NCBI GenBank assembly: GCA_017651625.1 | Contig: JAGCCP010000055.1 | Span: 62,001-126,000 of the forward strand | Source of the DNA: Candidatus Ruminimicrobiellum bubulum | GTDB taxonomy: Bacteria > Elusimicrobiota > Endomicrobiia > Endomicrobiales > Endomicrobiaceae | Length of the DNA: 64,000 bases | Direction: 5' to 3' | Shown: one piece after another, positions 1-64,000 of the stretch | Numbering within the stretch: the stretch's first letter is position 1 | Layout of the letters: each line of letters begins with the position of its first letter | The notes under the pieces: generated by a model | Told to the model about the DNA's origin: nothing | The model's input: only the letters and a program-made list of their open reading frames with translations | Databases searched by the model: none | Translations under genes and position numbers: made by a program

Positions 1-407
1 ATATTGTTGCTGTAAAGGAAGCATCAGGTTCTCTCGATCAAATGTCGCAAATAAGAGTTCTTGCTCCTGAAATGGATTTGATTTCCGGTGACGATGGATT
101 AACAGTTCCTATAATGGCTATCGGCGGAACGGGAGTAATTTCAGTATTATCAAATATATGTCCAAAAGTTGTTGCAGATTTAGTTAATGCAATGTTAAAG
201 AAAGATTTGGATAAAGCAAACGAAATTGCTTTTAAATGGTTGCCGTTGGTAAAAGCAATGTTTATAGAAACAAATCCTATTCCTGTAAAAGCAGCAATGG
301 CTATGATGGGAATTTGTTCCGATGAAATGAGACTTCCTATGTGTTCTTTGTCGGATGAACATAAAGAAAGTTTAAGAAAAACATTAAAAAGCTACAATTT
401 AATATAA
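1..407 (+). CDS. dapA: 4-hydroxy-tetrahydrodipicolinate synthase, C-terminal part
   Basis: This is the 3' part of dapA; the 5' end lies outside the window and the frame opens at base 3. The enzyme condenses pyruvate with aspartate semialdehyde in the DAP/lysine pathway. The visible residues begin IVAVKEASGSLDQM, which contains the Schiff-base lysine segment (V-K-E-A-S-G) of this aldolase family, followed by the ISGDDGL and GGTGVISV segments typical of DapA. The gene directly precedes dapB, as expected for a lysine/peptidoglycan precursor operon. The identification is firm despite truncation. Confidence 0.95.
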   Translation, partial: IVAVKEASGSLDQMSQIRVLAPEMDLISGDDGLTVPIMAIGGTGVISVLSNICPKVVADLVNAMLKKDLDKANEIAFKWLPLVKAMFIETNPIPVKAAMAMMGICSDEMRLPMCSLSDEHKESLRKTLKSYNLI

Positions 408-414
408 AAATGCT

Positions 415-557
415 TAAAGCAATTTGGAAGAATAGAAGATTAGAAGAATAGAAGGATGGAAGGAAATAGGAAACTAAATAATAACAAAATTTGCGAAGCA
501 AATTTTACAACTTAGCATCCAATCTTCAAATCTTCCAATCCTCCAATCTTCAAAGGA
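415..557. repeat. Intergenic composite repeat: opposed octamer arrays around a palindrome
   Basis: The dapA-dapB spacer holds a purine-rich array of degenerate octamers (GAAGAATA, GAAGATTA, GAAGGATG types, about 425-473). A perfect palindrome follows, with arms AAAATTTGC and GCAAATTTT and a 3-nt loop at 486-506. Next comes a pyrimidine-rich array (CCAATCTT, TCAAATCT types, about 516-556) that is roughly the reverse complement of the first. The whole block could fold as one long imperfect hairpin. The dapB ribosome binding site (aaaggag, 551-557) lies at its right edge. Confidence 0.75.
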
Positions 558-564
558 GTTCACT

Positions 565-1341
565 ATGTCTAACATAATCGTTTGCGGTGCTTGCGGAAGA
601 ATGGGTAGTGCAATAATAAATATGGCAAAGCAAGATAAAGATTTTAATATAGTTGCAGGAACTGAAATAGATTCATCACCTTCGATAGGTAATAAAAATC
701 CGTTAATAATAAAATCAAGTGATATGGAATCGGTAGTAAATGCCGGTGATATAATAATTGATTTCACCATAGCTTCAAATACAATGAGAAATGTTGAACT
801 TGCTCTTAAGAAAAAAGCAAAACTTGTTATAGGAACTACAGGCTTAACGGATGAAAATAAAGAAGTATTAAAAAAGGCAGGAGAAAAAATATCGATAGTT
901 TTTGCACCTAATATGTCTACCGGAATAAATCTTTTACTCGATATAGTTGAAAATGTTTCAAAGAAAATTCCTAACTATGATGTGGAAATAGTTGAAATTC
1001 ACCATAATAAGAAAAAAGATTCTCCTTCGGGAACAGCAATAAGACTTGCCGAAGCTGTTGCTGCAGGCCACAATAAAAGCTTAAATGATGTAGGAGTATA
1101 TGGAAGACACGGAACACAAACATTAAGAAAGCCGGAAGAAATCGGTGTTCATGCAGTAAGATGCGGAGACGTTTGTGGAGATCATACTGTATATTTTGCA
1201 AGTGAAGGGGAAGTAATAGAAATATCTCATAAAGCAACATCAAGAGCATGTCTTGTTGCCGGAGCATTAAGAGCTGCAAAGTGGGTTAACGATAAACCTG
1301 CCGGGCTTTACGATATGAGAGATGTTTTAGGTTTGAAATAA
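565..1341 (+). CDS. dapB: 4-hydroxy-tetrahydrodipicolinate reductase
   Basis: The 258-residue protein reduces 4-hydroxy-tetrahydrodipicolinate with NAD(P)H, the step after DapA in DAP/lysine synthesis. The N-terminal dinucleotide-binding loop GACGRMG is at residues 8-14. The family signature E-I-H-H-N-K-K-K-D-S-P-S-G-T-A is at about 144-158, with the catalytic His pair at 146-147 and Lys at 151. Length is close to the usual 240-273. The ATG has a good Shine-Dalgarno (aaaggag). It lies 157 nt after dapA, separated by the composite repeat, so it may have its own promoter. Confidence 0.96.
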   Translation: MSNIIVCGACGRMGSAIINMAKQDKDFNIVAGTEIDSSPSIGNKNPLIIKSSDMESVVNAGDIIIDFTIASNTMRNVELALKKKAKLVIGTTGLTDENKEVLKKAGEKISIVFAPNMSTGINLLLDIVENVSKKIPNYDVEIVEIHHNKKKDSPSGTAIRLAEAVAAGHNKSLNDVGVYGRHGTQTLRKPEEIGVHAVRCGDVCGDHTVYFASEGEVIEISHKATSRACLVAGALRAAKWVNDKPAGLYDMRDVLGLK

Positions 1342-1350
1342 TTTTTATAA

Positions 1351-3462
1351 ATGTTAAAAAATATAATAAAATCTTCTTTTTATTCATTTATAATTTCTTT
1401 CCTTTTTGTTTTTTGGAAAGTTTTATCCGGTGAAAGAATAGTAAATTATAATTTCGTTTATAAATTTTTAGAATATACACAAGTAACATTTTTAAGTTTA
1501 CTTGTGTTTTTTCTTTTGGTTTCTTTTTTTATATACCTATACATAAACAAAAGCAAAATAATAAACGATTATATATACAAGTACAGATGGATTATTGCTA
1601 TCATTATTTTGTTATTTTGTGTAATCTTTAAAATTTCCGGATCAAGTATTGGAAGTTGGATGTATGTTACACAAGAACAAATGGAAGATAAAGATCTGTT
1701 AATAGGTCCGAATCGTTCCGCCCATGCAGATGAATACTGTGTATATACTCCTATGACAATATCTCAATTCTATAACAAAAATCAAAAATATCCGTATTTT
1801 AGTGATACTCTGAGAGCAACCAAGACGGATACATTTATTGTTTACGGACAACCCGTAAAAGATTTTTTTGTATTGTTTAGGCCTTTCCATATACCATATT
1901 TATTTTTAGATTTAGAAAGAGGTTTCTCTTTTTATTGGTGTAGCCGTATTATTGTGTTATTTATGCTTACATTTGAATTTTTTATGTTGTTTACGAGAAA
2001 AAACAAATTGTTGTCCTTTGTAAGCACTGTGCTAGTAACATTTTCTCCTACAATTCAATGGTGGATATCTGTGAACTCTTTGGTAGAAATGATAATTTTC
2101 GGCGAACTGTTTATCTTGCTTTTGAATCTATATATAAACTCAAAATATAAATTAAGAATATTATTTTGTATTTTGTTGGCATATACAACATTTGCCTATA
2201 CATTGACTTTTTATCCTGCTTGGCAAATTCCTTTTGCTTATATGTTTTTAGTCTTTACAATATATTTGATCGTTGAGAATAGAGATAAATTTTGCATAAA
2301 GAAAGACGGACTTATTTTTGTTTTGTATATAGCAATATTATTTCTGTTTGTATATTTGCTTTTGTTGAAGTCCGGAAATACGATTCAAAATGTTACTTCA
2401 ACAGTTTATCCCGGTAAGAGAGTATCCAATGGCGGCGGAAGTTTTTTTGATTTATTCCATTATCCGTATACACTTACACTTGCTTTAACGTCACTTTCTT
2501 TTCATGTTAATTCGGAAATATGGGGAAAGTTTACATCTTTCTTTGATTTTTTTCCGATAGGTATAATTTTCTCTATGATAGTTTTGTTTAAACAAAAAAG
2601 CAAAAACAAACTTTTGGTACTTACATTATGTTTATATGTATTTTTATTTGTGTATATATCTTTCGGATTTCCGGAATTTATATCAAGAATAACATTAATG
2701 TCGCATGCTACATCTTTCAGGGCTTTTTCCGTGCTGAGTTTTATCAATTTATTTTTGTTGATATATTCATTATCATTAATAGAATTTAAAATTAAATTGT
2801 CATATTCCGTAATTTATTCGTTAATATTGACTTATATCATAATAACAATTTCTATAATAAGAAATATAAATTATTATTCTCACTATTTGTTGATAATTTT
2901 AGTTCCGGTAGTGTTTTTATCTTTTCTTTTTCTATTTACGGGAAAAAAGAAATCGTTTGTTTTTATAGTTTTATTAATATCTTTTTTTAGCGGAATATTG
3001 GCAAATCCCGTAAGAACAGGACTGCAACCAATTCTTAATAACAGTTTGTTTTTAAATATAAGAGAACAAACCGTAAAGGATGAAGGCGTTTGGATTGTAG
3101 AGAATTTATATTTTCCTATTAATAATTATCCTGTAATGGCAGGAGCACCGACAATAAATTGTACGAATACTTATCCTAATTTAAGTTTAATGTATACTTT
3201 AGATCCTATAAAAAAATATGAAGACATTTATAACAGATACGGAAGTTTTATGTTTATTATTACAAATGAAGAAACAAGATTTGAACTGTTAAATCCGGAT
3301 TTATTTAATATATACATTAATGTGGATGATGTTGTAAAATTAAATTCAAGATTTATTTTAACTAACAGGAATTTGGAACAATTCAGTAATTCAAAAGTAT
3401 CTTTTGTAAAAATAAAAGACATATTCGAATACAAAATTTATGAAATAAAACACCTTTCTTGA
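1351..3462 (+). CDS. Large polytopic membrane protein, GT-C-like, polysaccharide region
   Basis: This 703-residue protein has many hydrophobic helices (about twelve or more) spread over residues 10-560, then a soluble C-terminal tail. A polar loop after the second or third helix (about residues 110-170) is rich in Tyr, Asp and Arg (GPNRSAHADEYC, YGQPVKDFF). This layout resembles GT-C type membrane glycosyltransferases that use lipid-linked sugars, but I see no diagnostic motif, so the function is inferred. It starts 9 nt after dapB without a clear Shine-Dalgarno and ends convergently with the sugar transferase at 3549. It could instead be a polysaccharide-export or unknown membrane protein. 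Confidence 0.6.
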   Translation: MLKNIIKSSFYSFIISFLFVFWKVLSGERIVNYNFVYKFLEYTQVTFLSLLVFFLLVSFFIYLYINKSKIINDYIYKYRWIIAIIILLFCVIFKISGSSIGSWMYVTQEQMEDKDLLIGPNRSAHADEYCVYTPMTISQFYNKNQKYPYFSDTLRATKTDTFIVYGQPVKDFFVLFRPFHIPYLFLDLERGFSFYWCSRIIVLFMLTFEFFMLFTRKNKLLSFVSTVLVTFSPTIQWWISVNSLVEMIIFGELFILLLNLYINSKYKLRILFCILLAYTTFAYTLTFYPAWQIPFAYMFLVFTIYLIVENRDKFCIKKDGLIFVLYIAILFLFVYLLLLKSGNTIQNVTSTVYPGKRVSNGGGSFFDLFHYPYTLTLALTSLSFHVNSEIWGKFTSFFDFFPIGIIFSMIVLFKQKSKNKLLVLTLCLYVFLFVYISFGFPEFISRITLMSHATSFRAFSVLSFINLFLLIYSLSLIEFKIKLSYSVIYSLILTYIIITISIIRNINYYSHYLLIILVPVVFLSFLFLFTGKKKSFVFIVLLISFFSGILANPVRTGLQPILNNSLFLNIREQTVKDEGVWIVENLYFPINNYPVMAGAPTINCTNTYPNLSLMYTLDPIKKYEDIYNRYGSFMFIITNEETRFELLNPDLFNIYINVDDVVKLNSRFILTNRNLEQFSNSKVSFVKIKDIFEYKIYEIKHLS

Positions 3463-3529
3463 TTACTAATTACCGTTTTGCCTTTGTCGTTCAACCTATA
3501 ATCTTATCATCCAATAACCCTATAACCTT

Positions 3530-3550
3530 AAAATTGCTTTTGGCAATTTT
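3530..3550. repeat. Gene-edge palindrome (AAAATTGC / GCAATTTT)
   Basis: The palindrome has 8-nt arms, AAAATTGC and GCAATTTT, around a 5-nt loop. It sits between the convergent genes 1351-3462 and 3549-4928 and overlaps the stop codon of the latter by 2 nt. GTTTTGCC/TTTGTCGTT filler and CCAATAACC-type repeats precede it. It could act as a transcription end signal in either direction because T-runs follow each arm, but its resemblance to palindromes at other loci marks it as a repeat-family member. Confidence 0.7.
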
Positions 3551-4928
3551 AATACGCTCCCTTGTGGAAAATGACGACAATAATTGTTTTTAATAATATT
3601 TTTATATCGAGACTTAAAGACCAATTATCAACATAAAATATTTCAAGCTCTAACCTTTTTTCATCGTTAAGTAAACTTCTTCCGGATACCTGCCATAATC
3701 CTGTCACTCCGGGTAAAACTTTAAACATTTTTTTATAGCTGTAATTATGATAATGGTTCCTTATTTGTTCTAATTCCCATTTAACTATAGGTCTTGGTCC
3801 TACAAGAGACATTTCTCCTTTCAATACATTAAAAAGCTGCGGTAATTCATCTATACTGTATTTTCTTATAAATTTTCCTATTTTTGTTACTCTTGAATCG
3901 TCTTCCAATTTTAAAAATACTTTGTTTTGTTGTAAACTGTTTTCCGTTAATGTATTAGTTTTTTTATCTGCATTATCAACCATGCTTCTGAATTTATAAC
4001 AATAAAACTCTTTTTTGTTAAACCCTACTCTCAAATGTTTAAAAAATACAGATCCTTTACTTTCTGCTTTTATACAAATTGCAATAATCACAAATAGCGG
4101 AGACAGAATAATTAACAAAAATGCGGAAAATATAATATCTAAAATTCTTTTCAAAAAGTAATCGACATCTCTTACCGGATTGGATATTAACAATATAACC
4201 GGGATACCTAAAGTATCATCCAATATTATTTTATCCTTTGTCATTTGAACTTCGTTTGGTAATATCTTTATATCAATATCGTTTGTTTGTGCCCAATCGC
4301 ATAAAGACAAAAACTCTTCGTCTTTTATCGAATAATTAGTGATAATAATTTCCTTGATATTTTTTTTGATAGATAAAAATTTTAGTTTTTCAATATTCCC
4401 CGTTTCTGCTTGGTAAGGATAATAAAAAACTTTGTTTATATAATAATTATTGAATATCTTTTTATATTTACGAACATTTTTACCTATCACAAGCAGATTG
4501 TTTCTTATGTTGAGTTTATATATGACATATGCACTTAATCTTTTAAAAATATATCTAAAGATTAATGTGAAAAAAATTAAGTTTATTGTCATAAAAAATA
4601 TTAACAATCGGGAAAAATCATTTTTAATAATAAAAATTAAAGCAAGAATAAAAATAATAAAACAAAATGCGGTTTTCGTTATTTTTATAAATAAATCGAA
4701 TTTTGATATATAAAACAATCTGTATCCTATAAAGAAATTTGTAAATAATATCCATACGGGAATTAAAAATAAAGACAATATAAAATACTTATCGAAAGAA
4801 TATATGATTGCAGGATGTAAAATATGGAACCTAAAATAAAAAGCTACCAAGAATGACAGTATAAATACTATACAATCCGTTAAAATCAATGCAAAAATAA
4901 ATGGAAAATTCTTATTTTTTATAAACAT
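3549..4928 (-). CDS. Undecaprenyl-phosphate sugar phosphotransferase (WbaP/WcaJ type)
   Basis: The 459-residue protein probably initiates surface-polysaccharide synthesis by moving a sugar-1-phosphate from a nucleotide sugar onto undecaprenyl phosphate at the inner membrane. The N-terminal part has about four membrane helices, then a CoA-binding-like middle domain. The C-terminal catalytic domain starts with a re-entrant helix (KRILDIIFSAF, about residue 265) followed by KFRSM, DELPQLFNVLKGEMSLVGPRP and LPGVTGLWQVSGRS, all bacterial sugar transferase hallmarks. It is read opposite to its neighbours. The sugar specificity cannot be read from sequence. Confidence 0.9.
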   Translation of the reverse strand: MFIKNKNFPFIFALILTDCIVFILSFLVAFYFRFHILHPAIIYSFDKYFILSLFLIPVWILFTNFFIGYRLFYISKFDLFIKITKTAFCFIIFILALIFIIKNDFSRLLIFFMTINLIFFTLIFRYIFKRLSAYVIYKLNIRNNLLVIGKNVRKYKKIFNNYYINKVFYYPYQAETGNIEKLKFLSIKKNIKEIIITNYSIKDEEFLSLCDWAQTNDIDIKILPNEVQMTKDKIILDDTLGIPVILLISNPVRDVDYFLKRILDIIFSAFLLIILSPLFVIIAICIKAESKGSVFFKHLRVGFNKKEFYCYKFRSMVDNADKKTNTLTENSLQQNKVFLKLEDDSRVTKIGKFIRKYSIDELPQLFNVLKGEMSLVGPRPIVKWELEQIRNHYHNYSYKKMFKVLPGVTGLWQVSGRSLLNDEKRLELEIFYVDNWSLSLDIKILLKTIIVVIFHKGAY

Positions 4929-4978
4929 TTTATGTGTTTTAATTACAATAAATATGATAAAATATATTGTATCATATT

Positions 4979-5008
4979 TTGTAAGATTTTTAATACGTTG
5001 TTTATAAT
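4979..5008 (+). promoter_or_regulatory. Probable promoter of the nucleotidyltransferase cassette
   Basis: TTGTAA (4979-4984) and TATAAT (5003-5008) are separated by 18 nt in the divergent spacer between the sugar transferase and the gene at 5024. The Shine-Dalgarno acggag lies 5 nt before that ATG. The -10 is perfect and the -35 matches 4 of 6 positions. The call rests on motif match only. Confidence 0.45.
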
Positions 5009-5023
5009 TTTTACGGAGATAAA

Positions 5024-6139
5024 ATGTTAGATGTCGGCTATATCATCGGAACTTTAAATCTTTCAAAAAAAGAAGAATATCTTTTAAAATTGTATACTTC
5101 AAAAACAGTAACGAAAGACGAAATTTACCGTTTATTAAATGATTTTGATTATAGCATAGAAAACGAAGAACTGGCCTTTAATTTTTTACTTGCACATTTA
5201 TTTCAAAATAATCCGCATATAGAAATTCCAAAAGATATCGAACCCAGACTGAAAGGTGTTCTGAGAATGTTTCAATATAAGAATGTTTTACTGTTGTCCG
5301 CTTTAAAACAGTTGGTTTCCAAACTAAATGAACAAAACATTCCGGTGTTACTTTTAAAGGGCTCGGTAATGAGAATTATCGAACAGGATAAATTGAGACT
5401 GATGTCTGATGTGGATTGTGCCGTAGATATGGACAATTTTGATAAAACAATCAAAATAAGTGAAAGCTTGGGATTTAAGATAAATATTGTTTTTGAATAT
5501 GCTACCGAAGTAAAGAGAAATCCTATGCAAAAAATCGACATACATAAGAAATTTATAAAAGGCGATAATGATACGAGTTGTACCGAGAAAAAAATTTTTG
5601 AAAGAGCCGAACAATACAATTTCGGCAATTCAGATGTTTTTATTCCGAATACAGAAGATATGATTTTCTTGTTACTTAACAACGGTTATGATAATATTAT
5701 TTATTCTCAACCTTTTTATAAAAATGTTTCATGGTTGTTTGATGTTATATATATTATAAAAAATAATAAAAGTATAGATTGGAATATTGTAATATCAAAT
5801 GCAAAAGAGAGTAAAACTATTGCTCAAATAAAGATAATGCTCGAACTTGTTAATCATTTTTCACCAAATACTATTCCTAATGAAATTCTATCTTCGATAA
5901 ATATATCGAAACAGGAATATGACATTAATGATTCTTATACTAAAAAACATTTGTTTTTCCATAAAGCACAACAACTGAAATGTCAGGCAAGAGAGTTAAT
6001 AATAGGTAAGAAAATTTCGGATATCTTTTCTATAATAAACTTATTGAGTCAGTTTTTATATATTAAAATAATACAAAAAACACCTATAATAAAATCTTTG
6101 TTTTTTAATAAGGTGGCAAACAGGATGTTTAAAATATGA
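5024..6139 (+). CDS. Nucleotidyltransferase-family protein (NTP_transf_5-like)
   Basis: This 371-residue cytosolic protein resembles the nucleotidyltransferase-fold family found beside lasso-peptide and other peptide-modification genes. The visible core is LLLKGSVM (Lys112-Gly113-Ser114) followed by the metal-binding pair S-D-V-D (Asp129 and Asp131), then a helical C-terminal half. In that family the enzyme is thought to transfer a nucleotide or handle a modified product; the substrate here is unknown. It overlaps the next gene by 4 nt (ATGA), so the two are translationally coupled. A partner kinase-like ATPase and a PqqD-like protein follow directly. Confidence 0.75.
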   Translation: MLDVGYIIGTLNLSKKEEYLLKLYTSKTVTKDEIYRLLNDFDYSIENEELAFNFLLAHLFQNNPHIEIPKDIEPRLKGVLRMFQYKNVLLLSALKQLVSKLNEQNIPVLLLKGSVMRIIEQDKLRLMSDVDCAVDMDNFDKTIKISESLGFKINIVFEYATEVKRNPMQKIDIHKKFIKGDNDTSCTEKKIFERAEQYNFGNSDVFIPNTEDMIFLLLNNGYDNIIYSQPFYKNVSWLFDVIYIIKNNKSIDWNIVISNAKESKTIAQIKIMLELVNHFSPNTIPNEILSSINISKQEYDINDSYTKKHLFFHKAQQLKCQARELIIGKKISDIFSIINLLSQFLYIKIIQKTPIIKSLFFNKVANRMFKI

Positions 6140-7203
6140 GACATGTACACGACATGAATCGGATAGACGAAACGTTTGTATTGAATGTTGATAACGGGGC
6201 TATTTTATCTGAATACTGCAAATTTTTAGATAAGAAATTTGAAGAAAAAGCAAAACAAAATTCTGTTATTACCAAATATTTGGATTTAGGTATAAAAATT
6301 ATAAGATTGCAGATTGCATACGAAAATTTTTTACCTCAACTTAAACAGTTTTTTTCTTGTTCGTTGAAAGATAGTGTTGATAAATATGATGCCACTATAT
6401 ACATATGGAAAGATAATGTTCAATCTTTTCTTACCGATCAATATAAGACGAAACTTGTAACATTGACTTACCGTGATAAGAAACTTAGAATAGACGGTGA
6501 AAATAAAATAATAGATGGTGAAAATCTTGAAGATAAAAAATGTTATTTCGTTGCGGAAGATTATTCTTATGAAGTTCTTTCAAAACAAGGTCATTTGTTT
6601 GTTAAACTTATAAGTGAGATAGTAAGAACCGAACATTCCGCTCTTGTTCATTCAGCTGCGGTTGGAATAGATAATAAAGGAGTTTTGATTTGTGCTATAG
6701 GCGGAAGCGGTAAAACTACATTGTCGGTATCTTGCTTGGCGGATGATTTCCAATATGTTGCGGATGATTACTTAATATTAAACAAAACGGATAATAATTT
6801 ATATGCGTTACCGATATATTCTATTATTAGTTTGGCGGACCACATATATAAAAAGATGCCGAATTTAAAGTCTGAATTTGTATGTGATAATTATAATAAA
6901 ATGAAGTATATTCTTAATATATCTTACTACGACGATAAACTTGCAAGAAATTTACCGATCAAGGCGGTTGTTTTTCCTAAAATCAGTAATGTGGATGAAC
7001 CGACGATGGAAAAGGCAGATAAAAATAAAGCGCTGACACAATTGATTTTTTCTACGGCGACACAAATGAACAAAGGTAATGATCCCGATTATATGAAAAT
7101 GTTGATATCTTTAATTAAAGATTTAAAATTTTATCAAATCAATTTATCTAAAGATTTAAATAAAAATGTTCAATTATTAAAACAATTTATTAAGGAGCTA
7201 TAA
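6136..7203 (+). CDS. HPr-kinase-like ATPase of a peptide/polysaccharide cassette
   Basis: This 355-residue protein has a C-terminal HPr-kinase-like P-loop domain. Walker A is GGSGKTT at residues 189-195, preceded by SALVHSAAVGID, the beta-strand context seen in HprK-related proteins, and followed by the acidic VADDYLIL segment. The N-terminal 160 residues match no domain I recognise. Relatives in paeninodin-type lasso clusters phosphorylate the precursor C-terminus; here the target is unknown. The start overlaps the upstream stop (ATGA), and the next gene begins immediately after its stop, so the three form a tight unit. Confidence 0.75.
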   Translation: MRHVHDMNRIDETFVLNVDNGAILSEYCKFLDKKFEEKAKQNSVITKYLDLGIKIIRLQIAYENFLPQLKQFFSCSLKDSVDKYDATIYIWKDNVQSFLTDQYKTKLVTLTYRDKKLRIDGENKIIDGENLEDKKCYFVAEDYSYEVLSKQGHLFVKLISEIVRTEHSALVHSAAVGIDNKGVLICAIGGSGKTTLSVSCLADDFQYVADDYLILNKTDNNLYALPIYSIISLADHIYKKMPNLKSEFVCDNYNKMKYILNISYYDDKLARNLPIKAVVFPKISNVDEPTMEKADKNKALTQLIFSTATQMNKGNDPDYMKMLISLIKDLKFYQINLSKDLNKNVQLLKQFIKEL

Positions 7204-7641
7204 ATGTATAAGTTAAACGAATCAAAAATGTTTGCCGATGTAACGAATAATGTTGCTATCATAATAAATTCCGAAACGGGAATTTACTATGCTCTTAACA
7301 GTTGCGGAAGTGTTGTTTTTCAAGCAATACTTGACGGATGTTCAACACAATCAATTGCCGATAATCTAAAAAAAATTGAAAACTGTCCTTCCGATGTTGA
7401 TCAAAAGTTAAAAGCTTTTATCGACGATCTTTTACAAAAAGAAATAATTGTCGAAGGTGAACAAACTTCAAAAATACCTAATTTCGATGAAGTTGTTGTA
7501 AAACAAGATAACTTTGAAATGAAAGTATTGGAATATGCCGATGCTCAGGAAATGTTACTTGCCGATCCGATACACGATGTCGATGAAAAAGAAGGTTGGC
7601 AACCTGTTTTTAAGGAAGAGAAAGATAATAATGATAAATAA
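7204..7641 (+). CDS. PqqD/RRE-family protein with a conserved-looking acidic tail
   Basis: Residues 1-88 look like a PqqD-type winged-helix RiPP recognition element: a start like YKLNESKMFADV, then NSETGIYYALNSCGSVVFQAILDG and a following helical pair. Such domains normally present a leader peptide to a modifying enzyme. The protein is 145 residues, against roughly 90 for stand-alone PqqD. The extra tail carries EYADAQEMLLADPIHDVDEKEGW (written here as two blocks, residues 110-120 and 121-132), followed by a charged end. Its Shine-Dalgarno (aaggag) lies in the kinase gene. It overlaps the following glycosyltransferase by 11 nt. Confidence 0.8.
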   Translation: MYKLNESKMFADVTNNVAIIINSETGIYYALNSCGSVVFQAILDGCSTQSIADNLKKIENCPSDVDQKLKAFIDDLLQKEIIVEGEQTSKIPNFDEVVVKQDNFEMKVLEYADAQEMLLADPIHDVDEKEGWQPVFKEEKDNNDK

Positions 7642-8317
7642 CAATCCGTTAATTTCGGTAATGATGCCGACATACAATAATGCCGGATATATTAGTCAGG
7701 CAGTAGAAAGTGTTTATGCTCAAAAATATGACAATATTGAAATTGTTGTTGTAGATGACGGTTCTACGGACAACACAAAAGAAGTATTGAAAAAATATAA
7801 AGGTATAAAATATTTTTATATAGAACATAAAGGAATATCTTTTGCAAGAAACATAGCACTTGAAAAATCGAAAGGGGAATATATAGCATTTTGTGATTCC
7901 GACGATTATTGGCTACCCGGCAAAATAAATACACAAATACAATATTTTAAAGAACATCCCGATTGCGAAATAGTTTTTACAAAATATGAAAATCTTTTTG
8001 AAGATGAAAAACTTAAAACAAACAAAAGAGCAATGCATGAAAAATTAATGGAAAAGTTTTTAAAACAATATTTGCCGAGCAGTATTATAAAAAAAGAATT
8101 GTTTGAAAAATACGGTAATTTCGATGAAAACTTCAGCGGTGTGGAAGATACGGAATTTTTATATAGAATTAAAAGAAAAGGAGCAAATATCGATCATGTT
8201 ATTTCCGATATTTTCTATATAAGAAGAATTCACGGAAACAATGTAACTTTAAATTACAATAAAGATACCATAAAATATATTACGGCTATATTGAGAAAAG
8301 GAGTATTAAACAAATGA
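7631..8317 (+). CDS. Family 2 glycosyltransferase
   Basis: This 228-residue GT-A enzyme starts with ISVMMPTYNNAGYISQAVES and contains VVDDGSTD and the metal-binding D-S-D-D at FCDSDDYW, the standard GT2 motifs. The ATG at 7631 was chosen over an upstream in-frame ATG (7535). It follows aaggaagag at a proper distance, matches the family start, and overlaps pqqD-like by only 11 nt. It overlaps the next GT2 gene by 4 nt. The sugar donor and acceptor are unknown; it probably works on the polysaccharide or on the product of the upstream cassette. Confidence 0.88.
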   Translation: MINNNPLISVMMPTYNNAGYISQAVESVYAQKYDNIEIVVVDDGSTDNTKEVLKKYKGIKYFYIEHKGISFARNIALEKSKGEYIAFCDSDDYWLPGKINTQIQYFKEHPDCEIVFTKYENLFEDEKLKTNKRAMHEKLMEKFLKQYLPSSIIKKELFEKYGNFDENFSGVEDTEFLYRIKRKGANIDHVISDIFYIRRIHGNNVTLNYNKDTIKYITAILRKGVLNK

Positions 8318-8973
8318 TATCTGTAATAATAGCAGCAAAAAATGCATCCAGGTATATTAAAGAAGCTATAGAAAGTGTTCAAAAACAAAATGTACAAGAT
8401 ATGGAAATGATAGTTGTATGTGATTCTTGTACCGATAATACAAAACAAATAGCTGAAGATTTGGGGTGTAAGACAATAGAAGTAAAATTTTCTCATATAG
8501 GAAAGACAAGAAATGCCGGACTTAAAGAGGCTAAAGGCGAGTATATTTTATACGTTGATTCCGATGATGTTATGGAAAAAGACGGTATATTGAATTTATA
8601 TAATGAGTTTTTAAAAGACAATACTGTTGAAGCCGTTTTCAGTATGTCGCATGAATTTGTTTCTCCCGAATTATCCGATGCGGATAAAGGCAAATTGAGA
8701 GCAAGACAAGACGATTATTTCGGCGCACTTGCCGGATGTTCCATAATAAAAAAAGAAGTTTTTGATAAAATAGGAACTTTTGATGAAGTTTTAAAAGCCG
8801 GTGATATTGTAGAATATCAAATAAGATTGCAACAAAAAAATATTAAGGTAAAAAAAATACCTGTTGTTACTTCGAGAAGAAGATTACATAATAATAATTT
8901 TGGCAGAAGTAATAAACAACAGGAATATAAAGATTATATTACGATTTTAAGAAACAAACTAAACAAAAAATAA
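8314..8973 (+). CDS. Family 2 glycosyltransferase
   Basis: This 219-residue protein begins ISVIIAAKNASRYIKEAIES and carries VVCDSCTDNT and VDSDDVM, which are GT2 nucleotide-sugar and metal-binding motifs. It is translationally coupled to the preceding GT2 (ATGA overlap). The two are paralogous in plan but clearly diverged. It ends the five-gene run that begins with the nucleotidyltransferase and converges on the radical SAM gene. There are no membrane segments, so it acts in the cytosol or at the inner membrane face. Confidence 0.87.
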   Translation: MISVIIAAKNASRYIKEAIESVQKQNVQDMEMIVVCDSCTDNTKQIAEDLGCKTIEVKFSHIGKTRNAGLKEAKGEYILYVDSDDVMEKDGILNLYNEFLKDNTVEAVFSMSHEFVSPELSDADKGKLRARQDDYFGALAGCSIIKKEVFDKIGTFDEVLKAGDIVEYQIRLQQKNIKVKKIPVVTSRRRLHNNNFGRSNKQQEYKDYITILRNKLNKK

Positions 8974-8983
8974 ATATAAAATA

Positions 8984-9829
8984 TTAGTCTATTTTTCCGT
9001 TCCAATCTGTTTCTTTAGGATTGTTTGAGCATCCCCAAGTTATGTAGTTAGCAACAATAGTGCAATATTTACATGTTTCTTCACTTTTGCGAAGATTTTT
9101 TAAAATTTGTTTTGCGGAATTAGAATAAATGTTTATTCCTTTAGGTACAGGAATATTTTTATTGAAATGTTTATTGTAAGTATCAATATATGCACATATC
9201 GGGCAAATATAAAAACTATCGTCTCTTAATATTGTGCAATATGCATGCCTGCAATTTTTAAAAGTTTTTTCTCTGTCGGATGTTCCCTTAGGATTTAAGT
9301 TAGCGGTAAAATTCATAATCATAGGTGTTACCGAATAGTTTATTTTAAAAGAAGAAAGTATTTCTTTCAATTTTTTTAGTTTGTTTTGAGTTGGCGGATA
9401 ATTTGATATTTGAATTGAAATATTGTTTTCATTTAAAGTCCGGAAAAATTCTTCCGACATCTTATCCAATAACAAACCGTTTGTAACTAATTCAATTTTG
9501 GAATAAGGTAAAGCCTTTCGAGATAAATTCAATATATTTATAATATCTGGATGCAATAAAGGTTCTCCGCCTAAAAGTCTGAATTTGATTATTTTCCCGA
9601 AAATACAATTTAATCTGCAGAGATGTATGTATAATATCGTTGCATCCAAAAACTTCGGTTCCGATATGTTTGAAAAGTGAGTACAACCGATACATTTTAA
9701 ATTGCAATGGTCAACAATATTAGTTTCGAAATAAGGAATGGTCGTTCCGTAAATAAGTGCACGAATTGCATACTTTATTTTTAGAAGTATCGGAAATTTA
9801 GTTTTCAAAAAATGTTTAATTTGTCCCAT
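8984..9829 (-). CDS. Radical SAM protein with C-terminal cysteine cluster (SPASM-like)
   Basis: The 281-residue protein has the radical SAM cluster C-x3-C-x2-C at Cys42, Cys46 and Cys49 (DHCNLKCIGCTHF), the LLGGEPLLHPD segment for SAM binding, and a TNG strand. The C-terminal half has further cysteines in CRHAYC, CPIC and CKYC, suggesting auxiliary iron-sulfur clusters as in SPASM enzymes. Such enzymes modify peptides or sugars. It lies opposite to, and convergent with, the PqqD-containing gene set 1.3 kb away. A functional link to that RRE protein is only inferred. Confidence 0.88.
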   Translation of the reverse strand: MGQIKHFLKTKFPILLKIKYAIRALIYGTTIPYFETNIVDHCNLKCIGCTHFSNISEPKFLDATILYIHLCRLNCIFGKIIKFRLLGGEPLLHPDIINILNLSRKALPYSKIELVTNGLLLDKMSEEFFRTLNENNISIQISNYPPTQNKLKKLKEILSSFKINYSVTPMIMNFTANLNPKGTSDREKTFKNCRHAYCTILRDDSFYICPICAYIDTYNKHFNKNIPVPKGINIYSNSAKQILKNLRKSEETCKYCTIVANYITWGCSNNPKETDWNGKID

Positions 9830-9867
9830 AGTTAATAGTGTATCAAAATATTATTATAATTTCTATG

Positions 9868-9897
9868 TTAACTGATATGGACTTAATTTGTTATAAT
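9868..9897 (+). promoter_or_regulatory. Promoter giving a very short leader for the GT2 gene at 9908
   Basis: TTAACT (9868-9873) and TATAAT (9892-9897) are 18 nt apart. The expected start site would be near 9904, only about 4 nt before the ATG at 9908, and no Shine-Dalgarno is visible, so the transcript may be leaderless or nearly so. A mirrored A/T-rich -10-like element for the divergent radical SAM gene lies near 9850. Confidence 0.45.
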
Positions 9898-9907
9898 AAA
9901 CAATGTT

Positions 9908-10918
9908 ATGAAAGATATTAAAGTGTCAATAATCATTCCTGTATATAATGTGGAGAAATATTTAAGACAATGTCTTGATAGTGTAATAAATCAAACATTT
10001 GAAGATATTGAGATAATTTGTATAAATGATTGTTCAACGGATAATTCTTTAAATATTTTAAAAGAATTTATTTTAAAAGATAATAGAATAAAAATAATAG
10101 ATTTGAATCAGAACAAAGGTGTTTCAAATGCCAGAAACGAAGGTGTAAAATTTGCAAAAGGTAAATATTTGACTTTTATAGATTCTGATGATTGGGTTAC
10201 AAAAGATTATGTGGAAGTTTTGTACAACAGTATAGAAAAATATAATACAGACTTTGTGGTTGCAAATCAGTTGTTGTTTAATAATATAACTCGTAAAATA
10301 ACAATAGTATCCGATAGCTCTAAAATAATTTACGATAAATTGTTCTATGAAAAAAAAGATAAGGATATGATTTTACAAAATATTGCTTATGTGCAAATGA
10401 GTACAATATGGGCAAATATATTTAAAAGAAGTTTTATTTCAGAAAATAACCTGTCTTTTAAAGAAGTAAAACTTGAAGATGTTTTGTTTATGTGGGAAGT
10501 ATTTATAAAAGCACACAGTTTTATTTTTATAAGAAATTCTGTTTATTATTATAGAATTGCCATAGAAAACTCTAATGCCGTTTCTCATTCTGTTAATGAC
10601 AAATTAAAATCTTTCTGTTACATGAAAAAGTTGACACAAGAAAAATTTAAAGAATACCTTACATATTGTTATACATATATTTCACTAAAAAGTGCGATAC
10701 TTATGGAAAAGTTGTCTTTAAGAGAATCTAAAGAAAATTTTTATAAGGTAAGGAAATTAATTTATGATAAAAGTTATAAAGTTGATTATAGTTATATAAA
10801 TTTTAGAGATAAAATACGATTATTTGTTTTCTCTTTTTGTTTAAAACATAATATAAATTATTATTTTATTGCAAAATTGCACAGAAAATTTAACCCAATA
10901 AGACTAGTGAAAAGATAA
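9908..10918 (+). CDS. Family 2 glycosyltransferase (WfgD/EpsH-like)
   Basis: The 336-residue protein starts VSIIIPVYNVEKYLRQCLDS and contains NDCSTDNSLNIL and FIDSDDW, the GT-A core of capsule/O-antigen GT2 enzymes in the first 110 residues. The basic C-terminal third is probably membrane-associated. It is closely related to the GT2 proteins at 15383, 21155 and 22177, so the cluster has expanded one ancestral gene. It converges with the GT8 gene at 10922, with a 3-nt gap. Confidence 0.9.
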   Translation: MKDIKVSIIIPVYNVEKYLRQCLDSVINQTFEDIEIICINDCSTDNSLNILKEFILKDNRIKIIDLNQNKGVSNARNEGVKFAKGKYLTFIDSDDWVTKDYVEVLYNSIEKYNTDFVVANQLLFNNITRKITIVSDSSKIIYDKLFYEKKDKDMILQNIAYVQMSTIWANIFKRSFISENNLSFKEVKLEDVLFMWEVFIKAHSFIFIRNSVYYYRIAIENSNAVSHSVNDKLKSFCYMKKLTQEKFKEYLTYCYTYISLKSAILMEKLSLRESKENFYKVRKLIYDKSYKVDYSYINFRDKIRLFVFSFCLKHNINYYFIAKLHRKFNPIRLVKR

Positions 10919-10921
10919 AAT

Positions 10922-11917
10922 TTATTTGGAAATTTTGAATTTTAAAAGAGAAAATATTTTTATTTCAAAACAATATTGTTTTTGTGATACTTTTATTACA
11001 GGTGATAATACAAATCTTAAAATATAATAAAAATTTTTTATAAGAAAGAAAGCAAATTGTATACAAATTTTTAATTTATATTTAAAATCGTAATTGACAC
11101 TAAACGGCGTTAGTTTTTCATATTTCAAATAATACTTCCTCAAAGGACAATATGTATTCCATGGCTTTCTGTTGTTTGTGTAGTGAACGATTTTAGGATC
11201 TTTTATAACTCGTAACAGTTGTTTTCTTAGAGGATGATTTAACAAAATACTTAGCTGATAAAAAATAAATACCTGTAAATTGTAAGAAAGATCAAGAATT
11301 TTTATTTTACCTTTACAAACCAAATTTATGGCGGTTTGATCATGGTAAACAAGTTTATCGCCGTATTGTTCTACAACATCAAACAATTTTTGCGATATTT
11401 TATCTTGTCTCCATTTTTTTAAGTTTATTAATAAAACTCCGCTGTTTACATAGGTGTCAAAATATTTAAATGAACACATCCTGTCAAAATAAAATCCGAT
11501 ATCTTCTACCGCACCTATATAAAAGTCTGTTATATCCTGCATAAATAGTTTCTTTATTTCCGATAGTACTATAACATCACAGTCAAGATATAATACTTTA
11601 TCTGTATCTTTTAATAAATCTGCTATGAGAAATCTAAAGTATGCCGTCTTTGTTATATAGCTGCATTTAAAATCCGGGAAGTTACAAAAAATTGAAGGCT
11701 CTATTTTTATAAAAGATATTTCACAATCTTTTATATTCTTTAAACTTAAAATTTTGCTTTTATTTTCATACGAAACATCTTGTTCCAAAATAAAAATACG
11801 TAAATCTGTTTCAGAAGAAGAGTTTTTTAATATTGAAGTTATTGCGCAGGATAGAGGCCTTATGTAATTATTATCTGTTGTAAAACATATATTAATTTTT
11901 TCTCTAATGGTGTCCAT
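10922..11917 (-). CDS. Family 8 glycosyltransferase (LgtC/GspA-like)
   Basis: The 331-residue protein begins INICFTTDNNYIRPLSCAITSI and has the GT8 metal-binding D-C-D motif in VLYLDCDVIVL, with NSGVLLINLKKWR and HDQTAINLV further on. GT8 enzymes are retaining galactosyl- or glucosyltransferases acting on LPS cores and related glycans. A basic, hydrophobic C-terminal region may anchor it to the inner membrane. It is transcribed against most of the cluster and is divergent from glf. Confidence 0.9.
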   Translation of the reverse strand: MDTIREKINICFTTDNNYIRPLSCAITSILKNSSSETDLRIFILEQDVSYENKSKILSLKNIKDCEISFIKIEPSIFCNFPDFKCSYITKTAYFRFLIADLLKDTDKVLYLDCDVIVLSEIKKLFMQDITDFYIGAVEDIGFYFDRMCSFKYFDTYVNSGVLLINLKKWRQDKISQKLFDVVEQYGDKLVYHDQTAINLVCKGKIKILDLSYNLQVFIFYQLSILLNHPLRKQLLRVIKDPKIVHYTNNRKPWNTYCPLRKYYLKYEKLTPFSVNYDFKYKLKICIQFAFFLIKNFYYILRFVLSPVIKVSQKQYCFEIKIFSLLKFKISK

Positions 11918-11946
11918 GTCTTTTTGTTCTAATATTCATTTAAATT

Positions 11947-11975
11947 TTGTATATTATATCAAATAATGTTATAAA
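11947..11975 (+). promoter_or_regulatory. Possible promoter of glf
   Basis: TTGTAT (11947-11952) and TATAAA (11970-11975), separated by 17 nt with a TG just before the -10, lie in the divergent GT8-glf spacer. The Shine-Dalgarno aaagg (11999-12003) then precedes the ATG at 12011. The -35 is weak. Confidence 0.35.
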
Positions 11976-12010
11976 ACGATTTGAATTTTATGTTATTGAA
12001 AGGAATATAT

Positions 12011-13126
12011 ATGAAATACGATTACTTGGTGGTTGGTTGTGGCTTATATGGTGTCGTTTTTGCAAGACAAGCCGCAAATAAAGGTAAAAAAGTTTTAATA
12101 ATAGAAAAAAGAAATCATATTGCAGGAAATATTTATACGGAAGAGATAGAGGGAATAAATGTTCATAGATATGGACCTCACATATTTCATACTAACAACA
12201 AAAAAGTTTGGAATTTTATAAATAATTTCGTTGAATTTAACAGGTATACAAATTCACCGATAGCAAAATATAAAGACGAGCTTTTTTCGTTACCGTTCAG
12301 TATGTTTACATTTAACAAAATGTGGGGTTGTATTACTCCCGAAGAAGCAAAAAAAATAATAAATGAACAAAAAAAAGAAATACAATATGAACCTAAAAAT
12401 TTGGAAGAACAGGCTGTCAGTTTAGTAGGAAGAGATATCTTTGAAAAATTGATAAAAGGTTATACCGAAAAACAGTGGGGGAGAAACTGCAAAAATTTAC
12501 CACCGTTTATTATCAAAAGATTACCGGTGAGATACACTTACGACAACAATTACTTTAACGCTTTATATCAAGGTATTCCCATTGGAGGATATACAAAACT
12601 TATAGAGAAAATGTTGGATGGTATAGAAGTAAAATTAAATGAAGATTATTTAAAAAACAGACAATATTATAATTCTATCGCGGAGAAAATCATTTATACC
12701 GGTGCAATTGATGCATATTTCGATTATAAATTGGGAACTTTAGAGTATAGAACGGTTAGATTCGAAGATGAAATATTAGATGTGCCCAATTTTCAAGGTA
12801 ATGCCATAGTTAATTATACCGATAAAGAAACATCGTGGACCAGAATTATAGAACACAAATGGTTCCAATTCGGTAAAGACGAAAACGGGAACGATTTGCC
12901 GAAGACAATAATATCAAAAGAATTTTCAAAAGAGTGGACTAAGAATGACGAACCATATTATCCTGTTAATGATGAAAAAAATAATACTTTATATTTAAAA
13001 TATAAAGATTTAGCGGAAAAGGAAAAAAATGTTTTCTTCGGTGGCAGACTTGGTGAATATAAATACTACGACATGGATAAAGTTATAGAATCTGCTCTAA
13101 ATTTCTGTGAAAAAGAATTAAAATAA
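12011..13126 (+). CDS. glf: UDP-galactopyranose mutase
   Basis: This 371-residue flavoenzyme interconverts UDP-galactopyranose and UDP-galactofuranose, the donor for Galf residues. The N-terminal FAD loop is VVGCGLYGVVFA, followed by HRYGPHIFHT, the K-x-x-x-P-F strand LFSLPFSMFTF and the TEKQWG block, all characteristic of bacterial UGM. The start at 12011 follows aaagg at a 7-nt spacing and gives the usual MKYDYLVVG start; an upstream in-frame ATG at 11981 has no support. Its presence implies galactofuranose in the polysaccharide made by this cluster. Confidence 0.96.
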   Translation: MKYDYLVVGCGLYGVVFARQAANKGKKVLIIEKRNHIAGNIYTEEIEGINVHRYGPHIFHTNNKKVWNFINNFVEFNRYTNSPIAKYKDELFSLPFSMFTFNKMWGCITPEEAKKIINEQKKEIQYEPKNLEEQAVSLVGRDIFEKLIKGYTEKQWGRNCKNLPPFIIKRLPVRYTYDNNYFNALYQGIPIGGYTKLIEKMLDGIEVKLNEDYLKNRQYYNSIAEKIIYTGAIDAYFDYKLGTLEYRTVRFEDEILDVPNFQGNAIVNYTDKETSWTRIIEHKWFQFGKDENGNDLPKTIISKEFSKEWTKNDEPYYPVNDEKNNTLYLKYKDLAEKEKNVFFGGRLGEYKYYDMDKVIESALNFCEKELK

Positions 13127-13150
13127 TATTAATGCCTAAATCTGTATAAT

Positions 13151-14605
13151 ATGCAAAAACAAAAATCATTAAAATTAAATTTCATTATGAATGCAGTTTT
13201 AACGGCTTCTTCAATTGTGTTTCCGTTAATCATATATCCGTATATTTCAAGAATTCTATTGCCGGAAGGAGTAGGTAAAGTTGCTTTAGCGGTTTCAATT
13301 ATTTCTTTCTTTACTATATTTTCACAACTCGGAATTCCGGTGTATGGCCTTAGACTTACTGCACAGCTTAGGGATGACAAAGAAAATTTAACAAAAGCAG
13401 TTCAAGAGTTGTTCATCATTAATATGATTACAACTTTTATAACATATGCAGCGTTGATTATGGCTATATTTTATCTCCCGCAAGTGAGAGGTGAAAAATG
13501 GTTATATATCGTTCTAAGTTCTTCAATAATTTTAAATACGGTAGGTATGGAATGGTTATTTAAAGGCTTGGAAGAATATACATATATAACTGTTCGTTCA
13601 ATAATATTTAAGGTGATAGGAATCATTTTGATACTTTTATTGGTTCATTCAAAAAAGGATTATATTATTTATGGTGCAATAACAATAGTGTCGGGATATT
13701 TGGCTTTTATATTAAATTTTATTTGCTCGTTTAGGTGGATAAATTTTAAACCGTTAAAAAATTATAATTTAAAAAAACATTTAAAACCTATTTTTGTTTT
13801 TTTTGCAATGGCTTGTGCAATAACTGTGTATACTAATTTAGACACCGTTATGTTAGGTTTCATGAAAACTAATACGGATGTAGGATATTATAGTGTTGTA
13901 ATAAAAATAAAAAATGTATTAATAAGTTTAATTACATCTTTGGGTGCAGTATTACTTCCTAGATGTTCTTATTATATTAAAAATAATTTGTTAGACGAAT
14001 TTAGAACAATTTCGTTTAAAGCTATGAGTTTTATTTTTGTACTTTCAATACCATTAATGATGTATTTCATGATTTTTGCTAAATATACCATTCTGTTTTT
14101 GTTTGGTTCGGCATTTAACGATTCTGTTATTCCCATGCAGGTTATTATGCCAACTTTACTGTTTATAGGAATTACAAATTTAATAGGATTTCAAATAATG
14201 GTTCCGTTAGGGAAAGAAAATTTAGTTCTGTATTCGGTAATTTTAGGAAGTATTACAGACGTTATACTGAACTTCATTTTAATTCCGAAATATTCTGCTG
14301 CCGGAGCAGCATTGGGAACGGTATTTGCGGAATTGGTTGTGTTAATTTTTCAAGTTGTTGTGATGAAAAAATATGTTCTCAATAATATAAAAAATCAAGA
14401 GTATATTAAACTTATATCCGCCCTTTTATTTGCTGTAACAATTTCTCTGTGTTTAGTAAAATTTAGTTATAACAACTTTTTTGCTATAATAATTTCCGCT
14501 TTATCTTTTTTTGTTGTATATATAACAACTTTGTATTTAACAAAAGAGAAAATAACGGTTGAAATATTTAACACAATAACTTTAAAATTAAAAAAGGTTT
14601 TTTAA
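13151..14605 (+). CDS. Polysaccharide flippase (Wzx, MATE/PST family)
   Basis: The 484-residue protein has about 12-14 hydrophobic helices and the PST-family start QKQKSLKLNFIMNAVLTASS followed by IIYPYISRILLPEGVGKV. It would flip the undecaprenyl-linked repeat unit to the periplasmic side. No Shine-Dalgarno precedes the ATG, but the N-terminal match supports this start. It sits 24 nt after glf and 1 nt before the next gene. Confidence 0.92.
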   Translation: MQKQKSLKLNFIMNAVLTASSIVFPLIIYPYISRILLPEGVGKVALAVSIISFFTIFSQLGIPVYGLRLTAQLRDDKENLTKAVQELFIINMITTFITYAALIMAIFYLPQVRGEKWLYIVLSSSIILNTVGMEWLFKGLEEYTYITVRSIIFKVIGIILILLLVHSKKDYIIYGAITIVSGYLAFILNFICSFRWINFKPLKNYNLKKHLKPIFVFFAMACAITVYTNLDTVMLGFMKTNTDVGYYSVVIKIKNVLISLITSLGAVLLPRCSYYIKNNLLDEFRTISFKAMSFIFVLSIPLMMYFMIFAKYTILFLFGSAFNDSVIPMQVIMPTLLFIGITNLIGFQIMVPLGKENLVLYSVILGSITDVILNFILIPKYSAAGAALGTVFAELVVLIFQVVVMKKYVLNNIKNQEYIKLISALLFAVTISLCLVKFSYNNFFAIIISALSFFVVYITTLYLTKEKITVEIFNTITLKLKKVF

Positions 14606-14606
14606 T

Positions 14607-15380
14607 GTGGACATAAAAATCATAGTAGCAACTCATAAACGATATAAAATGCCGAAAGAGGATATTTATCTTCCTTTATATGTAGGAGCCGAAGGAAAAG
14701 AAAGTATTGGATTTGTCGGTGATAATATTGGTGAAAATATATCAATAAAAAATCCTTTTTGGTGTGAACTTACGGGCTTATATTGGGCTTGGAAAAATTT
14801 AAGTTATGATTATTTAGGTCTTGTTCATTATAGAAGACATTTTAAGGGGAAAAATAAAGGTAATGATAAATTTTCAAAAATAATTGACAGACGAGAATTG
14901 GAAAAAATATTGGAAGAAACAGATATTGTTCTTCCTAACAAAAGGCATTATTTCATAGAAACGTTATATTCTCATTACGAACATACCCATTATATTGAAG
15001 ATTTGGAAAAGTCAAAAAAAATATTAGAAGAAAAATATCCGCAATATTTGAATGCGTTTAATGTTGTAACAAAAAGAAGATCGGGACATATGTTTAATAT
15101 GTTTATTATGAAAAAAGAACTTGCAAATAGTTATTGCAGTTTTATTTTTGATATTTTATTTGAATTGGAAAAACAGACAAATCCTCTGCAATATAATAAA
15201 TATCAGGCAAGACTTTACGGATATATCTCGGAACTTTTACTTGATGTTTGGATAGAACAAAACGAATTAAAATATAAAGAAGTTCCTTTTATCAATATGG
15301 AAAAAACAAATTGGTTAAAAAAAGGCAGCAGTTTCTTAAAAGCCAAGTTTTTTGGTAAAAAATATAACGGAAGTTTTTAA
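14607..15380 (+). CDS. DUF4422 protein, probable glycosyltransferase
   Basis: The 257-residue protein matches the DUF4422 family of capsule clusters. It starts MDIKIIVATHKRYKMP, with ENISIKNPFWCELTGLYWAWKN and LGLVHYRRHF, and later HMFNMFIMKK. The start is GTG at 14607, because the overlapping ATG two bases upstream runs into a stop after three codons. The Shine-Dalgarno aaaagg lies about 10 nt upstream. The family is thought to transfer sugars, but the donor is unknown. Confidence 0.85.
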   Translation: MDIKIIVATHKRYKMPKEDIYLPLYVGAEGKESIGFVGDNIGENISIKNPFWCELTGLYWAWKNLSYDYLGLVHYRRHFKGKNKGNDKFSKIIDRRELEKILEETDIVLPNKRHYFIETLYSHYEHTHYIEDLEKSKKILEEKYPQYLNAFNVVTKRRSGHMFNMFIMKKELANSYCSFIFDILFELEKQTNPLQYNKYQARLYGYISELLLDVWIEQNELKYKEVPFINMEKTNWLKKGSSFLKAKFFGKKYNGSF

Positions 15381-15382
15381 AA

Positions 15383-16369
15383 ATGAATGAAAATCCGAAA
15401 GTTTCTATAATAATACCCGTATATAATGTTGAACAATATCTGAGACAATGTTTGGATAGTGTCATCAATCAAACATATAAAAATTTAGAAATAATTTGTG
15501 TAGATGACGGATCAACCGATAATAGCGGTAAAATATGTGAGGAATATACTTTAAAGGATAACAGAATAAAAGTAATACATAAAGAAAACGGCGGAATTTC
15601 GAGTGCAAGAAATGTTGGATTGGGGGTATTAGTCGGTAAATATGTCTCTTTTGTAGATGCCGATGATTATTTGGAAAATAATTTTATTGAAAAATTGGTT
15701 GAAGTCCGAGCAGATATCACACTTTGTTCTTTTTACAAAGAATATCCTTTTAATAGTGAAAAAAACATTATTACAAATGCAAAAATATCGAAGACCAAAG
15801 ATGAATTTATATGCGATATATTAAGTTTTCAAAAAGCAACAGGATGTGCATGGGCAAGACTTTTTAATGCAAAATTTTTAAAAGAAAACAACCTTTTGTA
15901 TGATGAAAGTTTAAAAGTGGCTGAAGATGCTGATTTTTCTTTAAGGACTGCACACTATAATTCTCAGATTGTTTATATTCCCGAAGTTCTATACCATTAT
16001 AATTTTTCATCGGGTTCAATTGTCAGAAAATTTAATAAGTCTTATTTTGAATGTTATAAAAAATCATTAAATAAAATGGAACACATAATTGATAAAACAA
16101 AATATTTAATTCAGTGGAATAACTTTGTTGCACATCATTTGTTGCTCATATGTGTTAATTATTGTTTCAATTTGTCAAATAAAAATTCATATAATAAGAA
16201 AAAACAAATGTTGAAGGAAGTGTTGAAAGAAGAAATGTTTGAAAACAGTGTGAAAGTATCATGTTTGAGAGATTTTCCGTTATCTAAAAGAATAACATTG
16301 TTTTGTTTAAAACATAAAATATATTTTGTTGTTTATATTATTTCAATAATACGAAATAAAATCAGATAG
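15383..16369 (+). CDS. Family 2 glycosyltransferase
   Basis: The 328-residue protein starts VSIIIPVYNVEQYLRQCLDS and has VDDGSTDNSGKI and FVDADDY, the GT-A core, within residues 1-105. A further conserved patch with AEDADFSLR (about 180-190) is the acceptor-side acidic motif. It belongs to the same paralogous set as the proteins at 9908, 21155 and 22177. It follows DUF4422 by 2 nt, so it is co-transcribed with it. Confidence 0.9.
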   Translation: MNENPKVSIIIPVYNVEQYLRQCLDSVINQTYKNLEIICVDDGSTDNSGKICEEYTLKDNRIKVIHKENGGISSARNVGLGVLVGKYVSFVDADDYLENNFIEKLVEVRADITLCSFYKEYPFNSEKNIITNAKISKTKDEFICDILSFQKATGCAWARLFNAKFLKENNLLYDESLKVAEDADFSLRTAHYNSQIVYIPEVLYHYNFSSGSIVRKFNKSYFECYKKSLNKMEHIIDKTKYLIQWNNFVAHHLLLICVNYCFNLSNKNSYNKKKQMLKEVLKEEMFENSVKVSCLRDFPLSKRITLFCLKHKIYFVVYIISIIRNKIR

Positions 16370-16393
16370 GCAATATAAAGGGAGTATTAAATT

Positions 16394-17266
16394 ATGTCGC
16401 AAGCAATTTTAATTTTAGCTCATAAAGATGCAGATTTTGTTTATAGATTATCAAAGTTTTTAAAACAAAAATTTAATGTTTATGTGCATTTTGATACAAA
16501 ATTTAGTTTAAGCCGAGAAACAAAAGAAAAATTTAATGAGGCAAACATTTTTGTTTGTCAGGAATTTAATGTCCACTGGGCTGCGTTTAGTATTGTTGAA
16601 GCTGAATTATTTTTAATGAAAGAGGCTTTAAAAAACAAAGATAACACTTTCTTTCATTTAATATCAGGCCAAGATTTTCCTGCAAAAGATATAAATGATA
16701 TTTTTGAGTTCTATGAAAATAATACAAATATTTACATGACTTATGTTCTTTCAAAATCTTACAAGAATGGCAGTTCTTATGAAAGAGTGTTGTATTGGCA
16801 AAAGTATTATTTTGATTTTGATAAACTTAAAAGAAAATCTTTATATGGGAAAATATATCATAGAATATCAATTTTATATCAAATGTTAACAGGTGTAAAC
16901 AAATTTAAAGATTTAGGAATAAAAGAGGATATGTATTATGGATCTAACTGGATAGATATTTCAAGAGAACCATTGGAATATATGGTTAATTTCTTGGAAA
17001 ATAATAAAAATTGGTATATGTTATTTAAAACGAGTGCATTTTCTGATGAATCTGTTTTTCAAACAATATTGTGTAATTCGGAATATAAAGATAGAATAAT
17101 AAATAATAATCACAGATATATACTGCATAGACATAGAAATGGTCCTAAAATTCTGAATATGGAAGACTACGGTAAATTAAAAAACGGAGATTATCATTTT
17201 GCAAGGAAAGTAGATGAAAACATTTCTAAGGAGTTGATTGTAAATTTGCAGAAGAATTTTTATTAG
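16394..17266 (+). CDS. Core-2/I-branching-like glycosyltransferase (GT14)
   Basis: The 290-residue protein resembles bacterial GT14 enzymes of the beta-1,6-N-acetylglucosaminyltransferase type. It has AILILAHKDADFVYRLSKFL at the start, then VYVHFDTK, FHLISGQDFPAK and YGSNWIDISRE, all typical of this family. It probably branches the polysaccharide. A good Shine-Dalgarno (aaagggag, ending 10 nt before ATG) fixes the start. It is followed 13 nt later by the WbsX-like gene. Confidence 0.85.
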   Translation: MSQAILILAHKDADFVYRLSKFLKQKFNVYVHFDTKFSLSRETKEKFNEANIFVCQEFNVHWAAFSIVEAELFLMKEALKNKDNTFFHLISGQDFPAKDINDIFEFYENNTNIYMTYVLSKSYKNGSSYERVLYWQKYYFDFDKLKRKSLYGKIYHRISILYQMLTGVNKFKDLGIKEDMYYGSNWIDISREPLEYMVNFLENNKNWYMLFKTSAFSDESVFQTILCNSEYKDRIINNNHRYILHRHRNGPKILNMEDYGKLKNGDYHFARKVDENISKELIVNLQKNFY

Positions 17267-17279
17267 GTTGGTTTCGAAA

Positions 17280-18584
17280 ATGTTTATTAAAATAAAAGAA
17301 AAACTTATAAGCTTTTTTTGGAATAACAATTTTGTTCCTGAATCTTTGAAAACTTTTATTCATAGAAGTTTAAAAAGATTTTTTAAAAATCAAAAAAATA
17401 TAAAGTTGTCAAATGAAGATAATAAATTATATATAAAACAAATTATTGATATTCAAAAAACTAAATTTCCTATAGGAATAAATAAAGATAAATATGAAAG
17501 AGATAAGTCGGATGCTAAAATAATAGCATATTATTTACCGCAATATTATCCAACAGAATATAATGATAAATGGTGGGGAAAAGGAGCTACAGAATGGACA
17601 AATGTTTCAAAATCCATGCCTCAATATATAGGACATTATCAACCCAGACTTCCGGCAGATTTAGGTTTTTATGATTTAAGAATAGATGAAAATATTGTTG
17701 AGCAGGTTAATTTGGCAAGAGAATATGCTATATATGGCTTTTGTTTCTATTTCTATTCTTTTGATGGCAAAAGGTTGTTAGATGTTCCTTTGGATAAATT
17801 TGTTAATAATAAAAATATAGATTTTCCTTTTTGTCTTTGTTGGTGTAATGAAAATTGGACTAAACAATGGGCAGAAAACTCTGATGTTGTATTAATGGAA
17901 CAAAGCAAAAATGTTGATAGTTATAAAAATTTTGTTCGGGATATTGAAAAATATATAACTCATAAAAATTATATAAAAATAAAAGGAAAAGCCGTGTTGG
18001 TTATATATAGACCTAGATTAATACCTAATGCCAAAGAAGTTATAGAACATTGGAGAGATTATATAAAAAAACATACCGGAGAAGAACTATATATCATAGC
18101 TGCCGCCAAAGATTCGTATAAATTTTATGAGAAATGGGAATGGGAAAAACTTGGCTTTGATGCTATAAGTGAGTTTTTACCGGGTGTATATGAAGATTTT
18201 TATAAAGATATTACAAAACAAAAAAAGTTTGTGACGGATTACTTTACCGGAAAAGTGTACGACTATGAAGATTTAGTAAATAATCGTAAACTTTTTTCAA
18301 TAAAAATAAAAAAAATGTATAAATCTGTTTTTCCTATGTGGGATAATACAACCAGGAGAGCAAATAATGGTATAATATTTGACGGCTCAAATCCTGAATT
18401 ATTTGAAAAGATGGTTTATGATACAATAGTTGAAAATAAAAGCAGAACAGATTTGGACGATAACATTATTTTTGTTAATGCATGGAATGAATGGTCTGAA
18501 GGTGCATATCTTGAACCTGACAGAAAATATGGCAAAGCATATTTAAATGCAATATTAAATGCAGTAACAAAAAGTAGATTTTAA
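17280..18584 (+). CDS. WbsX-like glycosyltransferase (glycoside hydrolase 99-like fold)
   Basis: This protein of about 434 residues contains the Glyco_tran_WbsX core: KIIAYYLPQYYPTEYNDKWW, then KGATEWTNVSKSMPQYIGHYQP, FCLCWCNENWTKQW and VNAWNEWSEGAYLEPD near the C-terminus. WbsX proteins occur in O-antigen clusters and are believed to transfer or process sugars. I chose ATG 17280; an in-frame TTG at 17268 would add four residues and has no better ribosome site. About 80 basic residues precede the core and may bind membrane. Confidence 0.87.
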   Translation: MFIKIKEKLISFFWNNNFVPESLKTFIHRSLKRFFKNQKNIKLSNEDNKLYIKQIIDIQKTKFPIGINKDKYERDKSDAKIIAYYLPQYYPTEYNDKWWGKGATEWTNVSKSMPQYIGHYQPRLPADLGFYDLRIDENIVEQVNLAREYAIYGFCFYFYSFDGKRLLDVPLDKFVNNKNIDFPFCLCWCNENWTKQWAENSDVVLMEQSKNVDSYKNFVRDIEKYITHKNYIKIKGKAVLVIYRPRLIPNAKEVIEHWRDYIKKHTGEELYIIAAAKDSYKFYEKWEWEKLGFDAISEFLPGVYEDFYKDITKQKKFVTDYFTGKVYDYEDLVNNRKLFSIKIKKMYKSVFPMWDNTTRRANNGIIFDGSNPELFEKMVYDTIVENKSRTDLDDNIIFVNAWNEWSEGAYLEPDRKYGKAYLNAILNAVTKSRF

Positions 18585-18606
18585 TAAATTAAGGAGATGA
18601 TTATCT

Positions 18607-19527
18607 ATGCTTTCTGATATCGGAGCAATAATAGTGACATTCAATAGATTAGAAAAACTAAAAAAAGCATTAGATAGTTATGAAACCCAAATTCTTTTGC
18701 CTAAATATATTATCGTTGTAGATAATGCGTCAAAAGACGGAACAAAAGAATATTTGGAAAATTGGAAGAAAGAAAACAGTGAATATGAGAAGATAGTAGT
18801 ATCATTATCTGAAAACAAGGGAGGAGCTGGTGGCTTTTATGAAGGACAGAAGCTCGCAATAACAAAAGATGCTAATTGGATAGTTCTTGGAGATGATGAT
18901 TTATATTTTGACAAAAACTATCTTTTTGAAATAGGTAAGTTTGTAAATGATAAAGGAAATAAAGATATTTGTTCTATTGTTTGTGGAACGGTTATAGAAA
19001 ATAACAAAATAGCATTACCTCACAGGAGAATTTTAAAAAGTAAATGGCGATTGCCATTTACAAGAAATATTGAAGAACAGGAGTATAAAAAAGATTTGGT
19101 GTATCTTGATTTTGTTTCTTACTGCGGGCCTGTGTTAAACAAAGAAAAGCTTATTAAAGTAGGATTAGTTAGGCCGGATTATTTTATACATAATGATGAT
19201 ATAGAGCATTCATACAGAATGAGAAATGTCGGTAAAATAGTGTGCTTGCCCAAAATTTTTGCAAAACATGATACGGAAAGTTCTCGAGTTAATTTGGACT
19301 GGAAAATTTATTATTATCATAGGAATGAAATTGATTTTATAAAAAGACATTTTAAAATACAGTTGCCGTATTTTGTTGTCATATCTTTAGTGTTGGCTTT
19401 ATTGCGTTCACTAAAAAGAAGAAATTTTAAAGAGTTTATTGTAAAATTAGTAGCAATAAAGGATGGCCTTTTCGGTAATATGGGAAAACATCCCATTTAT
19501 ATGCCTGGTTGGAAATATAACAAATAA
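18607..19527 (+). CDS. Family 2 glycosyltransferase, possible galactofuranosyltransferase
   Basis: The 306-residue protein starts GAIIVTFNRLEKLKKALDS and carries VDNASKDGTKEYL, ENKGGAGGFYEG and LGDDDLYF. The GGAGGF block and D-D-D motif are those of the rhamnosyl/galactofuranosyl (RfbF/GlfT-like) branch of GT2. Later HNDDIEHSYRMRNVG is the conserved acidic acceptor motif. With glf in the same cluster, a Galf-transferring role is plausible but inferred. A strong Shine-Dalgarno (aaggag) precedes the ATG. Confidence 0.86.
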   Translation: MLSDIGAIIVTFNRLEKLKKALDSYETQILLPKYIIVVDNASKDGTKEYLENWKKENSEYEKIVVSLSENKGGAGGFYEGQKLAITKDANWIVLGDDDLYFDKNYLFEIGKFVNDKGNKDICSIVCGTVIENNKIALPHRRILKSKWRLPFTRNIEEQEYKKDLVYLDFVSYCGPVLNKEKLIKVGLVRPDYFIHNDDIEHSYRMRNVGKIVCLPKIFAKHDTESSRVNLDWKIYYYHRNEIDFIKRHFKIQLPYFVVISLVLALLRSLKRRNFKEFIVKLVAIKDGLFGNMGKHPIYMPGWKYNK

Positions 19528-19530
19528 ATT

Positions 19531-21048
19531 ATGAAACAGATTATATTAGAGAAACTACAAAAATATTTTCTTTTTTTTACTATCATATTTTTACCGTTTA
19601 TGGATTTACCTAAAAGATTTACTATTTCTTTTATAGGTCCTAATGCCGTGTATTACATATTACTAATCTCTTTGTTTTTTTTAGTTTATGAATATTATAA
19701 ATATAAACTACAAGTTAATGAAACAATATTTTATTTCTTTTTGATTTTCGTTTTGTTTCAAATAATAAGTTTGGCTCACGGATTAATCGTTTATCCTTAT
19801 TATGATTCAATAGATATATCACAATTAACTAAATTAAAATATTTAAACGATAAATTTAATATATCTCTTGATAATAATATAATTGTTGCAACTTGGCTTT
19901 TTTTTAGAGAAGGTAAAAATATTATTCTAAGTTCTTTTTATTTTTGTTTTATACCTTTTCTATTTGTTCATGTTTTTGCCGGCGATTATAAAAAGGCTAT
20001 TCCTTTTGCAGAAAAAGCGGTTTTGGTTTTGGTGTGCTTATTCTGTTTATATAGCATTCCGGAAATTTTATATTTAAAATGCAATAGTCAAATTGCCAAA
20101 TATATATTGGAAACAATTAATCCTCTTATTTATGATATTGTATGTTTTCATGGTTGGTGGCCGCCTTTATTGTGGAATCATAACGGCGGACAACTAAGAA
20201 GCTTATGTCAGGAACCGGCCTTTTTTTGTGTTATTGCTCTTTTTTGTATTCCGTTTTTAATAAGTTATATTTATAAAAATTTTTCTCTAAAAAACGTTTT
20301 GATTTTTATTCTTTTTATGTTTATGTTGTTTATGTCAAAATCAAGAACAGGTATGATATTATTTGTGATAGAAATAATTATGATTTTTTCTCTGTTCCTT
20401 TATGATTTTAACAAGAAAAAATTGTATTTTATATTAACTTTATTATTTTGTATATTTTTTTCTGCTTTTATAAATACAAATATACCTAATAAAATAAACA
20501 AACAAAAAGAACAAGAAACTTTTAAAAATTATATTGATAATAATTTAATGTCGGCAGTAAAATTGGATTCGAGAAGCAATAAGGCTAGATTGTCAAATGT
20601 AATTGCAATGACAAAAGTTGGCTTGTCTAACCCCGTATTAGGCGTAGGGAAAGGTTTAAAAGATGTTTATATCATTGAAAATATTCCGGAATTTGCTAAA
20701 AAAGATAAAGAAACTAATACATGGGTAACAAAATTTAAAGAAAAGGGGTTTAAATCTACTTTTCCTGTTTTGAATCACTATGCTTATGTTTTTGCAGAAA
20801 ATGGAATTATAGGCCTAATAATTTTTATTTTGCCAATTTTATATGTTTTTTACATGATTTGTAAGAATAAATTTTTATTAAGAAATTTTGATTTTGTGAT
20901 AATGCTAATTACTTTTATAGGACAATTGTTTTCAATGTTAGGACAAACATACTTTTTGACTTACCCTGTCTCTTTGGGATTATTATTTCTTTACATAAAT
21001 AATGTGACAAACAATAAATATAAGATAAATACTCCCAATGAATCATAG
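19531..21048 (+). CDS. O-antigen polymerase/ligase-family membrane protein (Wzy/WaaL)
   Basis: The 505-residue protein has about 11-12 hydrophobic helices and a large polar loop around residues 325-425 that ends in VLNHYAYVFAENGIIGLI, the Wzy_C-type motif of O-antigen polymerases and ligases. It would polymerise repeat units or ligate the glycan on the periplasmic side. It begins 3 nt after the preceding GT2 and ends that run of genes; a 106-nt AT-rich spacer follows. Polymerase and ligase cannot be separated from sequence alone. Confidence 0.88.
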   Translation: MKQIILEKLQKYFLFFTIIFLPFMDLPKRFTISFIGPNAVYYILLISLFFLVYEYYKYKLQVNETIFYFFLIFVLFQIISLAHGLIVYPYYDSIDISQLTKLKYLNDKFNISLDNNIIVATWLFFREGKNIILSSFYFCFIPFLFVHVFAGDYKKAIPFAEKAVLVLVCLFCLYSIPEILYLKCNSQIAKYILETINPLIYDIVCFHGWWPPLLWNHNGGQLRSLCQEPAFFCVIALFCIPFLISYIYKNFSLKNVLIFILFMFMLFMSKSRTGMILFVIEIIMIFSLFLYDFNKKKLYFILTLLFCIFFSAFINTNIPNKINKQKEQETFKNYIDNNLMSAVKLDSRSNKARLSNVIAMTKVGLSNPVLGVGKGLKDVYIIENIPEFAKKDKETNTWVTKFKEKGFKSTFPVLNHYAYVFAENGIIGLIIFILPILYVFYMICKNKFLLRNFDFVIMLITFIGQLFSMLGQTYFLTYPVSLGLLFLYINNVTNNKYKINTPNES

Positions 21049-21154
21049 TGTAAAGTAATATATTTGTAATAGTGAAAATGCAAAGATTTTATAAAATTAT
21101 AACATTATAACTATGAAAAAAATATTAACGAAGTAATTTGGCTATTAATATTTT

Positions 21155-22180
21155 ATGACGATAAAAGTATCAGTAATCATTCCCGTATATAATGTAGAAC
21201 AATATTTAAGACAATGTCTGGATAGTGTTTGTAATCAAACCTTTAAAGATATTGAAATAATAGTTGTTAACGATTGTTCACCGGATAATTCATTGCAAAT
21301 AATAAAAGAATATCAACAAAAAGACGATAGAATAGTTTTGTTGGATTTAAAAGAGAATATTGGGATTGGTTTTGCAAGAAACGAAGGAATGAAAGCTGCA
21401 AAAGGTAAATATATAACATTCGTAGATTCTGATGATTGGATAACAAAAGATTATGTGGAAGTTTTATATAACACAATAGAAAAATATCAATATGATGTTA
21501 TATCTCCGGATTTCTACGTATATGACAATATTACACAAAAAATATCGAAAAGCAAACATCCGAAAGATTTCTATAATATTAGTATTTCCACAATAGATAT
21601 AAAACAAAAATTATTATGTAAAGAACATATTCATTATGTAAGAAAAATATATAGTTTAAAATTCTTAAAAGATAATAATATTATTTTTAAACTAAATAAA
21701 CTTGAAGATACTCCTTTTACTTGGGAATGTATATTAAAGACTAATAAGTTTATGTTTATTGATAATAAAATATATTACTATAGAATAAATAGAAAAGGTT
21801 CGGTTCTAACGGATAATAACAGAGGTATTGTAAACGATATGAATATGTGTTATTTGTTAAAACAGATGATTTGCAAAAATAATGACTACAAAAAATATTT
21901 TGATTCTGTTTTGAATTTGTTTACTATGAATAGATTTATATATTCTGCGTGGGAAAATCCGAACAGTTTTAAAAAGTTATATTCTGAATTTAAAAAACAA
22001 TATTTTAGCGGTGATAAAATTGAATTTTATCACCTAAATACATTTACAAGTGTGTTTAAGGCAAAATTGTTTAGTTGTATTTTAAAATTTAACGTTAATA
22101 TAATACTTTTGTCGCAGTGTTATACTTTTTTTAGAAAAGCAAGAAATATATTAAAAAAGATAATTAGTATAAAAAAATGA
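21155..22180 (+). CDS. Family 2 glycosyltransferase, 5' end duplicated in next gene
   Basis: This 341-residue GT2 has VSVIIPVYNVEQYLRQCLDS at the start, VVNDCSPDNSLQIIKEY, and FVDSDDW as metal-binding motif. Its first 50 codons are nearly base-identical to the next gene, while the rest differs strongly. Basic, hydrophobic C-terminal residues may attach it to the membrane. It overlaps the next gene by 4 nt (ATGA). Confidence 0.9.
   Translation: MTIKVSVIIPVYNVEQYLRQCLDSVCNQTFKDIEIIVVNDCSPDNSLQIIKEYQQKDDRIVLLDLKENIGIGFARNEGMKAAKGKYITFVDSDDWITKDYVEVLYNTIEKYQYDVISPDFYVYDNITQKISKSKHPKDFYNISISTIDIKQKLLCKEHIHYVRKIYSLKFLKDNNIIFKLNKLEDTPFTWECILKTNKFMFIDNKIYYYRINRKGSVLTDNNRGIVNDMNMCYLLKQMICKNNDYKKYFDSVLNLFTMNRFIYSAWENPNSFKKLYSEFKKQYFSGDKIEFYHLNTFTSVFKAKLFSCILKFNVNIILLSQCYTFFRKARNILKKIISIKK
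21174..21324 (+). repeat. 151-bp direct repeat, copy 1
   Basis: This segment in the 5' coding part of the GT2 gene matches 22199-22349 with a single mismatch (G at 21295 against A at 22320, a silent change). It covers the codons for IIPVYNVEQYLRQC through about KEYQQKD. Sharp divergence beyond both ends indicates a recent partial duplication or gene conversion. Confidence 0.9.
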
Positions 22181-23193
22181 ATGAGTTTCTTGTTTCAATA
22201 ATCATTCCCGTATATAATGTAGAACAATATTTAAGACAATGTCTGGATAGTGTTTGTAATCAAACCTTTAAAGATATTGAAATAATAGTTGTTAACGATT
22301 GTTCACCGGATAATTCATTACAAATAATAAAAGAATATCAACAAAAAGATAAAAGAATAGTTGTGATTGACTTAAAACAGAATGTCGGTGTCGGTTTAGC
22401 AAGAAAAGAGGGGATAAAAGTTGCAAAAGGTAAATTTGTGGCTTTTGTTGATTCCGACGATTGGGTTAAGAATGATTATATAGAAGTTTTATATAACTCA
22501 ATTGTAAAGTATGATACAGATGTTGTATTTGCCGATTTTGTAAGGTACGATAATAATTCGAAAAGTGTTATAAAAAACAACAAAAAAATAGACTACTGCA
22601 ATAAAATAATATGTGATGTTGCTGACAAAAAAAGATTACTTTTATCAGAACCTAAAATATTAATAAATATGATTATTAAAAAAGAGTTTCTTGCCAAAAA
22701 TGATATGAGTCAAAGAAGAGTTGGTGAGGATGCTTTATTTATATTAAAAATAATTGCAACAGAAAGTAAGATAATTTATATAGATGATACGGAATATTTT
22801 TATAGAGAAAACAGAAATTCTTCTATCATGTCAAACATTAACAGAAATGCGGAATTTGATTACAAAGAAATTTTTCTCTTCTTTGATGAAGTGTTAGATG
22901 TGTTTAAACAAGCAAAAACTTTTGATATTTATAGAAAAGAGATTTATGTGCGCTTATTAATGCTGTTTTGCAGAGAAGTTACCGAAAAAAAATTAACATC
23001 AAAACAATATTTTGATTCGACAGAAATCTTTAAGAAAAAATTTTATCAAAAAGATTTTTCTTTTTTAAGAATTAAAAATGTGAAAAATAAGATAAGGTTG
23101 TTTGTTTTTTACTTTTATTTGAAGTTTAACTTGAACTATATAAAAACAGCACATCTGTTTAAGTTTATCAACAAAAAGTTTTTTAATTTCTAA
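22177..23193 (+). CDS. Family 2 glycosyltransferase
   Basis: This 338-residue GT2 has an N-terminal block (VSIIIPVYNVEQYLRQCLDS, VVNDCSPDNSLQI) identical or nearly so to the previous gene, then FVDSDDWVKND and a divergent C-terminal part with GEDALFILK as acidic motif. It is coupled to the previous gene by an ATGA overlap and closes the plus-strand polysaccharide region, converging on the SPFH gene 11 nt downstream. The acceptor is expected to differ from its neighbour because only the donor-binding half is shared. Confidence 0.9.
   Translation: MNEFLVSIIIPVYNVEQYLRQCLDSVCNQTFKDIEIIVVNDCSPDNSLQIIKEYQQKDKRIVVIDLKQNVGVGLARKEGIKVAKGKFVAFVDSDDWVKNDYIEVLYNSIVKYDTDVVFADFVRYDNNSKSVIKNNKKIDYCNKIICDVADKKRLLLSEPKILINMIIKKEFLAKNDMSQRRVGEDALFILKIIATESKIIYIDDTEYFYRENRNSSIMSNINRNAEFDYKEIFLFFDEVLDVFKQAKTFDIYRKEIYVRLLMLFCREVTEKKLTSKQYFDSTEIFKKKFYQKDFSFLRIKNVKNKIRLFVFYFYLKFNLNYIKTAHLFKFINKKFFNF
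22199..22349 (+). repeat. 151-bp direct repeat, copy 2
   Basis: This is the second copy of the segment at 21174-21324, offset by 1025 bp, in the same frame of the following GT2 gene. Confidence 0.9.
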
Positions 23194-23204
23194 AATAATA
23201 GTTT

Positions 23205-23990
23205 TTAATCTTTGTCACTTAACATTATCATTGAATTTGATTTATCACCCAACATATATTGAGGTAAATGGCCGTCCCATTTTTCTATCCATTTCAAATT
23301 GATAACGGTTTGGTTGGAAGAATCTCTGAGCAATTTTTGTTTTTGTGCTTCGGCTTCCGCAAGTAAAATAACTCTTTTCTTTTCTTCTTCGGCCTGCATT
23401 CTTTGATACTGTATCTTTTTAACTTTTTGTTCTTCTATTTGTTTTTCTTCAACAACTCTGTTAAATTCCGCCGTAAATTGGATATCAACGATATTTACGT
23501 TCTCTATTATTATGTTATATTCTTCGATTTTCTTTCTTAAATTATCCTCAATAGCTGCTCTTAAATTTTCTCTTTCTACGATAATATTTTCAACAGGCAA
23601 CTTTGAAATTGCTGTCTTAGAAACTTCTTGAATTGCCGGATATATAACTTTTACGAAATAATCTTTACCGATTTTTATGTGAATATCATTAACTTTTTCG
23701 TAAACCGGTCTGAAATTTACAACAATTCTTGCTCTGACAGTCTGTAAGTCTTTTGATGCGGAATCAGCTTCTATTTCTTGTTTCTGAGTTTTTACATCGT
23801 AATTTACTACTTGATGAACAAAAGGTAATTTAGGGTATGTTCCTTGAGAAAAACTTTTTGTTTCACCGGTAAGAACATTTATTCTTACACCTACAAAACC
23901 TACTTCAACAATAAAAAAACTGGATAATGCTATAAAAGCTATTATAATAATTGCTGCAAGACCTACTATCATTCCTGTGTCTTTTTTCAT
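23205..23990 (-). CDS. SPFH/prohibitin-family membrane protein
   Basis: The 261-residue protein has one N-terminal membrane helix (about residues 7-28), then a band-7/prohibitin domain starting VGFVGVRINVLTGETKSFSQ, with LRKKIEEYNIIIENVNIVDI. A charged coiled coil follows (about 165-225, rich in Glu/Lys/Gln: VVEEKQIEEQKVKKIQYQRM). Such proteins form ring scaffolds at the inner membrane and often regulate FtsH-type proteases or membrane domains. It is the last gene of a minus-strand run that also encodes ceramide synthesis; a membrane-domain link is speculative. Confidence 0.85.
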   Translation of the reverse strand: MKKDTGMIVGLAAIIIIAFIALSSFFIVEVGFVGVRINVLTGETKSFSQGTYPKLPFVHQVVNYDVKTQKQEIEADSASKDLQTVRARIVVNFRPVYEKVNDIHIKIGKDYFVKVIYPAIQEVSKTAISKLPVENIIVERENLRAAIEDNLRKKIEEYNIIIENVNIVDIQFTAEFNRVVEEKQIEEQKVKKIQYQRMQAEEEKKRVILLAEAEAQKQKLLRDSSNQTVINLKWIEKWDGHLPQYMLGDKSNSMIMLSDKD

Positions 23991-24025
23991 CTTTTACTCC
24001 TTATCAATCGACAATCTGTCGTTAA

Positions 24026-25063
24026 TTATACATTGACTTTTAAAGGTTGCCACCAAGATTTATTATTTAAATACCATTCTATTGTTTTCTCTATTGCCTG
24101 TTCAAATTTATATTTTGGTTGCCAACCTAATTCTTCTTTTATTTTTGTTGCATCGATAGCATATCTTCTGTCGTGTCCGAGTCTGTCTGCAACATATTTT
24201 ATTAATGAAGAGTCTTTACCTAAATATTTTAAAATTGTATCCGTAATATATTTGTTTGTTTTCTCGTTGTTTCCGCCGACATTATAAATTTCACCATTTT
24301 TGCCTTTATGCAATACAGTATCTATAGCTGAACAATGATCTTCAACGAAAAGCCAATCTCTTACGTTTAATCCGTCACCGTATAAAGGTACTTGTTTATT
24401 ATCAAGTGCATTTGTAATGAATAACGGAATCAATTTTTCCGGGAACTGATAAGGCCCGTAATTGTTTGAACATCTTGTAATATTTACATTTAAACCGAAA
24501 GTGTGATGATAAGCCATAACCAACAAATCCGCACTTGCTTTACTTGCCGAATACGGACTGTTCGGAGAAAGGGGGGTTTTTTCCGTAAAAAAGCCCGTTT
24601 TTCCGAGTGAACCGTAAACTTCATCGGTGGATATTTGGAAAAATTTTTCTATTTTATATTTCTTTGCAACTTCTAAAAGATTTTGTGTTCCCAAAACATT
24701 TGTTTTTACGAATATATCGGGATTGGTTATGCTTCTGTCAACATGTGATTCCGCGGCAAAATTTATTATTACATCTATTTTGTTTTCGGAAACGATTTTA
24801 TCAACTAATTTATTGTCGGCTATATCGCCCTTTACAAACAAATAATTCGGATTATCTTTTACATCATCTAAACTTTTAATGTTGCCTGCATAGGTCAACA
24901 AATCAAGATTAACAATTTTATAATCTTTATGCTTGTTAAGCATATATCTGACAAAATTACTTCCGATAAACCCCGCTCCGCCGGTTACCAAAATCTTTTT
25001 CTCTGAAAAAGATTTTGTAGGTGAATGGGTGAATGGGTGAATGGGTGAAGAGTTATTATTCAT
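24026..25063 (-). CDS. rfbB: dTDP-glucose 4,6-dehydratase with repeat-derived N-terminal extension
   Basis: This 345-residue short-chain dehydrogenase converts dTDP-glucose to dTDP-4-keto-6-deoxyglucose for rhamnose synthesis. Visible motifs are KKILVTGGAGFIGSN (NAD-binding), STDEVYGSLG, and the catalytic YSASKAS. About 20 residues before KKIL have no counterpart in typical RfbB and are encoded by the octamer array at 25021-25052. No alternative ATG exists after the array, so the frame depends on its copy number. It overlaps the upstream gene by 8 nt. rfbD and rfbC lie 28 kb away; rfbA is not in the window. Confidence 0.94.
   Translation of the reverse strand: MNNNSSPIHPFTHSPTKSFSEKKILVTGGAGFIGSNFVRYMLNKHKDYKIVNLDLLTYAGNIKSLDDVKDNPNYLFVKGDIADNKLVDKIVSENKIDVIINFAAESHVDRSITNPDIFVKTNVLGTQNLLEVAKKYKIEKFFQISTDEVYGSLGKTGFFTEKTPLSPNSPYSASKASADLLVMAYHHTFGLNVNITRCSNNYGPYQFPEKLIPLFITNALDNKQVPLYGDGLNVRDWLFVEDHCSAIDTVLHKGKNGEIYNVGGNNEKTNKYITDTILKYLGKDSSLIKYVADRLGHDRRYAIDATKIKEELGWQPKYKFEQAIEKTIEWYLNNKSWWQPLKVNV
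25021..25052 (-). repeat. Octamer tandem repeat inside the rfbB 5' coding end
   Basis: Three exact copies and one degenerate copy of the 8-bp unit GTGAATGG (plus strand) or CCCATTCA (coding strand) lie within codons 7-17 of rfbB. The unit is not a multiple of three, so gain or loss of one copy would shift the reading frame. Related CCATTCACC and TATTCACCC units occur again at about 25451-25470 at the start of the upstream gene. Confidence 0.85.
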
Positions 25064-25457
25064 TATTTCTCCTGAGCTGAGAATTTTTCAATGCATTTAA
25101 TTGTCTTGATATTTGTAATATATCATTTCTAATAAGTATATATGTTTCATTGTTTATATATTTTAATTCTCTAGCTATTATTATTTGATTTAATACTTCT
25201 AACAAACTTCCAAACGCTATCTCTGTAAATTTTGCTTGTTCTTTCAGTGATTTTTTTGCTGAACCTTCTGCAATGTTTGACGATATAGAAACGGTAGCTC
25301 TTCTAATTTGCGAAACTAAACCGAATTTTTCAGTATCGGGGAAAGTTAAAGTTATTTCATATATTTGCTTAGAAAAAATTATTGCATTTTTCCAAACTTC
25401 TAATTTTTCAAAACTAAACAAATGTTCTTTCGTTATTTTTTGCTTTAAACCATTCAC
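25056..25457 (-). CDS. Four-helix-bundle protein (23S rRNA IVP/S23 family)
   Basis: The 133-residue protein has the family pattern FEKLEVWKNAIIFSKQIYEI, then FGLVSQIRRATVSISSNIAEG and KEQAKFTEIAFGSLLEV, forming four amphipathic helices. Such proteins were first found in 23S rRNA intervening sequences but also occur as free genes; no rRNA is near here. The function is not established. Its ATG falls inside a GGTGAATGG octamer of the repeat family, and its 3' end overlaps the rfbB start by 8 nt. Confidence 0.88.
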   Translation of the reverse strand: MNGLKQKITKEHLFSFEKLEVWKNAIIFSKQIYEITLTFPDTEKFGLVSQIRRATVSISSNIAEGSAKKSLKEQAKFTEIAFGSLLEVLNQIIIARELKYINNETYILIRNDILQISRQLNALKNSQLRRNNE

Positions 25458-25485
25458 CTATTCACCCTATAAGCCTTTCAACAAC

Positions 25486-25502
25486 AAATTGCTTGGCAAT
25501 TT
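25486..25502. repeat. Gene-edge palindrome (AAATTGC / GCAATTT)
   Basis: This palindrome has 7-nt arms and a 3-nt loop, placed 3 nt beyond the stop codon of the 25506-26615 gene and upstream of the four-helix gene. CCTATTCACCC octamers lie next to it, so this short gap has both parts of the composite repeat. Confidence 0.7.
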
Positions 25503-25505
25503 ATT

Positions 25506-26615
25506 TTAATTTCCGTAAACTGCATATTTTTTATATATGGATCCGCCCATCATTTCTGCGGTTCTTTGTGTCATTACATTGTCTTCCAAAATCCAGGAAA
25601 GTTCGCATTCTTGGTATCCGCCTTTAACGGAATTTATAAGAGCCTCCAACGACATATAGGCTTCAATACCTTTATGTCTGTACTCTTTTTTTACACCCAT
25701 AATCATAAGTCTTAAATCTTTCACTTTTTTCTTGTAATATAAAAATTTAAAAATTCCGAACGGAAACAATTTTCCGTACATCTTTTTAAATACGTAGTTG
25801 TAATCCGGAATAGCTATAAGCATTCCTATTGTCTTATCTCCGTCGCAGGCAAGCATTACAATGTTCGGATCTGCCAAGTTTACAATATCGTCTGCTATAG
25901 ATTCAAATTCTTCTCTTGTCCACGGAACAAAACCCCAATTCTTTTCCCACGCGGAATTATATACTTCGATAATATCTTCAAGTGTTTTTTTGAAATTACT
26001 TTTATCGAATGTTTTTATTGTTATGTTTGGATTTCTTTTTTGAACTATTCTTAATGCTTTATTAAGTCTCGGCATTCTGTCGTCCAAAGCTACAGGAATG
26101 TTATAAGCATAAAGTTCTTTTATCTTTTTAAGACCGCATTGTTCGGCCAAGTTCAAATAATATTTGTGAGTATAAGGCATCAATATTTTCGGATCACTGT
26201 CGAAACCTTCATATAAAAAGCCCACTTCGTCATTTGTTGACGGGTTCATAGGTCCCATCATTTTATCTAACTTGTTTTCCGATAACCATTGTTTAACGGC
26301 ATCAAACAATAGTTTTGCAACTTCAACATTATCTATACATTCAAAAAAACCGAAATAACCTATTTCCGTTTCTTGAAATTCTATATAGTTATAATCGATA
26401 ATACCTGCAATTCTTCCTACAATATTGTTTTTATCATCGTAGGCTAAGAATAATTGTTTTTTTGCATGTTTCCAATAAGGATTTTTTTCGGATAGCAACT
26501 TTTTGTTTTCTCTATCTAATTGCGGTATCCAATAATGGCTATCTTTATAAATTTTATAAGGTAATTTTATAAAGTCGTTTATTTGTTTAAAATCTATTTT
26601 CTTTACAGTAAACAT
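25506..26615 (-). CDS. GNAT-fold acyltransferase, probable bacterial ceramide synthase (bCerS)
   Basis: The 369-residue protein matches the long GNAT-related family once labelled dATP pyrophosphohydrolase. Markers are FIKLPYKIYKDSHYWIPQLD near the start, NPYWKHAKKQLFLA, GPMNPSTNDEVGFLYEGFD and MPYTHKYYLNLAEQCGL. The Caulobacter ceramide synthase, which N-acylates the sphingoid base, belongs to this family by my recollection. Here it follows the serine palmitoyltransferase by 3 nt, which strongly supports that role. There are no membrane helices. The acyl donor cannot be read from the sequence. Confidence 0.78.
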   Translation of the reverse strand: MFTVKKIDFKQINDFIKLPYKIYKDSHYWIPQLDRENKKLLSEKNPYWKHAKKQLFLAYDDKNNIVGRIAGIIDYNYIEFQETEIGYFGFFECIDNVEVAKLLFDAVKQWLSENKLDKMMGPMNPSTNDEVGFLYEGFDSDPKILMPYTHKYYLNLAEQCGLKKIKELYAYNIPVALDDRMPRLNKALRIVQKRNPNITIKTFDKSNFKKTLEDIIEVYNSAWEKNWGFVPWTREEFESIADDIVNLADPNIVMLACDGDKTIGMLIAIPDYNYVFKKMYGKLFPFGIFKFLYYKKKVKDLRLMIMGVKKEYRHKGIEAYMSLEALINSVKGGYQECELSWILEDNVMTQRTAEMMGGSIYKKYAVYGN

Positions 26616-26618
26616 TTT

Positions 26619-27950
26619 TTACTTGTTAGACCACAAATTTTTAAACCATCTTTTTGTTGCGGCTGCAAATTTGTTATTTGAAAAAGAAAAGTTCCATCTG
26701 TTATTATTTATATTGTAAGAAGATTTCTTTTTAGATCTGCTTCTTGTGTTGCCTCCCGGAATTATTCCGAGTTGTTTAGAAACTTTTTCAAATTTATCAA
26801 GAATTATTTCAAGATGTTCGTCTGTATGAGTTGCCATATAACTTGTTCTTATTATAGCTTGTCCTTCAGGAACTGCGGGACTAACTATAGGTGAAGCAAA
26901 AATACCTTCTTCAAACAACATTGCACACATTTGGAAAGCTTTCATATCTTCACCAACGGTTATAGGAATAATAGGAGATTCCGAGGTTCTTGTATCAAAA
27001 CCTAAAGATTGGAAACCTTCTTTCATTTTATTTGTATTTTCCCAAAGTTTTGCTCTTCTTTCAGGTTCATCTTGCAAAATATCCAAAGCAACATCTATCG
27101 CACCTACACAAGCAGGTGGTAATGCTGCCGTAAATATTAATGATCTTGCTGTATGTTTAATATAATTAATAACTTCACTTCTACTGGCTATAAAACCACC
27201 GATAGAAGCAAGTGATTTAGAAGCTGTTGCCATTAAAACATCAACTTCCGGTTCCATATTAAAATATTCTCCGGTTCCTTTACCGTTTTTACCTAGAACA
27301 CCGAGTGAATGAGCTTCATCTACATAAACTCTTGCACCGTATTTTTTTGCAAGTGCCGATATCTCAGGAAACTTTGCAATGTCTCCTTCCATACTGAATA
27401 TTCCGTCAACAACTATCAATGCCGAAGTTCCTTTAGCCTGAACTTTTGCCAACTGTCTTTCCAAATCAGCCATATCGTTATGTCTGAATCTTAACATTTC
27501 ACCGCCGAAAGAAAGTCTGCAACCATCTATAATAGAAGCATGATCTAATTTATCCGTAATAACAAATTCTCCTTTACCTACTAAAGAAGAAATTGCACCT
27601 AAGTTTGAGTGGTGACCTGTTGTAAAAAGTATAGCAGCTTCTTTACCTACGAATTTTGCAAATTTTCTTTCAACTTTTTCGTGCAAATCGTTTGTTCCGT
27701 TTACGAATCTTGAACCTGTGCAAGATGTCCCGTACTGTTTTGCTGCAGCAACAGAACCCTCTATAACTTTCGGATGATCTGCAAGTCCCAAATAGTTATT
27801 AGAACATAAAACTATTTTTTCTTTGCCGTCAATTTTAACTACAGGGCTTTGAACTGTTTCAACTCTTTTAAAATATGGGTACATTCCTGCAGCTTGTAAA
27901 TCTCTTGCTGCGGTAAATTTAGTACATTTTTCAAAAATATCGTTTGACAT
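26619..27950 (-). CDS. spt: Serine palmitoyltransferase (alpha-oxoamine synthase family)
   Basis: This 443-residue PLP enzyme condenses serine with an acyl thioester to 3-ketosphinganine, the first step of sphingolipid synthesis. PLP-site residues visible are His136 (KLDHAS), Asp211 and His214 (VDEAHSLG), and Lys245 in TASKSLASIGGF. The start AAGMYPYFKRVE and the SKSLASIGGF block resemble SPT more than BioF or Kbl, which have GTLGKA-type sequences there. A basic tail of about 45 residues follows the fold. It sits between the putative bCerS and CerR genes; the Shine-Dalgarno is ggtggag. Confidence 0.85.
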   Translation of the reverse strand: MSNDIFEKCTKFTAARDLQAAGMYPYFKRVETVQSPVVKIDGKEKIVLCSNNYLGLADHPKVIEGSVAAAKQYGTSCTGSRFVNGTNDLHEKVERKFAKFVGKEAAILFTTGHHSNLGAISSLVGKGEFVITDKLDHASIIDGCRLSFGGEMLRFRHNDMADLERQLAKVQAKGTSALIVVDGIFSMEGDIAKFPEISALAKKYGARVYVDEAHSLGVLGKNGKGTGEYFNMEPEVDVLMATASKSLASIGGFIASRSEVINYIKHTARSLIFTAALPPACVGAIDVALDILQDEPERRAKLWENTNKMKEGFQSLGFDTRTSESPIIPITVGEDMKAFQMCAMLFEEGIFASPIVSPAVPEGQAIIRTSYMATHTDEHLEIILDKFEKVSKQLGIIPGGNTRSRSKKKSSYNINNNRWNFSFSNNKFAAATKRWFKNLWSNK

Positions 27951-27976
27951 AAAAACTCTCCACCATAGAATTTATA

Positions 27977-28951
27977 TTAAAAGTATTTGTTAACTAAATA
28001 CCAATTGTATGTTATTTTGGCACCATTTTCAAGTTTTGTAAACTCAAAATCGGTGTCTTTTATTACATCCGAATTATCCGCTGTCCAATAAGTTTGTAAC
28101 ATTTCGATGATTTTTTCTTTACTTAATACTTGCGGTTTCTTTGTGATTTTTGCCACACCTTCATAAAAACAAGCAACTGTTTTAAAAATAAAATCAAACA
28201 AAATAATCGGCATAGTCTTTATATTATTTGCTTTTGCGATTGTTGTTGCGACATCTTTCCAAGTATAAATATTGCCGTCACAAAGATAATATGTCTTATT
28301 ATTTGTTTTTTCGTTGTTTAATGCTATTGAAATAACTTTTGCGATATCTTTTACAAAAACCAACTGAATAAATCTTTTAGTGTGAGTATTAGGTTTTAAA
28401 TGATGTTTAACCAAATTAAAGAAAATAAAAATATCTTTATCCCTTGGACCGTAAACGGATGCCGGTCTTATAACAGTATAAGGAATTATGCCGTCTAATT
28501 TTTTTATTTCTTGTTCGGCAAGCAATTTGCTCTTACCGTAATTTGAAACAGGATTTTCCTTTTCGGTTAACTGTTTTGGAATTTCATTTTGGCTTGGTCC
28601 CATTGCTGCTTGGGATGATATATAAATAAATTTTTTGATATTGCTTTTATTTTTTATTGCGGCTTGAACAAGATTTTTTGTTCCTACAACATTGGTATTG
28701 TAATAACCTTCCCAATTTAATGCCCTTACAACACCGGCACAATGAACTACAACATCAACCGTAGAAAGTAATTTGGATAATTGTTCTTCATCATTTAAAG
28801 AACAGTATTCAAATTGAACGGGATAATCTTTAATCCATTTTAAATTTGAACTTTTTCTCGCTGTGGCAATGATTGTATGATTATTTGAAATAAGTTCTTC
28901 TACTATATGGCTTCCTACAAAACCTGTAGCACCGGTGAGCAAAACTCGCAT
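27977..28951 (-). CDS. Extended SDR reductase, probable ceramide/ketosphinganine reductase (CerR-like)
   Basis: The 324-residue NAD(P)-dependent epimerase-type protein has GATGFVG at residues 7-13, the active-site pair Tyr138 and Lys142 (YGKSK), and an upstream ISSQAAMGPS segment. It heads the three-gene minus-strand set with spt and the bCerS-like gene. In Caulobacter an SDR of this kind (CerR) reduces the keto group during ceramide synthesis; that equivalence is inferred from context and fold. The Shine-Dalgarno taggag precedes the ATG. The tRNA-Met gene lies upstream. Confidence 0.8.
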   Translation of the reverse strand: MRVLLTGATGFVGSHIVEELISNNHTIIATARKSSNLKWIKDYPVQFEYCSLNDEEQLSKLLSTVDVVVHCAGVVRALNWEGYYNTNVVGTKNLVQAAIKNKSNIKKFIYISSQAAMGPSQNEIPKQLTEKENPVSNYGKSKLLAEQEIKKLDGIIPYTVIRPASVYGPRDKDIFIFFNLVKHHLKPNTHTKRFIQLVFVKDIAKVISIALNNEKTNNKTYYLCDGNIYTWKDVATTIAKANNIKTMPIILFDFIFKTVACFYEGVAKITKKPQVLSKEKIIEMLQTYWTADNSDVIKDTDFEFTKLENGAKITYNWYLVNKYF

Positions 28952-29024
28952 CTTTATATACTCCTATTATTTTAACTTTTAATCATTAACTAACTATAAA
29001 TTGTGTTTTTTTGCATAAAAAAAT

Positions 29025-29096
<72 letters not shown>

Positions 29097-29129
29097 ATTA
29101 AATAAACAAACTATAAACAATGTTCATGT

Positions 29130-29158
29130 ATTCTATTATTTTTAATGTTAAAAGTCAA
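29130..29158 (-). promoter_or_regulatory. Promoter of tRNA-Met
   Basis: On the minus strand, TTGACT (29158-29153) and TAGAAT (29135-29130) are separated by 17 nt, placing the start about 27 nt before the tRNA. It matches the fMet promoter in form. Confidence 0.7.
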
Positions 29159-29160
29159 TA

Positions 29161-29281
29161 AAAAAATCGCTGTGCGATTTTTTTTAGTTTAAAGTTTACA
29201 GCTTATAGCTTATAGTTTTCGGTAAAATTTTGTTTCACAAAATTTTCTAATTAAATATCAAAAATTCACTGTGTGAATTTT
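29161..29281. repeat. Cluster of three gene-edge palindromes
   Basis: Three palindromes lie in 121 nt: 29161-29182 (AAAAAATCGC arms, loop tgt), 29224-29246 (AAAATTTTGT arms, loop ttc) and 29261-29281 (AAAATTCAC arms, loop tgt). The last overlaps the rimI stop codon. Between them is GCTTATAGCTTATAG filler. The first has a T-run and could end transcription. Confidence 0.75.
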
Positions 29282-29727
29282 TACAACTGGCAAATTTTCT
29301 TCATCAGTATCGCGTTTTCACCGTTCTTATAATAATTATTCCTTATATTATATTGTTCAAAGCCGAACTTTAAATATAAATTTATTGCGGGAATATTTTT
29401 TTCACCGACTTCAAGAAAAACAGTTTTTACATTTTGTTTTGAAATTTCGTTTAGCGTTTGTTCCAAAAGATATTTTCCTAAACTTTGTCTTTTAAAATTG
29501 TTATCAATTACAATGTTTAATATTTCTGCTTCGTCAAGAACAATATGATATATAATGTAGCCGGCAATTTTATCATCTGCAAATAAAACCTTAAAGAAAG
29601 AATTTTTGTTTTCAAATTCTTCCGTAAACATATTTCTTGTCCAATTATAATTAGAACTCGTTTTATCTATTTCATAAACTGTATCAATGTTTTCTTTAAT
29701 GCAGTCAACAATTAATATATTGTTCAT
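29281..29727 (-). CDS. rimI: Ribosomal-protein alanine N-acetyltransferase-like GNAT
   Basis: The 148-residue GNAT protein has the RimI pattern: AEILNIVIDNNFKRQSLGKYLLEQ (acetyl-CoA loop R-Q-S-L-G-K), FLEVGEKNIPAINLYLKFGFE and IRNNYYKNGENAILMKK, where the paired Tyr and Asn residues match the RimI C-terminus. It would acetylate an N-terminal alanine, classically on ribosomal protein S18. It is divergent from secA. The stop codon lies within a gene-edge palindrome. Confidence 0.87.
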   Translation of the reverse strand: MNNILIVDCIKENIDTVYEIDKTSSNYNWTRNMFTEEFENKNSFFKVLFADDKIAGYIIYHIVLDEAEILNIVIDNNFKRQSLGKYLLEQTLNEISKQNVKTVFLEVGEKNIPAINLYLKFGFEQYNIRNNYYKNGENAILMKKICQL

Positions 29728-29783
29728 ATCAATATGATATATTTTTGGAATAACAAATACAATAAAATAATATGAATTTTATG

Positions 29784-29812
29784 TTGAAATTTAAATATAA
29801 AAAAGATAAAAT
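29784..29812 (+). promoter_or_regulatory. Promoter of secA
   Basis: TTGAAA (29784-29789) and TAAAAT (29807-29812) are separated by exactly 17 nt, with a leader of about 33 nt and Shine-Dalgarno aaaagga before the ATG. Confidence 0.65.
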
Positions 29813-29851
29813 CTAAGGGATATATTAATAAAATTTTTAAAAGGAAATACT

Positions 29852-32479
29852 ATGATTAAAGAAATATTTGCCGCAATATTCGGTTCACAAAATGAAAGAG
29901 ATATTAAAAAAATAAGGCCGGTTGTAGATAAAATAAACGCATTGGAACCGGAAATACAAAAATTATCCGACGAAGAATTAAAAGCAAAATCATTGGAATT
30001 TAAGGAAAGACTTAATAACGGGGAAAAGTTAAACAGTATTTTACCGGAAGCTTTTGCTTGTGTAAGAGAAGCTTCAAAAAGAACTATCGGACTTAGACAT
30101 TTCGATGTTCAAATGATAGGTGGTTACATTTTACATCAAGGTAAAATCGCCGAAATGAAAACCGGTGAAGGTAAAACTCTTGTTGCAACATTACCTGTAT
30201 ATTTAAATTCATTAACCGGAAAAGGTGTTCATGTTGTTACCGTTAACGATTATCTTGCAAAAAGAGATAAAGAGTGGATGGAACCTGTTTATAATGCACT
30301 CGGTATGACAGTCGGAAATATTTGTCATGACACTTCCGACGAAGATAGAAGAAAAGCTTATGCTTGCGATATAACATATGTAACAAATAATGAGTTGGGT
30401 TTTGATTACCTTAGAGATAATATGAAAATATCTAAGGAGCAAAGAGTATTAAGAGAATTGAATTATGCTATCGTGGATGAGGTCGATTCAATTTTAATAG
30501 ATGAAGCAAGAACTCCTTTGATTATATCAGGTCCGGGTGAAGAATCTACGGATAAGTATTATGTGGCAAACAGAATAGTTCCTATGCTTAAAGGAAGACA
30601 TATAACCGAAAACGAAGAAATAAAAGCAAAATATGAAGGTATAGATTTATCTAAAGGTTACGATTATTTAGTTGATGAAAAAAATCATACCGTTGTTTTA
30701 ACCGAACAAGGTGTTCAAAAAGCGGAAAGATTTTTAGGTGTAAAAAATATTTATGATGATATGCAGTCAGAATGGGTTCATCATATAACACAGGCAATAA
30801 GAGCACACGAACTTTATAAAAGAGATGTTGCTTATGTTGTGAAAGACGGTGAAGTTATTATCGTTGATGAATTTACCGGAAGACTTATGCCGGGAAGAAG
30901 ATGGTCGGACGGTCTTCATCAGGCAATCGAAGCAAAAGAAAATTTAAAAATCGAACAAGAAAACCAAACACTTGCTACAATAACATTCCAGAACTTCTTT
31001 AGAATGTATAACAAAATATCAGGTATGACAGGTACCGCACTTACCGAAGCAAGCGAATTCTGGGAAATATATAAACTCGATGTAGTTGAAGTTCCTACAA
31101 ATAATCCGATGATAAGAAAAGATTATCCGGATGTAATTTATAGAACGGAAAAAGAAAAATACAATGCGATTATACAGGATATAGAACAATGCTGGAGAAA
31201 AGGACAACCTGTTCTCGTAGGTACAAGATCAATTGAAAAATCGGAATTGATTTCCGATATGTTAAGAAAGAAAGGTATTCCTCACAATGTTTTAAATGCA
31301 AAATATCATGAACTTGAAGCTCAAATCATTGCTCAAGCCGGTGCTAAAAGTGCCGTAACAATTGCAACCAACATGGCCGGTAGAGGTACCGATATCGTGC
31401 TTGGTGCAGGCGATGAAGAAAACGGAAAATTTGTTAGAGAAGTCGGCGGTCTTTATATTATAGGTACCGAAAGACACGAATCAAGAAGAATCGATAACCA
31501 GTTAAGAGGTAGAGCCGGCCGTCAGGGAGATCCGGGTGCATCAAGATTTTATTTATCTATGCAGGATGAGCTTATGAGACTTTTCGGTTCCGACAGAATG
31601 GCAATTGTTATGCAAAAGCTCGGTCTTAAAGAAGGGGAAGCAATAGAACATCCTTGGATATCTAAAGCCGTAGAAAATGCACAAAGAAAAGTTGAAGGCA
31701 GAGATTTCGATATAAGAAAACAACTTATCGATTACGATAATGTTATGAATAAACAAAGAGAAGCCGTTTATCGTTTAAGAAACGAAATTCTCGAGGGGGA
31801 AGACGTTTCTGCGACTATACAAGATATGTGGCTTGAATCCGTAGAAGAAAAAATCGAACAATGGGCACCTGCAAAAACTTATCCCGAACAATGGGAATGG
31901 CCTCATTTCCATGCTTGGATGTCGAGATCTTTCGGAATAAATTTTGAAGTTGCCAACAAAGAAGAATTAAGTTATCTTACAAGAGATGCATTAAAAACAA
32001 TTTTACTCGATAAAATACAAGATGCTTACGAAAAGAGAAAAGAAACTTTAGGTAAAGAACTTTTAAGCCGTGTGGAAAGAATGGTTCTTTTGCAGATGAT
32101 AGATGTTGCATGGAAAGATAATTTATATGAACTCGATCAACTTAAAAAAGGTATAGGATACAGAGCTTATGCTCAAAAAGATCCTAAAATAGAATATCAA
32201 AAAGAGTCATTTATGCTTTTTGATAACATGATGAAAAGAATAAGAGAAACGACTATAGAATATGTTTTCAGAGTTCAGGTTAATGTTACCGCAAAACCTA
32301 TGCCTTCGGGACAGGAAAACAGAAATGTTGATCCTACAAAAAATAATGCAGGTAACAGTAACAACAAAAATGAAAATAAACAAGTTTCCGCAAAGGATAT
32401 AAAAAAGATAGGAAGAAATGATCCTTGTCCTTGCGGCAGCGGTAAAAAATATAAAAAATGTTGCGGAGCAAATAAATAA
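29852..32479 (+). CDS. secA: Preprotein translocase ATPase SecA
   Basis: The 875-residue motor drives post-translational export through SecYEG. Walker A MKTGEGKTLV lies near residue 103. VDEVDSILIDEARTPLIISG carries the DEAD-type Walker B, MTGTALTEASEF and MAGRGTDIVLG the helicase motifs, and RGRAGRQGDPGASRF the C-terminal motor motif. The C-terminus ends in the zinc-binding SEC-C motif CPCGSGKKYKKCC, preceded by an Asn/Lys-rich linker. The length is normal. It leads a run with lnt, prfB, an ALDH-like gene and a histidine kinase, with gaps of 11-32 nt. Confidence 0.98.
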   Translation: MIKEIFAAIFGSQNERDIKKIRPVVDKINALEPEIQKLSDEELKAKSLEFKERLNNGEKLNSILPEAFACVREASKRTIGLRHFDVQMIGGYILHQGKIAEMKTGEGKTLVATLPVYLNSLTGKGVHVVTVNDYLAKRDKEWMEPVYNALGMTVGNICHDTSDEDRRKAYACDITYVTNNELGFDYLRDNMKISKEQRVLRELNYAIVDEVDSILIDEARTPLIISGPGEESTDKYYVANRIVPMLKGRHITENEEIKAKYEGIDLSKGYDYLVDEKNHTVVLTEQGVQKAERFLGVKNIYDDMQSEWVHHITQAIRAHELYKRDVAYVVKDGEVIIVDEFTGRLMPGRRWSDGLHQAIEAKENLKIEQENQTLATITFQNFFRMYNKISGMTGTALTEASEFWEIYKLDVVEVPTNNPMIRKDYPDVIYRTEKEKYNAIIQDIEQCWRKGQPVLVGTRSIEKSELISDMLRKKGIPHNVLNAKYHELEAQIIAQAGAKSAVTIATNMAGRGTDIVLGAGDEENGKFVREVGGLYIIGTERHESRRIDNQLRGRAGRQGDPGASRFYLSMQDELMRLFGSDRMAIVMQKLGLKEGEAIEHPWISKAVENAQRKVEGRDFDIRKQLIDYDNVMNKQREAVYRLRNEILEGEDVSATIQDMWLESVEEKIEQWAPAKTYPEQWEWPHFHAWMSRSFGINFEVANKEELSYLTRDALKTILLDKIQDAYEKRKETLGKELLSRVERMVLLQMIDVAWKDNLYELDQLKKGIGYRAYAQKDPKIEYQKESFMLFDNMMKRIRETTIEYVFRVQVNVTAKPMPSGQENRNVDPTKNNAGNSNNKNENKQVSAKDIKKIGRNDPCPCGSGKKYKKCCGANK

Positions 32480-32499
32480 AATAAGTAATCGGATTATAG

Positions 32500-33987
32500 G
32501 TGAAAAAGTTTAGACTAAAATATTTTTTCCTGGCTATACTATCTGGTTGTCTTGTGGCAGTATCTTTTCCGAAGATAAATGCTTTCTATTTGGTATGGAT
32601 AGCATTTATTCCCGTTATTTATACATCTTTAAGAAATTGTGTTAAAAATTCTTTGGTTTACGGTTTTGTTTTTGGTTTTACCTGTTATGCAATTTCTTTA
32701 TTTTGGATGTTTCCTTTTCTTAAATTCAACACAAACACGATACAAGCATTAATTGCTTCATTTTTATTGTGGTCATATTTGGCATTATATTTTTCTGTAT
32801 GGATGGGCATGTTAAGTTTTTCGAGAAGACATTTTCATCCGTTAGTATCTTCTTTATATGCAGCAAGTTCATGGGTTGTGTTGGAATACGTAAGAACATA
32901 TTTTATTACAGGGTTTGGATGGAATTTGTTGGGATACAGCCAAACTTCTTTTTCATACATAATTCAGTTTGCGGATATCTTCGGAGTTTACGGAATATCG
33001 TTCATTATAGTTTTCGTTAATATGTTAATTTACTATTGGTTTAAGGGTTCAAAGGGTAAAACTTTCATAGTATATGTGTTGGCAATATTTATAATTTTGG
33101 GTATATACGGATATATCAAAATAAATACTTATTCAAATCCTTACGGAGAAAAATTAACAGTAGGTGTCGTTCAACCGAACATAGATCAATATAAAAAATG
33201 GGACGATAAATATATAAAAGACAATTTTGAATCTATTAAAAATCTTGTTACAAAGTTTGAGAATGAAGCTTTGGATTTGGCAGTTTATCCCGAAACGGTT
33301 CTTCCGGGTTATTTACAATATGAAGGCGAAATTATTGATTTTGTTGAGGAAGTTTCAAAATATTCGAGATTAAATTTGTTTGGCGGAGCAAGTTACGATG
33401 CAGGAGACAGAATATATAACTCTGTTTTTGCCGTAACGGCCGGAAACAAAAATTTGGGCAAACATGATAAAAACCATTTGGTTATATTCGGTGAATACAT
33501 ACCATTTAAAAAGATTCTGGCTAAATATTTCGGCGTCTTAAATACGTTAGGAGATTTTTCTAAAAGTAAATATATGAACATATTAAAATACGACAATATA
33601 TTTGTAGGTACGACAATCTGTTCCGAAAACTTTTTCCCGAATTTAGCAAGAAAATCTGTTTTAAACGGTGCGAAAATTTTAACAAATCATACCAATGATG
33701 CTTGGTTTTTAGATTCTTATGCTCCTTATCAACATTTTGTAATGAATGTTTTTAGAGCGATAGAAAACAGAAAAAATGTTATAGTATCGGCAAATACCGG
33801 AATATCTTCAATTATAGATTCCGCAGGTAACATAACAAAAATTACAACGGTAAATAAAGAGGAAGCTTTTGCAGGTGAAGCATATCAGAACACAGTAATA
33901 ACCGTTTATGATAAAATAGGTAATATCTTTTGTTACATGTGTATGTTTTTTACGATGTTTATAATAGTTATAGTTTTTATAATATAA
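32500..33987 (+). CDS. lnt: Apolipoprotein N-acyltransferase
   Basis: The 495-residue inner-membrane enzyme adds the third acyl chain to lipoproteins, a diderm marker. About six membrane helices fill residues 1-200, then a nitrilase-type domain follows with the expected triad: Glu265 in YPETVLPGY, Lys324 in HDKNHLVIFGEYIPF, and Cys374 in TTICSENFFPN. A last membrane helix ends the protein. The start is GTG at 32500, 20 nt after secA, with only a weak Shine-Dalgarno, so translation probably couples to secA. Confidence 0.95.
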   Translation: MKKFRLKYFFLAILSGCLVAVSFPKINAFYLVWIAFIPVIYTSLRNCVKNSLVYGFVFGFTCYAISLFWMFPFLKFNTNTIQALIASFLLWSYLALYFSVWMGMLSFSRRHFHPLVSSLYAASSWVVLEYVRTYFITGFGWNLLGYSQTSFSYIIQFADIFGVYGISFIIVFVNMLIYYWFKGSKGKTFIVYVLAIFIILGIYGYIKINTYSNPYGEKLTVGVVQPNIDQYKKWDDKYIKDNFESIKNLVTKFENEALDLAVYPETVLPGYLQYEGEIIDFVEEVSKYSRLNLFGGASYDAGDRIYNSVFAVTAGNKNLGKHDKNHLVIFGEYIPFKKILAKYFGVLNTLGDFSKSKYMNILKYDNIFVGTTICSENFFPNLARKSVLNGAKILTNHTNDAWFLDSYAPYQHFVMNVFRAIENRKNVIVSANTGISSIIDSAGNITKITTVNKEEAFAGEAYQNTVITVYDKIGNIFCYMCMFFTMFIIVIVFII

Positions 33988-33998
33988 AGGATATGGTT

Positions 33999-35085
33999 AT
34001 GCTTAACGAACTCAAAGACAAAATTATGAATTTAAGGAGGTCTCTTTGATATAGATAATAAAATCAAAGAGATATCCGTACTGGACAAAGAAATTTCCGC
34101 GTCGGACTTTTGGAACGACCAAAATAATGCCAAAAAGGTAATGTCCAAACTCGACGGTTTAAAAGAAACCGTAAATTCTTGGAACAATTTAAAAGAAAGA
34201 ATTGACGGATTAATCGAAATAGACGACCTTTTACAACAGGAACAAGACGAGTCCTTATCAAAAGAATTGGAACAAGACAAATTAACACTCATAAAAGATG
34301 TTGAAAAAATAGAAACAAAAACAAAACTTTCCGGGAAACACGACAAAAATAACGCAATTGTTTCCATTCATGCCGGGGCAGGAGGAACGGAATCTTGCGA
34401 TTGGGCACAGATGCTTGTAAGAATGTATTCGAGATGGGCAGAGGACAAAGGTTTTAATTTTTCTACAATAGATATTTTGGATGGGGATGAAGCCGGTATA
34501 AAGAGTATAACTTTTATTATAAACGGTGAATATGCTTACGGACTGTTACAATCGGAAATAGGTGTCCACAGATTGGTAAGAATTTCACCTTTTGATGCAA
34601 ATAAGAGAAGACATACTTCTTTTGCGAGTGTTGATGTTATACCGGAAGTTGATGACGATATAGATATTGTTATTGACGAGAAAGATTTAAGAATAGATAC
34701 TTATCGTTCTACCGGAGCCGGCGGACAACATGTGAACACTACGGATTCCGCCGTTAGAATTACACATTTACCGACGAACATTGTGGTTCAATCTCAAACC
34801 GAAAGATCTCAAATAAAAAATAAAGCAACTGCTATGAAGTTATTGAAAGCAAAACTTTATGAATTCGAACAGGAAAAACTTAGAGAATCTTACGAAAAGC
34901 ATTATGACGAAAAAGGCCTTATCGCATGGGGAAGTCAAATAAGATCTTATGTTTTTATGCCGTACCAGCTTGTTAAAGATCACAGAACCGATTATGAAAC
35001 ATCGCAGGTGGATAAAGTTATGGACGGAGACATAGATTCTTTTATTGCGGCATATCTTAATTGGAAATTAGAAACAAAAAAATAA
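33999..35085 (+). CDS. prfB: Peptide chain release factor 2, programmed +1 frameshift
   Basis: RF2 recognises UGA and UAA. Codons 1-16 run from ATG 33999 to CTT 34044-34046 and meet an in-frame TGA at 34047. A +1 shift (skipping T 34047) continues at 34048 and gives about 361 residues, the normal RF2 length. The product contains the GGQ peptidyl hydrolysis motif (RSTGAGGQHVNTTDSAV), GAGGTESCDWAQML and the anticodon-mimic region. Taken as a plain ORF, the gene would appear to start at 34141 and lose its N-terminal domain. The Shine-Dalgarno aaagg lies 8 nt before ATG. Confidence 0.96.
34035..34049 (+). promoter_or_regulatory. RF2 autoregulatory +1 frameshift site
   Basis: An internal Shine-Dalgarno AGGAGG (34035-34040) is followed after TCT by CTTTGA (34044-34049), the same spacing as in classical prfB. 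Low RF2 slows termination at the UGA and lets the CUU-decoding tRNA slip +1, so RF2 makes more of itself. Confidence 0.95.
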
Positions 35086-35107
35086 TTAAAGCGGGGGAAA
35101 AGGTTTT

Positions 35108-36682
35108 ATGAAACAATTTTCTTTGTTTGTTGACGGGAAAGATGTAGATACCGGGAAATACGAATATTTTCCTTACTCCGATCAAACGATTTTGGATTTT
35201 AAGAAAACTTATCAGGTTATTACCAAATTGAAAAAAGGTGAAGTGCCCGAAGATGCCGATAAGTACATTTATGCAAAGTACTGTGTAGGTGATAATGAAC
35301 TAAACAAAAGGGCGATAGAATCCGCATATCGCGCATCCAAAATAATGAGAGATATGCCCGTGGCAAAAAGAAGAAAAATTCTATATGACGTATACAATAA
35401 TCTTGTTGCAAATATGGACGAGTTTATAAAATTATTTGCGATAGAAGGTCATCCTTGCAAACTTGCCGGTTGGGAATATTTGGGACTGGAACAAGTTTTT
35501 TGTAAGGAAACCATGGACAGATTTAAAGATGAATTATGGGACGAAGTCGGTGTACAGGGAAAAGAAAGAATTTATTTGGTTAGAAAAGCGGATGGTGTTG
35601 TTGTTGTATGTCCTCCGAAAAATGCGGCAGCAAGTAACTCTCTTATAGCGGCATTTGCTCTGTTATCGGGAAATGCTCTCATAATAAAACCTCCGTTAAA
35701 AGCTCCCGTTGCTACAATTCAGTTATGGAAAAAAGTAGTTATAAAAGCATTAAGAGATAATAATGCACCGGAATCTGCCGTAAACATAGTTGTTGGAAAC
35801 TCTAAAGTTTTTATGGACGAGTGGATGAACAATCCTAAGGTTAACGATATTTTCTTCTTCGGAGATAGTGAACAAGGTTTGGAAATAGGAAAAAAAGCTT
35901 GCGAACATAACAAAAAAGCAATTCTCGAACTTTCCGGCAACGATAATTTATTCGTTTGGGAGGGGAGTAACATAGAAGGAGCGGTTGATTCCGCTATGGA
36001 TGCATACCTTGGTTCAACTCAAATATGTATGGTTCCAAAAACATTGATAGTTCATGAAGATGCTTTTAACGATTTTTCGGAATTAATGGTAAAAAAAGTT
36101 AACGATTTGAAATTCGGTTTGCCGTCGAATATGGAAACATGCTTAACTCCGGTTATAAAAATGTCGGAATGTATTGCTTCGTTGGAAGATGCTTTATCAA
36201 AAGGGGCAAAACTTTTATGCGGAGGAAACAGAGTAAACTACGACGGAACTGTGACAGCTAACGGAATATATTTCCAACCTACGCTTGTGGCAATAGATTC
36301 GGATAATCCCGAATTATTTAATATAAAAATAATAAAAGATGAAAACTTTTTTCCTGTAATTCCGATAATAAAAATGAAATCGGATTTGAAAGATAAACAT
36401 GAAAGAGATGCGGATATCTTCGAAAAAATGATGAATTTGGCAGAAACAAACGAATATGGTTTAAGAGCGTCGGTATGGGTAAAATCTGCTTTTTATACGA
36501 GACAATTTATGAAACATGTCGATAAAAGCGGTTTGTTGAGAATTAATTCCAAACATATCGGAGTATCACTGTTTCTTTCAAGTCACGGAGGAATAGGTAA
36601 AACCGGCGGACCATATGGGGAAATGAATTATATTTGGCAGAAAACGAGCCATTTGCAAGGTATAAGTTTAACAAGAGATTAA
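35108..36682 (+). CDS. Aldehyde-dehydrogenase-superfamily protein
   Basis: The 524-residue protein has the ALDH fold. PPKNAAASNSLIAAFALLSG has the active-site Asn172; LLSGNALIIKPP binds NAD(P); Glu274 lies in AILELSGND; and the nucleophile is probably Cys307 in GSTQICMVP. The C-terminal strand GLLRINSKH and SSHGGIGKTGGPYGE also fit. The N-terminal 60 residues are unusual. The substrate is unknown; the divergent motifs (LELSGND instead of the usual LELGGK) suggest a special acyl or aldehyde substrate. It lies between prfB and a histidine kinase with short gaps. Confidence 0.82.
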   Translation: MKQFSLFVDGKDVDTGKYEYFPYSDQTILDFKKTYQVITKLKKGEVPEDADKYIYAKYCVGDNELNKRAIESAYRASKIMRDMPVAKRRKILYDVYNNLVANMDEFIKLFAIEGHPCKLAGWEYLGLEQVFCKETMDRFKDELWDEVGVQGKERIYLVRKADGVVVVCPPKNAAASNSLIAAFALLSGNALIIKPPLKAPVATIQLWKKVVIKALRDNNAPESAVNIVVGNSKVFMDEWMNNPKVNDIFFFGDSEQGLEIGKKACEHNKKAILELSGNDNLFVWEGSNIEGAVDSAMDAYLGSTQICMVPKTLIVHEDAFNDFSELMVKKVNDLKFGLPSNMETCLTPVIKMSECIASLEDALSKGAKLLCGGNRVNYDGTVTANGIYFQPTLVAIDSDNPELFNIKIIKDENFFPVIPIIKMKSDLKDKHERDADIFEKMMNLAETNEYGLRASVWVKSAFYTRQFMKHVDKSGLLRINSKHIGVSLFLSSHGGIGKTGGPYGEMNYIWQKTSHLQGISLTRD

Positions 36683-36714
36683 TACTATAACAAGTTTAAC
36701 AGGAAATTAATTTT

Positions 36715-38907
36715 ATGAATTTATATGCTTTATTTCCAACAATAACATCTGTCTTATTTTTGTTTATGGGTTTGTTTGTTTATTTAAAAAATAAGAAACA
36801 ACTTATAAACCAAGTATATTTACTTTTTTGTCTTTCCGTGTTTCTATGGTTGTTTCCTTTTTCTTTAATGTATTGGTCCAGAAATATTATTACGGCTTAT
36901 CACTATGCAAAGATCGGTTTTATCGGTGTTTTAACCATTCCGATTTGTATGTTTTATTTTGTTGCCGTTTTTTTGAATAAAGACAAGCAATATGAAAAAA
37001 TGCTTAAAATACTTACTGTTTTGACTATTCCTTGTGCGATATTAAATTTTTTTACACCGATATTTTATAGCGGAATAAAGATTTGTTTTTGGGGTTATTA
37101 TCCTATTGCCGGCAAATTGTATTTTATAATTTTGCTTCAGTTTTTGGTTTTGTTTTGTTATGCCATTTTGTTGTTGTTAAAAAATGTTTACAATCCTAAT
37201 TTCAGTGCCATAAAACAGCAACAAACGAAATATATACTTGTTGCTTTTTGTATAACTTCCTTCGGAGGTGTTGATTATATTACGAAATATCCGTTGGAAT
37301 TGTATCCGTTCGGATACATCCTTATCCTTTTATTTATCGTAATTATGGCAATGAGCATAATAAAGTATAATTTAATGGATATAAAACTCGCCGTAACAAA
37401 AACATTCATTTGGGTTTTCGTATACTTGTTCATTTTATTGTCTCCTATTTGGATAGGATATAAAACCGGTCAATGGCTTATATCGTGTATCATGTTATTT
37501 ATACTATCGACTTCCGGTCAGTTTGTAGCAAATTATTTTCAGAAAAAGGCTGAAGAATATTTGTTGGCGGAACAGGAAAAATATCAACAATTATTGATGC
37601 AGGCTTCGACGGGCATGATAGAAAAAGATTATGATATTTCAAAATTATCGAAATTGATAGTGAGAATAATAAAAAGATCCGTTAAAATCTCTTTTGTAAG
37701 TTTATATATTTTTGATGAAGATAAAAATTTGTATGTAAATGTTGAATCCAGAGGCAGAGAAAAAAAAGAACTGAAAAATTTTCCGAAGGATGTCGAATTT
37801 ATGAATTTTATGAAAAAGACAAAAAAACCGTTCTTCCTTTCGGCACTTCCCGAACAATACAAAAACAAAATTATGAAAATAAATCCGGAAATAACTTTAA
37901 TAATACCGTCTATATTTAAAGACAGAGTTATAGGGTTTTTGCTGTTGGGCGATAAAGAAAACAGAACATTATATTCTAATCGAGATATTGAAGTTTTCGG
38001 CGTATTATCAAATCAAGCCGCACTGGCAATTGAAAATTGTTTGTTTTTGGAAAGATCTCAAAAACAACAAAAAAGATTATTTGAAGCCGAAAAACTTGCT
38101 TCAATCGGTGGCATGGCAGATGGTATGGCTCACCAAATACGTAACAGATTGAATAGTTTCGGATTAGCAGCGGAACTGTTGAGCTATGATGTTCAAGATT
38201 TTTCCGAGGATCATAAATCTTTCATAGAACAAAATTCAAACGTAAACGAGATGGTAAAAAGTATGAATGAGCTTATTCTTTCGATTAACGAAAACGTAAA
38301 AAAAACAAATACGGTTTTAACGGGAATTTTGGATTTTGCAAAACCGAAAGGTTCTGTAACCAATAAAGAAACTTTTTCCATGAAAGAAATTATTGACCCG
38401 GCGATAATGTTGGTTCAAGTAAAACATCACAGAGAAAAAGTTCCTATTGTTCTTGATTTACCGAAAGATAACGATAAAATATACGGAATAAAATATCAAA
38501 TTCAAGAAGTATGCTTTAACTGTATAGATAATGCTTTCGAAGCCATTATTGAAAAAGAACAACATATACAAAATCCTTTGCTCAATGATATTGATAAAGC
38601 GGAACCTTTTGTTCCGGAAATAAAGGTTTCATTAAAGTATTTTACGGATAAAAATAAGTGTCAAATTACAATAAAAGATAACGGTATAGGTATAAGACCT
38701 GAAAATAAAGCTAAGATTTTCTCCGCATTTTTTACAACCAAACCTTCAAGTAAGTCCGGTTCCGGTATCGGATCTTATGTTGCAAGAAGAATGATAGTTG
38801 AAGCACATGACGGAGATATCTCTTTCGAATCAAAATACGGTGAAGGAACAACCTTTACCATTACTTTACCTTTATCTTCAAAAAGAGAAAAGGATATTTT
38901 AGTGTAG
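36715..38907 (+). CDS. Membrane sensor histidine kinase with 7TM N-terminus and GAF domain
   Basis: This 730-residue kinase has about eight N-terminal helices (residues 1-265, HisKA_7TM-like), a short coiled coil, a GAF domain (about 300-450) and the kinase core. The H-box is GGMADGMAHQIRNRLNSFG with His473. The N-box is CFNCIDNAFEAI, the G1 box DNGIGIRPENK and the G2 box GSGIGSY. There is no receiver domain and no adjacent response regulator, so the partner is encoded elsewhere. It follows the ALDH-like gene by 32 nt, suggesting a linked signal or metabolic role. Confidence 0.88.
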   Translation: MNLYALFPTITSVLFLFMGLFVYLKNKKQLINQVYLLFCLSVFLWLFPFSLMYWSRNIITAYHYAKIGFIGVLTIPICMFYFVAVFLNKDKQYEKMLKILTVLTIPCAILNFFTPIFYSGIKICFWGYYPIAGKLYFIILLQFLVLFCYAILLLLKNVYNPNFSAIKQQQTKYILVAFCITSFGGVDYITKYPLELYPFGYILILLFIVIMAMSIIKYNLMDIKLAVTKTFIWVFVYLFILLSPIWIGYKTGQWLISCIMLFILSTSGQFVANYFQKKAEEYLLAEQEKYQQLLMQASTGMIEKDYDISKLSKLIVRIIKRSVKISFVSLYIFDEDKNLYVNVESRGREKKELKNFPKDVEFMNFMKKTKKPFFLSALPEQYKNKIMKINPEITLIIPSIFKDRVIGFLLLGDKENRTLYSNRDIEVFGVLSNQAALAIENCLFLERSQKQQKRLFEAEKLASIGGMADGMAHQIRNRLNSFGLAAELLSYDVQDFSEDHKSFIEQNSNVNEMVKSMNELILSINENVKKTNTVLTGILDFAKPKGSVTNKETFSMKEIIDPAIMLVQVKHHREKVPIVLDLPKDNDKIYGIKYQIQEVCFNCIDNAFEAIIEKEQHIQNPLLNDIDKAEPFVPEIKVSLKYFTDKNKCQITIKDNGIGIRPENKAKIFSAFFTTKPSSKSGSGIGSYVARRMIVEAHDGDISFESKYGEGTTFTITLPLSSKREKDILV

Positions 38908-38911
38908 TTTG

Positions 38912-38940
38912 TTGAATTTATGTAATAAAAAATATAAAAT
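38912..38940 (+). promoter_or_regulatory. Promoter of the purine operon
   Basis: TTGAAT (38912-38917) and TAAAAT (38935-38940) are spaced by 17 nt ahead of purC. A Shine-Dalgarno taggag then precedes the ATG at 38973. I see no purine-riboswitch or PurR-like site in the short leader. Confidence 0.6.
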
Positions 38941-38972
38941 AAAGAGAATATATTTATAGGAGATACAATAAA

Positions 38973-39854
38973 ATGATTACGGCACCGGAACTTTCAGGTT
39001 GTAAGTTATTACACTCTGGAAAAGTTAGAGATGTTTACCAGTATCAAGAAGACAAACTTCTTATTGTTGCAACAGACAGAATATCTGCATTTGATTATAT
39101 ACTGTCGCCTTTAGTTACGGATAAAGGAAAAATCTTACATAAAATATCAATGTTTTGGTTTGATTTTGTTCAAAATATAATCCCTAATCACATAATTACC
39201 GGAAATTTTGATGAATTTCCCGAAGAACTCAAACAATACGAATTCTTAAGAGACAGAGCTATGATTGTGAAAAAAGCAAAAAGAATAGATATCGAATGTA
39301 TTGTCAGAGGTTATCTTGCAGGTTCAGGCTGGAAAGAGTATCAAAAAAGTCAAACTGTTTGCGGAATAGAATTGCCTTCCGGATTACAACAATCGCAACA
39401 ATTACCGGTACCGATATTTACACCGTCAACAAAAGCCGATGATGGTGAACACGATGAAAATATTTCTTTTGAAGAAACGGCAAAAAGAATAGGTGATGAT
39501 TTAGCTGCACAAATAAGTGAAATGTCGATAACATTGTATAAAAAAGTAAGTGATTATTGTGCAGAAAGAGGAATAATTTTAGCCGATACCAAATTGGAAT
39601 TCGGTATATACGACGGAAAATTAATTTTGATAGATGAAATTTTTACACCGGATTCTTCAAGATTTTGGGAAAAAGATAAATATGTTTTGGGAAAATCTCA
39701 AGACAGTTTAGATAAACAATTTGTAAGAGACTATCTTGAACAAATCAAATGGAATAAACAACCTCCGGTTCCGGTTCTTCCGGAAGAAGTTGTAAATAAA
39801 ACAAAAGCAAAATATATAGAAGCTTATGAAAAAATAACAGGTAGGACATTTTAA
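38973..39854 (+). CDS. purC: Phosphoribosylaminoimidazole-succinocarboxamide (SAICAR) synthase
   Basis: The 293-residue enzyme ligates aspartate to CAIR with ATP in de novo purine synthesis. Motifs are HSGKVRDVYQY (nucleotide-binding), RISAFDY, ECIVRGYLAGSGWKEY, LADTKLEFG and the substrate-binding DEIFTPDSSRFW. The length is that of the longer, yeast-like bacterial form rather than the 240-residue form. It is the first gene of the purine operon, with purS starting 1 nt after its stop. Confidence 0.96.
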   Translation: MITAPELSGCKLLHSGKVRDVYQYQEDKLLIVATDRISAFDYILSPLVTDKGKILHKISMFWFDFVQNIIPNHIITGNFDEFPEELKQYEFLRDRAMIVKKAKRIDIECIVRGYLAGSGWKEYQKSQTVCGIELPSGLQQSQQLPVPIFTPSTKADDGEHDENISFEETAKRIGDDLAAQISEMSITLYKKVSDYCAERGIILADTKLEFGIYDGKLILIDEIFTPDSSRFWEKDKYVLGKSQDSLDKQFVRDYLEQIKWNKQPPVPVLPEEVVNKTKAKYIEAYEKITGRTF

Positions 39855-39855
39855 A

Positions 39856-40323
39856 ATGATATTTGAAATTGAAATTAAAACTAAAAAAGGTTTTGTTGAC
39901 CCTCAAGGTCTTCATACCGTTTCCGATATATCTGGAATCGGTATAAAAGATATTACCGATGTTTCTTATGTTGCTGTTTACAGAATTTCGGGAAATATTA
40001 CAAACAAACAAGCCGACATCGTCGCAAAAGAGTTGTTAAGTGACAAAATAACCGAAGATTATACCATTAAACAATACAAATCTTTGGAAGATAAAAAGTT
40101 GGAAAAAAATTCCATAGAAGTTTGGTACAAACACGGTGTAACCGATACCGTTAGTGAAAGTGTTGTAAAAGCAATAAAAGATTTAGGTATCAAAGAAGAA
40201 TTGGTTGTTAAGACAGGAAAAAAATATTGTCTTAAAGGCAAAAATATAGACGATAAAAAATTGAAAAAAATAGCTACAGGTTTGTTAGCAAATACTTTAA
40301 TTCAGGAATATTTAACAAAATGA
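39856..40323 (+). CDS. purS: FGAM synthase subunit PurS, tandem two-domain form
   Basis: PurS bridges PurL and PurQ for ammonia transfer. Usual PurS proteins are about 80 residues; this one is 155 and contains two PurS folds in tandem. The first (residues 1-72) has FVDPQGLHTVSDISGIGI and ends KITEDYTI. The second (about 85-155) has VTDTVSESVVKAIKDLGI and ends LLANTLIQEYL, matching the PurS strand-helix pattern. The fusion would make a covalent equivalent of the PurS dimer. It overlaps purL by 4 nt. Confidence 0.9.
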   Translation: MIFEIEIKTKKGFVDPQGLHTVSDISGIGIKDITDVSYVAVYRISGNITNKQADIVAKELLSDKITEDYTIKQYKSLEDKKLEKNSIEVWYKHGVTDTVSESVVKAIKDLGIKEELVVKTGKKYCLKGKNIDDKKLKKIATGLLANTLIQEYLTK

Positions 40324-42719
40324 AAGTAAACACAATAGAAATTTTAAAATTGAACGACAAGCAGTTGGTAGAATTAAGCAGAAAAAGTGTTCTTTCTCTT
40401 TCACTTGTGGAAATGAAGGAAGTTCAAAAATATTTCCGTAACATAAAGAGAAATCCGACTGATGTTGAGCTTGAAACAATAGCTCAAACATGGAGTGAAC
40501 ATTGCAAACACAAAACTCTTACCGGTAACATTGAGTATTGCGAAGAAAAAGGCGGTAAGAAAAAAATTACGAAATATAAAAATCTTTTAAAAGAAACAAT
40601 TTTTAATGCAACAATGAAATTGAATAAAGATTGGTGTATTTCCGTATTTAAAGACAATGCCGGTGTTATCGATTTCGATAAAACAAACGGTGTTGCTTTT
40701 AAAGTTGAAACTCATAACCATCCTTCGGCTCTTGAACCTTACGGAGGGTCGGCTACAGGTATAGGCGGAGTTATAAGAGATATTTTGGGTGTAGGTCTCG
40801 GTGCAAAACCTTTGGCAAATACCGATGTTTTTTGTTTCGGCTTACCGGATACAAAAGCAAGTGAAGTTCCCGAAGGAATGCATCATCCGAAAAGAATAGC
40901 AAAAGGTGTTGTTTCCGGTGTCAGAGATTACGGTAACAGAATGGGAATACCTACCGTTAACGGCGGTGTATTTTTCGATAAAGGATACATGGCAAATCCG
41001 TTGGTATATTGCGGAACGATGGGAATAATTCCTAAAAATAAATCCGAAAAAGAAGTTAAGCCCGGAGATTTGGTTTTGGTAGTCGGCGGAAGAACCGGTA
41101 GAGACGGAATTCACGGTGCAACGTTTTCTTCCGTTGAACTCGATAAAGAGTCCGATGTAAGTGCAGTCCAAATAGGTAACCCTATTGTTGAAAAGAAAGT
41201 TTTGGATACAATGCTTAAAGCAAGAGATCTTAATTTATACAGAGCAGTTACGGATTGCGGAGCCGGCGGTCTTTCAAGTGCTGCAGGTGAACTCGGAGAA
41301 AAAACAGGTCTTGTTATACAACTTGAAAAAGTTCCTTTAAAATATAAAGGACTTGCTCCTTGGGAAATATGGATTTCCGAAGCTCAGGAAAGAATGGTTT
41401 TTGCCGTTCCTCCTAAAAACAAAAACAAAATTTTAAATTTATTCAAAAAAGAAAATGTAGAAGCAACTTTTATAGGAAAGTTTACAAACGACGGTAAACT
41501 TTTATTGAAGTACGGTAATGAAGTCGTTGCGGATATGGAAATGTCTTTCTTGCACGGCGGAGTTCCGAAACCTACAAGAAAAGCAGTATGGAAACAAAAA
41601 CAAATAAAGAAACAATCTCCTGTAAAAGTATCTGCAAAAACTTTGCAGGAAGATATCAAAAAAGTTTTAGCTGATATAAATGTTTGTTCCAGAGATTGGA
41701 TAATAAGACAATACGACCACGAAGTTCAAGGTCAAACCGTAGTAAAACCTTTACAGGGAAGTTCAATAGAAAATTCAGGCCCTCAAGATGCTGCGGTAAT
41801 TTGGCCTTATACAGTTGTTAAAGGTACAAAAAAAGGTGTGGTTTTATCTAACGGTATAAATCCGGAATACGGTAAAATCGATACTTATAAAATGACGGCA
41901 TCGTCAATAGAAGAAGCAATGAGAAATGCGGTTTGCGTAGGTGCAAATCCCGAAAAGATTTCATTGCTCGATAATTTCTGTTGGGGAAATCCTAACAAAC
42001 CTGAAATTTTAGGTAGTTTGGTAAGAGCTGCACAAGCTGCTTACGATTTATCTTTAGGATACGGTGTTCCGTTTATTTCAGGTAAAGACAGTTTATATAA
42101 CGAATACACAATAGACGGAAAAACATATTCTATACCGCCGGCATTTTTGGTTTCTTCGATGTCTGTTATCGAAGATGTAAATAAAACCGTTACCATGGAT
42201 TTAAAAAATGCGGGTAACAGTATTTATTTGATAGGTACTACCAAAAATGAATTGGGTGCATCCGTTTATTCGAAAGTTAAAAACTTTAAAAACGGAATCG
42301 TTCCCGACTTGGATGTTGCGGTTTCCAAGAAAACAATGAAAACGATTTTCAATGCAATAGAAGAAGGTTTATTGGAATCTTGTCACGATTGTTCCGAAGG
42401 CGGTTTTATTACCGCAATATCGGAAATGGCTTTTGCGGGAGATAAAGGTGTAAATATAAATGCTGATGCAATAAAAACTTCCGAAAAAATGACAATAGCC
42501 GAAACTTTATTTTCCGAAAGTAATACAAGATTTATAGTTGAAGTTTCACCTGAAAATGTTGCAAAATTCGAAAAGTTGTTTAAAGGTATTGCTGTATCGA
42601 AAGTAGGTGAAGTTTCCAACGATAAAAATTTGAAATTGGAATCTAAAAAATCAAAAATTTCCGTTAAGGAAAATATAAAAAATTTACAAAAGGCATGGCA
42701 AAAAACTTTGCAATGGTAA
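40320..42719 (+). CDS. purL: Phosphoribosylformylglycinamidine synthase subunit PurL
   Basis: The 799-residue catalytic subunit turns FGAR into FGAM with ATP and ammonia. Visible motifs include WSEHCKHKTL near residue 59, ETHNHPSALEPYGGSATGIG, DCGAGGLSSAAGELGE and GKDSLYNEY. It is of the stand-alone (small) PurL class that needs PurS and PurQ, both adjacent, but about 60 residues longer than Bacillus PurL. It is coupled to purS by ATGA. Confidence 0.96.
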   Translation: MKVNTIEILKLNDKQLVELSRKSVLSLSLVEMKEVQKYFRNIKRNPTDVELETIAQTWSEHCKHKTLTGNIEYCEEKGGKKKITKYKNLLKETIFNATMKLNKDWCISVFKDNAGVIDFDKTNGVAFKVETHNHPSALEPYGGSATGIGGVIRDILGVGLGAKPLANTDVFCFGLPDTKASEVPEGMHHPKRIAKGVVSGVRDYGNRMGIPTVNGGVFFDKGYMANPLVYCGTMGIIPKNKSEKEVKPGDLVLVVGGRTGRDGIHGATFSSVELDKESDVSAVQIGNPIVEKKVLDTMLKARDLNLYRAVTDCGAGGLSSAAGELGEKTGLVIQLEKVPLKYKGLAPWEIWISEAQERMVFAVPPKNKNKILNLFKKENVEATFIGKFTNDGKLLLKYGNEVVADMEMSFLHGGVPKPTRKAVWKQKQIKKQSPVKVSAKTLQEDIKKVLADINVCSRDWIIRQYDHEVQGQTVVKPLQGSSIENSGPQDAAVIWPYTVVKGTKKGVVLSNGINPEYGKIDTYKMTASSIEEAMRNAVCVGANPEKISLLDNFCWGNPNKPEILGSLVRAAQAAYDLSLGYGVPFISGKDSLYNEYTIDGKTYSIPPAFLVSSMSVIEDVNKTVTMDLKNAGNSIYLIGTTKNELGASVYSKVKNFKNGIVPDLDVAVSKKTMKTIFNAIEEGLLESCHDCSEGGFITAISEMAFAGDKGVNINADAIKTSEKMTIAETLFSESNTRFIVEVSPENVAKFEKLFKGIAVSKVGEVSNDKNLKLESKKSKISVKENIKNLQKAWQKTLQW

Positions 42720-42724
42720 ACAAA

Positions 42725-43507
42725 ATGAAAAAGATAAAAGTAATTATTATAAGAACTGCAGGAACAAATTGTGATTATGAATTGAAGTCGGCTTTTGAGC
42801 TTTGCGGAGCAACCGTCGACAGAGTTCATATAAATGAGTTGATATCAAGTAAAAGTAAAATTTTATCTTACGATATTTTAGCTGTACCGGGAGGTTTTTC
42901 CTACGGAGACGATATCGCTTCCGGTAAAATTTTATCTAACGAAATAAAATACAAGTTGGGCGATAATGTTAAAAAATTTGCATTGTCGGGTAAACCTATA
43001 ATCGGTATTTGTAACGGGTTCCAAATTCTCGTAAAAATGGGACTTTTACCTAAACCGGAAAATTTTGAACAGATTTCCACATTATCTTACAACGATTCAA
43101 ATAAGTTTGAATGCAGATGGGTTCACTTAAAAACAGAAAAGAAAGTTAATGATAGAACATTGTGTTTGTGGACGAGAGAATTACCGGATGTTATTTCTCT
43201 TCCCGTTGCACACGGAGAAGGGAAATTTGTTGCAGATAAGAAAATACTTGATGAGATAGAAAAAAATAATCAGGTAGTATTCAGATATTGCGATAAAAAC
43301 GGTAAAGATACGGTTTATCCGCAAGATCCTAACGGTTCATTAAATGCAATAGCAGGTATTTGTAATAAAAAAGGAAATGTATTTGGACTTATGCCTCATC
43401 CGGAAAGATACATTTATGCATTACAACATCCGTCAAGAGAAGGTTATGACGGTGTGTATGGTTGGGGAAAAAAGATATTCCAAAATGCCATAGATTATTT
43501 AAAATAA
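42725..43507 (+). CDS. purQ: FGAM synthase glutaminase subunit PurQ
   Basis: This class I glutamine amidotransferase of 260 residues supplies ammonia to PurL. The nucleophile Cys96 lies in PIIGICNGFQ, and the His/Glu of the triad lie in LMPHPERY. GGFSYGDDIASG is the oxyanion-strand region. I chose the ATG at 42725, 5 nt after purL, since MKKIKVIIIRTAGTNCD is the normal family start; in-frame ATGs at 42695 and 42713 would only add residues overlapping purL. Confidence 0.95.
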   Translation: MKKIKVIIIRTAGTNCDYELKSAFELCGATVDRVHINELISSKSKILSYDILAVPGGFSYGDDIASGKILSNEIKYKLGDNVKKFALSGKPIIGICNGFQILVKMGLLPKPENFEQISTLSYNDSNKFECRWVHLKTEKKVNDRTLCLWTRELPDVISLPVAHGEGKFVADKKILDEIEKNNQVVFRYCDKNGKDTVYPQDPNGSLNAIAGICNKKGNVFGLMPHPERYIYALQHPSREGYDGVYGWGKKIFQNAIDYLK

Positions 43508-43523
43508 AAAAGGGGTAATAACA

Positions 43524-43826
43524 ATGAAAAGCTGTATTACTTGCCTATTTCAAGGCGACAACAATGTTGATGTAAACGGCGACGGAAAAGTTTTCTGTAT
43601 GGTGGATTGCAAATGGAAGAAGGAACAAGATTCTTGTTCAAACTTTACCGAGTATGCAGACTTGAGTAAAGAATTGAGATGTAAGTATGCAATGCAAAAA
43701 AGCGGTAAGAACAATAATATCTCGTCCCTTATAAAATCAAACTGGTACATAATGATAGCGACATTTATAATTGCTTTTTTGACATTTTTAGTTGTAGTTA
43801 AATTCTTTGATAAGTATATTTTTTAG
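43524..43826 (+). CDS. Small cysteine-rich tail-anchored protein, unknown
   Basis: The 100-residue protein has about seven cysteines in the first 55 residues (CITC at 4-7, then single Cys in FCMVDCKW, DSCSNF and LRCKY), followed by one membrane helix at about 73-93 (NWYIMIATFIIAFLTFLVVV). The cysteines could bind zinc or a cluster; the protein would be anchored by its C-terminus with the Cys domain probably cytosolic. I do not recognise a family. It sits between purQ and purD with gaps of 16 and 12 nt and has a fair Shine-Dalgarno (agggg). Confidence 0.75.
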   Translation: MKSCITCLFQGDNNVDVNGDGKVFCMVDCKWKKEQDSCSNFTEYADLSKELRCKYAMQKSGKNNNISSLIKSNWYIMIATFIIAFLTFLVVVKFFDKYIF

Positions 43827-43838
43827 TATGGAGCCAAA

Positions 43839-45128
43839 ATGAAATTTTTAGTTATAGGTAACGGCGGAAGAGAGCACGCCATTATTTGGAAACTTGCACA
43901 AAGCCCGAAAGTAGATAAAATTTATTGTACGTTGGGAAATGCCGGAATTTCAAAACAAGCAGAAATAATAAATATTAAAGTCGATGATTTTGAGTCTCTT
44001 GCAAATTTTGCAACAGAAAACAAAATAGATTATACATTCGTCGGACCGGAAGTTCCTTTGGCATTAGGAGTTGTAGACTATTTTAAATCTAAAGGTTTAA
44101 AAATTTTCGGACCTTCCAAAAAAGGTGCTTTGCTTGAAGCAAGTAAAAGTTTTGCAAAAGACTTTATGCAAAAATATAAAGTGCCCACTGCTGCTTATCA
44201 TACATTCACGGATTTCAATAAAGCTCAGGAATTTTTAAATAACAGTTGGCCCGAAGATGAAAAAATTGTAGTAAAAGCGGATGGCCTTGCAGCAGGTAAA
44301 GGTGTTGTAATGTGTCAAAACAGACAACAAGCACTTGATGCCGTAAAAGATATGATGCAAGACAAATCTTTCGGTTCTGCCGGAGATAAAATAATTTTTG
44401 AACAGTGGCTCGAAGGACAGGAAACTTCTGTTTTGGTTTTTGTTGACGGTAAACACTTTTCAATAATGCCCGCGGCACAAGATCATAAAAGAGTTGACGA
44501 CGGAGATAAAGGTTTAAATACCGGTGGTATGGGCGCTTATGCACCTGCACCTATAGCAACTCCCGAACTTTTAAAACAAGTTAAAGAACAAGTAATGCCG
44601 AACATTATGAACGGTTTACAGAAAGAAAATATAGACTATAAAGGTATTTTGTATATAGGTTTCATGGTGGATAACGGAAATCTGTATGTATTGGAATTTA
44701 ATTGCAGATTCGGTGATCCTGAAACACAAGTTATACTGCCGTTACTTGAAACGGATTTGGTGGATATTGTCGAACATACGATAGCGGGAACATTAAACGA
44801 ACTAGATATAAAGTGGTCAAAAAAATCGGCTGTATGTGTAGTTCTTGCTTCGGGCGGATATCCCGAAAAATATGAAAAGAATATTAAAATCTTCGGATTA
44901 GATACGGTAAAAGACGATGAGGCAATAGTGTTTCATGCAGGCACTAAAAAAGATGATGCAGGTAATGTTTTAACGTCGGGCGGAAGAGTATTGGTATTAA
45001 CTTCCGTTGCAGACGATATAAAATCGGCAATAGATAAAGTTTATGCCGTAATACCGAAAGTTACTTTCGATAAAATGCATTATAGAAAAGATATTGCACA
45101 GAGGGCATTAAAATGGATAAACAAATAG
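43839..45128 (+). CDS. purD: Phosphoribosylamine-glycine ligase (GAR synthetase)
   Basis: The 429-residue ATP-grasp enzyme joins glycine to phosphoribosylamine. Motifs include LVIGNGGREHAIIWKL at the start, TFVGPEVPLALGV, VVKADGLAAGKGVV (ATP loop) and EFNCRFGDPETQVILPLL (metal-binding). The length is normal. It overlaps purE by 16 nt, so the stop of purD lies inside the purE coding region. Confidence 0.97.
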   Translation: MKFLVIGNGGREHAIIWKLAQSPKVDKIYCTLGNAGISKQAEIINIKVDDFESLANFATENKIDYTFVGPEVPLALGVVDYFKSKGLKIFGPSKKGALLEASKSFAKDFMQKYKVPTAAYHTFTDFNKAQEFLNNSWPEDEKIVVKADGLAAGKGVVMCQNRQQALDAVKDMMQDKSFGSAGDKIIFEQWLEGQETSVLVFVDGKHFSIMPAAQDHKRVDDGDKGLNTGGMGAYAPAPIATPELLKQVKEQVMPNIMNGLQKENIDYKGILYIGFMVDNGNLYVLEFNCRFGDPETQVILPLLETDLVDIVEHTIAGTLNELDIKWSKKSAVCVVLASGGYPEKYEKNIKIFGLDTVKDDEAIVFHAGTKKDDAGNVLTSGGRVLVLTSVADDIKSAIDKVYAVIPKVTFDKMHYRKDIAQRALKWINK

Positions 45129-45646
45129 ATGTTGCAGTTATAATGGGATCGGATTCCGATTTACCCGTAGTTGCCGAAACTTTGAAAATATTCGATAAGT
45201 TCGGTATTAAATATTCCGTAAATATTGCATCCGCACACAGAACCGCGGAATTTGTAAAACAGTGTGTAAATAATGCTGTTGCAAACGGCGCAAAAGCTTT
45301 TATAGCTGTTGCGGGCATGTCTGCGGCACTTCCGGGTGTAGTTGCTTCGGAAACCGTATTACCTGTAATAGGTGTTCCTATGGAAGGAAAAGCTCTTTCC
45401 GGAATGGATGCACTTTTTTCCATAGCACAAATGCCGCCTTCAATACCGGTAGCTTGTATGTCTATAGGTAAGGCCGGAGCAAAAAATGCGGCAATATTTG
45501 CTTTAGAAATTATTGCGGTAAGCAATAAAGCTGTTTCAGAACAGTTATTACAATACAGAAAAGAAATGAAAGAACAAATTCTAAGTAAAGACGAGAAATT
45601 AAATAAAATCGGTTATCGGAAATACTTGGAAGAAACAAAAAAATAA
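45113..45646 (+). CDS. purE: N5-carboxyaminoimidazole ribonucleotide mutase
   Basis: The 177-residue class I PurE has the signature VAVIMGSDSDLPVV, SAHRTAEFVKQ and AGMSAALPGVVASET, with VPMEGKALSGMDALFSIAQMP. It moves the carboxylate in N5-CAIR to give CAIR, the substrate of the first gene in the operon, purC. purK is not in the window. The start overlaps purD. Confidence 0.96.
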   Translation: MDKQIDVAVIMGSDSDLPVVAETLKIFDKFGIKYSVNIASAHRTAEFVKQCVNNAVANGAKAFIAVAGMSAALPGVVASETVLPVIGVPMEGKALSGMDALFSIAQMPPSIPVACMSIGKAGAKNAAIFALEIIAVSNKAVSEQLLQYRKEMKEQILSKDEKLNKIGYRKYLEETKK

Positions 45647-45658
45647 CCTGCACTGTTT

Positions 45659-46696
45659 ATGAAAAAAGTTTTAGTAGCATTATCCGGCGGAGTAGATTCT
45701 TCCACAACGGCTTATTTGTTAAAACAGCAAGGATTTGATGTTGCCGCTCTTACATTAAAGTTATACGATTCTCATTCAAGAGCATCCGTTTCTTTACAGG
45801 CAATAGAAGATGCAAAAAAAGTTTGTGACTTTTTAAATATTAAACATTATGTTCTCGATTTACAAAAAGAGTTCCAAGATACAATCATAAATAATTTTAT
45901 ATCGTCTTATTTGTCTGCAACTACACCGAATCCGTGTGTTCTTTGTAACGAAAAAATAAAATTCGGTTTGTTGCTCGACTATGCAAAAAATAACGGATTC
46001 GATTATTTAGCTACGGGACATTATGCAAAGATAGAACAGAAAAACGGAGAATTTAAACTTAAGATTGGAAAAGATAATTCAAAAGATCAAACATACTTTT
46101 TGTACAGATTAACACAGAATGAACTTAAAAATTTAATGTTCCCGTTGGCAGATTATACGAAAGAAGAAATAAGAAACATAGCAACGTCGGCAAATCTTCC
46201 TGTTGCCAATAAGCCTGATAGCCAGGAAATTTGTTTTATAGAAAAGACATATCACGAATTTTTACAAAAAAATATTAAAGATTTTAATAAAAAAGTTTTG
46301 CCGGGTCTTATTGTTGATGTTAACGGTAAAAAACTCGGAAAACATAAAGGTTTGATTTTTTATACAATAGGTCAACGAAGCGGTCTTGGTATTACAACTC
46401 CCGAACCTGTTTATGTTCTTAAAATGGATAAAGCAACAAATACGCTTGTTGTCGGAACAAAAAAAGATGTTTTTTCAAGAATTGCAAAAGTTAAAGATAT
46501 AACTTTTGTATCAAGTAAATTTGATGGTAAAGATTTTAATGCATATGTTAAAATAAGAAGAATGCACGAGCCGGCAAAGGCTCTTATTTCAAAAGATATA
46601 ATATTGTTTGAGGAAGAACAAGCATCAATTACTCCCGGGCAATCTGCCGTATTTTATGACGGTTCTTATGTAATAGGCGGGGGAATTATAGTTTAG
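45659..46696 (+). CDS. mnmA: tRNA-specific 2-thiouridylase
   Basis: The 345-residue enzyme thiolates U34 of Lys/Glu/Gln tRNAs. The PP-loop ALSGGVDSS is at residues 7-15, the first catalytic Cys lies in NPCVLCNEKIKFG, and the second Cys in SQEICFIE. TGHYAKI and GQRSGLGIT also fit. It continues the purine operon with a 12-nt gap. Confidence 0.95.
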   Translation: MKKVLVALSGGVDSSTTAYLLKQQGFDVAALTLKLYDSHSRASVSLQAIEDAKKVCDFLNIKHYVLDLQKEFQDTIINNFISSYLSATTPNPCVLCNEKIKFGLLLDYAKNNGFDYLATGHYAKIEQKNGEFKLKIGKDNSKDQTYFLYRLTQNELKNLMFPLADYTKEEIRNIATSANLPVANKPDSQEICFIEKTYHEFLQKNIKDFNKKVLPGLIVDVNGKKLGKHKGLIFYTIGQRSGLGITTPEPVYVLKMDKATNTLVVGTKKDVFSRIAKVKDITFVSSKFDGKDFNAYVKIRRMHEPAKALISKDIILFEEEQASITPGQSAVFYDGSYVIGGGIIV

Positions 46697-46706
46697 AGAG
46701 AAATAT

Positions 46707-47030
46707 ATGAAAAGATATGAAGAAAGAGGTTCTGTTTATAAATATATTATTTGGGGAATTATTTTTGTTACATTATTCTGTATTTTTGCAAATCCGTCTA
46801 CAAGAGATTTTGTTTCAAAATTGTCGGAAATTCATAAATTAAAAAAGAATATAGCTCAAATGACAGCGGAAAACGAAAAATTCGAAAAGAGATTAAATTA
46901 CTTAAAAACAAAGCCTAAAGAAATGGAAAAAGCAGTGAAAGCGGATTTAAATTATGTCGCTGAAAATGAGGTAGTTTATATATTTGAAGAACCCGAACAG
47001 GATAATTCAGAGGATAGTAATGAAAATTAA
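46707..47030 (+). CDS. FtsB/DivIC-like septum formation initiator
   Basis: The 107-residue protein has one N-terminal membrane helix (about residues 12-30), then a coiled coil (KLSEIHKLKKNIAQMTAENE, to about residue 80) and a short acidic tail. This is the layout of the divisome proteins FtsB and DivIC, which link FtsQ and FtsL and act in the periplasm. The VAENEVVYIFEE end matches the family's usual hydrophobic-acidic finish. It overlaps the next gene by 11 nt. Confidence 0.8.
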   Translation: MKRYEERGSVYKYIIWGIIFVTLFCIFANPSTRDFVSKLSEIHKLKKNIAQMTAENEKFEKRLNYLKTKPKEMEKAVKADLNYVAENEVVYIFEEPEQDNSEDSNEN

Positions 47031-47838
47031 AATTATTTTATTGGCATTGATATTGTTTTTACTTCCTAATATTGCTTTGTCTTATTCCAATCCCGGCATT
47101 GATAAAAAAATAAAAATAGCCGTTACAACATCAAATTTGGCTGATATCTTAGAAGAAATATGCGAAGATAAAATAGAAATTTTCACAATTATTCCCGTAA
47201 CAATGTGTCCCGGAAGTTACGATATAGATGCCAAAACAATAAAAGAAATTAATAAATGTAATGCGGTTTTATATCATCATTGGCAACCATGGGTTAAAAA
47301 TTTAAAATATAAAACAACCAAATTAGGTATAGTCTACAGAGAATTAAAGACCAGAGGAAATCTAATGATTCCGTATATAAATTTAAGAGCTGCACAGGAG
47401 TTATTGGATTTATTATCTATTTGGGATAGTGATAATAAAGCTTTCTATGAACAAAATTTTTTAAATTATTCATTTAAGGTTAATTTCTTAGCGGAAGAAA
47501 TAGCAAAGAACGGTTACAATAAATATAACAAAAAAATTGTATGTAACTCTCAGATATCAACTTTTATGGAATGGTTAGGTTTTGATGTTGTTATGACATA
47601 CGGTAAATCAAGTAACCTGTCTTCTTCGGAAATGTTACTTCTTACAAAAAAAATAAAAAAAGAAAAAGTTAAATATGTGGTTGATAATTTACAAGCCGGA
47701 ACGGATGTCGGCAGAACGTTGGTTGACGATTTAAAAATAAATCATATTGTTGTAAGCAACTTTGTGCTCGGTAAATCTTATATAAATACTTTAAAAAACA
47801 ATATCGAAAAAATAAATAAGGCATTGGAATTAAAATGA
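47020..47838 (+). CDS. Metal ABC transporter substrate-binding protein (ZnuA/TroA-like, unusual site)
   Basis: The 272-residue protein has a signal peptide (MKIKIILLALILFLLPNIALS) and a TroA-like fold beginning KIAVTTSNLADILEEIC. The usual first ligand loop (D-P-H-x-Y) is replaced by MCPGSYD with Cys63. The later His positions of ZnuA also appear replaced (LMIPYINL, CNSQISTFMEW), while a His pair lies at 86-87. So the bound metal may not be zinc. ATG 47020 was chosen for its Shine-Dalgarno (agagg) and signal peptide. The ATPase gene follows with a 4-nt overlap. Confidence 0.85.
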   Translation: MKIKIILLALILFLLPNIALSYSNPGIDKKIKIAVTTSNLADILEEICEDKIEIFTIIPVTMCPGSYDIDAKTIKEINKCNAVLYHHWQPWVKNLKYKTTKLGIVYRELKTRGNLMIPYINLRAAQELLDLLSIWDSDNKAFYEQNFLNYSFKVNFLAEEIAKNGYNKYNKKIVCNSQISTFMEWLGFDVVMTYGKSSNLSSSEMLLLTKKIKKEKVKYVVDNLQAGTDVGRTLVDDLKINHIVVSNFVLGKSYINTLKNNIEKINKALELK

Positions 47839-48503
47839 GTTCTTCTGCCATATCTTTATCAAACATAAATCTTGTCTATTCAAATAAATATATCCTAAAA
47901 AATATAAACATTGATATTAAAAAAGGCGATTGCGTAAGTATATTGGGACACAATGGTGCAGGGAAAACAACTTTATTCAAAATAATAAACGGATTAATTA
48001 AACCGACAACAGGAACCATAGAAATATTGGGGAACAAGTTAACTGCCGAAACAAAAAAACAAATAGGTTATATTCCCCAAATAAACAAGTTTGAAAATTA
48101 TATTCCTATAAATGTAAAGCAGGTTATAGAAATAGGTATAACAGCGAGAAAAGGTATTTTTAAAAAGTTGTCGGAACAAGATAATTTGCTTATTGAAAAT
48201 ATAGCAAAAAAGCTCGATATATATAAATTGTTAAATGTTCCTATAGGGAAACTGTCCGGCGGTGAAATGCAAAAAGTTTCGATAGCAAGAGTCTTGGCAC
48301 AACAAGCAGACATTTTTTTATTGGATGAACCGTTATCAAATCTCGATGTGCAATCTCAAAAAAATATTACTGAAATTATAGAGAATATACATTCTGAAAA
48401 AAAAGCAACGATTTTGATTGTATTACATAATTTCGAGCAAAAACCGAAATGTTGTAACAAAGAAATCGTTCTTGAAAAAGGAGAATTGTGTTCGAATTTT
48501 TAG
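47835..48503 (+). CDS. znuC: Metal ABC transporter ATP-binding protein (ZnuC-like)
   Basis: The 222-residue ATPase has Walker A GHNGAGKTT at residues 38-46, signature LSGGEMQKVSIARVLA and Walker B ADIFLLDEPLSNLD, with the H-loop in LIVLHNF. It powers the permease at 48488. The symbol follows family placement; the true metal is uncertain because of the binding protein. It overlaps both neighbours. Confidence 0.88.
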   Translation: MSSSAISLSNINLVYSNKYILKNINIDIKKGDCVSILGHNGAGKTTLFKIINGLIKPTTGTIEILGNKLTAETKKQIGYIPQINKFENYIPINVKQVIEIGITARKGIFKKLSEQDNLLIENIAKKLDIYKLLNVPIGKLSGGEMQKVSIARVLAQQADIFLLDEPLSNLDVQSQKNITEIIENIHSEKKATILIVLHNFEQKPKCCNKEIVLEKGELCSNF

Positions 48504-49294
48504 ATTTTTTTAATTATTCTTTTTTTAACAGAGCAATCATACTGTCGATTTTAGCCGGTATATCGTGCGGAATTATCGGCGTTTGGGTGCTGTTACTAAA
48601 TATTCCGTTTATTGGTGTTACTATCGCACATTGTGCATTTGCAGGCGCAATAATAGGGCTGTTCTTAGGAATAAATCCGATATTGTCCGGTTTTATATTT
48701 TGCCTTTTGTCTGCACTGTTAATAAATCCTATGTCGAAAAGAATAAAAAGTCAAAACAATATTACTGTAAGTTTATTATTTTCTTTTAGTATAGCAATAG
48801 CTTTTGTTTTTGCGGGTTTATTTAAAGAGCACTTAACGGACTTATTTACTTTCTTTTGGGGAAATTTGCTTATTTCTTCTATGAACGATGTCGTTTTTAA
48901 TATTATCGTTACGGCAATATTAATATTATTTGCAATATCTTTTCATAGAGGAATAATCGCATTGTTTTTCAATAGAGAAATTTCAAAATCTTGCGGAATA
49001 CCGGAAACTTTTGTTTTTACGATAATGCTTTTATTGATATGTTCAACGATAAGTTTAAATTTAAAATCTATCGGCGGGCTTTTAATATACAGCTTAATAT
49101 CCTTGCCTGCCGCTACGGCATATAAATTAACTTATAATTTAAAAACTATGTATTTATTATCCGTTTTGTTTGCTGTATCGGCTTGTGTTATAGGTTTGTT
49201 TATTTCCACATTTTTTACAATACCGGTGGGAGCGACAATAATTTTAGTTTCTTGTTTTATGTTTTTTATATCGTTGTTTTACAAAAAAGTTTAA
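48488..49294 (+). CDS. znuB: Metal ABC transporter permease (ZnuB-like)
   Basis: The 268-residue protein has about eight membrane helices and the ABC-3 family pattern: ILSILAGISCGIIGVWVLLL, VTIAHCAFAGAIIGLFLG and SIGGLLIYSLISLPAATAYKL. The start is GTG at 48488, 4 nt after a strong aaaggag, and overlaps the ATPase gene by 16 nt. It ends the long operon begun at purC; a separate promoter for gpmA follows. Confidence 0.9.
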   Translation: MFEFLDFFNYSFFNRAIILSILAGISCGIIGVWVLLLNIPFIGVTIAHCAFAGAIIGLFLGINPILSGFIFCLLSALLINPMSKRIKSQNNITVSLLFSFSIAIAFVFAGLFKEHLTDLFTFFWGNLLISSMNDVVFNIIVTAILILFAISFHRGIIALFFNREISKSCGIPETFVFTIMLLLICSTISLNLKSIGGLLIYSLISLPAATAYKLTYNLKTMYLLSVLFAVSACVIGLFISTFFTIPVGATIILVSCFMFFISLFYKKV

Positions 49295-49308
49295 TAAAAT
49301 GCTATAAT
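49278..49308 (+). promoter_or_regulatory. Promoter of gpmA
   Basis: TATAAT (49303-49308) is a perfect -10. The best -35 is TTTACA (49278-49283) with a 19-nt spacer, inside the end of the permease gene. The Shine-Dalgarno gggagg precedes the gpmA ATG. Confidence 0.5.
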
Positions 49309-49361
49309 ACAAAAATAATTTATAAACAGTTGGTTTAAAGAATATACGGGAGGATGTAAAG

Positions 49362-50111
49362 ATGTACAAGTTAGTATTGATAAGACACGGCGAAAGTGTT
49401 TGGAACAAAGAAAACAAATTCACTGGATGGACAGATGTTGATTTATCCGAAAAAGGAACACAGGAAGCAATAAAAGCAGGTCAAGATTTAAAGAAAGAAG
49501 GTTTTTCTTTTGATTTGGCATATACTTCTGTTTTAAAAAGAGCTATCAAAACTTTAAATAACGTTTTGGAACAAATGGATTTGTTATGGATACCTGTAGA
49601 AAAATCTTGGAGATTGAACGAAAGACATTACGGTTCATTACAAGGTTTAAATAAAGCCGAAACAGCAGCAAAATTCGGTGAAGCTCAAGTAAAGATTTGG
49701 AGAAGAAGTTACGATACTCCGCCTGAACCTCTTTCAACAAGTGATGAAAGATATGCAGGTAACGATCCGAGATATAAAAATGTAGATAAAAAAGATATTC
49801 CTTTAACGGAATGCTTAAAAGATACCGTTGCAAGAGTTATACCTTTCTGGAATGCCGAAATTGCTCCTAAGATAAAAGAAGGTAAGAAAATAATAATAGC
49901 TGCTCACGGTAACAGTTTAAGAGCATTGGTAAAATATTTAGATAACATCAGCGATGAAAATATCGTTAATTTAAATATTCCTACCGCAATGCCTTTGGTT
50001 TATGAATTGGACGAAAATTTAAAACCTGTAAAGAGTTATTATGTAGGTGATCCTGAAGCAGTTAAAAAAGCTATGGAAGCTGTTGCAAATCAGGGAAAAG
50101 TACAGAAATAA
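49362..50111 (+). CDS. gpmA: 2,3-bisphosphoglycerate-dependent phosphoglycerate mutase
   Basis: The 249-residue glycolytic enzyme interconverts 3- and 2-phosphoglycerate. It has [20 protein letters not shown] with phospho-His9, [17 protein letters not shown], and [15 protein letters not shown] with the second catalytic His. The length and motifs are those of the dPGM form. It is monocistronic, with its own promoter, and is followed by tRNA-Leu. Confidence 0.97.
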
Positions 50112-50121
50112 GTATATTTTG

Positions 50122-50150
50122 TTGACTAAAATAAAATTATAATGTAAAAT
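50122..50150 (+). promoter_or_regulatory. Promoter of tRNA-Leu
   Basis: TTGACT (50122-50127) and TAAAAT (50145-50150) are 17 nt apart with TG before the -10. The start would be about 5 nt before the tRNA. Confidence 0.7.
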
Positions 50151-50161
50151 AGTTGGACATT

Positions 50162-50247
50162 GCCGAGGTGGTGGAATTGGCAGACACGTGAGACTCAAAA
50201 TCTCAAGTTGCTTAGGCGGCGTGCGGGTTCAAGTCCCGCCCTCGGCA
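50162..50247 (+). tRNA. tRNA-Leu (CAA anticodon)
   Basis: The 86-nt class II tRNA has acceptor GCCGAGG/CCTCGGC, anticodon arm TGAGA-CTCAAAA-TCTCA with CAA at positions 34-36, a long variable arm, T stem GCGGG/CCCGC and discriminator A. CCA is not encoded directly. It decodes UUG. Confidence 0.96.
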
Positions 50248-50285
50248 CTCCACAAAAAAATGTTCAACTTATAATTTATATAAAA

Positions 50286-50319
50286 AACAGCGACTCTTAA
50301 CCGAGCCGCTGTTTTTTTT
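50286..50319 (+). terminator. Rho-independent terminator after tRNA-Leu
   Basis: The stem AACAGCG/CGCTGTT is extended by CTC/GAG over a single A-C mismatch, with a 6-nt loop, followed by a run of about eight T. Confidence 0.85.
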
Positions 50320-50381
50320 AATAGATAAAAAATTAAAAATAATGTAAACTAAATCTAAATTAATTATGTGGAGAATAAAAT

Positions 50382-50837
50382 ATGACAAAGCAGGAACAAG
50401 CACAGGAATATTTTAGAAAAGGATATAATTGCTCGCAGTCCGTATTTGCTGCATTTTGCCAAGATTTAGGTATGGATTTGGAAACAGGTTTGAAATTGTC
50501 TTCATCTTTCGGCGGCGGTATGGGGGGATTAAGACAAGTTTGCGGTGCTGTAACGGCAATGTTTATGATTGCAGGCCTGAAATATGGATATGTAGACAGC
50601 CAAGATATAAACTTAAAGAATCAGCATTATAAACTAATACAAAATTTGGCAAAACAATTTACGGATAAATTCGGTACTATAATTTGTAAAGAATTATTAA
50701 TGTCTCTTGCCAATATAAAAAAAGATGTTTCTATGCCGGAAAAAAGAACTCCTGAATATTATAAAGTAAGACCATGTGAAAGATTTGTTGTGTATGCAAC
50801 AGAACTAACTGAAAAAATGCTAAAAGGCAATTTATAA
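50382..50837 (+). CDS. C_GCAxxG_C_C family protein
   Basis: The 151-residue protein shows the family signature: FRKGYNCSQSVFAAF, then FGGGMGGLRQVCGAVTAMFM (the GCAxxG-like block, here V-C-G-A-V-T-A), and later IICKELL and VRPCERFV with the last cysteines. The conserved cysteines suggest a redox or metal/cluster role; its biochemical function is not established. The Shine-Dalgarno tggag precedes the ATG. It converges with tRNA-fMet, separated by a bidirectional terminator. Confidence 0.88.
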   Translation: MTKQEQAQEYFRKGYNCSQSVFAAFCQDLGMDLETGLKLSSSFGGGMGGLRQVCGAVTAMFMIAGLKYGYVDSQDINLKNQHYKLIQNLAKQFTDKFGTIICKELLMSLANIKKDVSMPEKRTPEYYKVRPCERFVVYATELTEKMLKGNL

Positions 50838-50859
50838 TGTATAATTCATAATTGAACAA

Positions 50860-50893
50860 AAAAAAGACTTGTGCTTATGCACAAGTCTTTTTT
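50860..50893. terminator. Bidirectional terminator
   Basis: Perfect arms AAAAAGACTTGTGC and GCACAAGTCTTTTT with a 4-nt loop, flanked by A- and T-runs, serve the convergent gene at 50382 and tRNA-fMet. Confidence 0.9.
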
Positions 50894-50896
50894 AAA

Positions 50897-50973
<77 letters not shown>

Positions 50974-50997
50974 ATTCCTTGTAACTAATATTTAAGT

Positions 50998-51026
50998 ATT
51001 CTATATTTTTAAATATTTTTTGTCAA
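50998..51026 (-). promoter_or_regulatory. Promoter of tRNA-fMet
   Basis: On the minus strand, consensus TTGACA (51026-51021), 17 nt, TAGAAT (51003-50998). The transcript would start about 18 nt before the tRNA. Confidence 0.75.
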
Positions 51027-51027
51027 C

Positions 51028-51134
51028 CTCCGCCGTTGCCGTTTGCCGTTAGTCGTTGCCAATCTTCTAATCTTCCAATCATCCAATCATCCAATCTTCT
51101 AATTTTCCGCCCCTCAATTTTGCAAAGCAAAATT
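51028..51134. repeat. Composite spacer repeat: filler, octamers and palindrome
   Basis: CCGTTGCCGTTTGCCGTT filler (51033-51060) is followed by six or so octamers of CCAATCTT/CCAATCAT type (about 51060-51107). A palindrome with arms AATTTTGC/GCAAAATT and a 3-nt loop follows at 51116-51134. The palindrome also supplies the -35 box of the promoter at 51120. Confidence 0.75.
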
Positions 51135-51148
51135 TAATATGCTAAAAT
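51120..51148 (+). promoter_or_regulatory. Promoter of the GT9 gene, -35 within a palindrome
   Basis: TTGCAA (51120-51125) and TAAAAT (51143-51148) are 17 nt apart, with TG before the -10. The start would be near 51155, directly before ATG 51157, implying a leaderless transcript. The -35 lies in the palindrome loop and arm. Confidence 0.45.
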
Positions 51149-51156
51149 CAAAAATT

Positions 51157-52290
51157 ATGAAAAAACTAAATTATAAGTTGTATTCAGACTGTATAAATTT
51201 TCCTTTGGACAGACCGTGTAAATATCAAAAAGAAAACGGTGCTGTTTGTCCTTCGTGTAAAAAGTATGTTTCCGTAAACAAAAAATCAAAACAAACAAAA
51301 ATTTTGATTGTTAAATTAGGTGCAATGGGTGATGTTTTAAGAACAACTTTTATATTGGAAGGATTAAAAGAAAAGTATAAGAATTCCACAATAGATTGGT
51401 TGGTAGACAAAAAAAATGTTGATGTTTTAGTCGGAAACAAATATATAGATATTATTATTCCCAATGATAACAAAGTTTTTGAATTCTTGTCTTCAACAAA
51501 ATACGATATTGTTATAAATTTGGATTTATCTCCTGAAAGTTTATCTTTCACAAAACTTGCCTTTGCGGATAAAATAATCGGATACTATCTCGATAAATCA
51601 AGAAAAATAGTCGGTTCTAATGAATATGCAAGAAAATGGTTGCCTGCAAGTGCTTATGATGATTTAAAGAAAGAAAACGAGCATACTTACCAATATTGGA
51701 TGGCAAACATTTGTGAACTTAAAAAAGATAATTATGAAATTGTTGTTCCTGTATCAAAAGAAGCAGAACAAAAATCAAAAAAACTTCTTTCTTCATTAAA
51801 GTTGAACAAAAATAAAGTTATAGGCATTAACCCGAGTGCGGGAAAAAGATGGGTTATGAAAAAATGGAGAATAGAAAAATATATAAAACTTATAAAAACT
51901 TTATCATCCAAGGGTTACAATATTTTGTTGCTTGGCGGAAAAGATGATGAAGAAGAAATAAAATTAATACTTAAACAGAAAATTAAAAATGTACATTCTA
52001 CCGGAACGGATAATTCCGTTCAGGAATTTTTTGCGATGGTGGATTTATGCGATTTGGTTGTTTGCGGTGATACAATGGCAATGCATGCGGCATTAGGACT
52101 CAAAAAAAATGTTGTTGCTATTTTCGGACCTACATCATACAACGAAATTGAAATGTATGGCAGGGGAATAAAAATTGTATCAATGGAATGTAATTGCTGT
52201 TACAGACCGGATTGCAACAAAAAAGTTAAATGCATGGATAAAGTTTCCGTAGAAAATGTTTTAGATGCTATACAAACTTACATATTTTAG
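51157..52290 (+). CDS. Family 9 glycosyltransferase (heptosyltransferase-like) with N-terminal Cys motif
   Basis: This GT9 protein of about 377 residues has ILIVKLGAMGDVLRTTFILE after a 45-residue leader, IGINPSAGKRWVMKKW, and VVCGDTMAMHAALGLKKNVVAIFG, the ADP-heptose-binding C-terminal motifs. The leader contains DC, PCK and CPSC cysteines that may bind zinc. GT9 enzymes build LPS core. ATG 51157 fits the overlapping promoter; an in-frame ATG at 51139 would add six residues. Further cysteines cluster near the C-terminus (MECNCCYRPDCNKKVKC). Confidence 0.88.
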   Translation: MKKLNYKLYSDCINFPLDRPCKYQKENGAVCPSCKKYVSVNKKSKQTKILIVKLGAMGDVLRTTFILEGLKEKYKNSTIDWLVDKKNVDVLVGNKYIDIIIPNDNKVFEFLSSTKYDIVINLDLSPESLSFTKLAFADKIIGYYLDKSRKIVGSNEYARKWLPASAYDDLKKENEHTYQYWMANICELKKDNYEIVVPVSKEAEQKSKKLLSSLKLNKNKVIGINPSAGKRWVMKKWRIEKYIKLIKTLSSKGYNILLLGGKDDEEEIKLILKQKIKNVHSTGTDNSVQEFFAMVDLCDLVVCGDTMAMHAALGLKKNVVAIFGPTSYNEIEMYGRGIKIVSMECNCCYRPDCNKKVKCMDKVSVENVLDAIQTYIF

Positions 52291-52335
52291 AAGATTGGTA
52301 AACTATCAACAACAAACTATAAACAAGGCTTTAAT

Positions 52336-53184
52336 ATGAAATATATAATTACCGGAAGTTCCGGGCAACTGGCAAAAGCATTCATTAAAAAATTTACCGA
52401 ATCAAATATTGATTTTATTGCACCGAGCGAACAAGACCTTGATATAACAAACAAAGAAAAAATATCCGATATTTTTTCCCGATATAATCCCGATGTGGTT
52501 ATAAATTGTGCCGCATATAATAATGTGGAAGCCGCTCAACAAGACAACACAAAAGCTTTTTTAATAAACAAAACTGCCGTAACTAATTTGGTTGATGAAA
52601 CGAAAAAATATAATGCAAAATTTGTTCATTTAGGAACAGATTATATTTTCGACGGAACAAAAAACGATTTATATATAGAAGCAGACAAGACTAATCCTTT
52701 AAACGAATACGGAAAAAGTAAACTTGCCGGTGAACAGGAAGCGCTCAAATACAGTAACAGTTTAGTTTGCAGATTAAGTTGGGTTATAGGTGAAGGACAA
52801 CAAAATTTCTTGTTTAAATTATCCGGATGGTTAAAAAATAATAAAACGGTAAAAGTTTCAAGTGACGAAGTTTCCGTTCCGTGTTTCAGTTTTGATATAG
52901 CAGATACAACAATGAAAGCATTAGACAACAATTTGTCCGGTTTATTTCATCTTACAAATTCCGGAAAATGTTCAAGATATGAATTAGCTAAAGAATTTGT
53001 AAAACTCAATAATTTCGACAATGAAATAGTGCCTGTTCCTATGGCAAGTTTCAATTCCAAAGTTCAAAGGCCGTTATTTACGGCAATGTCGAACGAAAAA
53101 ATATCAAAAGAATTAAATATAACAATTCCCGAATGGAACATTTCTTTAAAAAAATTGCTGGAAAGCAATTTTTTCAGCTTGTAG
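52336..53184 (+). CDS. rfbD: dTDP-4-dehydrorhamnose reductase
   Basis: The 282-residue SDR completes dTDP-rhamnose. Motifs are ITGSSGQLAKAF, DLDITNKEKISDIF, VINCAAYNNVEAAQ and the catalytic YGKSKLAGEQ, with HLGTDYIFDG upstream. The last ten codons (KKLLESNFFSL) are formed by a repeat-family palindrome at 53149-53174, so the C-terminus is repeat-derived. The Shine-Dalgarno aagg lies before the ATG. Confidence 0.95.
   Translation: MKYIITGSSGQLAKAFIKKFTESNIDFIAPSEQDLDITNKEKISDIFSRYNPDVVINCAAYNNVEAAQQDNTKAFLINKTAVTNLVDETKKYNAKFVHLGTDYIFDGTKNDLYIEADKTNPLNEYGKSKLAGEQEALKYSNSLVCRLSWVIGEGQQNFLFKLSGWLKNNKTVKVSSDEVSVPCFSFDIADTTMKALDNNLSGLFHLTNSGKCSRYELAKEFVKLNNFDNEIVPVPMASFNSKVQRPLFTAMSNEKISKELNITIPEWNISLKKLLESNFFSL
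53149..53174. repeat. Palindrome inside the 3' coding end of rfbD
   Basis: Arms AAAAAATTGC and GCAATTTTTT (10 nt each) with a 6-nt loop lie within the last codons of rfbD, just before its TAG. It could also serve as terminator. Confidence 0.75.
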
Positions 53185-53200
53185 TTGGCAGTTTGTTGTT

Positions 53201-53293
53201 GTCATCCCGCACCTGATGCGGAATCCCGTCGTTTGCCGTTAGTCGTTGCCAATCTTCCAATCTTCTAATCTTCCAAAATCGCCTTGCGATTTT
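53201..53293. repeat. Spacer repeats: ATCCCGCA hairpin, filler, octamers, palindrome
   Basis: A hairpin with arms ATCCCGCA/TGCGGAAT (one mismatch) at 53204-53224 is followed by GTTTGCCGTTAGTCGTTGCC filler. Next come CCAATCTT octamers (53250-53274) and a palindrome with arms AAAATCGC/GCGATTTT (53275-53293). The palindrome ends 2 nt before the stop codon of the minus-strand gene. Confidence 0.75.
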
Positions 53294-53294
53294 T

Positions 53295-53993
53295 CTAAGC
53301 TAAAATTCTTAATTTTATTACTTTGAAAAGATATTTTATTAAAGTGAACGGTTTTAGTTTTGATTCTCCCGAAGCTCTTTCCAAAAATGCTATAGGATAT
53401 TCCTTAATATTTGCTTTTGTTTTCTTTGTATAATAGAGCATTTCCGTTACAATAAACGGATCTGAAGCTTTTAATTTATCTATATATTGTTCTACAATTT
53501 CTTTCTTGAACATTCTGTAACCGGATGTAGCATCTGCAACTTTTACTCCTATACAAAACTGTAAATATCTTCTTGAAAGATGACTTACTATTTGTCTTAA
53601 GAAACCTCTTTGTGTATCGGAACCGCCTTTAACATATCTTGAACCGATAACGACATCACAACTGTTTATAAGTTCTCTGAAATCTTTAATATATTTAGGA
53701 TTGTGTGAACCGTCACCGTCTAATTCAACAATATATTTGTATCCTTTTTGTATACCCCATTTAAAAGCATCTATACCGGCATAACCTCTGCCTCTTTTTT
53801 CTTTTCTTAACAATAAATGAACTTTAGGATTTTCTTTCTCCATTTCTTCTACAATTTTGTATGTTCCGTCGGGAGATACATCGTCTGCGACAAGAACTTC
53901 TATGTCTTCAACACCGCAATTCAATATATCATTTACAACTGTTTTTATATTTGTTGCTTCATTATAAGTACAAACAACTGCTAAAGTATCCAT
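53295..53993 (-). CDS. Polyprenol-phosphate sugar transferase (DPM1-like GT2)
   Basis: The 232-residue protein resembles dolichol/polyprenol-phosphate mannosyl- or glucosyltransferases: LAVVCTYNEATNIKTVVNDI, VADDVSPDGT, RGRGYAGIDAFKWG, ELDGDGSHNP and VIGSRYVKGG. No C-terminal membrane helices are present, so it is the soluble DPM1 form. I start it at ATG 53993, preceded by tggag; an ORF extension upstream consists only of translated repeat sequence. It makes a lipid-linked sugar donor. Confidence 0.88.
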   Translation of the reverse strand: MDTLAVVCTYNEATNIKTVVNDILNCGVEDIEVLVADDVSPDGTYKIVEEMEKENPKVHLLLRKEKRGRGYAGIDAFKWGIQKGYKYIVELDGDGSHNPKYIKDFRELINSCDVVIGSRYVKGGSDTQRGFLRQIVSHLSRRYLQFCIGVKVADATSGYRMFKKEIVEQYIDKLKASDPFIVTEMLYYTKKTKANIKEYPIAFLERASGESKLKPFTLIKYLFKVIKLRILA

Positions 53994-54009
53994 TGTTTTT
54001 CTCCATAAA

Positions 54010-54169
54010 AAATCTTCTAATCTTCCAATCTTCCGCCGTCCCCGTCTGTCATCCCGCAGACGTTGCGCGGAATGTTGGCTCACCTTGTAAGAGCCAAGCA
54101 TCCGAACTTGATGCGGGATCTCTCCGTTGCCGTTATAAACTATAAATTAAAAATCGCTTTGCGATTTTT
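54010..54169. repeat. Spacer repeats: octamers, nested hairpins, palindrome
   Basis: CTAATCTTCCAATCTTCC octamers at about 54012-54033 are followed by a nested structure. The outer arms are ATCCCGCA (54051-54058) and TGCGGGAT (54112-54119); the inner hairpin has arms TTGGCTC/GAGCCAA (54075-54097). GTTGCCGTT filler and a palindrome with arms AAAAATCGC/GCGATTTTT (54149-54169) follow, the latter overlapping the rfbC stop codon. Confidence 0.75.
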
Positions 54170-54728
54170 ATATCTTGTACTCAAAATTATGTTCCGCAAA
54201 CTCGAAAGTAGGATAAACCAAATCTTTTTTTGAAAGTTTCGGGTTTATTGTATGCCAATCAATTTTTAAAAACGGATCATTATACAAAATGCCTCTTTCA
54301 TGCTCGGGGGAATAAATATTAGAACAATAATACTCAAAATCAACTTCATCGGACAATACTTCAAATCCGTGAGCAAACCCTTCCGGAATGAATAACATAT
54401 TGTTACCTTCGGGAGAAAGTATTTCTCCAACCCATTTTCCAAAAGTTGTTGAACCTACTCTTAAATCTACGGCAACATCGAAAATTTTTCCGTGTATCAC
54501 TCTCACTAACTTTGCCTGAGCAAAAGGTGCTAACTGATAATGTAAACCTCTTAAAACACCTTTAGTTGAGTGTGAAAAATTTATTTGCTTTATATTTAAA
54601 TCTATTCCCAAATTTTTAAAATCGGGAACTTTAAATACTTCTTCAAAAAAACCTCTATCATCCTTGAATTTTACTGTTTCTATTAGCACGACATCTTTTA
54701 TTGATAAATTATGAAATTTAAATGGCAT
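54168..54728 (-). CDS. rfbC: dTDP-4-dehydrorhamnose 3,5-epimerase
   Basis: The 186-residue cupin enzyme has FKDDRGFFEEVF, NFSHSTKGVLRGLHYQ (catalytic His), GKIFDVAVDLRVGSTTFG and FIPEGFAHGFEVLSDEV, the RmlC motifs. ATG 54728 was chosen over GTG 54740 because it gives the normal family start MPFKFHNLSI and a suitable ggtg-type ribosome site. It overlaps the upstream secreted-protein gene by 11 nt. Confidence 0.95.
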   Translation of the reverse strand: MPFKFHNLSIKDVVLIETVKFKDDRGFFEEVFKVPDFKNLGIDLNIKQINFSHSTKGVLRGLHYQLAPFAQAKLVRVIHGKIFDVAVDLRVGSTTFGKWVGEILSPEGNNMLFIPEGFAHGFEVLSDEVDFEYYCSNIYSPEHERGILYNDPFLKIDWHTINPKLSKKDLVYPTFEFAEHNFEYKI

Positions 54729-55239
54729 CAGCTGTTTCACCCTTTATTTTATATTTAAATGTTTCATCCGTTACAAACTCTATTTCTTCTTCGTCTATTT
54801 TTAATATTGCATTTCCGTCTATAATTCCCATTGTTACGGAATTATCTTTCTCATCATACTTTAAAGAAAATACTGTGTCCGCACTCATTTGTGCTATTGT
54901 TGTTGAATTAAAATAGATAAGAATAGGACCTGATCTTGAATTTTCTACTTTCGAAAAAATCAACACATCACTGATGGGATGTTTTGACATAAAAAGGCCC
55001 TGTTTATTTTTTAAAACTATACCCACGGAATGGAAATTTAAAATCAACATTCCGTTTGCAATGATCTTTGACGAATATTCTATGTCGGGAACATCTTCCG
55101 GATTTGTATAAGTTTTCGTATCTCCGTCAGAGGAAACAATATCTATAGAGTTAACAATTACTCTTACATTTACTGAATCGGAATATATTATTCCGGAAAA
55201 ACAAAATAATAAAGTAAATAAAACTAATAATTTTTTCAT
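54718..55239 (-). CDS. Secreted protein, possibly FecR-like beta-rich
   Basis: The 173-residue protein has a clear signal peptide (MKKLLVLFTLLFCFSGIIYS) and then a beta-rich acidic body. It contains repeated strand pairs such as IIANGMLILNFHSVGIVL, IAQMSADTVFSLKY and VTMGIIDGNAILKI, which suggest a FecR-like fold, though no family motif is certain. It would be periplasmic or exported. It lies 3 nt after the GH94 gene and overlaps rfbC, so all three are probably co-transcribed. Confidence 0.7.
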   Translation of the reverse strand: MKKLLVLFTLLFCFSGIIYSDSVNVRVIVNSIDIVSSDGDTKTYTNPEDVPDIEYSSKIIANGMLILNFHSVGIVLKNKQGLFMSKHPISDVLIFSKVENSRSGPILIYFNSTTIAQMSADTVFSLKYDEKDNSVTMGIIDGNAILKIDEEEIEFVTDETFKYKIKGETADAI

Positions 55240-55242
55240 ATT

Positions 55243-57909
55243 TTATCCCAATACTACGGTAACTTTATGAGTTCCCGATTTAAACGGTTTTATAATATTA
55301 CCTTCGATTTTTTTACCGTCAACAATTATTTCTTTTGCTGCTGAATTTTTCTTTAATTTCGGATTTTCAAAAGTTATATCATAATTTGCATTTCTGAATT
55401 TTATAAATAATTTACATTTTTGAAAATCTTTGTTTGCAGGTAAATGAGGATCTATAGATAAACCTTCAAACACACCTTTTACACCGAAGAAAAAGTTTTG
55501 GAAAGCGTATCTTGTCCAAGCACAAGAACCTGTAAGAACAGGATATTCGCCTCTTCCTGCAATGTTAGGGTTATCGTTGGAAATATAATATTCAGGTATC
55601 CACGGACCTGTTCTTATAATTTCATGTTCATGATTTAAAGGATTTATTCCCGAAAATACTTTATATGCTAAATCAGGCATACCTTGTTTTATTAATGCCC
55701 AAACGAAGAACAAGTTTGCATGAGAAAATAATGCGTTATTTTCTTTTGTTCCCGGAGCAAACCCTGTTATTCTTCCGATAGTTTTATTAAATTTTGTATA
55801 TGCAGGATAATTTAATTTTAATGCGCCGGTAGTTTTATCGAACAAATATTTAAATACGGAATCTATAACTGTTTGTTCCGCACCGATTTTCTTTGCTCCG
55901 CCGGAAACGAGTGACCAAGTTTGAGGCATTAACATCATCTCAAAATCGTTTGATGTAGGATTCTTTTTATTTAATGCCGATTTGTTCCAAATTGTATCTA
56001 CAGGTTTTCCGTCTGCAAAAATGTATCCGCTGTAATAATGTCCGTTAAAAGCTTTTTTGTTTGCATTATCTATAACAAACTGAGCTTTTGTTCTCAAATC
56101 TTTCAATATTTTTGAAATTTTAACTTTAACTTTTTTACCGGAAATTGCATCGTTTACTTTACTTAAATATTTTGCCAAAACAGCTTGTCTTTGTTTTGCG
56201 GGAATATCTTTTGCTTTGTCGTCGAAATTTTGTATAAGGCCTGCCAACTCTGCAAAAACTTCAATTTCTTTAATATTCAAATCGTTGGCTGTTTTTTCCA
56301 ACAAGTCTGCAATTTCGTTGCAGTTTTGTGCAAGCGCGAAAGAGAACGTTACGTTTTCACCTTTAACTTGGTCAACAGCATCGTTCCAGTCTGCTCTTTT
56401 TTGTTTTAAAAGGTTGTTGTTTCCTACGTCATAAAACATTGTTTCTATTTGAACAAGCATATGTTCGATTACCGTTCCGGTATATTTTTTACCTGATGTA
56501 GTTTTTTGATTTTCGATATAACCTTTTTTCCATTTATCGTTTTTAGATTCGCCTCTGTTTTGGTAACAATCTTTAAAATATCCTATTCCGTCTCTGAACA
56601 AGAATTTTTTATCACCTAAAAAGTTTGCAAGTATCATAACCGTTTGTGCTGTCCAGTAAGGATGATCGCACCACAAACCGTTAACTTCGTCACTGCCGAA
56701 CTCTTTTGTTCTTGCAAAAAATCTTGTTGCATTTGTTCCGTCGAGTCTTATACCTTCAAGAGTTTTCATTGTTCTTTCTTCAAGACCTTTCGGATCGATA
56801 ACCGTTGCAGCCATCATATCTTGCCAGAAATCTCTCCAACCTGCAAAGTCTGAACCGTAATCTGTTTGAGGATGAGCGGTATTTCCGAACCAATATCTCA
56901 TAGATAATTGGTAGCACCACCAATTGTTCCACAAATTATCGAATTCTTTGTTTGCTGTTGTTATTTGAACTCTCGATGCTCTTTCCTGCCAATATTTATT
57001 TAAATCATCAAAAGCTTTAAGAGCATTTTTATATGTATATTTTTTTATTAATTTATCGGCATCTTTACTGCCTGTAAATGTTATACCGTTTATTACTACA
57101 AAACTTACTGTTTTTCCTGCAGGAATCTTTATCTTTTTAAATTCTATTGCACCTACAGCTTCTTTTCCGTAACATTGTTTTTGCGGAGCAATATCATTTA
57201 ATATTGAATCCGGTTTTAACCACATATTGTTAGGTCCGAGGAAAGTTTCTCTGTCCGAATAAAATCTGTTACCTTTTTTACCCGATTGTGTTTCTGCACT
57301 CATAAAGTAACATATATCACTTGAATCGGTTGAGCCTTCTATCCATTCAAGTCCGGGGAGAATTTTTATGCTGTTTTTTACTTCGCTTTTATTATAAAGT
57401 CTTACAACATCTCTGTGATATTCAACATAAGCTCTGCTTCCGCCGTAAATAGGCACTGTTGGGATAAAATCTATAACTTTATCTTTTTTGGAATTGTTTG
57501 TAATGTCTACAAGCCACAATTCCGCCATTTCTTCCAACGGAACAAATATTGTTGTTTTAACATCCAAATTTAATTTCTTTGAAGAGCCGTAAAAGTTTAC
57601 ATAGCCTAAACCCATTTCGTATTTCGGGTTGGAAGTTTGTTTATCCGTTAAATCATAATTGTTAACAAGCCATGTTTGTTTTCCTTCTCTTATCCAAATA
57701 AATCTTGCTTGTCCTTTAGGGAAGTTCGGACCGTCGAACTCGCCGAACATTCTTGTATAATCAAATCCCGAAAAACCTCTTAAAAAGTTATCACATATAG
57801 AAAAATATTTAGGACAATTTGCTATCATGTGAATTAAAGGTTGTTTTAAACTTCTTGCATCTTTTACAACACACTGACCTTGTTTGTCGTAAGACCATAA
57901 GTTTTTCAT
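55243..57909 (-). CDS. Glycoside hydrolase family 94 phosphorylase
   Basis: The 888-residue protein matches GH94 cellobiose/chitobiose phosphorylases, which split beta-linked disaccharides with phosphate into sugar-1-phosphate. The catalytic acid is the first Asp of ADWNDAVDQVKGE (about residue 501). TDYGSDFAGWRDFWQDMMA is the R-D-x-x-Q-D substrate region, and WTRYAFQNFFFGVKGVFEGL the C-terminal family block. There is no signal peptide, so it is cytosolic. It is slightly longer than the usual 810 residues. Substrate specificity cannot be set from sequence. Confidence 0.9.
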   Translation of the reverse strand: MKNLWSYDKQGQCVVKDARSLKQPLIHMIANCPKYFSICDNFLRGFSGFDYTRMFGEFDGPNFPKGQARFIWIREGKQTWLVNNYDLTDKQTSNPKYEMGLGYVNFYGSSKKLNLDVKTTIFVPLEEMAELWLVDITNNSKKDKVIDFIPTVPIYGGSRAYVEYHRDVVRLYNKSEVKNSIKILPGLEWIEGSTDSSDICYFMSAETQSGKKGNRFYSDRETFLGPNNMWLKPDSILNDIAPQKQCYGKEAVGAIEFKKIKIPAGKTVSFVVINGITFTGSKDADKLIKKYTYKNALKAFDDLNKYWQERASRVQITTANKEFDNLWNNWWCYQLSMRYWFGNTAHPQTDYGSDFAGWRDFWQDMMAATVIDPKGLEERTMKTLEGIRLDGTNATRFFARTKEFGSDEVNGLWCDHPYWTAQTVMILANFLGDKKFLFRDGIGYFKDCYQNRGESKNDKWKKGYIENQKTTSGKKYTGTVIEHMLVQIETMFYDVGNNNLLKQKRADWNDAVDQVKGENVTFSFALAQNCNEIADLLEKTANDLNIKEIEVFAELAGLIQNFDDKAKDIPAKQRQAVLAKYLSKVNDAISGKKVKVKISKILKDLRTKAQFVIDNANKKAFNGHYYSGYIFADGKPVDTIWNKSALNKKNPTSNDFEMMLMPQTWSLVSGGAKKIGAEQTVIDSVFKYLFDKTTGALKLNYPAYTKFNKTIGRITGFAPGTKENNALFSHANLFFVWALIKQGMPDLAYKVFSGINPLNHEHEIIRTGPWIPEYYISNDNPNIAGRGEYPVLTGSCAWTRYAFQNFFFGVKGVFEGLSIDPHLPANKDFQKCKLFIKFRNANYDITFENPKLKKNSAAKEIIVDGKKIEGNIIKPFKSGTHKVTVVLG

Positions 57910-58006
57910 TTTTATCTCCGCAAATAAAATACATATATTAACAAATAAATATCCCTAATATTCTACCTAAATATGAAGATTTTGTCTATGAAATTTTACA
58001 TAGAGT

Positions 58007-58036
58007 TTGACAATAATATTAAAATTTTAGTTTAAT
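58007..58036 (+). promoter_or_regulatory. Promoter of the dCMP deaminase gene
   Basis: Consensus TTGACA (58007-58012), 18 nt, TTTAAT (58031-58036). The start would fall at about 58043, at the ATG 58044, and no Shine-Dalgarno exists, so the mRNA is probably leaderless. Confidence 0.55.
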
Positions 58037-58043
58037 CTTAGCT

Positions 58044-58535
58044 ATGGAAAAAATAGAGAAAATAACAAGACCGTCTTGGGACGAATATTTTATGAAACTT
58101 GCATGGCTTGTTGCCGAAAGGTCAACATGTGTAAGACACCATGTAGGTGCTGTTATAGTTAGAGATAAAAGAATTTTAACTACAGGTTATAACGGCGCGG
58201 CGGCAGGAACAAAAGATTGTTTGGAACTCGGTTGTTTAAGAAATGAATTAAATATTCCGTCCGGAACAAGACACGAAATTTGCAGAGCTATTCATGCCGA
58301 GCAGAATGCAATAATTCAAGCAGGAACACACGGTATAAATATAAACGGCGGAACTTTGTATTGTACCCATTCTCCGTGTATTTTATGTGCAAAGATGATA
58401 GCAAATGCAAAAATAAAAAGAGTTGTTATGAGTATAGAATATCCGGATGAAACATTTAAGAATTTGTTTAAAGAAGCCGGAATAGAATTTGTTTCTATGC
58501 CGATACCGGATCTTACAATAACTCAAAAGAAATAA
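58044..58535 (+). CDS. dCMP deaminase (ComEB-like)
   Basis: The 163-residue zinc deaminase makes dUMP from dCMP for thymidylate supply. It has VGAVIVRDKRILTTGYNG, the zinc motif HAEQNAI (H-A-E) and CTHSPCILCAKMIANA (P-C-x-x-C), in the arrangement of the dCMP deaminase/ComEB family, with the extra CLELGCLRNELNIPSG loop. It lies upstream of the FMN riboswitch but is separated from it by repeats and is probably not FMN-controlled. Confidence 0.92.
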   Translation: MEKIEKITRPSWDEYFMKLAWLVAERSTCVRHHVGAVIVRDKRILTTGYNGAAAGTKDCLELGCLRNELNIPSGTRHEICRAIHAEQNAIIQAGTHGININGGTLYCTHSPCILCAKMIANAKIKRVVMSIEYPDETFKNLFKEAGIEFVSMPIPDLTITQKK

Positions 58536-58554
58536 TAACTGCAGCTTAGAGCTT

Positions 58555-58635
58555 ACAGCTGTCGTTGCCGTTTGTCGTTTCCATGCATCCATGCATCTAT
58601 GCATCTATGCATCAAAAATTGCCTTTGCAATTTTT
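58555..58635. repeat. Spacer repeats: filler, ATGCATCC octamers, palindrome
   Basis: GTCGTTGCCGTTTGTCGTT filler is followed by four octamers of ATCCATGC/ATCTATGC (58579-58610). A palindrome with arms AAAAATTGC/GCAATTTTT and a 4-nt loop follows at 58614-58635. The palindrome overlaps the -35 box of the riboswitch promoter. Confidence 0.75.
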
Positions 58636-58653
58636 AATTAAAAGTAGTAGAAT
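58625..58653 (+). promoter_or_regulatory. Promoter of the riboflavin operon
   Basis: TTGCAA (58625-58630), 17 nt, TAGAAT (58648-58653), placed about 10 nt before the expected start and 17 nt before the riboswitch. The -35 lies in the right arm of a repeat palindrome. Confidence 0.55.
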
Positions 58654-58669
58654 GAATAAAACTAAATAA

Positions 58670-58800
58670 TTCTTCGGGGAAGGTGAAAATCCTTACCGGT
58701 AGTGATGCTCCAAAAGAGCTAAGCCTACGACTTCACCATAACAGGTGAAATGAATCCGTGAGAATCGGATGCCGACGGTACAGTCCGGATGAGAGAAGAA
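58670..58800 (+). ncRNA. FMN riboswitch (RFN element)
   Basis: The RNA begins with TTCTTCGGGG and ends with GATGAGAGAAGAA, the closing P1 pair. Inside are the conserved AAGGTGAAAATCCTTACCGG, the P3-P4 region and AGGTGAAATGAATCCGTGAG, then GCCGACGGTACAGTCCGGATG. All helices of the RFN consensus can be drawn. It senses FMN and controls ribD-ribE-ribBA-ribH. Confidence 0.97.
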
Positions 58801-58824
58801 ACAATATGAAGTATTTGTATTTTT

Positions 58825-58858
58825 CCCGAAAATTATTTTATATTTTTCGGGGTTTTTT
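58825..58858 (+). terminator. Riboswitch-controlled attenuator
   Basis: The stem CCCGAAAA/TTTTCGGG is followed by GTTTTTT immediately before the ribD ATG (58864), so FMN binding would stop transcription before the operon. Confidence 0.85.
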
Positions 58859-58863
58859 ATTTT

Positions 58864-59952
58864 ATGATAAAAAAACAAGAACATAAAAAATATATGCAGT
58901 TAGTATTGGATTTGGCAAAAAAAGGAAACGGTTATGTTTTCCCTAATCCGATGGTAGGTGCATTGTTGGTAAAAGACGGTAAAATAATTTCAAAAGGTTA
59001 CCACAAATATTTCGGTGCTGCTCATGCAGAGGCAGATGCAATAAACTCTTCAAAAACAAAAGTTGAAGGTTCTACTTTATATGTTAACTTGGAACCGTGC
59101 AACAATTGGGGAAAATGTCCGCCTTGTGTAGATTTAATAATAAAATCTAAAATAAAAACGGTTGTTTGCGCAATGAAAGATCCCAATCCGTTAACAGGCG
59201 GGAAAAGTTTTAAAAAATTAAAAACGGCAGGAATAACCGTGATTAACGGTATATTGGAAAAACAAGCCGAACAACTAAACAAAGAGTATATTAATCGTAT
59301 AAGAAAAGCCAAACCTTATATCCTTGTAAAATCAGCAGTTTCATTGGACGGAAAAATTGCGTCTTTTACAGGAGATTCTAAATGGATATCCAACGAACAA
59401 TCAAGAAAATTTTCGCATAAAATAAGAACACAATTCGATGCCATTCTTGTAGGTACTAATACCGTTTTAAAAGATAATCCGATGTTGTCGGCAAGAGGTT
59501 ACGGCAAAAATCCTATAAGAGTAGTTTTAGATGAAAAATTAAAAATTCCTTCAAACTATAATGTTGTTGACGGAACAATACCAACAATTATTTTGCACGA
59601 TGAAAATATAAAAAAAGTACCGAAACATTTTAATAAAGATTGCATAAAATTGGTTGCCATAAATTTTAAGAAATCAAAAAAAGATTTTAATGTAGTAATA
59701 GAAAAATTAAACAAGATGGCTTTAAAAAGAATTATGGTTGAAGGCGGCGGTGAAATAAATGCTTCCGTTTTAAAAACGGGTAAAGTAGACGAAGTATTGT
59801 TGTTTGTTGCTCCTGTAATAGTAGGAGGAAGAACCGCAAAAACTTTCGTTGAAGGCGACGGAGTAAAATATATAAAAGATTCCTTGAAATTTAAAGTTTC
59901 TGAAGTTAAAAAGCTTGGTTCGGATGTCGTTATTGTCGCAAAACGAAAATAA
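58864..59952 (+). CDS. ribD: Bifunctional riboflavin biosynthesis deaminase/reductase
   Basis: The 362-residue fusion has an N-terminal pyrimidine deaminase (residues 1-145; zinc motif H-A-E in GAAHAEADAIN, then EPCNNWGKCPPC) and a C-terminal reductase (SAVSLDGKIASFTGDSKWIS and RIMVEGGGEINASVL for NADPH and substrate). It catalyses steps two and three of riboflavin synthesis. Its ATG lies 5 nt after the attenuator, with no clear Shine-Dalgarno in the short gap. The FMN riboswitch controls it. Confidence 0.96.
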   Translation: MIKKQEHKKYMQLVLDLAKKGNGYVFPNPMVGALLVKDGKIISKGYHKYFGAAHAEADAINSSKTKVEGSTLYVNLEPCNNWGKCPPCVDLIIKSKIKTVVCAMKDPNPLTGGKSFKKLKTAGITVINGILEKQAEQLNKEYINRIRKAKPYILVKSAVSLDGKIASFTGDSKWISNEQSRKFSHKIRTQFDAILVGTNTVLKDNPMLSARGYGKNPIRVVLDEKLKIPSNYNVVDGTIPTIILHDENIKKVPKHFNKDCIKLVAINFKKSKKDFNVVIEKLNKMALKRIMVEGGGEINASVLKTGKVDEVLLFVAPVIVGGRTAKTFVEGDGVKYIKDSLKFKVSEVKKLGSDVVIVAKRK

Positions 59953-59970
59953 CTAAACTAGGAGTAAAAC

Positions 59971-60594
59971 GTGTTCACCGGAATAATAGAAGATATTGGT
60001 AAAGTTATAAATATTACAGATTCAAAAATAGAAATAGAAACTTGTTTAGACGATATTAAAACAGGCGACAGTGTTGCCGTTAACGGAGCATGTTTAACCG
60101 TAACTGAAATTAACGGTAAAGTTCTTTCTTTTGATTACAGCCCTACAACAAGTGATATTACAAATATTTCGTTGCTTAAAAAAAGTTCCGTTGTTAATTT
60201 GGAAAGAGCATTAACATTACAAACAAGACTTGGCGGTCACATTGTTTCCGGACACATAGATACATCGACGAAAATTGTCGATATAAAAAAAAGCGGTAAC
60301 TTTTATTTTATTTCTTTTTCGGTTAACGAAAAAATAAAAAAGTATGTAGTAAATAAAGGGTTCATTGCTATAGACGGTATCAGTTTAACCGTAGCGGAAA
60401 ATAACGAAACTGTTTTTTCTGTTACGATGATACCGGAAACATTTAACAAAACAATATTTCATACAAGAAAAACGGGGGATATTGTAAATATAGAAATAGA
60501 TGTTTTTGCAAAATATGTAGAAAAATTGTTTGGTAAATCCGACGAGAAGAAAGAAATAACAATGGACTTACTTAAAGAAAACGGCTTTATTTAG
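59971..60594 (+). CDS. ribE: Riboflavin synthase alpha chain
   Basis: The 207-residue enzyme dismutates lumazine to riboflavin. It has the start MFTGIIEDIGKV, two lumazine-binding repeats (VNGACLTVTEI and IDGISLTVAEN, with GGHIVSGHID) and NLERALTL. The start is GTG at 59971, preceded by aggag. Some databases name this gene ribC. It is 18 nt after ribD. Confidence 0.95.
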   Translation: MFTGIIEDIGKVINITDSKIEIETCLDDIKTGDSVAVNGACLTVTEINGKVLSFDYSPTTSDITNISLLKKSSVVNLERALTLQTRLGGHIVSGHIDTSTKIVDIKKSGNFYFISFSVNEKIKKYVVNKGFIAIDGISLTVAENNETVFSVTMIPETFNKTIFHTRKTGDIVNIEIDVFAKYVEKLFGKSDEKKEITMDLLKENGFI

Positions 60595-60617
60595 AATATT
60601 TTGGGAGTGTAATAAAA

Positions 60618-61838
60618 ATGAAAGGGAATAAAAATTTTGCATCAGTTGAAGCGGCAGTAAAAGATATAAGAGCGGGGAAAATGGTAATTGTTGTCGATGA
60701 TCCTTCAAGAGAAAATGAAGGTGATTTGGTTTGTGCCGCACAAAAAGTTACACCGCAAATAATAAACTTTATGGCAAAAAATGCACGTGGTTTAATATGT
60801 GCGCCTGTTAACGGTAAAACGTTGGACAGACTTGAAATAAATGTTATGGAAAGAAAAAATGTTGTAAGCAACAAATATTCCTGTTCGTTTACGGAATCTG
60901 TAGACTATAAAAAAGGAACAACAACAGGCATTTCCGCTTACGACAGAGCAAAAACAATTAAAGCATTGTCGGATAAAAAAACAGTTGCTTCCGATTTTGT
61001 AAGACCGGGACATGTTTTCCCTTTAAGATATAAAGAAGGCGGAGTTTTGGTTAGAGCAGGTCATACCGAAGCTTCCGTAGATTTATCGTTACTTGCAGGT
61101 CTCGACGGAAGTGCTGTAATATGTGAAATTATGAAAGACGACGGTACAATGGCAAGAATGAAAGATCTCTTATCTTTTGCAAAAAAATTTAAACTTAAAA
61201 TTATTACCGTTCAAGATTTAATTAAGTATAGAAGAGAAACCGAAAAACTAATAAAAGAAGTTGTTACCGTAAACTTTCCTACAAAGTTCGGTGTATTTAA
61301 ACTTTCTTTGTTTGAAGATACAATCACAAAAGAAACACATCTTGCAATAATTAAAGGTGATGTTAAAGGCAAAAAAAATGTGTTGGTAAGAGTACATTCC
61401 TCTTGTGAAACCGGAGATATTTTTCACTCTTTAAAATGTGATTGCGGAGAACAATTGGAAACAGCATTACAGATGATAGAAAAAGAAGGAACGGGAGTAG
61501 TTTTATATATGCATCAGGAAGGCAGGGGGATAGGACTTGCAAACAAATTAAAAGCATACAAGTTACAGGAACAAGGTCTTGATACCGTTGAAGCAAATGT
61601 TGCTTTAGGTTTTGCTCCCGATTTAAGAGATTACGGTATAGGTGCACAAATTTTGTGTGAGCTCGGGATATCGAGCATAAAACTTATGACTAATAATCCT
61701 AAAAAAATTATCGGTCTCGACGGTTACGGATTAAAAATAACAAAAAGAGTTCCTATAGAAATGAAACCGAATGCGGTAAATAAAAGATATTTGAAAACAA
61801 AAAAAGAAAAAATGGGACATAAATTAAAACTTATATAA
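60618..61838 (+). CDS. ribBA: Bifunctional DHBP synthase / GTP cyclohydrolase II
   Basis: The 406-residue fusion starts with the RibB domain (VVDDPSRENEGDLV, RPGHVFPL, RAGHTEASVDL) that makes 3,4-dihydroxy-2-butanone 4-phosphate. The RibA domain follows from about residue 215, with its zinc site in HSSCETGDIFHSLKCDCG, YMHQEGRGIGLANK and NPKKIIGLDGYGL. Both supply the first precursors of riboflavin. It lies 23 nt after ribE. A 290-nt repeat block separates it from ribH. Confidence 0.97.
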   Translation: MKGNKNFASVEAAVKDIRAGKMVIVVDDPSRENEGDLVCAAQKVTPQIINFMAKNARGLICAPVNGKTLDRLEINVMERKNVVSNKYSCSFTESVDYKKGTTTGISAYDRAKTIKALSDKKTVASDFVRPGHVFPLRYKEGGVLVRAGHTEASVDLSLLAGLDGSAVICEIMKDDGTMARMKDLLSFAKKFKLKIITVQDLIKYRRETEKLIKEVVTVNFPTKFGVFKLSLFEDTITKETHLAIIKGDVKGKKNVLVRVHSSCETGDIFHSLKCDCGEQLETALQMIEKEGTGVVLYMHQEGRGIGLANKLKAYKLQEQGLDTVEANVALGFAPDLRDYGIGAQILCELGISSIKLMTNNPKKIIGLDGYGLKITKRVPIEMKPNAVNKRYLKTKKEKMGHKLKLI

Positions 61839-61849
61839 GTTTTAGCGAG

Positions 61850-62116
61850 GCATAGAAGAATAGACGCATAGAGGCATAGAAACAAAATGCAAAGCATTTT
61901 GTTGAGGCATAGAAGATTAGACGCAAGGAAGAATAGAAAAATAGTAAGCTGGATGAAATATTTTGTTGTCGTTTCAATGCATCCATGCATCTAGTCTTCA
62001 AAAATTCCGTAGGAATTTTTTATCCATGCATCAGTGCATCAAACTCGCAAAGCGAGTTTAGTCCATGCATCCAAGCATCTATGCATCCATACATCAAAAA
62101 TCGCAAAGCGATTTTT
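61850..62116. repeat. Large composite repeat block between ribBA and ribH
   Basis: Purine-side octamers (GGCATAGA, AGAATAGA, 61850-61943) enclose a palindrome with arms AACAAAATGC/GCATTTTGTT (61881-61903). After TTGTTGTCGTTTC come opposite octamers (ATGCATCC types) interleaved with three more palindromes: 62000-62020 (AAAAATTCC), 62041-62059 (AAACTCGC) and 62096-62116 (AAAAATCGC). The last touches the ribH Shine-Dalgarno. Purine-side and pyrimidine-side arrays are roughly inverted copies. Confidence 0.8.
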
Positions 62117-62128
62117 AAGGAGAAAGGT

Positions 62129-62590
62129 ATGAAAACAATAAACGGTCAATTAAATTCGGAAGGTAAAAAGTTTGCTATCGTTGTATCGAGATTTAACGAA
62201 TTTATAACAAACAAACTTATTTCCGGTGCGGAAGACACATTAAAAAGACACGGAACAAAAGATGACGATATTACTATGGTTTGGGTTCCGGGCGCATTTG
62301 AAATTTCTGCAGTAGCAAAAAAACTTGCAGATTCTGGAAAATACGATGCAATCATTTGCTTGGGTTGTGTTATAAGAGGAGCAACGCCACACTTTGATTA
62401 TGTATCTGCAGAAGTATCTAAAGGTGTTGCTATGGTTGGTATGTCGAGCAAAGTTCCTGTAAGTTTTGGCGTATTAACAACAGATTCTATAGAACAGGCA
62501 ATCGAAAGAGCAGGAACAAAAGCAGGAAATAAAGGTTCCGATGCAGCATTAACAGCAATAGAAATGGTAAGCTTATACGAACAGATATAG
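62129..62590 (+). CDS. ribH: 6,7-dimethyl-8-ribityllumazine synthase
   Basis: The 153-residue enzyme makes lumazine, the substrate of riboflavin synthase. Motifs are [38 protein letters not shown] and [18 protein letters not shown] (catalytic His in the HFDYV segment). ATG 62129 follows aaggagaaagg; a 48-residue upstream in-frame extension is translated repeat and was discarded. It is separated from ribBA by repeats but probably in the same unit. Confidence 0.96.
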
Positions 62591-62600
62591 TTTTTCAAAC

Positions 62601-62697
62601 GATGTCATCCCGTACTTGATACGGGATCTCATCGTTGTCGTTACAAACTATAAACCATAAACCATAAACTATAAACCAAAAATTGCGGAGCATTTTT
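62601..62697. repeat. Spacer repeats: hairpin, filler, heptamers, decayed palindrome
   Basis: A hairpin with arms ATCCCGTA/TACGGGAT and loop CTTGA (62607-62627) is followed by TCGTTGTCGTT filler, a CTATAAAC/CATAAAC array, and a decayed palindrome (AAAATTGC/GCATTTT, about 62679-62697). Against the sibling hairpin at 63307, its stem has a compensated C-to-T and G-to-A pair change. Confidence 0.75.
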
Positions 62698-62701
62698 TAA
62701 C

Positions 62702-63205
62702 ATGTTCAAACTAATTTCCTTACTATTTGTAATTATTATCATGGTAACAATATTTCTTTTCTCTGCTCAGTCTGCACAAGATTCAAGTAAACTGAGCGGG
62801 GAAATTGTAGATGTTGTTATAAAAGTTATGTACCCGCATTACAACAATTTACCGGAAGAACAGCAACAACAAATAAAAGATAAAGTAACTTTAGTTGTTA
62901 GAAAGTTAGCACACTTTACCGAATTTGCAACACTCGGTTTCTTTTTAATGTTACATCTTTTATCATACAAACCATATATTAAATCTTTTAATATTAAATT
63001 ATTTATTCGTGTATGTATTAGTTTTATTATAGGTGCTTTATATGCGTTTAGTGATGAAATTCATCAAATGTTTGTTACGGATAGATATTCAAGTATATAC
63101 GATGTTATGATAGACTCTTCCGGCGTCCTCTTCGGAATATTCTTATTATTAACTATACTCCCAATGTATCTCCGCCGTTCCCGTCGTTGTCGTTCTAAAC
63201 TATAA
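62702..63205 (+). CDS. VanZ-like membrane protein
   Basis: The 167-residue protein has about four membrane helices and the VanZ-family pattern: FLFSAQSAQDSSKLSG, KLAHFTEFATLGFF, and AFSDEIHQMFVTDRYSSIYDVMIDS (split at the loop), where the conserved S-D-E-x-H-Q is visible. Function is not established beyond the link with glycopeptide or membrane traits in some species. The last ten residues (LRRSRRCRSKL) come from GTTCCCGTCGTTGTCG filler, so the C-terminus is repeat-derived. Confidence 0.85.
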   Translation: MFKLISLLFVIIIMVTIFLFSAQSAQDSSKLSGEIVDVVIKVMYPHYNNLPEEQQQQIKDKVTLVVRKLAHFTEFATLGFFLMLHLLSYKPYIKSFNIKLFIRVCISFIIGALYAFSDEIHQMFVTDRYSSIYDVMIDSSGVLFGIFLLLTILPMYLRRSRRCRSKL

Positions 63206-63360
63206 GCTTTAAGCTATAAGCTAGTCATTGTCGTTCGTAGTTCTCTGTTCCCGTAGCCAATCTTCCAATCTTCTAATCTTCTGCCTTTCCGCCGTTCTCG
63301 TCTGTCATCCCGCACTTGATGCGGGATCTCTCCGTTTGCCGTTGTCGTTAAACCCTTCAA
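63170..63360. repeat. Spacer repeats after the VanZ-like gene
   Basis: CCGTTCCCGTCGTTGTCGTT filler begins inside the end of the vanZ-like gene. GCTATAAGCT filler and CCAATCTTCTAATCTTC octamers (63261-63284) follow. A hairpin with arms ATCCCGCA/TGCGGGAT and loop CTTGA lies at 63307-63327, with more GTTTGCCGTTGTCGTT filler after it. Confidence 0.75.
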
Positions 63361-63377
63361 CCGTCGTTTCCATTTTT

Positions 63378-63385
63378 GCTATAAT
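63378..63385 (+). promoter_or_regulatory. Extended -10 promoter of the Sel1-repeat gene
   Basis: TATAAT (63380-63385) is preceded by TTTTGC, giving a TG-type extended element; no good -35 is seen. A strong AGGAGG (63414-63419) precedes the ATG at 63425. Confidence 0.5.
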
Positions 63386-63424
63386 TTAATCAATAAACTA
63401 ATAACAAACTTTCAGGAGGAACCA

Positions 63425-64000
63425 ATGAAAATAAATAAAAAAATCTTTTTGGTTATCACCTCTCTTATACTTGCAGCATCATGTGTATTCGTTTTTGCCG
63501 TCGACACAAAACAAGGAACAAAAAAACAGGAAAATATTTCTACTGTATCATTTGATGAGTTTGTTTCTTCTGTTGAAAAAGGAAATAATCCGCAACAACA
63601 ATATGCTGTTTTAAAAATGTATTACGAATCAATGAAATACAGAGATGCCGTAAATTTTTATAACAAAATTACTAACCCCAATGATGCATCCAAACTTCTT
63701 ATAGCTAAAATTTATTATGAATCCGGAGATTATAAAAAAGCACTTAATTTATTTCAAAAATTTGCCGATAAAGACATACTTGTTGCCAAATTTTATATGG
63801 GCTTAATATATTTTGCCGGTAATTCGGATATAAAGCAAGACTATAAAAAAGCATTTGAATTATTCAATTATTGTTCCGAAAAAGGAAACATAAAATCTAA
63901 AATAAATTTAGCCGAAAATTTTTATTTTTTGGGAAGAGGTGTAGAAAAGGATACTAAAAAAGTGATTGAGTTGTACAAAGAAGCTGCCGATTACGGGAAT
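63425..64000 (+). CDS. Sel1-repeat secreted protein, N-terminal part
   Basis: The gene runs off the window end with 192 codons visible. A signal peptide (about residues 1-26, KKIFLVITSLILAAS, ending VFAVDT) is followed by tetratricopeptide-like Sel1 repeats, for example AKFYMGLIYFAGNSD, YKKAFELFNYCSEKGN and VIELYKEAADYGN, each about 36 residues. It is probably a periplasmic or surface protein-interaction scaffold. A Cys at position 20 could mark a lipobox, but the context (AASC) is weak. Confidence 0.85.
   Translation, partial: MKINKKIFLVITSLILAASCVFVFAVDTKQGTKKQENISTVSFDEFVSSVEKGNNPQQQYAVLKMYYESMKYRDAVNFYNKITNPNDASKLLIAKIYYESGDYKKALNLFQKFADKDILVAKFYMGLIYFAGNSDIKQDYKKAFELFNYCSEKGNIKSKINLAENFYFLGRGVEKDTKKVIELYKEAADYGN

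Follow-up and report, generated by a model that had tools for sequence, protein, structure and literature searches.

The window analysed here, a stretch of 64,000 nucleotides from contig JAGCCP010000055.1 of Candidatus Ruminimicrobiellum bubulum (Elusimicrobiota), carries a polysaccharide locus in which the genes for an NTP_transf_5 nucleotidyltransferase, an HprK-like kinase and a PqqD-type RRE protein lie on the same strand, overlapping or abutting head to tail in the list of open reading frames (Table 1). A sequence-only reading of this DNA had proposed such a triad, naming the kinase Walker A motif (GGSGKTT) and two GT2 glycosyltransferase genes directly downstream, and both the reading frames and the profile and fold comparisons agree with it. 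The same reading had found the cyclase and protease of lasso clusters to be missing; consistent with this, no lasso macrolactam (Asn-synthetase-like) cyclase was detected among the scanned window genes around the triad, and the lasso leader peptidase B2 (PF13471) had no match anywhere in the window's genome or in those of four relatives. The window operon contains no separate precursor gene, nor a gene for an SpI-like signal peptidase of the LppS type, which is likewise missing from the canonical operon of a Nitrospirae genome (L070) described below. Upstream of the cassette, window positions 1351-3462 encode a 703-residue membrane protein that matches DUF7657 and DUF7654 only and is absent from this position in the relatives L013 and L014. 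A second NTP_transf_5 gene of the same genome (L003:7729-8907, contig C54) lies about 59 kb upstream of the cassette; its product is 22% identical, it is adjoined by two large membrane proteins, and no kinase or PqqD gene was seen beside it.

Table 1. Genes and protein segments of the cassette, in positions of the window
Feature	Position	Strand	Size, sequence or evidence
NTP_transf_5 nucleotidyltransferase (PsmN/LppN-type)	5024..6139	+	371 aa; PF14907 E 1.6e-24, above cut-off
HprK/PEPCK-fold kinase	6136..7203	+	355 aa; TIGR04352 E 2e-9; AF2 fold
RRE protein, PqqD-type, whole gene	7204..7641	+	145 aa; PF05402 E 6e-7, above cut-off
RRE domain (PqqD-type), residues 1-84	7204..7455	+	PF05402; AF2 model vs TbiB1
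Variable linker of RRE protein, residues 85-101	7456..7506	+	9% identity between distant homologues
Conserved C-terminal tail of RRE protein, residues 102-138	7507..7617	+	63% identity; AF2 strand and helix
Leader-like part of tail, residues 104-120			FEMKVLEYADAQEMLLA
Core-like part of tail, residues 121-134			DPIHDVDEKEGWQP
GT2 glycosyltransferase a	7631..8317	+	PF00535 E 1.1e-35; ATG start overlaps PqqD stop codon
GT2 glycosyltransferase b	8314..8973	+	PF00535 E 3.8e-24
Radical SAM gene	8984-9829	-	begins 1.34 kb past RRE gene

The RRE domain belongs to the PqqD family and has the winged-helix RRE fold, as judged from its match to PF05402 and from its AF2 model, whose nearest solved structures are leader-bound lasso RREs, with TbiB1 and TfuB1 closest (Z about 10; Z 10.7 against TbiB1 for residues 2-85, over 83 residues). 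Within the NTP_transf_5 protein, the motif R125...D129-x-D131 is retained in most homologues (R125 in 84/90, D131 in 80/90). The kinase is weakly recognized by sequence and clearly by fold: its best NCBIfam match, to HprK-related kinase A of the HPr-rel-A system, scored 36.9 bits, so far under the TIGR04352 cut-off of 200 that membership was rejected, and its AF2 model (mean pLDDT 90.5) showed a full-length PEP carboxykinase (PEPCK) fold (Z 18) and resembled the HPr kinase catalytic domain (Z 14.3). Going by this predicted structure, it is therefore better named an HprK/PEPCK-fold kinase. Residues H172, K193 (Walker A), D210, D211 and K257 are invariant, and with the first four of these (58/58 homologues) the protein keeps the His-Lys-Asp-Asp set of the lasso-type kinases PadeK and ThcoK, a catalytic motif described for lasso kinases (PMC9266682).

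The RRE gene is present in four other genomes of the same genus or family. Three of these keep the order NTP-kinase-PqqD-GT2-GT2 at 50-92% identity, one of them with a GT2 gene between the NTP and kinase genes and an extra GT2, whilst the contig of the fourth ends at the PqqD gene; the cassette order is therefore not due to chance. Among these relatives, the RRE protein (74-83% identity) and GT2b (86-92%) are better conserved than the kinase (50-71%) and the NTP_transf_5 protein (56-64%), the sugar genes flanking the cassette differ, and the last 40 of the 145 RRE-protein residues are nearly fixed. The motif DPIH[DE]VD from this end was found elsewhere in the phylum (341 genomes searched) in just these five genomes, together with two chance matches (G262 and G280) that are not PqqD genes. 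Other members of the phylum gave weak matches to the kinase (L036-L043), which were set aside because no PqqD or NTP_transf_5 partner could be recognized by similarity.

Two genomes of the order encode distant HprK-like proteins (L036:9445-10464 and L038:9230-10255), each followed by a GT2-like gene, with no PqqD and with genes resembling radical SAM proteins, which is possibly another kinase-glycosyltransferase arrangement. The NTP_transf_5 protein of one relative (L014:12592-13695, reverse strand), from which an inserted GT2 gene separates the kinase gene, lacks the first Asp of the DxD and may be inactive. In the same class, a tailless 87-residue PqqD gene (L017:1-1838) stands beside what by eye appear to be radical SAM and S26-type peptidase genes, a possible different RiPP cluster.

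Beyond Elusimicrobiota, a plasmid of the cyanobacterium Crinalium epipsammum was found to carry the triad alongside glycosyltransferases, its RRE protein bearing the same tail. Scanning the genomes of approximately 85,000 species with an RRE-tail alignment that included the Crinalium sequence recovered 296 RRE relatives with the tail motif; searching genome contigs with only the kinase as query gave no matches. Neighbours were counted in 80 fetched loci out of these 296 with profiles built in this analysis, which replaced single-linkage clustering as the latter merged unrelated families in GC-rich loci. The 80 loci derive from more than 10 phyla, including Cyanobacteria, Nitrospirota, Deltaproteobacteria, Acidobacteria, Chloroflexi, Bacteroidetes/Ignavibacteria, Gemmatimonadetes, Lentisphaerae, Verrucomicrobia (Puniceicoccaceae), Brocadiia, Bipolaricaulota and others. 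Near the RRE gene we detected the kinase in 71/80, NTP_transf_5 in 68/80 and GT2 in 72/80 loci, with an ABC transporter in about 40/80, and kinase, NTP_transf_5 and GT2 together in 47 of the 58 loci whose downstream sequence extends for 8 kb or more. The canonical operon L070 (Nitrospirae) comprises PqqD, kinase, three GT2, ABC and NTP_transf_5 genes, each confirmed by Pfam except the kinase (Hpr_kinase_C E 4.5e-5, under cut-off). Where a locus lacked a nearby kinase or ended at a contig edge, a full-length kinase was encoded elsewhere in 10/13 genomes, amounting to 10/10 of the genomes checked away from contig ends, and NTP_transf_5 was found in 13/13 genomes tested; in two genomes, a second tailed copy stood directly beside the kinase absent from the first locus. 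Divergence of the RRE protein correlated with that of the kinase (r 0.85 over 71 loci, 0/999 permutations), and the two therefore travel together.

Lasso functions were nearly absent from these loci. A lasso cyclase or Asn synthetase occurred in 1/80, on the opposite strand, and B2 in 1/80, with PF13471 absent from 29/40 genomes overall. Thus the triad without lasso cyclase, which the sequence-only reading had suggested looking for across genomes, recurs linked to GT2 genes, and its description as an orphan gives way to that of a recurring operon. Neither result that would have counted against that reading turned up: the relatives lack a precursor gene, and the three genes stand together in other genomes as well. 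The radical SAM enzyme, correctly placed by that reading 1.3 kb away and credited with extra cysteines (seven: C193, C198, C209, C212, C253, C256 and C267), fared differently. It was rejected as a core gene on a count of 5/80 loci, mostly distant, and is an accessory gene in the window; two relatives have copies close to the cassette (74% and 65% identical), and a Syntrophaceae locus (L102) has a 30% identical one. An undecaprenyl sugar transferase was similarly rejected as a core gene (0/80 loci). The interpretation first proposed is supported in part.

The most conserved part of the cassette is the C-terminal tail of the RRE protein, to which the sequence-only reading refers and which comprises 35 residues with the consensus FxxPxLxKYTDMQDLLLLDPIHEVDExGWP. 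All fetched RRE relatives end in FxxPxLxKYTDMQ[DE]LLLLDPIH[ED]VDExGWP or a close form, and the tail alone matched no Pfam or NCBIfam family. Between pairs with less than 45% domain identity, mean identity was 35% in the domain, 9% in the linker and 63% in the tail. The 80 loci were chosen via DPIH[DE]VD, so that those seven residues are invariant by construction; after leaving out residues 119-127, the span of the search pattern, tail identity was still 54%, and D113, G131, W132 and P134 are invariant though they lie outside it. The conserved tail end contains no conserved Ser/Thr, and 48/84 sequences have no Ser/Thr/Tyr/Cys in residues 118-134; residue 112 is Thr/Ser in 72/84 and Ala or Glu in the window's lineage, and the linker carries Ser/Thr in 82/84 homologues, as any such linker might. 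Three Nitrospirota loci (L067, L068 and L085) have a further GWP/DWP repeat of similar sequence after the GWP end, which looks like a duplication of the core-like part.

The first part of the tail resembles a leader peptide. An RRE takes up its leader in the groove between strand 3 and helix 3. RREs of lasso and LPP systems bind their leaders via [Y/W]xxPx[L/V/I] followed by strand pairing with the RRE sheet (PMC13381572). The corresponding positions of the tail hold F/Y/W in 84/84, P in 78/84 and L/V/I at +2 in 80/84 sequences, with the window's lineage having Lys for the signature Pro and Ala/Glu for the Thr after Tyr and keeping the DPIH...GW end. The tail is also parallel in sequence to an actual leader of the paeninodin type, WKKPELEVLDVNKTMLGG, encoded on a Priestia plasmid; the RRE of that plasmid is 99 aa long and has no tail. 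In the AF2 model, confidence is high for residues 91-110 (pLDDT 93-95), 85 for 111-120 and low for 121-145, with tail residues 108-111, at +1 to +4 relative to the Pro position, forming a strand and residues 114-120 a helix. RRE strand 28-31, of the same length as the tail strand, corresponds to the one that pairs with the leader in the PbaB1 and LppB complexes, and from the DSSP assignments of the model we infer that the two strands pair, placing the tail at the leader position. In the public record NZ_CP064100.1, a paeninodin-type lasso kinase (L135:7045-7980) carries the annotation 'aldolase'.

A separate precursor peptide was sought in several ways. The operons of the window, its relatives and L070 are gapless, with no space in L070 big enough for a peptide gene, and no conserved precursor or plausible small-ORF peptide family was found near the 80 loci, where by inspection the recurring small-ORF clusters were other-frame copies of neighbouring genes. 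Leader-like small ORFs did not outnumber those in a control of reversed sequences (50 vs 50). Searching 32 whole genomes with a tail profile returned no free-standing tail, only tails in frames of PqqD size or longer, with one copy in 27/32 genomes, including the window's, and two or three in the others.

On balance, and with modest confidence, we favour a mechanism in which an RRE with a built-in leader scaffolds the kinase, the nucleotidyltransferase and the GT2 enzymes in making a phospho-glycan product. The tail would be a leader peptide that has been transferred from a precursor to the RRE, turning the RRE protein into a self-presenting scaffold: residues 104-120 would sit in cis in the protein's own leader groove, and residues 121-134 (DPIHxVDxxxGWxP) would stay exposed for docking or presentation, recruiting partner enzymes. 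The kinase would phosphorylate an acceptor, the NTP_transf_5 enzyme would then add a sugar (or nucleotide) to the phosphate, as PsmN does in pseudomycoidin, and the GT2 enzymes would extend the sugar; the product may be exported by the MsbA-type ABC protein where one is present, and possibly by the polysaccharide exporter in the window locus. This order of reactions is sensible given the PsmN precedent, an annotated nucleotidyltransferase that adds hexoses to phosphoserine, with indirect action of a host glycosyltransferase not excluded (PMC9266682). Because the conserved tail end has no conserved Ser/Thr, its phosphorylation is unlikely, and a non-peptide acceptor (glycan or lipid-linked) or the Ser/Thr-bearing linker is likelier. 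Only tentatively would we generalize the mechanism to a widespread RRE class that carries its leader in cis and, with kinase, NTP_transf_5 and GT2s, builds a phosphate-linked glycan without a separate precursor, an extension that is possible rather than probable.

Alternatively, the protein could be a fusion of RRE and precursor, the tail itself being the substrate, modified on His/Asp/Trp of DPIHxVDxxGWP or on linker Ser/Thr; it might also be released and exported as a small RiPP. The succession of a leader-like and a fixed core-like part, an operon without any other peptide gene, a tail found free-standing in none of 32 genomes, the ABC transporter in about half of the loci and the repeated GWP end in Nitrospirota would all fit such a fusion; we nevertheless think it unlikely, since no protease gene recurs, the core is nearly invariant where RiPP cores vary, and lasso and LPP kinases act on Ser, a residue type that along with Thr, Tyr and Cys is lacking near the tail end in over half of the sequences. 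A tail serving as an autoinhibitory plug, occupying the leader groove until displaced by a true precursor encoded elsewhere in the genome, would account for the resemblance to a natural ligand fused next to its groove and for the separate precursors of LPP and lasso relatives. It is rather improbable in view of the whole-genome tail search and the small-ORF control, and it would leave the invariant segment beyond the leader part unexplained. The loss of the signature P and T in the window's lineage, with the DPIH...GW end kept, could instead indicate a docking motif unrelated to leaders (for instance for GT2 or the membrane) whose YxxPxL likeness is convergent, which we judge very improbable against the predicted strand at the leader position and the parallel to a real leader. 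A decayed lasso/LPP cluster, its genes kept by accident in a polysaccharide locus, is hardly credible: each of the three genes has homologues among lasso/LPP tailoring genes, but the operon is conserved across many phyla and its enzymes retain their catalytic residues.

The triad without cyclase is already known from clusters (lpp) of the LPP family, linear polyphosphorylated peptides of Bacillota (PMC13381572, 2026). The LPP systems share with the present one an HprK-like kinase, an NTP transferase, a discrete RRE, an MsbA-like ABC protein, the lack of a cyclase and a location in polysaccharide loci. They differ in having a separate precursor, YxxPxVLxHQxIxFETxxS, with a phosphorylated Ser, whereas here the leader-like tail is on the RRE and GT2s are constant partners. 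They also encode the signal-peptidase-like LppS (PMC13381572), a type of gene not seen in the window and L070 operons; no gene for an LPP-type precursor lies in the operon, and the tail differs from it in sequence, with no conserved Ser. Similarly, the paeninodin and pseudomycoidin lasso clusters (PadeK, PsmK, PsmN; PMC9266682) possess a homologous His-Lys-Asp-Asp kinase, an NTP_transf_5-type enzyme, a PqqD-type RRE and an ABC protein, but in contrast to them cyclase and B2 are each limited to 1/80 loci here, precursor genes are missing, and the RRE bears a tail that the lasso RREs compared do not have. Identity as a lasso gene cluster was ruled out on the absence of cyclase, B2 and separate precursor gene. 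In the available portions of the RRE-Finder update (PMC12710340), PF05402 proteins longer than a discrete RRE and without another Pfam domain make up 21% of the PF05402 proteins surveyed; this unexplored group would include the tailed RREs, and those portions describe neither such a tail, its likeness to a leader nor its gene neighbours. In a literature search covering mainly open-licence papers and few preprints, we found no description of the fused leader-like tail, constant GT2s, missing precursor and peptidase or phylum spread, and the strings DPIHEVD and DPIHDVD occurred in no paper of the open-licence literature. There is a real chance that the tailed-RRE system is a class of its own.

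RREs serve as markers of peptide natural products, on the assumption that every RRE recruits a precursor encoded separately. The tailed RRE family spans hundreds of species in more than 10 phyla, and in it the RRE itself seems to contain its ligand, with sugar enzymes as neighbours. If this holds, genome miners' hunts for precursors in such clusters would come up empty, and a testable role would emerge for the PqqD-type genes of polysaccharide loci. It would also raise the question of what lasso-type kinases and NTP_transf_5 enzymes target without a peptide. On the tentative wider reading, the tailed RREs would put the recognition machinery of RiPPs to work in assembling glycans or glycoproteins.

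Follow-up and report, generated by a model that had tools for sequence, protein, structure and literature searches.

Ceramide is a lipid of membranes, familiar chiefly from animals, and the question raised by the locus considered here is whether three adjacent genes in an Endomicrobiaceae genome (phylum Elusimicrobiota; 1.88 Mb, listed as 100% complete) encode its synthesis. The genes lie within the 64-kb stretch of DNA that was analysed (the window). Three minus-strand open reading frames were confirmed there: a CerR-like extended SDR reductase of 324 aa (27977..28951), a serine palmitoyltransferase (SPT) of 443 aa (26619..27950), and a tandem-GNAT N-acyltransferase of the bCerS/YghO family, 369 aa (25506..26615), with 26 nt between SDR and synthase and 3 nt between synthase and GNAT. 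An earlier note on this DNA had described a compact three-gene minus-strand array with gaps of 3-26 nt, and the coordinates, strand and gaps all match; the motifs it cited are present as well: SKSLASIGGF spans residues 244-253 in the synthase, and the GNAT protein has LPYKIYKDSHYWIP close to its N-terminus. All three proteins are full length with strong family matches and their order recurs in dozens of genomes, so the trio is not a product of chance.

The immediate neighbourhood is more variable. Upstream by 72 nt is a tRNA-Met(CAT) on the minus strand (29024..29097, found with ARAGORN); promoter-like sites are no more frequent than in shuffled sequence. Beyond the GNAT gene come a 23S-IVP/four-helix-bundle ORF (25056-25457) and a minus-strand rmlB-like dTDP-glucose 4,6-dehydratase gene (24026..25063), a downstream neighbour in the ruminant clade whose role in the pathway, if any, is putative; the rmlB-like gene directly follows GNAT in loci L009 and L012 and is one gene off in L013. 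These two genes separate the operon from an SPFH gene (23205-23990) about 1.5 kb beyond it, which the earlier note had called adjacent and had proposed as an organiser of ceramide membranes. Only the closest relatives, L009 and L011, also have the SPFH gene near the operon, and nothing found links the two; as the arrangement is not conserved beyond those relatives, the partnership was dropped as evidence. By its GNAT protein, the closest named relative is a metagenome-assembled genome (MAG) from sheep rumen (96% identity), and relatives of the source genome include the 'ruminant' genera of PMC11257099.

Several lines of evidence place the synthase among SPTs. In a maximum-likelihood tree of 61 sequences, a 51-row SPT group (support 100/99) holds all seven reference SPTs, SPT-like proteins of many phyla and the window synthase, which falls within a group from Elusimicrobiota, next to one from Nitrospirota; the known SPTs grouping with it come from Sphingobacterium, Bacteroidales, E. 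coli, Sphingomonas and Roseomonas. The Kbl (99/94) and BioF (98/91) groups fall outside, so clustering with either, named earlier as what would refute the identification as Spt, was not seen. Among NCBIfam models, NF047600 (CFB serine palmitoyltransferase) ranks first of 20 families at 513 bits, followed by Kbl (402) and BioF (392), with the two remaining SPT models at 391 and 313 bits. A score of 513 bits lies under the curated equivalog cut-off of NF047600 (640 bits) and counts against the assignment; the model was built for CFB, however, and missing its cut-off excludes membership of the CFB equivalog group, not SPT function. The closest solved structures are those of S. multivorum SPT (including 3a2b) at 397 bits, then Thermus BioF/Kbl at about 312.

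Active-site residues, compared with those of S. multivorum SPT as described in PMC10196870, agree with this placement. The catalytic set is intact (N51, H137, H214, T242, K245 and R368), including the PLP lysine (K245), the stacking histidine (H137) and the carboxylate-binding arginine (R368), and G79-S80 are present with N51. At four active-site positions that separate SPT references from Kbl/BioF, the window enzyme is SPT-like (N84, S246, A275 and A359). Against the assignment, of eight columns fixed in six SPT references and absent from Kbl/BioF references, four are unmatched: P36 and C49 resemble Kbl/BioF, while S353 and I366 resemble neither.

Pfam gives the third protein a weak GNAT match only. 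By sequence it is homologous along its full length to E. coli YghO, at 32% identity over 98% of the protein (E 6e-63), and the Sphingomonas and Roseomonas counterparts share 30%. In E. coli the record places yghO beside an annotated synthase, ACP, epimerase and fatty acyl-AMP ligase, in agreement with the published cluster, and PMC9386255 equates yghO with Caulobacter CC_1154, a gene needed to make dihydroceramide. Across 26 diverse homologues, 21 positions are invariant or nearly so. A PDB sequence search returned no significant relative, and the fold therefore rests on a predicted model; this AlphaFold2 model is confident (pLDDT 91.5, pTM 0.89), and among PDB structures tandem-GNAT enzymes match it best, N-myristoyltransferases ranking lower. 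YghO homology, tree, conserved residues and model together identify a putative ceramide synthase: compared through E. coli YghO as a family member, the protein lies inside the YghO/bCerS family with its conserved residues, and the proposal that it is a bCerS holds. An SPT gene occurs within 2.5 kb of 59 of 83 sampled GNATs, nearly all close relatives of the window protein among them; two points count against the assignment, namely the 24 of 83 that have no SPT within that distance and the identity of only 26-32% between the window protein and those with genetic evidence.

The SDR belongs to the epimerase family PF01370 and carries TGxxGxxG at residue 6 and YGKSK at 138. Within the window it is the best match to the epimerase of the E. 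coli ceramide cluster (31% over 322 aa, 137 bits; the next SDR, that of rmlB, scores 37 bits) and also to the cluster SDRs from Aureispira, Rubrobacter, Streptomyces and Sphingomonas. With a Rossmann motif, Tyr-x3-Lys and this closest affinity to the E. coli reductase, it is CerR-like as first suggested, and 3-keto reduction is its putative function. The Caulobacter CerR is reported to be periplasmic, and cerR deletion to cause accumulation of oxidised ceramide (PMC11087976).

Taken together, homology, tree, active-site residues, predicted fold and conserved gene order make it very probable that the operon directs synthesis of (dihydro)ceramide. The cytoplasmic, PLP-dependent SPT would condense L-serine with a long-chain acyl thioester through Lys245 to give 3-ketosphinganine; the tandem-GNAT bCerS would then add a second acyl chain to the amine, and the SDR would reduce the 3-keto group. 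Serine, rather than alanine or glycine, is the presumed substrate; the order of the GNAT and SDR steps is likewise a proposal, and the product may reach the outer membrane. A dedicated AcpR/AasR pair was searched for and not found, which counts against the ceramide reading and sets the locus apart from membership of the five-gene rhodobacterial set. The best ACP match is a FabF-linked gene of housekeeping type (30% over 53 aa) and AMP-ligase matches are weak and generic; acyl-CoA or acyl-AcpP, and not a dedicated AcpR, is the likely acyl donor. Flanking genes vary among relatives, with no obvious lipid-headgroup enzyme among them as judged from predicted ORF starts.

Other products can be envisioned for the same genes. 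Use of mainly alanine or glycine by the synthase would yield 1-deoxyceramides: S. multivorum SPT accepts both weakly (PMC10196870), and 1-deoxysphingolipids occur together with Spt-like genes from many phyla in the anoxic waters of the Black Sea (PMC11334938). The residues of the S. multivorum enzyme around the serine hydroxyl (N52, G80, S81 and S243) are nonetheless all conserved here, and we regard this outcome as improbable. A related N-acyl amino-ketone lipid would result if the GNAT acylated the SPT product while the SDR acted on some other substrate. Some SPT-GNAT pairs do have no detectable SDR nearby (Elusimicrobiaceae and others, L133-L139), which makes the reductase the step with the loosest linkage; but in Endomicrobia and Nitrospirota the SDR keeps its collinear place with SPT and GNAT throughout, and it is the window protein closest to the E. 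coli cluster reductase, leaving such a lipid a slim prospect.

A biotin- or threonine-type enzyme (BioF or Kbl) that happens to adjoin the GNAT gene is less probable again. The window synthase is the sole alpha-oxoamine synthase of the source genome, which also encodes BioB, an orphan gene counted against the ceramide reading. That BioB gene lies beside a SufC-like gene, no BioA match exceeds the cut-off in the source genome, which makes a biotin-pathway BioF unlikely, and relatives that encode BioF separately, such as G074 in a biotin gene context, keep SPT as well; single-copy status therefore does not mean BioF. The conserved order with SDR and GNAT also opposes BioF/Kbl, and that identity was rejected on the tree, HMM scores and active-site residues. 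Least credible is a cysteate-using pathway to sulfonolipid (capnine). The enzyme superfamily is shared and the pathway logic similar, but cysteate transferases carry Lys at the matching position (PMC9304779), and where SulA has its diagnostic Lys281 the window enzyme, like SPT, has alanine (A275); a SulA identity was rejected on this ground.

The ceramide reading gains from the distribution of the genes. In a synteny sample of 80 loci fetched with the GNAT sequence, Endomicrobia and Nitrospirota as a rule have SDR-SPT-GNAT in identical order and strand; Zixibacteria, Calditrichota, Ignavibacteria, Desulfarculaceae and further families of Elusimicrobiota have SPT-GNAT with the SDR elsewhere or undetected. 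The GNAT gene is present in 28 of 32 high-quality Endomicrobiaceae genomes and in 140 of 192 from the phylum, and Spt-like genes are reported for 38 phyla of one sea (PMC11334938); the description of the pathway as patchy in bacteria is thereby weakened. Even reduced endosymbiont genomes of 0.5-0.6 Mb (G015, G036 and G040) retain SPT and GNAT. Other endosymbionts have lost SPT: G004 and G044 keep SDR and GNAT intact, and G023 has a ruined operon.

The trio itself is already known from other bacteria and is common in Elusimicrobiota. SPT-like genes with CerR and bCerS have been reported from about 40 phyla (PMC11334938), and the locus is for that reason not new in kind. Elusimicrobiota are not named in the main text of that paper, none of the papers searched links the phylum with serine palmitoyltransferase, and the Endomicrobia genome paper (PMC11257099) makes no mention of sphingolipids. 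The clearest parallels are Caulobacter crescentus spt/bcerS (CC_1154)/cerR and the spt-acpR-epi-aasR-yghO cluster of E. coli BL21, in which the same three enzyme families are clustered; each of the three window proteins has a clear homologue in the BL21 cluster. By contrast, neither AcpR nor AasR was found here, the window genes form one compact SDR-SPT-GNAT operon, and the SPT is nearer the Bacteroidota type by HMM score and bears an extra C-terminal tail. The Black Sea MAG clusters of PMC11334938 hold the same trio, co-localised, in uncultured anaerobes, whereas the setting here is rumen and termite-gut Endomicrobia, endosymbionts included. Bacteroidota (Bacteroides, Sphingobacterium) supply the closest curated SPT family (NF047600) and solved structure (3a2b), yet their sphingolipid genes are scattered, unlike the window operon, the 3-ketosphinganine reductase of B. 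thetaiotaomicron being BT_0972 (PMC9278070).

The tail of the SPT (residues 398-443; 26622..26759, minus strand) is a feature of a narrower group. It runs 46 residues past the usual end with 11 Lys/Arg and no Asp/Glu, comprises a basic linker and a short helix ending WFKNLW, and fits a motif like FSFS....ATK.W.KNLW. Among tail-bearing Endomicrobia it is kept, scoring well above shuffled tails (for L033, 101 against at most 43), and other Elusimicrobiota have shorter basic tails containing W. Nitrospirota, Bacteroidota, Elusimicrobiaceae and the termite-associated Endomicrobiaceae genera lack any such tail; in the last of these, remnants were looked for 3' of the SPT stop and none was convincing. 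In the AF2 model the linker is disordered and residues 425-440 form a helix of low confidence. The amphipathic character of the tail is marginal (shuffle p = 0.046). A role in membrane or partner docking would be a guess, and the clade-specific tail is a modest new lead.

Additional questions relate to the outer membrane. The earlier note had suggested that ceramides perhaps replace part of the lipid A or phospholipid surface, and for lipid A in the source genome this goes unsupported: LpxC (an LpxC-FabZ fusion, judged from a 448-aa ORF) and LpxB are both kept, so on present evidence replacement does not apply here. Of the family's 32 high-quality genomes, 31 have LpxC and 31 have LpxB. Two Endomicrobiellum endosymbionts (G006 and G026) have SDR, SPT and GNAT intact, with LpxB absent and no intact LpxC; each is about 83% complete, so that incomplete assembly may yet explain why LpxB is missing. 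The LpxC half of the G026 fusion survives as fragments with stops beside an intact reading frame for the FabZ half, a case of true gene decay and not of an assembly gap. Across the endosymbiont genus, the presence of SPT was compared with that of LpxC in hand-counted genomes (Fisher p = 0.067); as incomplete assemblies confound the comparison, it was set aside as evidence.

Retention of a ceramide operon without lipid A genes is thus a lead, modest and new. It is conceivable, if on balance doubtful, that Endomicrobiaceae ceramides are outer-membrane lipids able to replace lipid A, and that the intracellular Endomicrobiellum with a decayed lipid A pathway and intact ceramide operon (G026, probably G006) are a natural counterpart of lipid A-free Caulobacter.

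For the biology of the group, the operon would place ceramide synthesis in a second rumen and termite-gut phylum besides Bacteroidota, and would make it widespread in Elusimicrobiota. Given a GNAT gene in so many genomes of the phylum, Elusimicrobiota could contribute to gut sphingolipid pools. The keeping of the operon in 0.5-0.6 Mb endosymbionts, sometimes without lipid A genes, may make the replacement of lipid A by sphingolipids testable in nature.

The basic, clade-specific C-terminal tail of the SPT (26622-26759), with a W.KNLW helix at its end, is missing through loss from the termite clade and from the rumen MAG at relative locus L011 (G073). Downstream of the operon, an ORF of the 23S-rRNA-IVP/four-helix-bundle family (PF05635; 25056-25457) lies between the GNAT gene and rmlB; it is probably a recent insertion, because in a near relative (L009) the same interval is just 8 nt long and holds no such ORF. 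The start of rmlB in the window carries an odd N-terminal extension (MNNNSSPIHPFTHSPTK).

Elsewhere in the source genome (G000), ORF starts and two Pfam searches point to a cluster resembling those for aryl polyenes (L156, G000:C17:1-16000). It holds two ACPs together with FabF-like ketosynthases, a gene similar to acyltransferases, an AMP-ligase-like protein and a large membrane protein of exporter-like appearance. An orphan BioB adjoins a SufC-like ATPase (L109, G000:C27); the genome yielded no BioF, and no BioA above the cut-off. Farther afield, two actinobacteria, Rubrobacter radiotolerans and Streptomyces sp. NBC_01001, carry plasmid-borne SPT-GNAT-SDR operons (L097, L107); neither is commonly regarded as a sphingolipid producer.

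In the Endomicrobiellum genome G026 (L159, G026:C2:133000-139500; L160, L161), the LpxC half of an LpxC-FabZ fusion has decayed while the FabZ half is intact, LpxB was not found, and the ceramide operon is intact; in G006, too, neither LpxC nor LpxB is detectable. In two endosymbiont genomes, G044 (L129) and G004 (L130), SPT has gone from the middle of the operon. The SDR and GNAT reading frames remain intact there, which hints either that SPT was lost very recently or that these two genes have a separate role.
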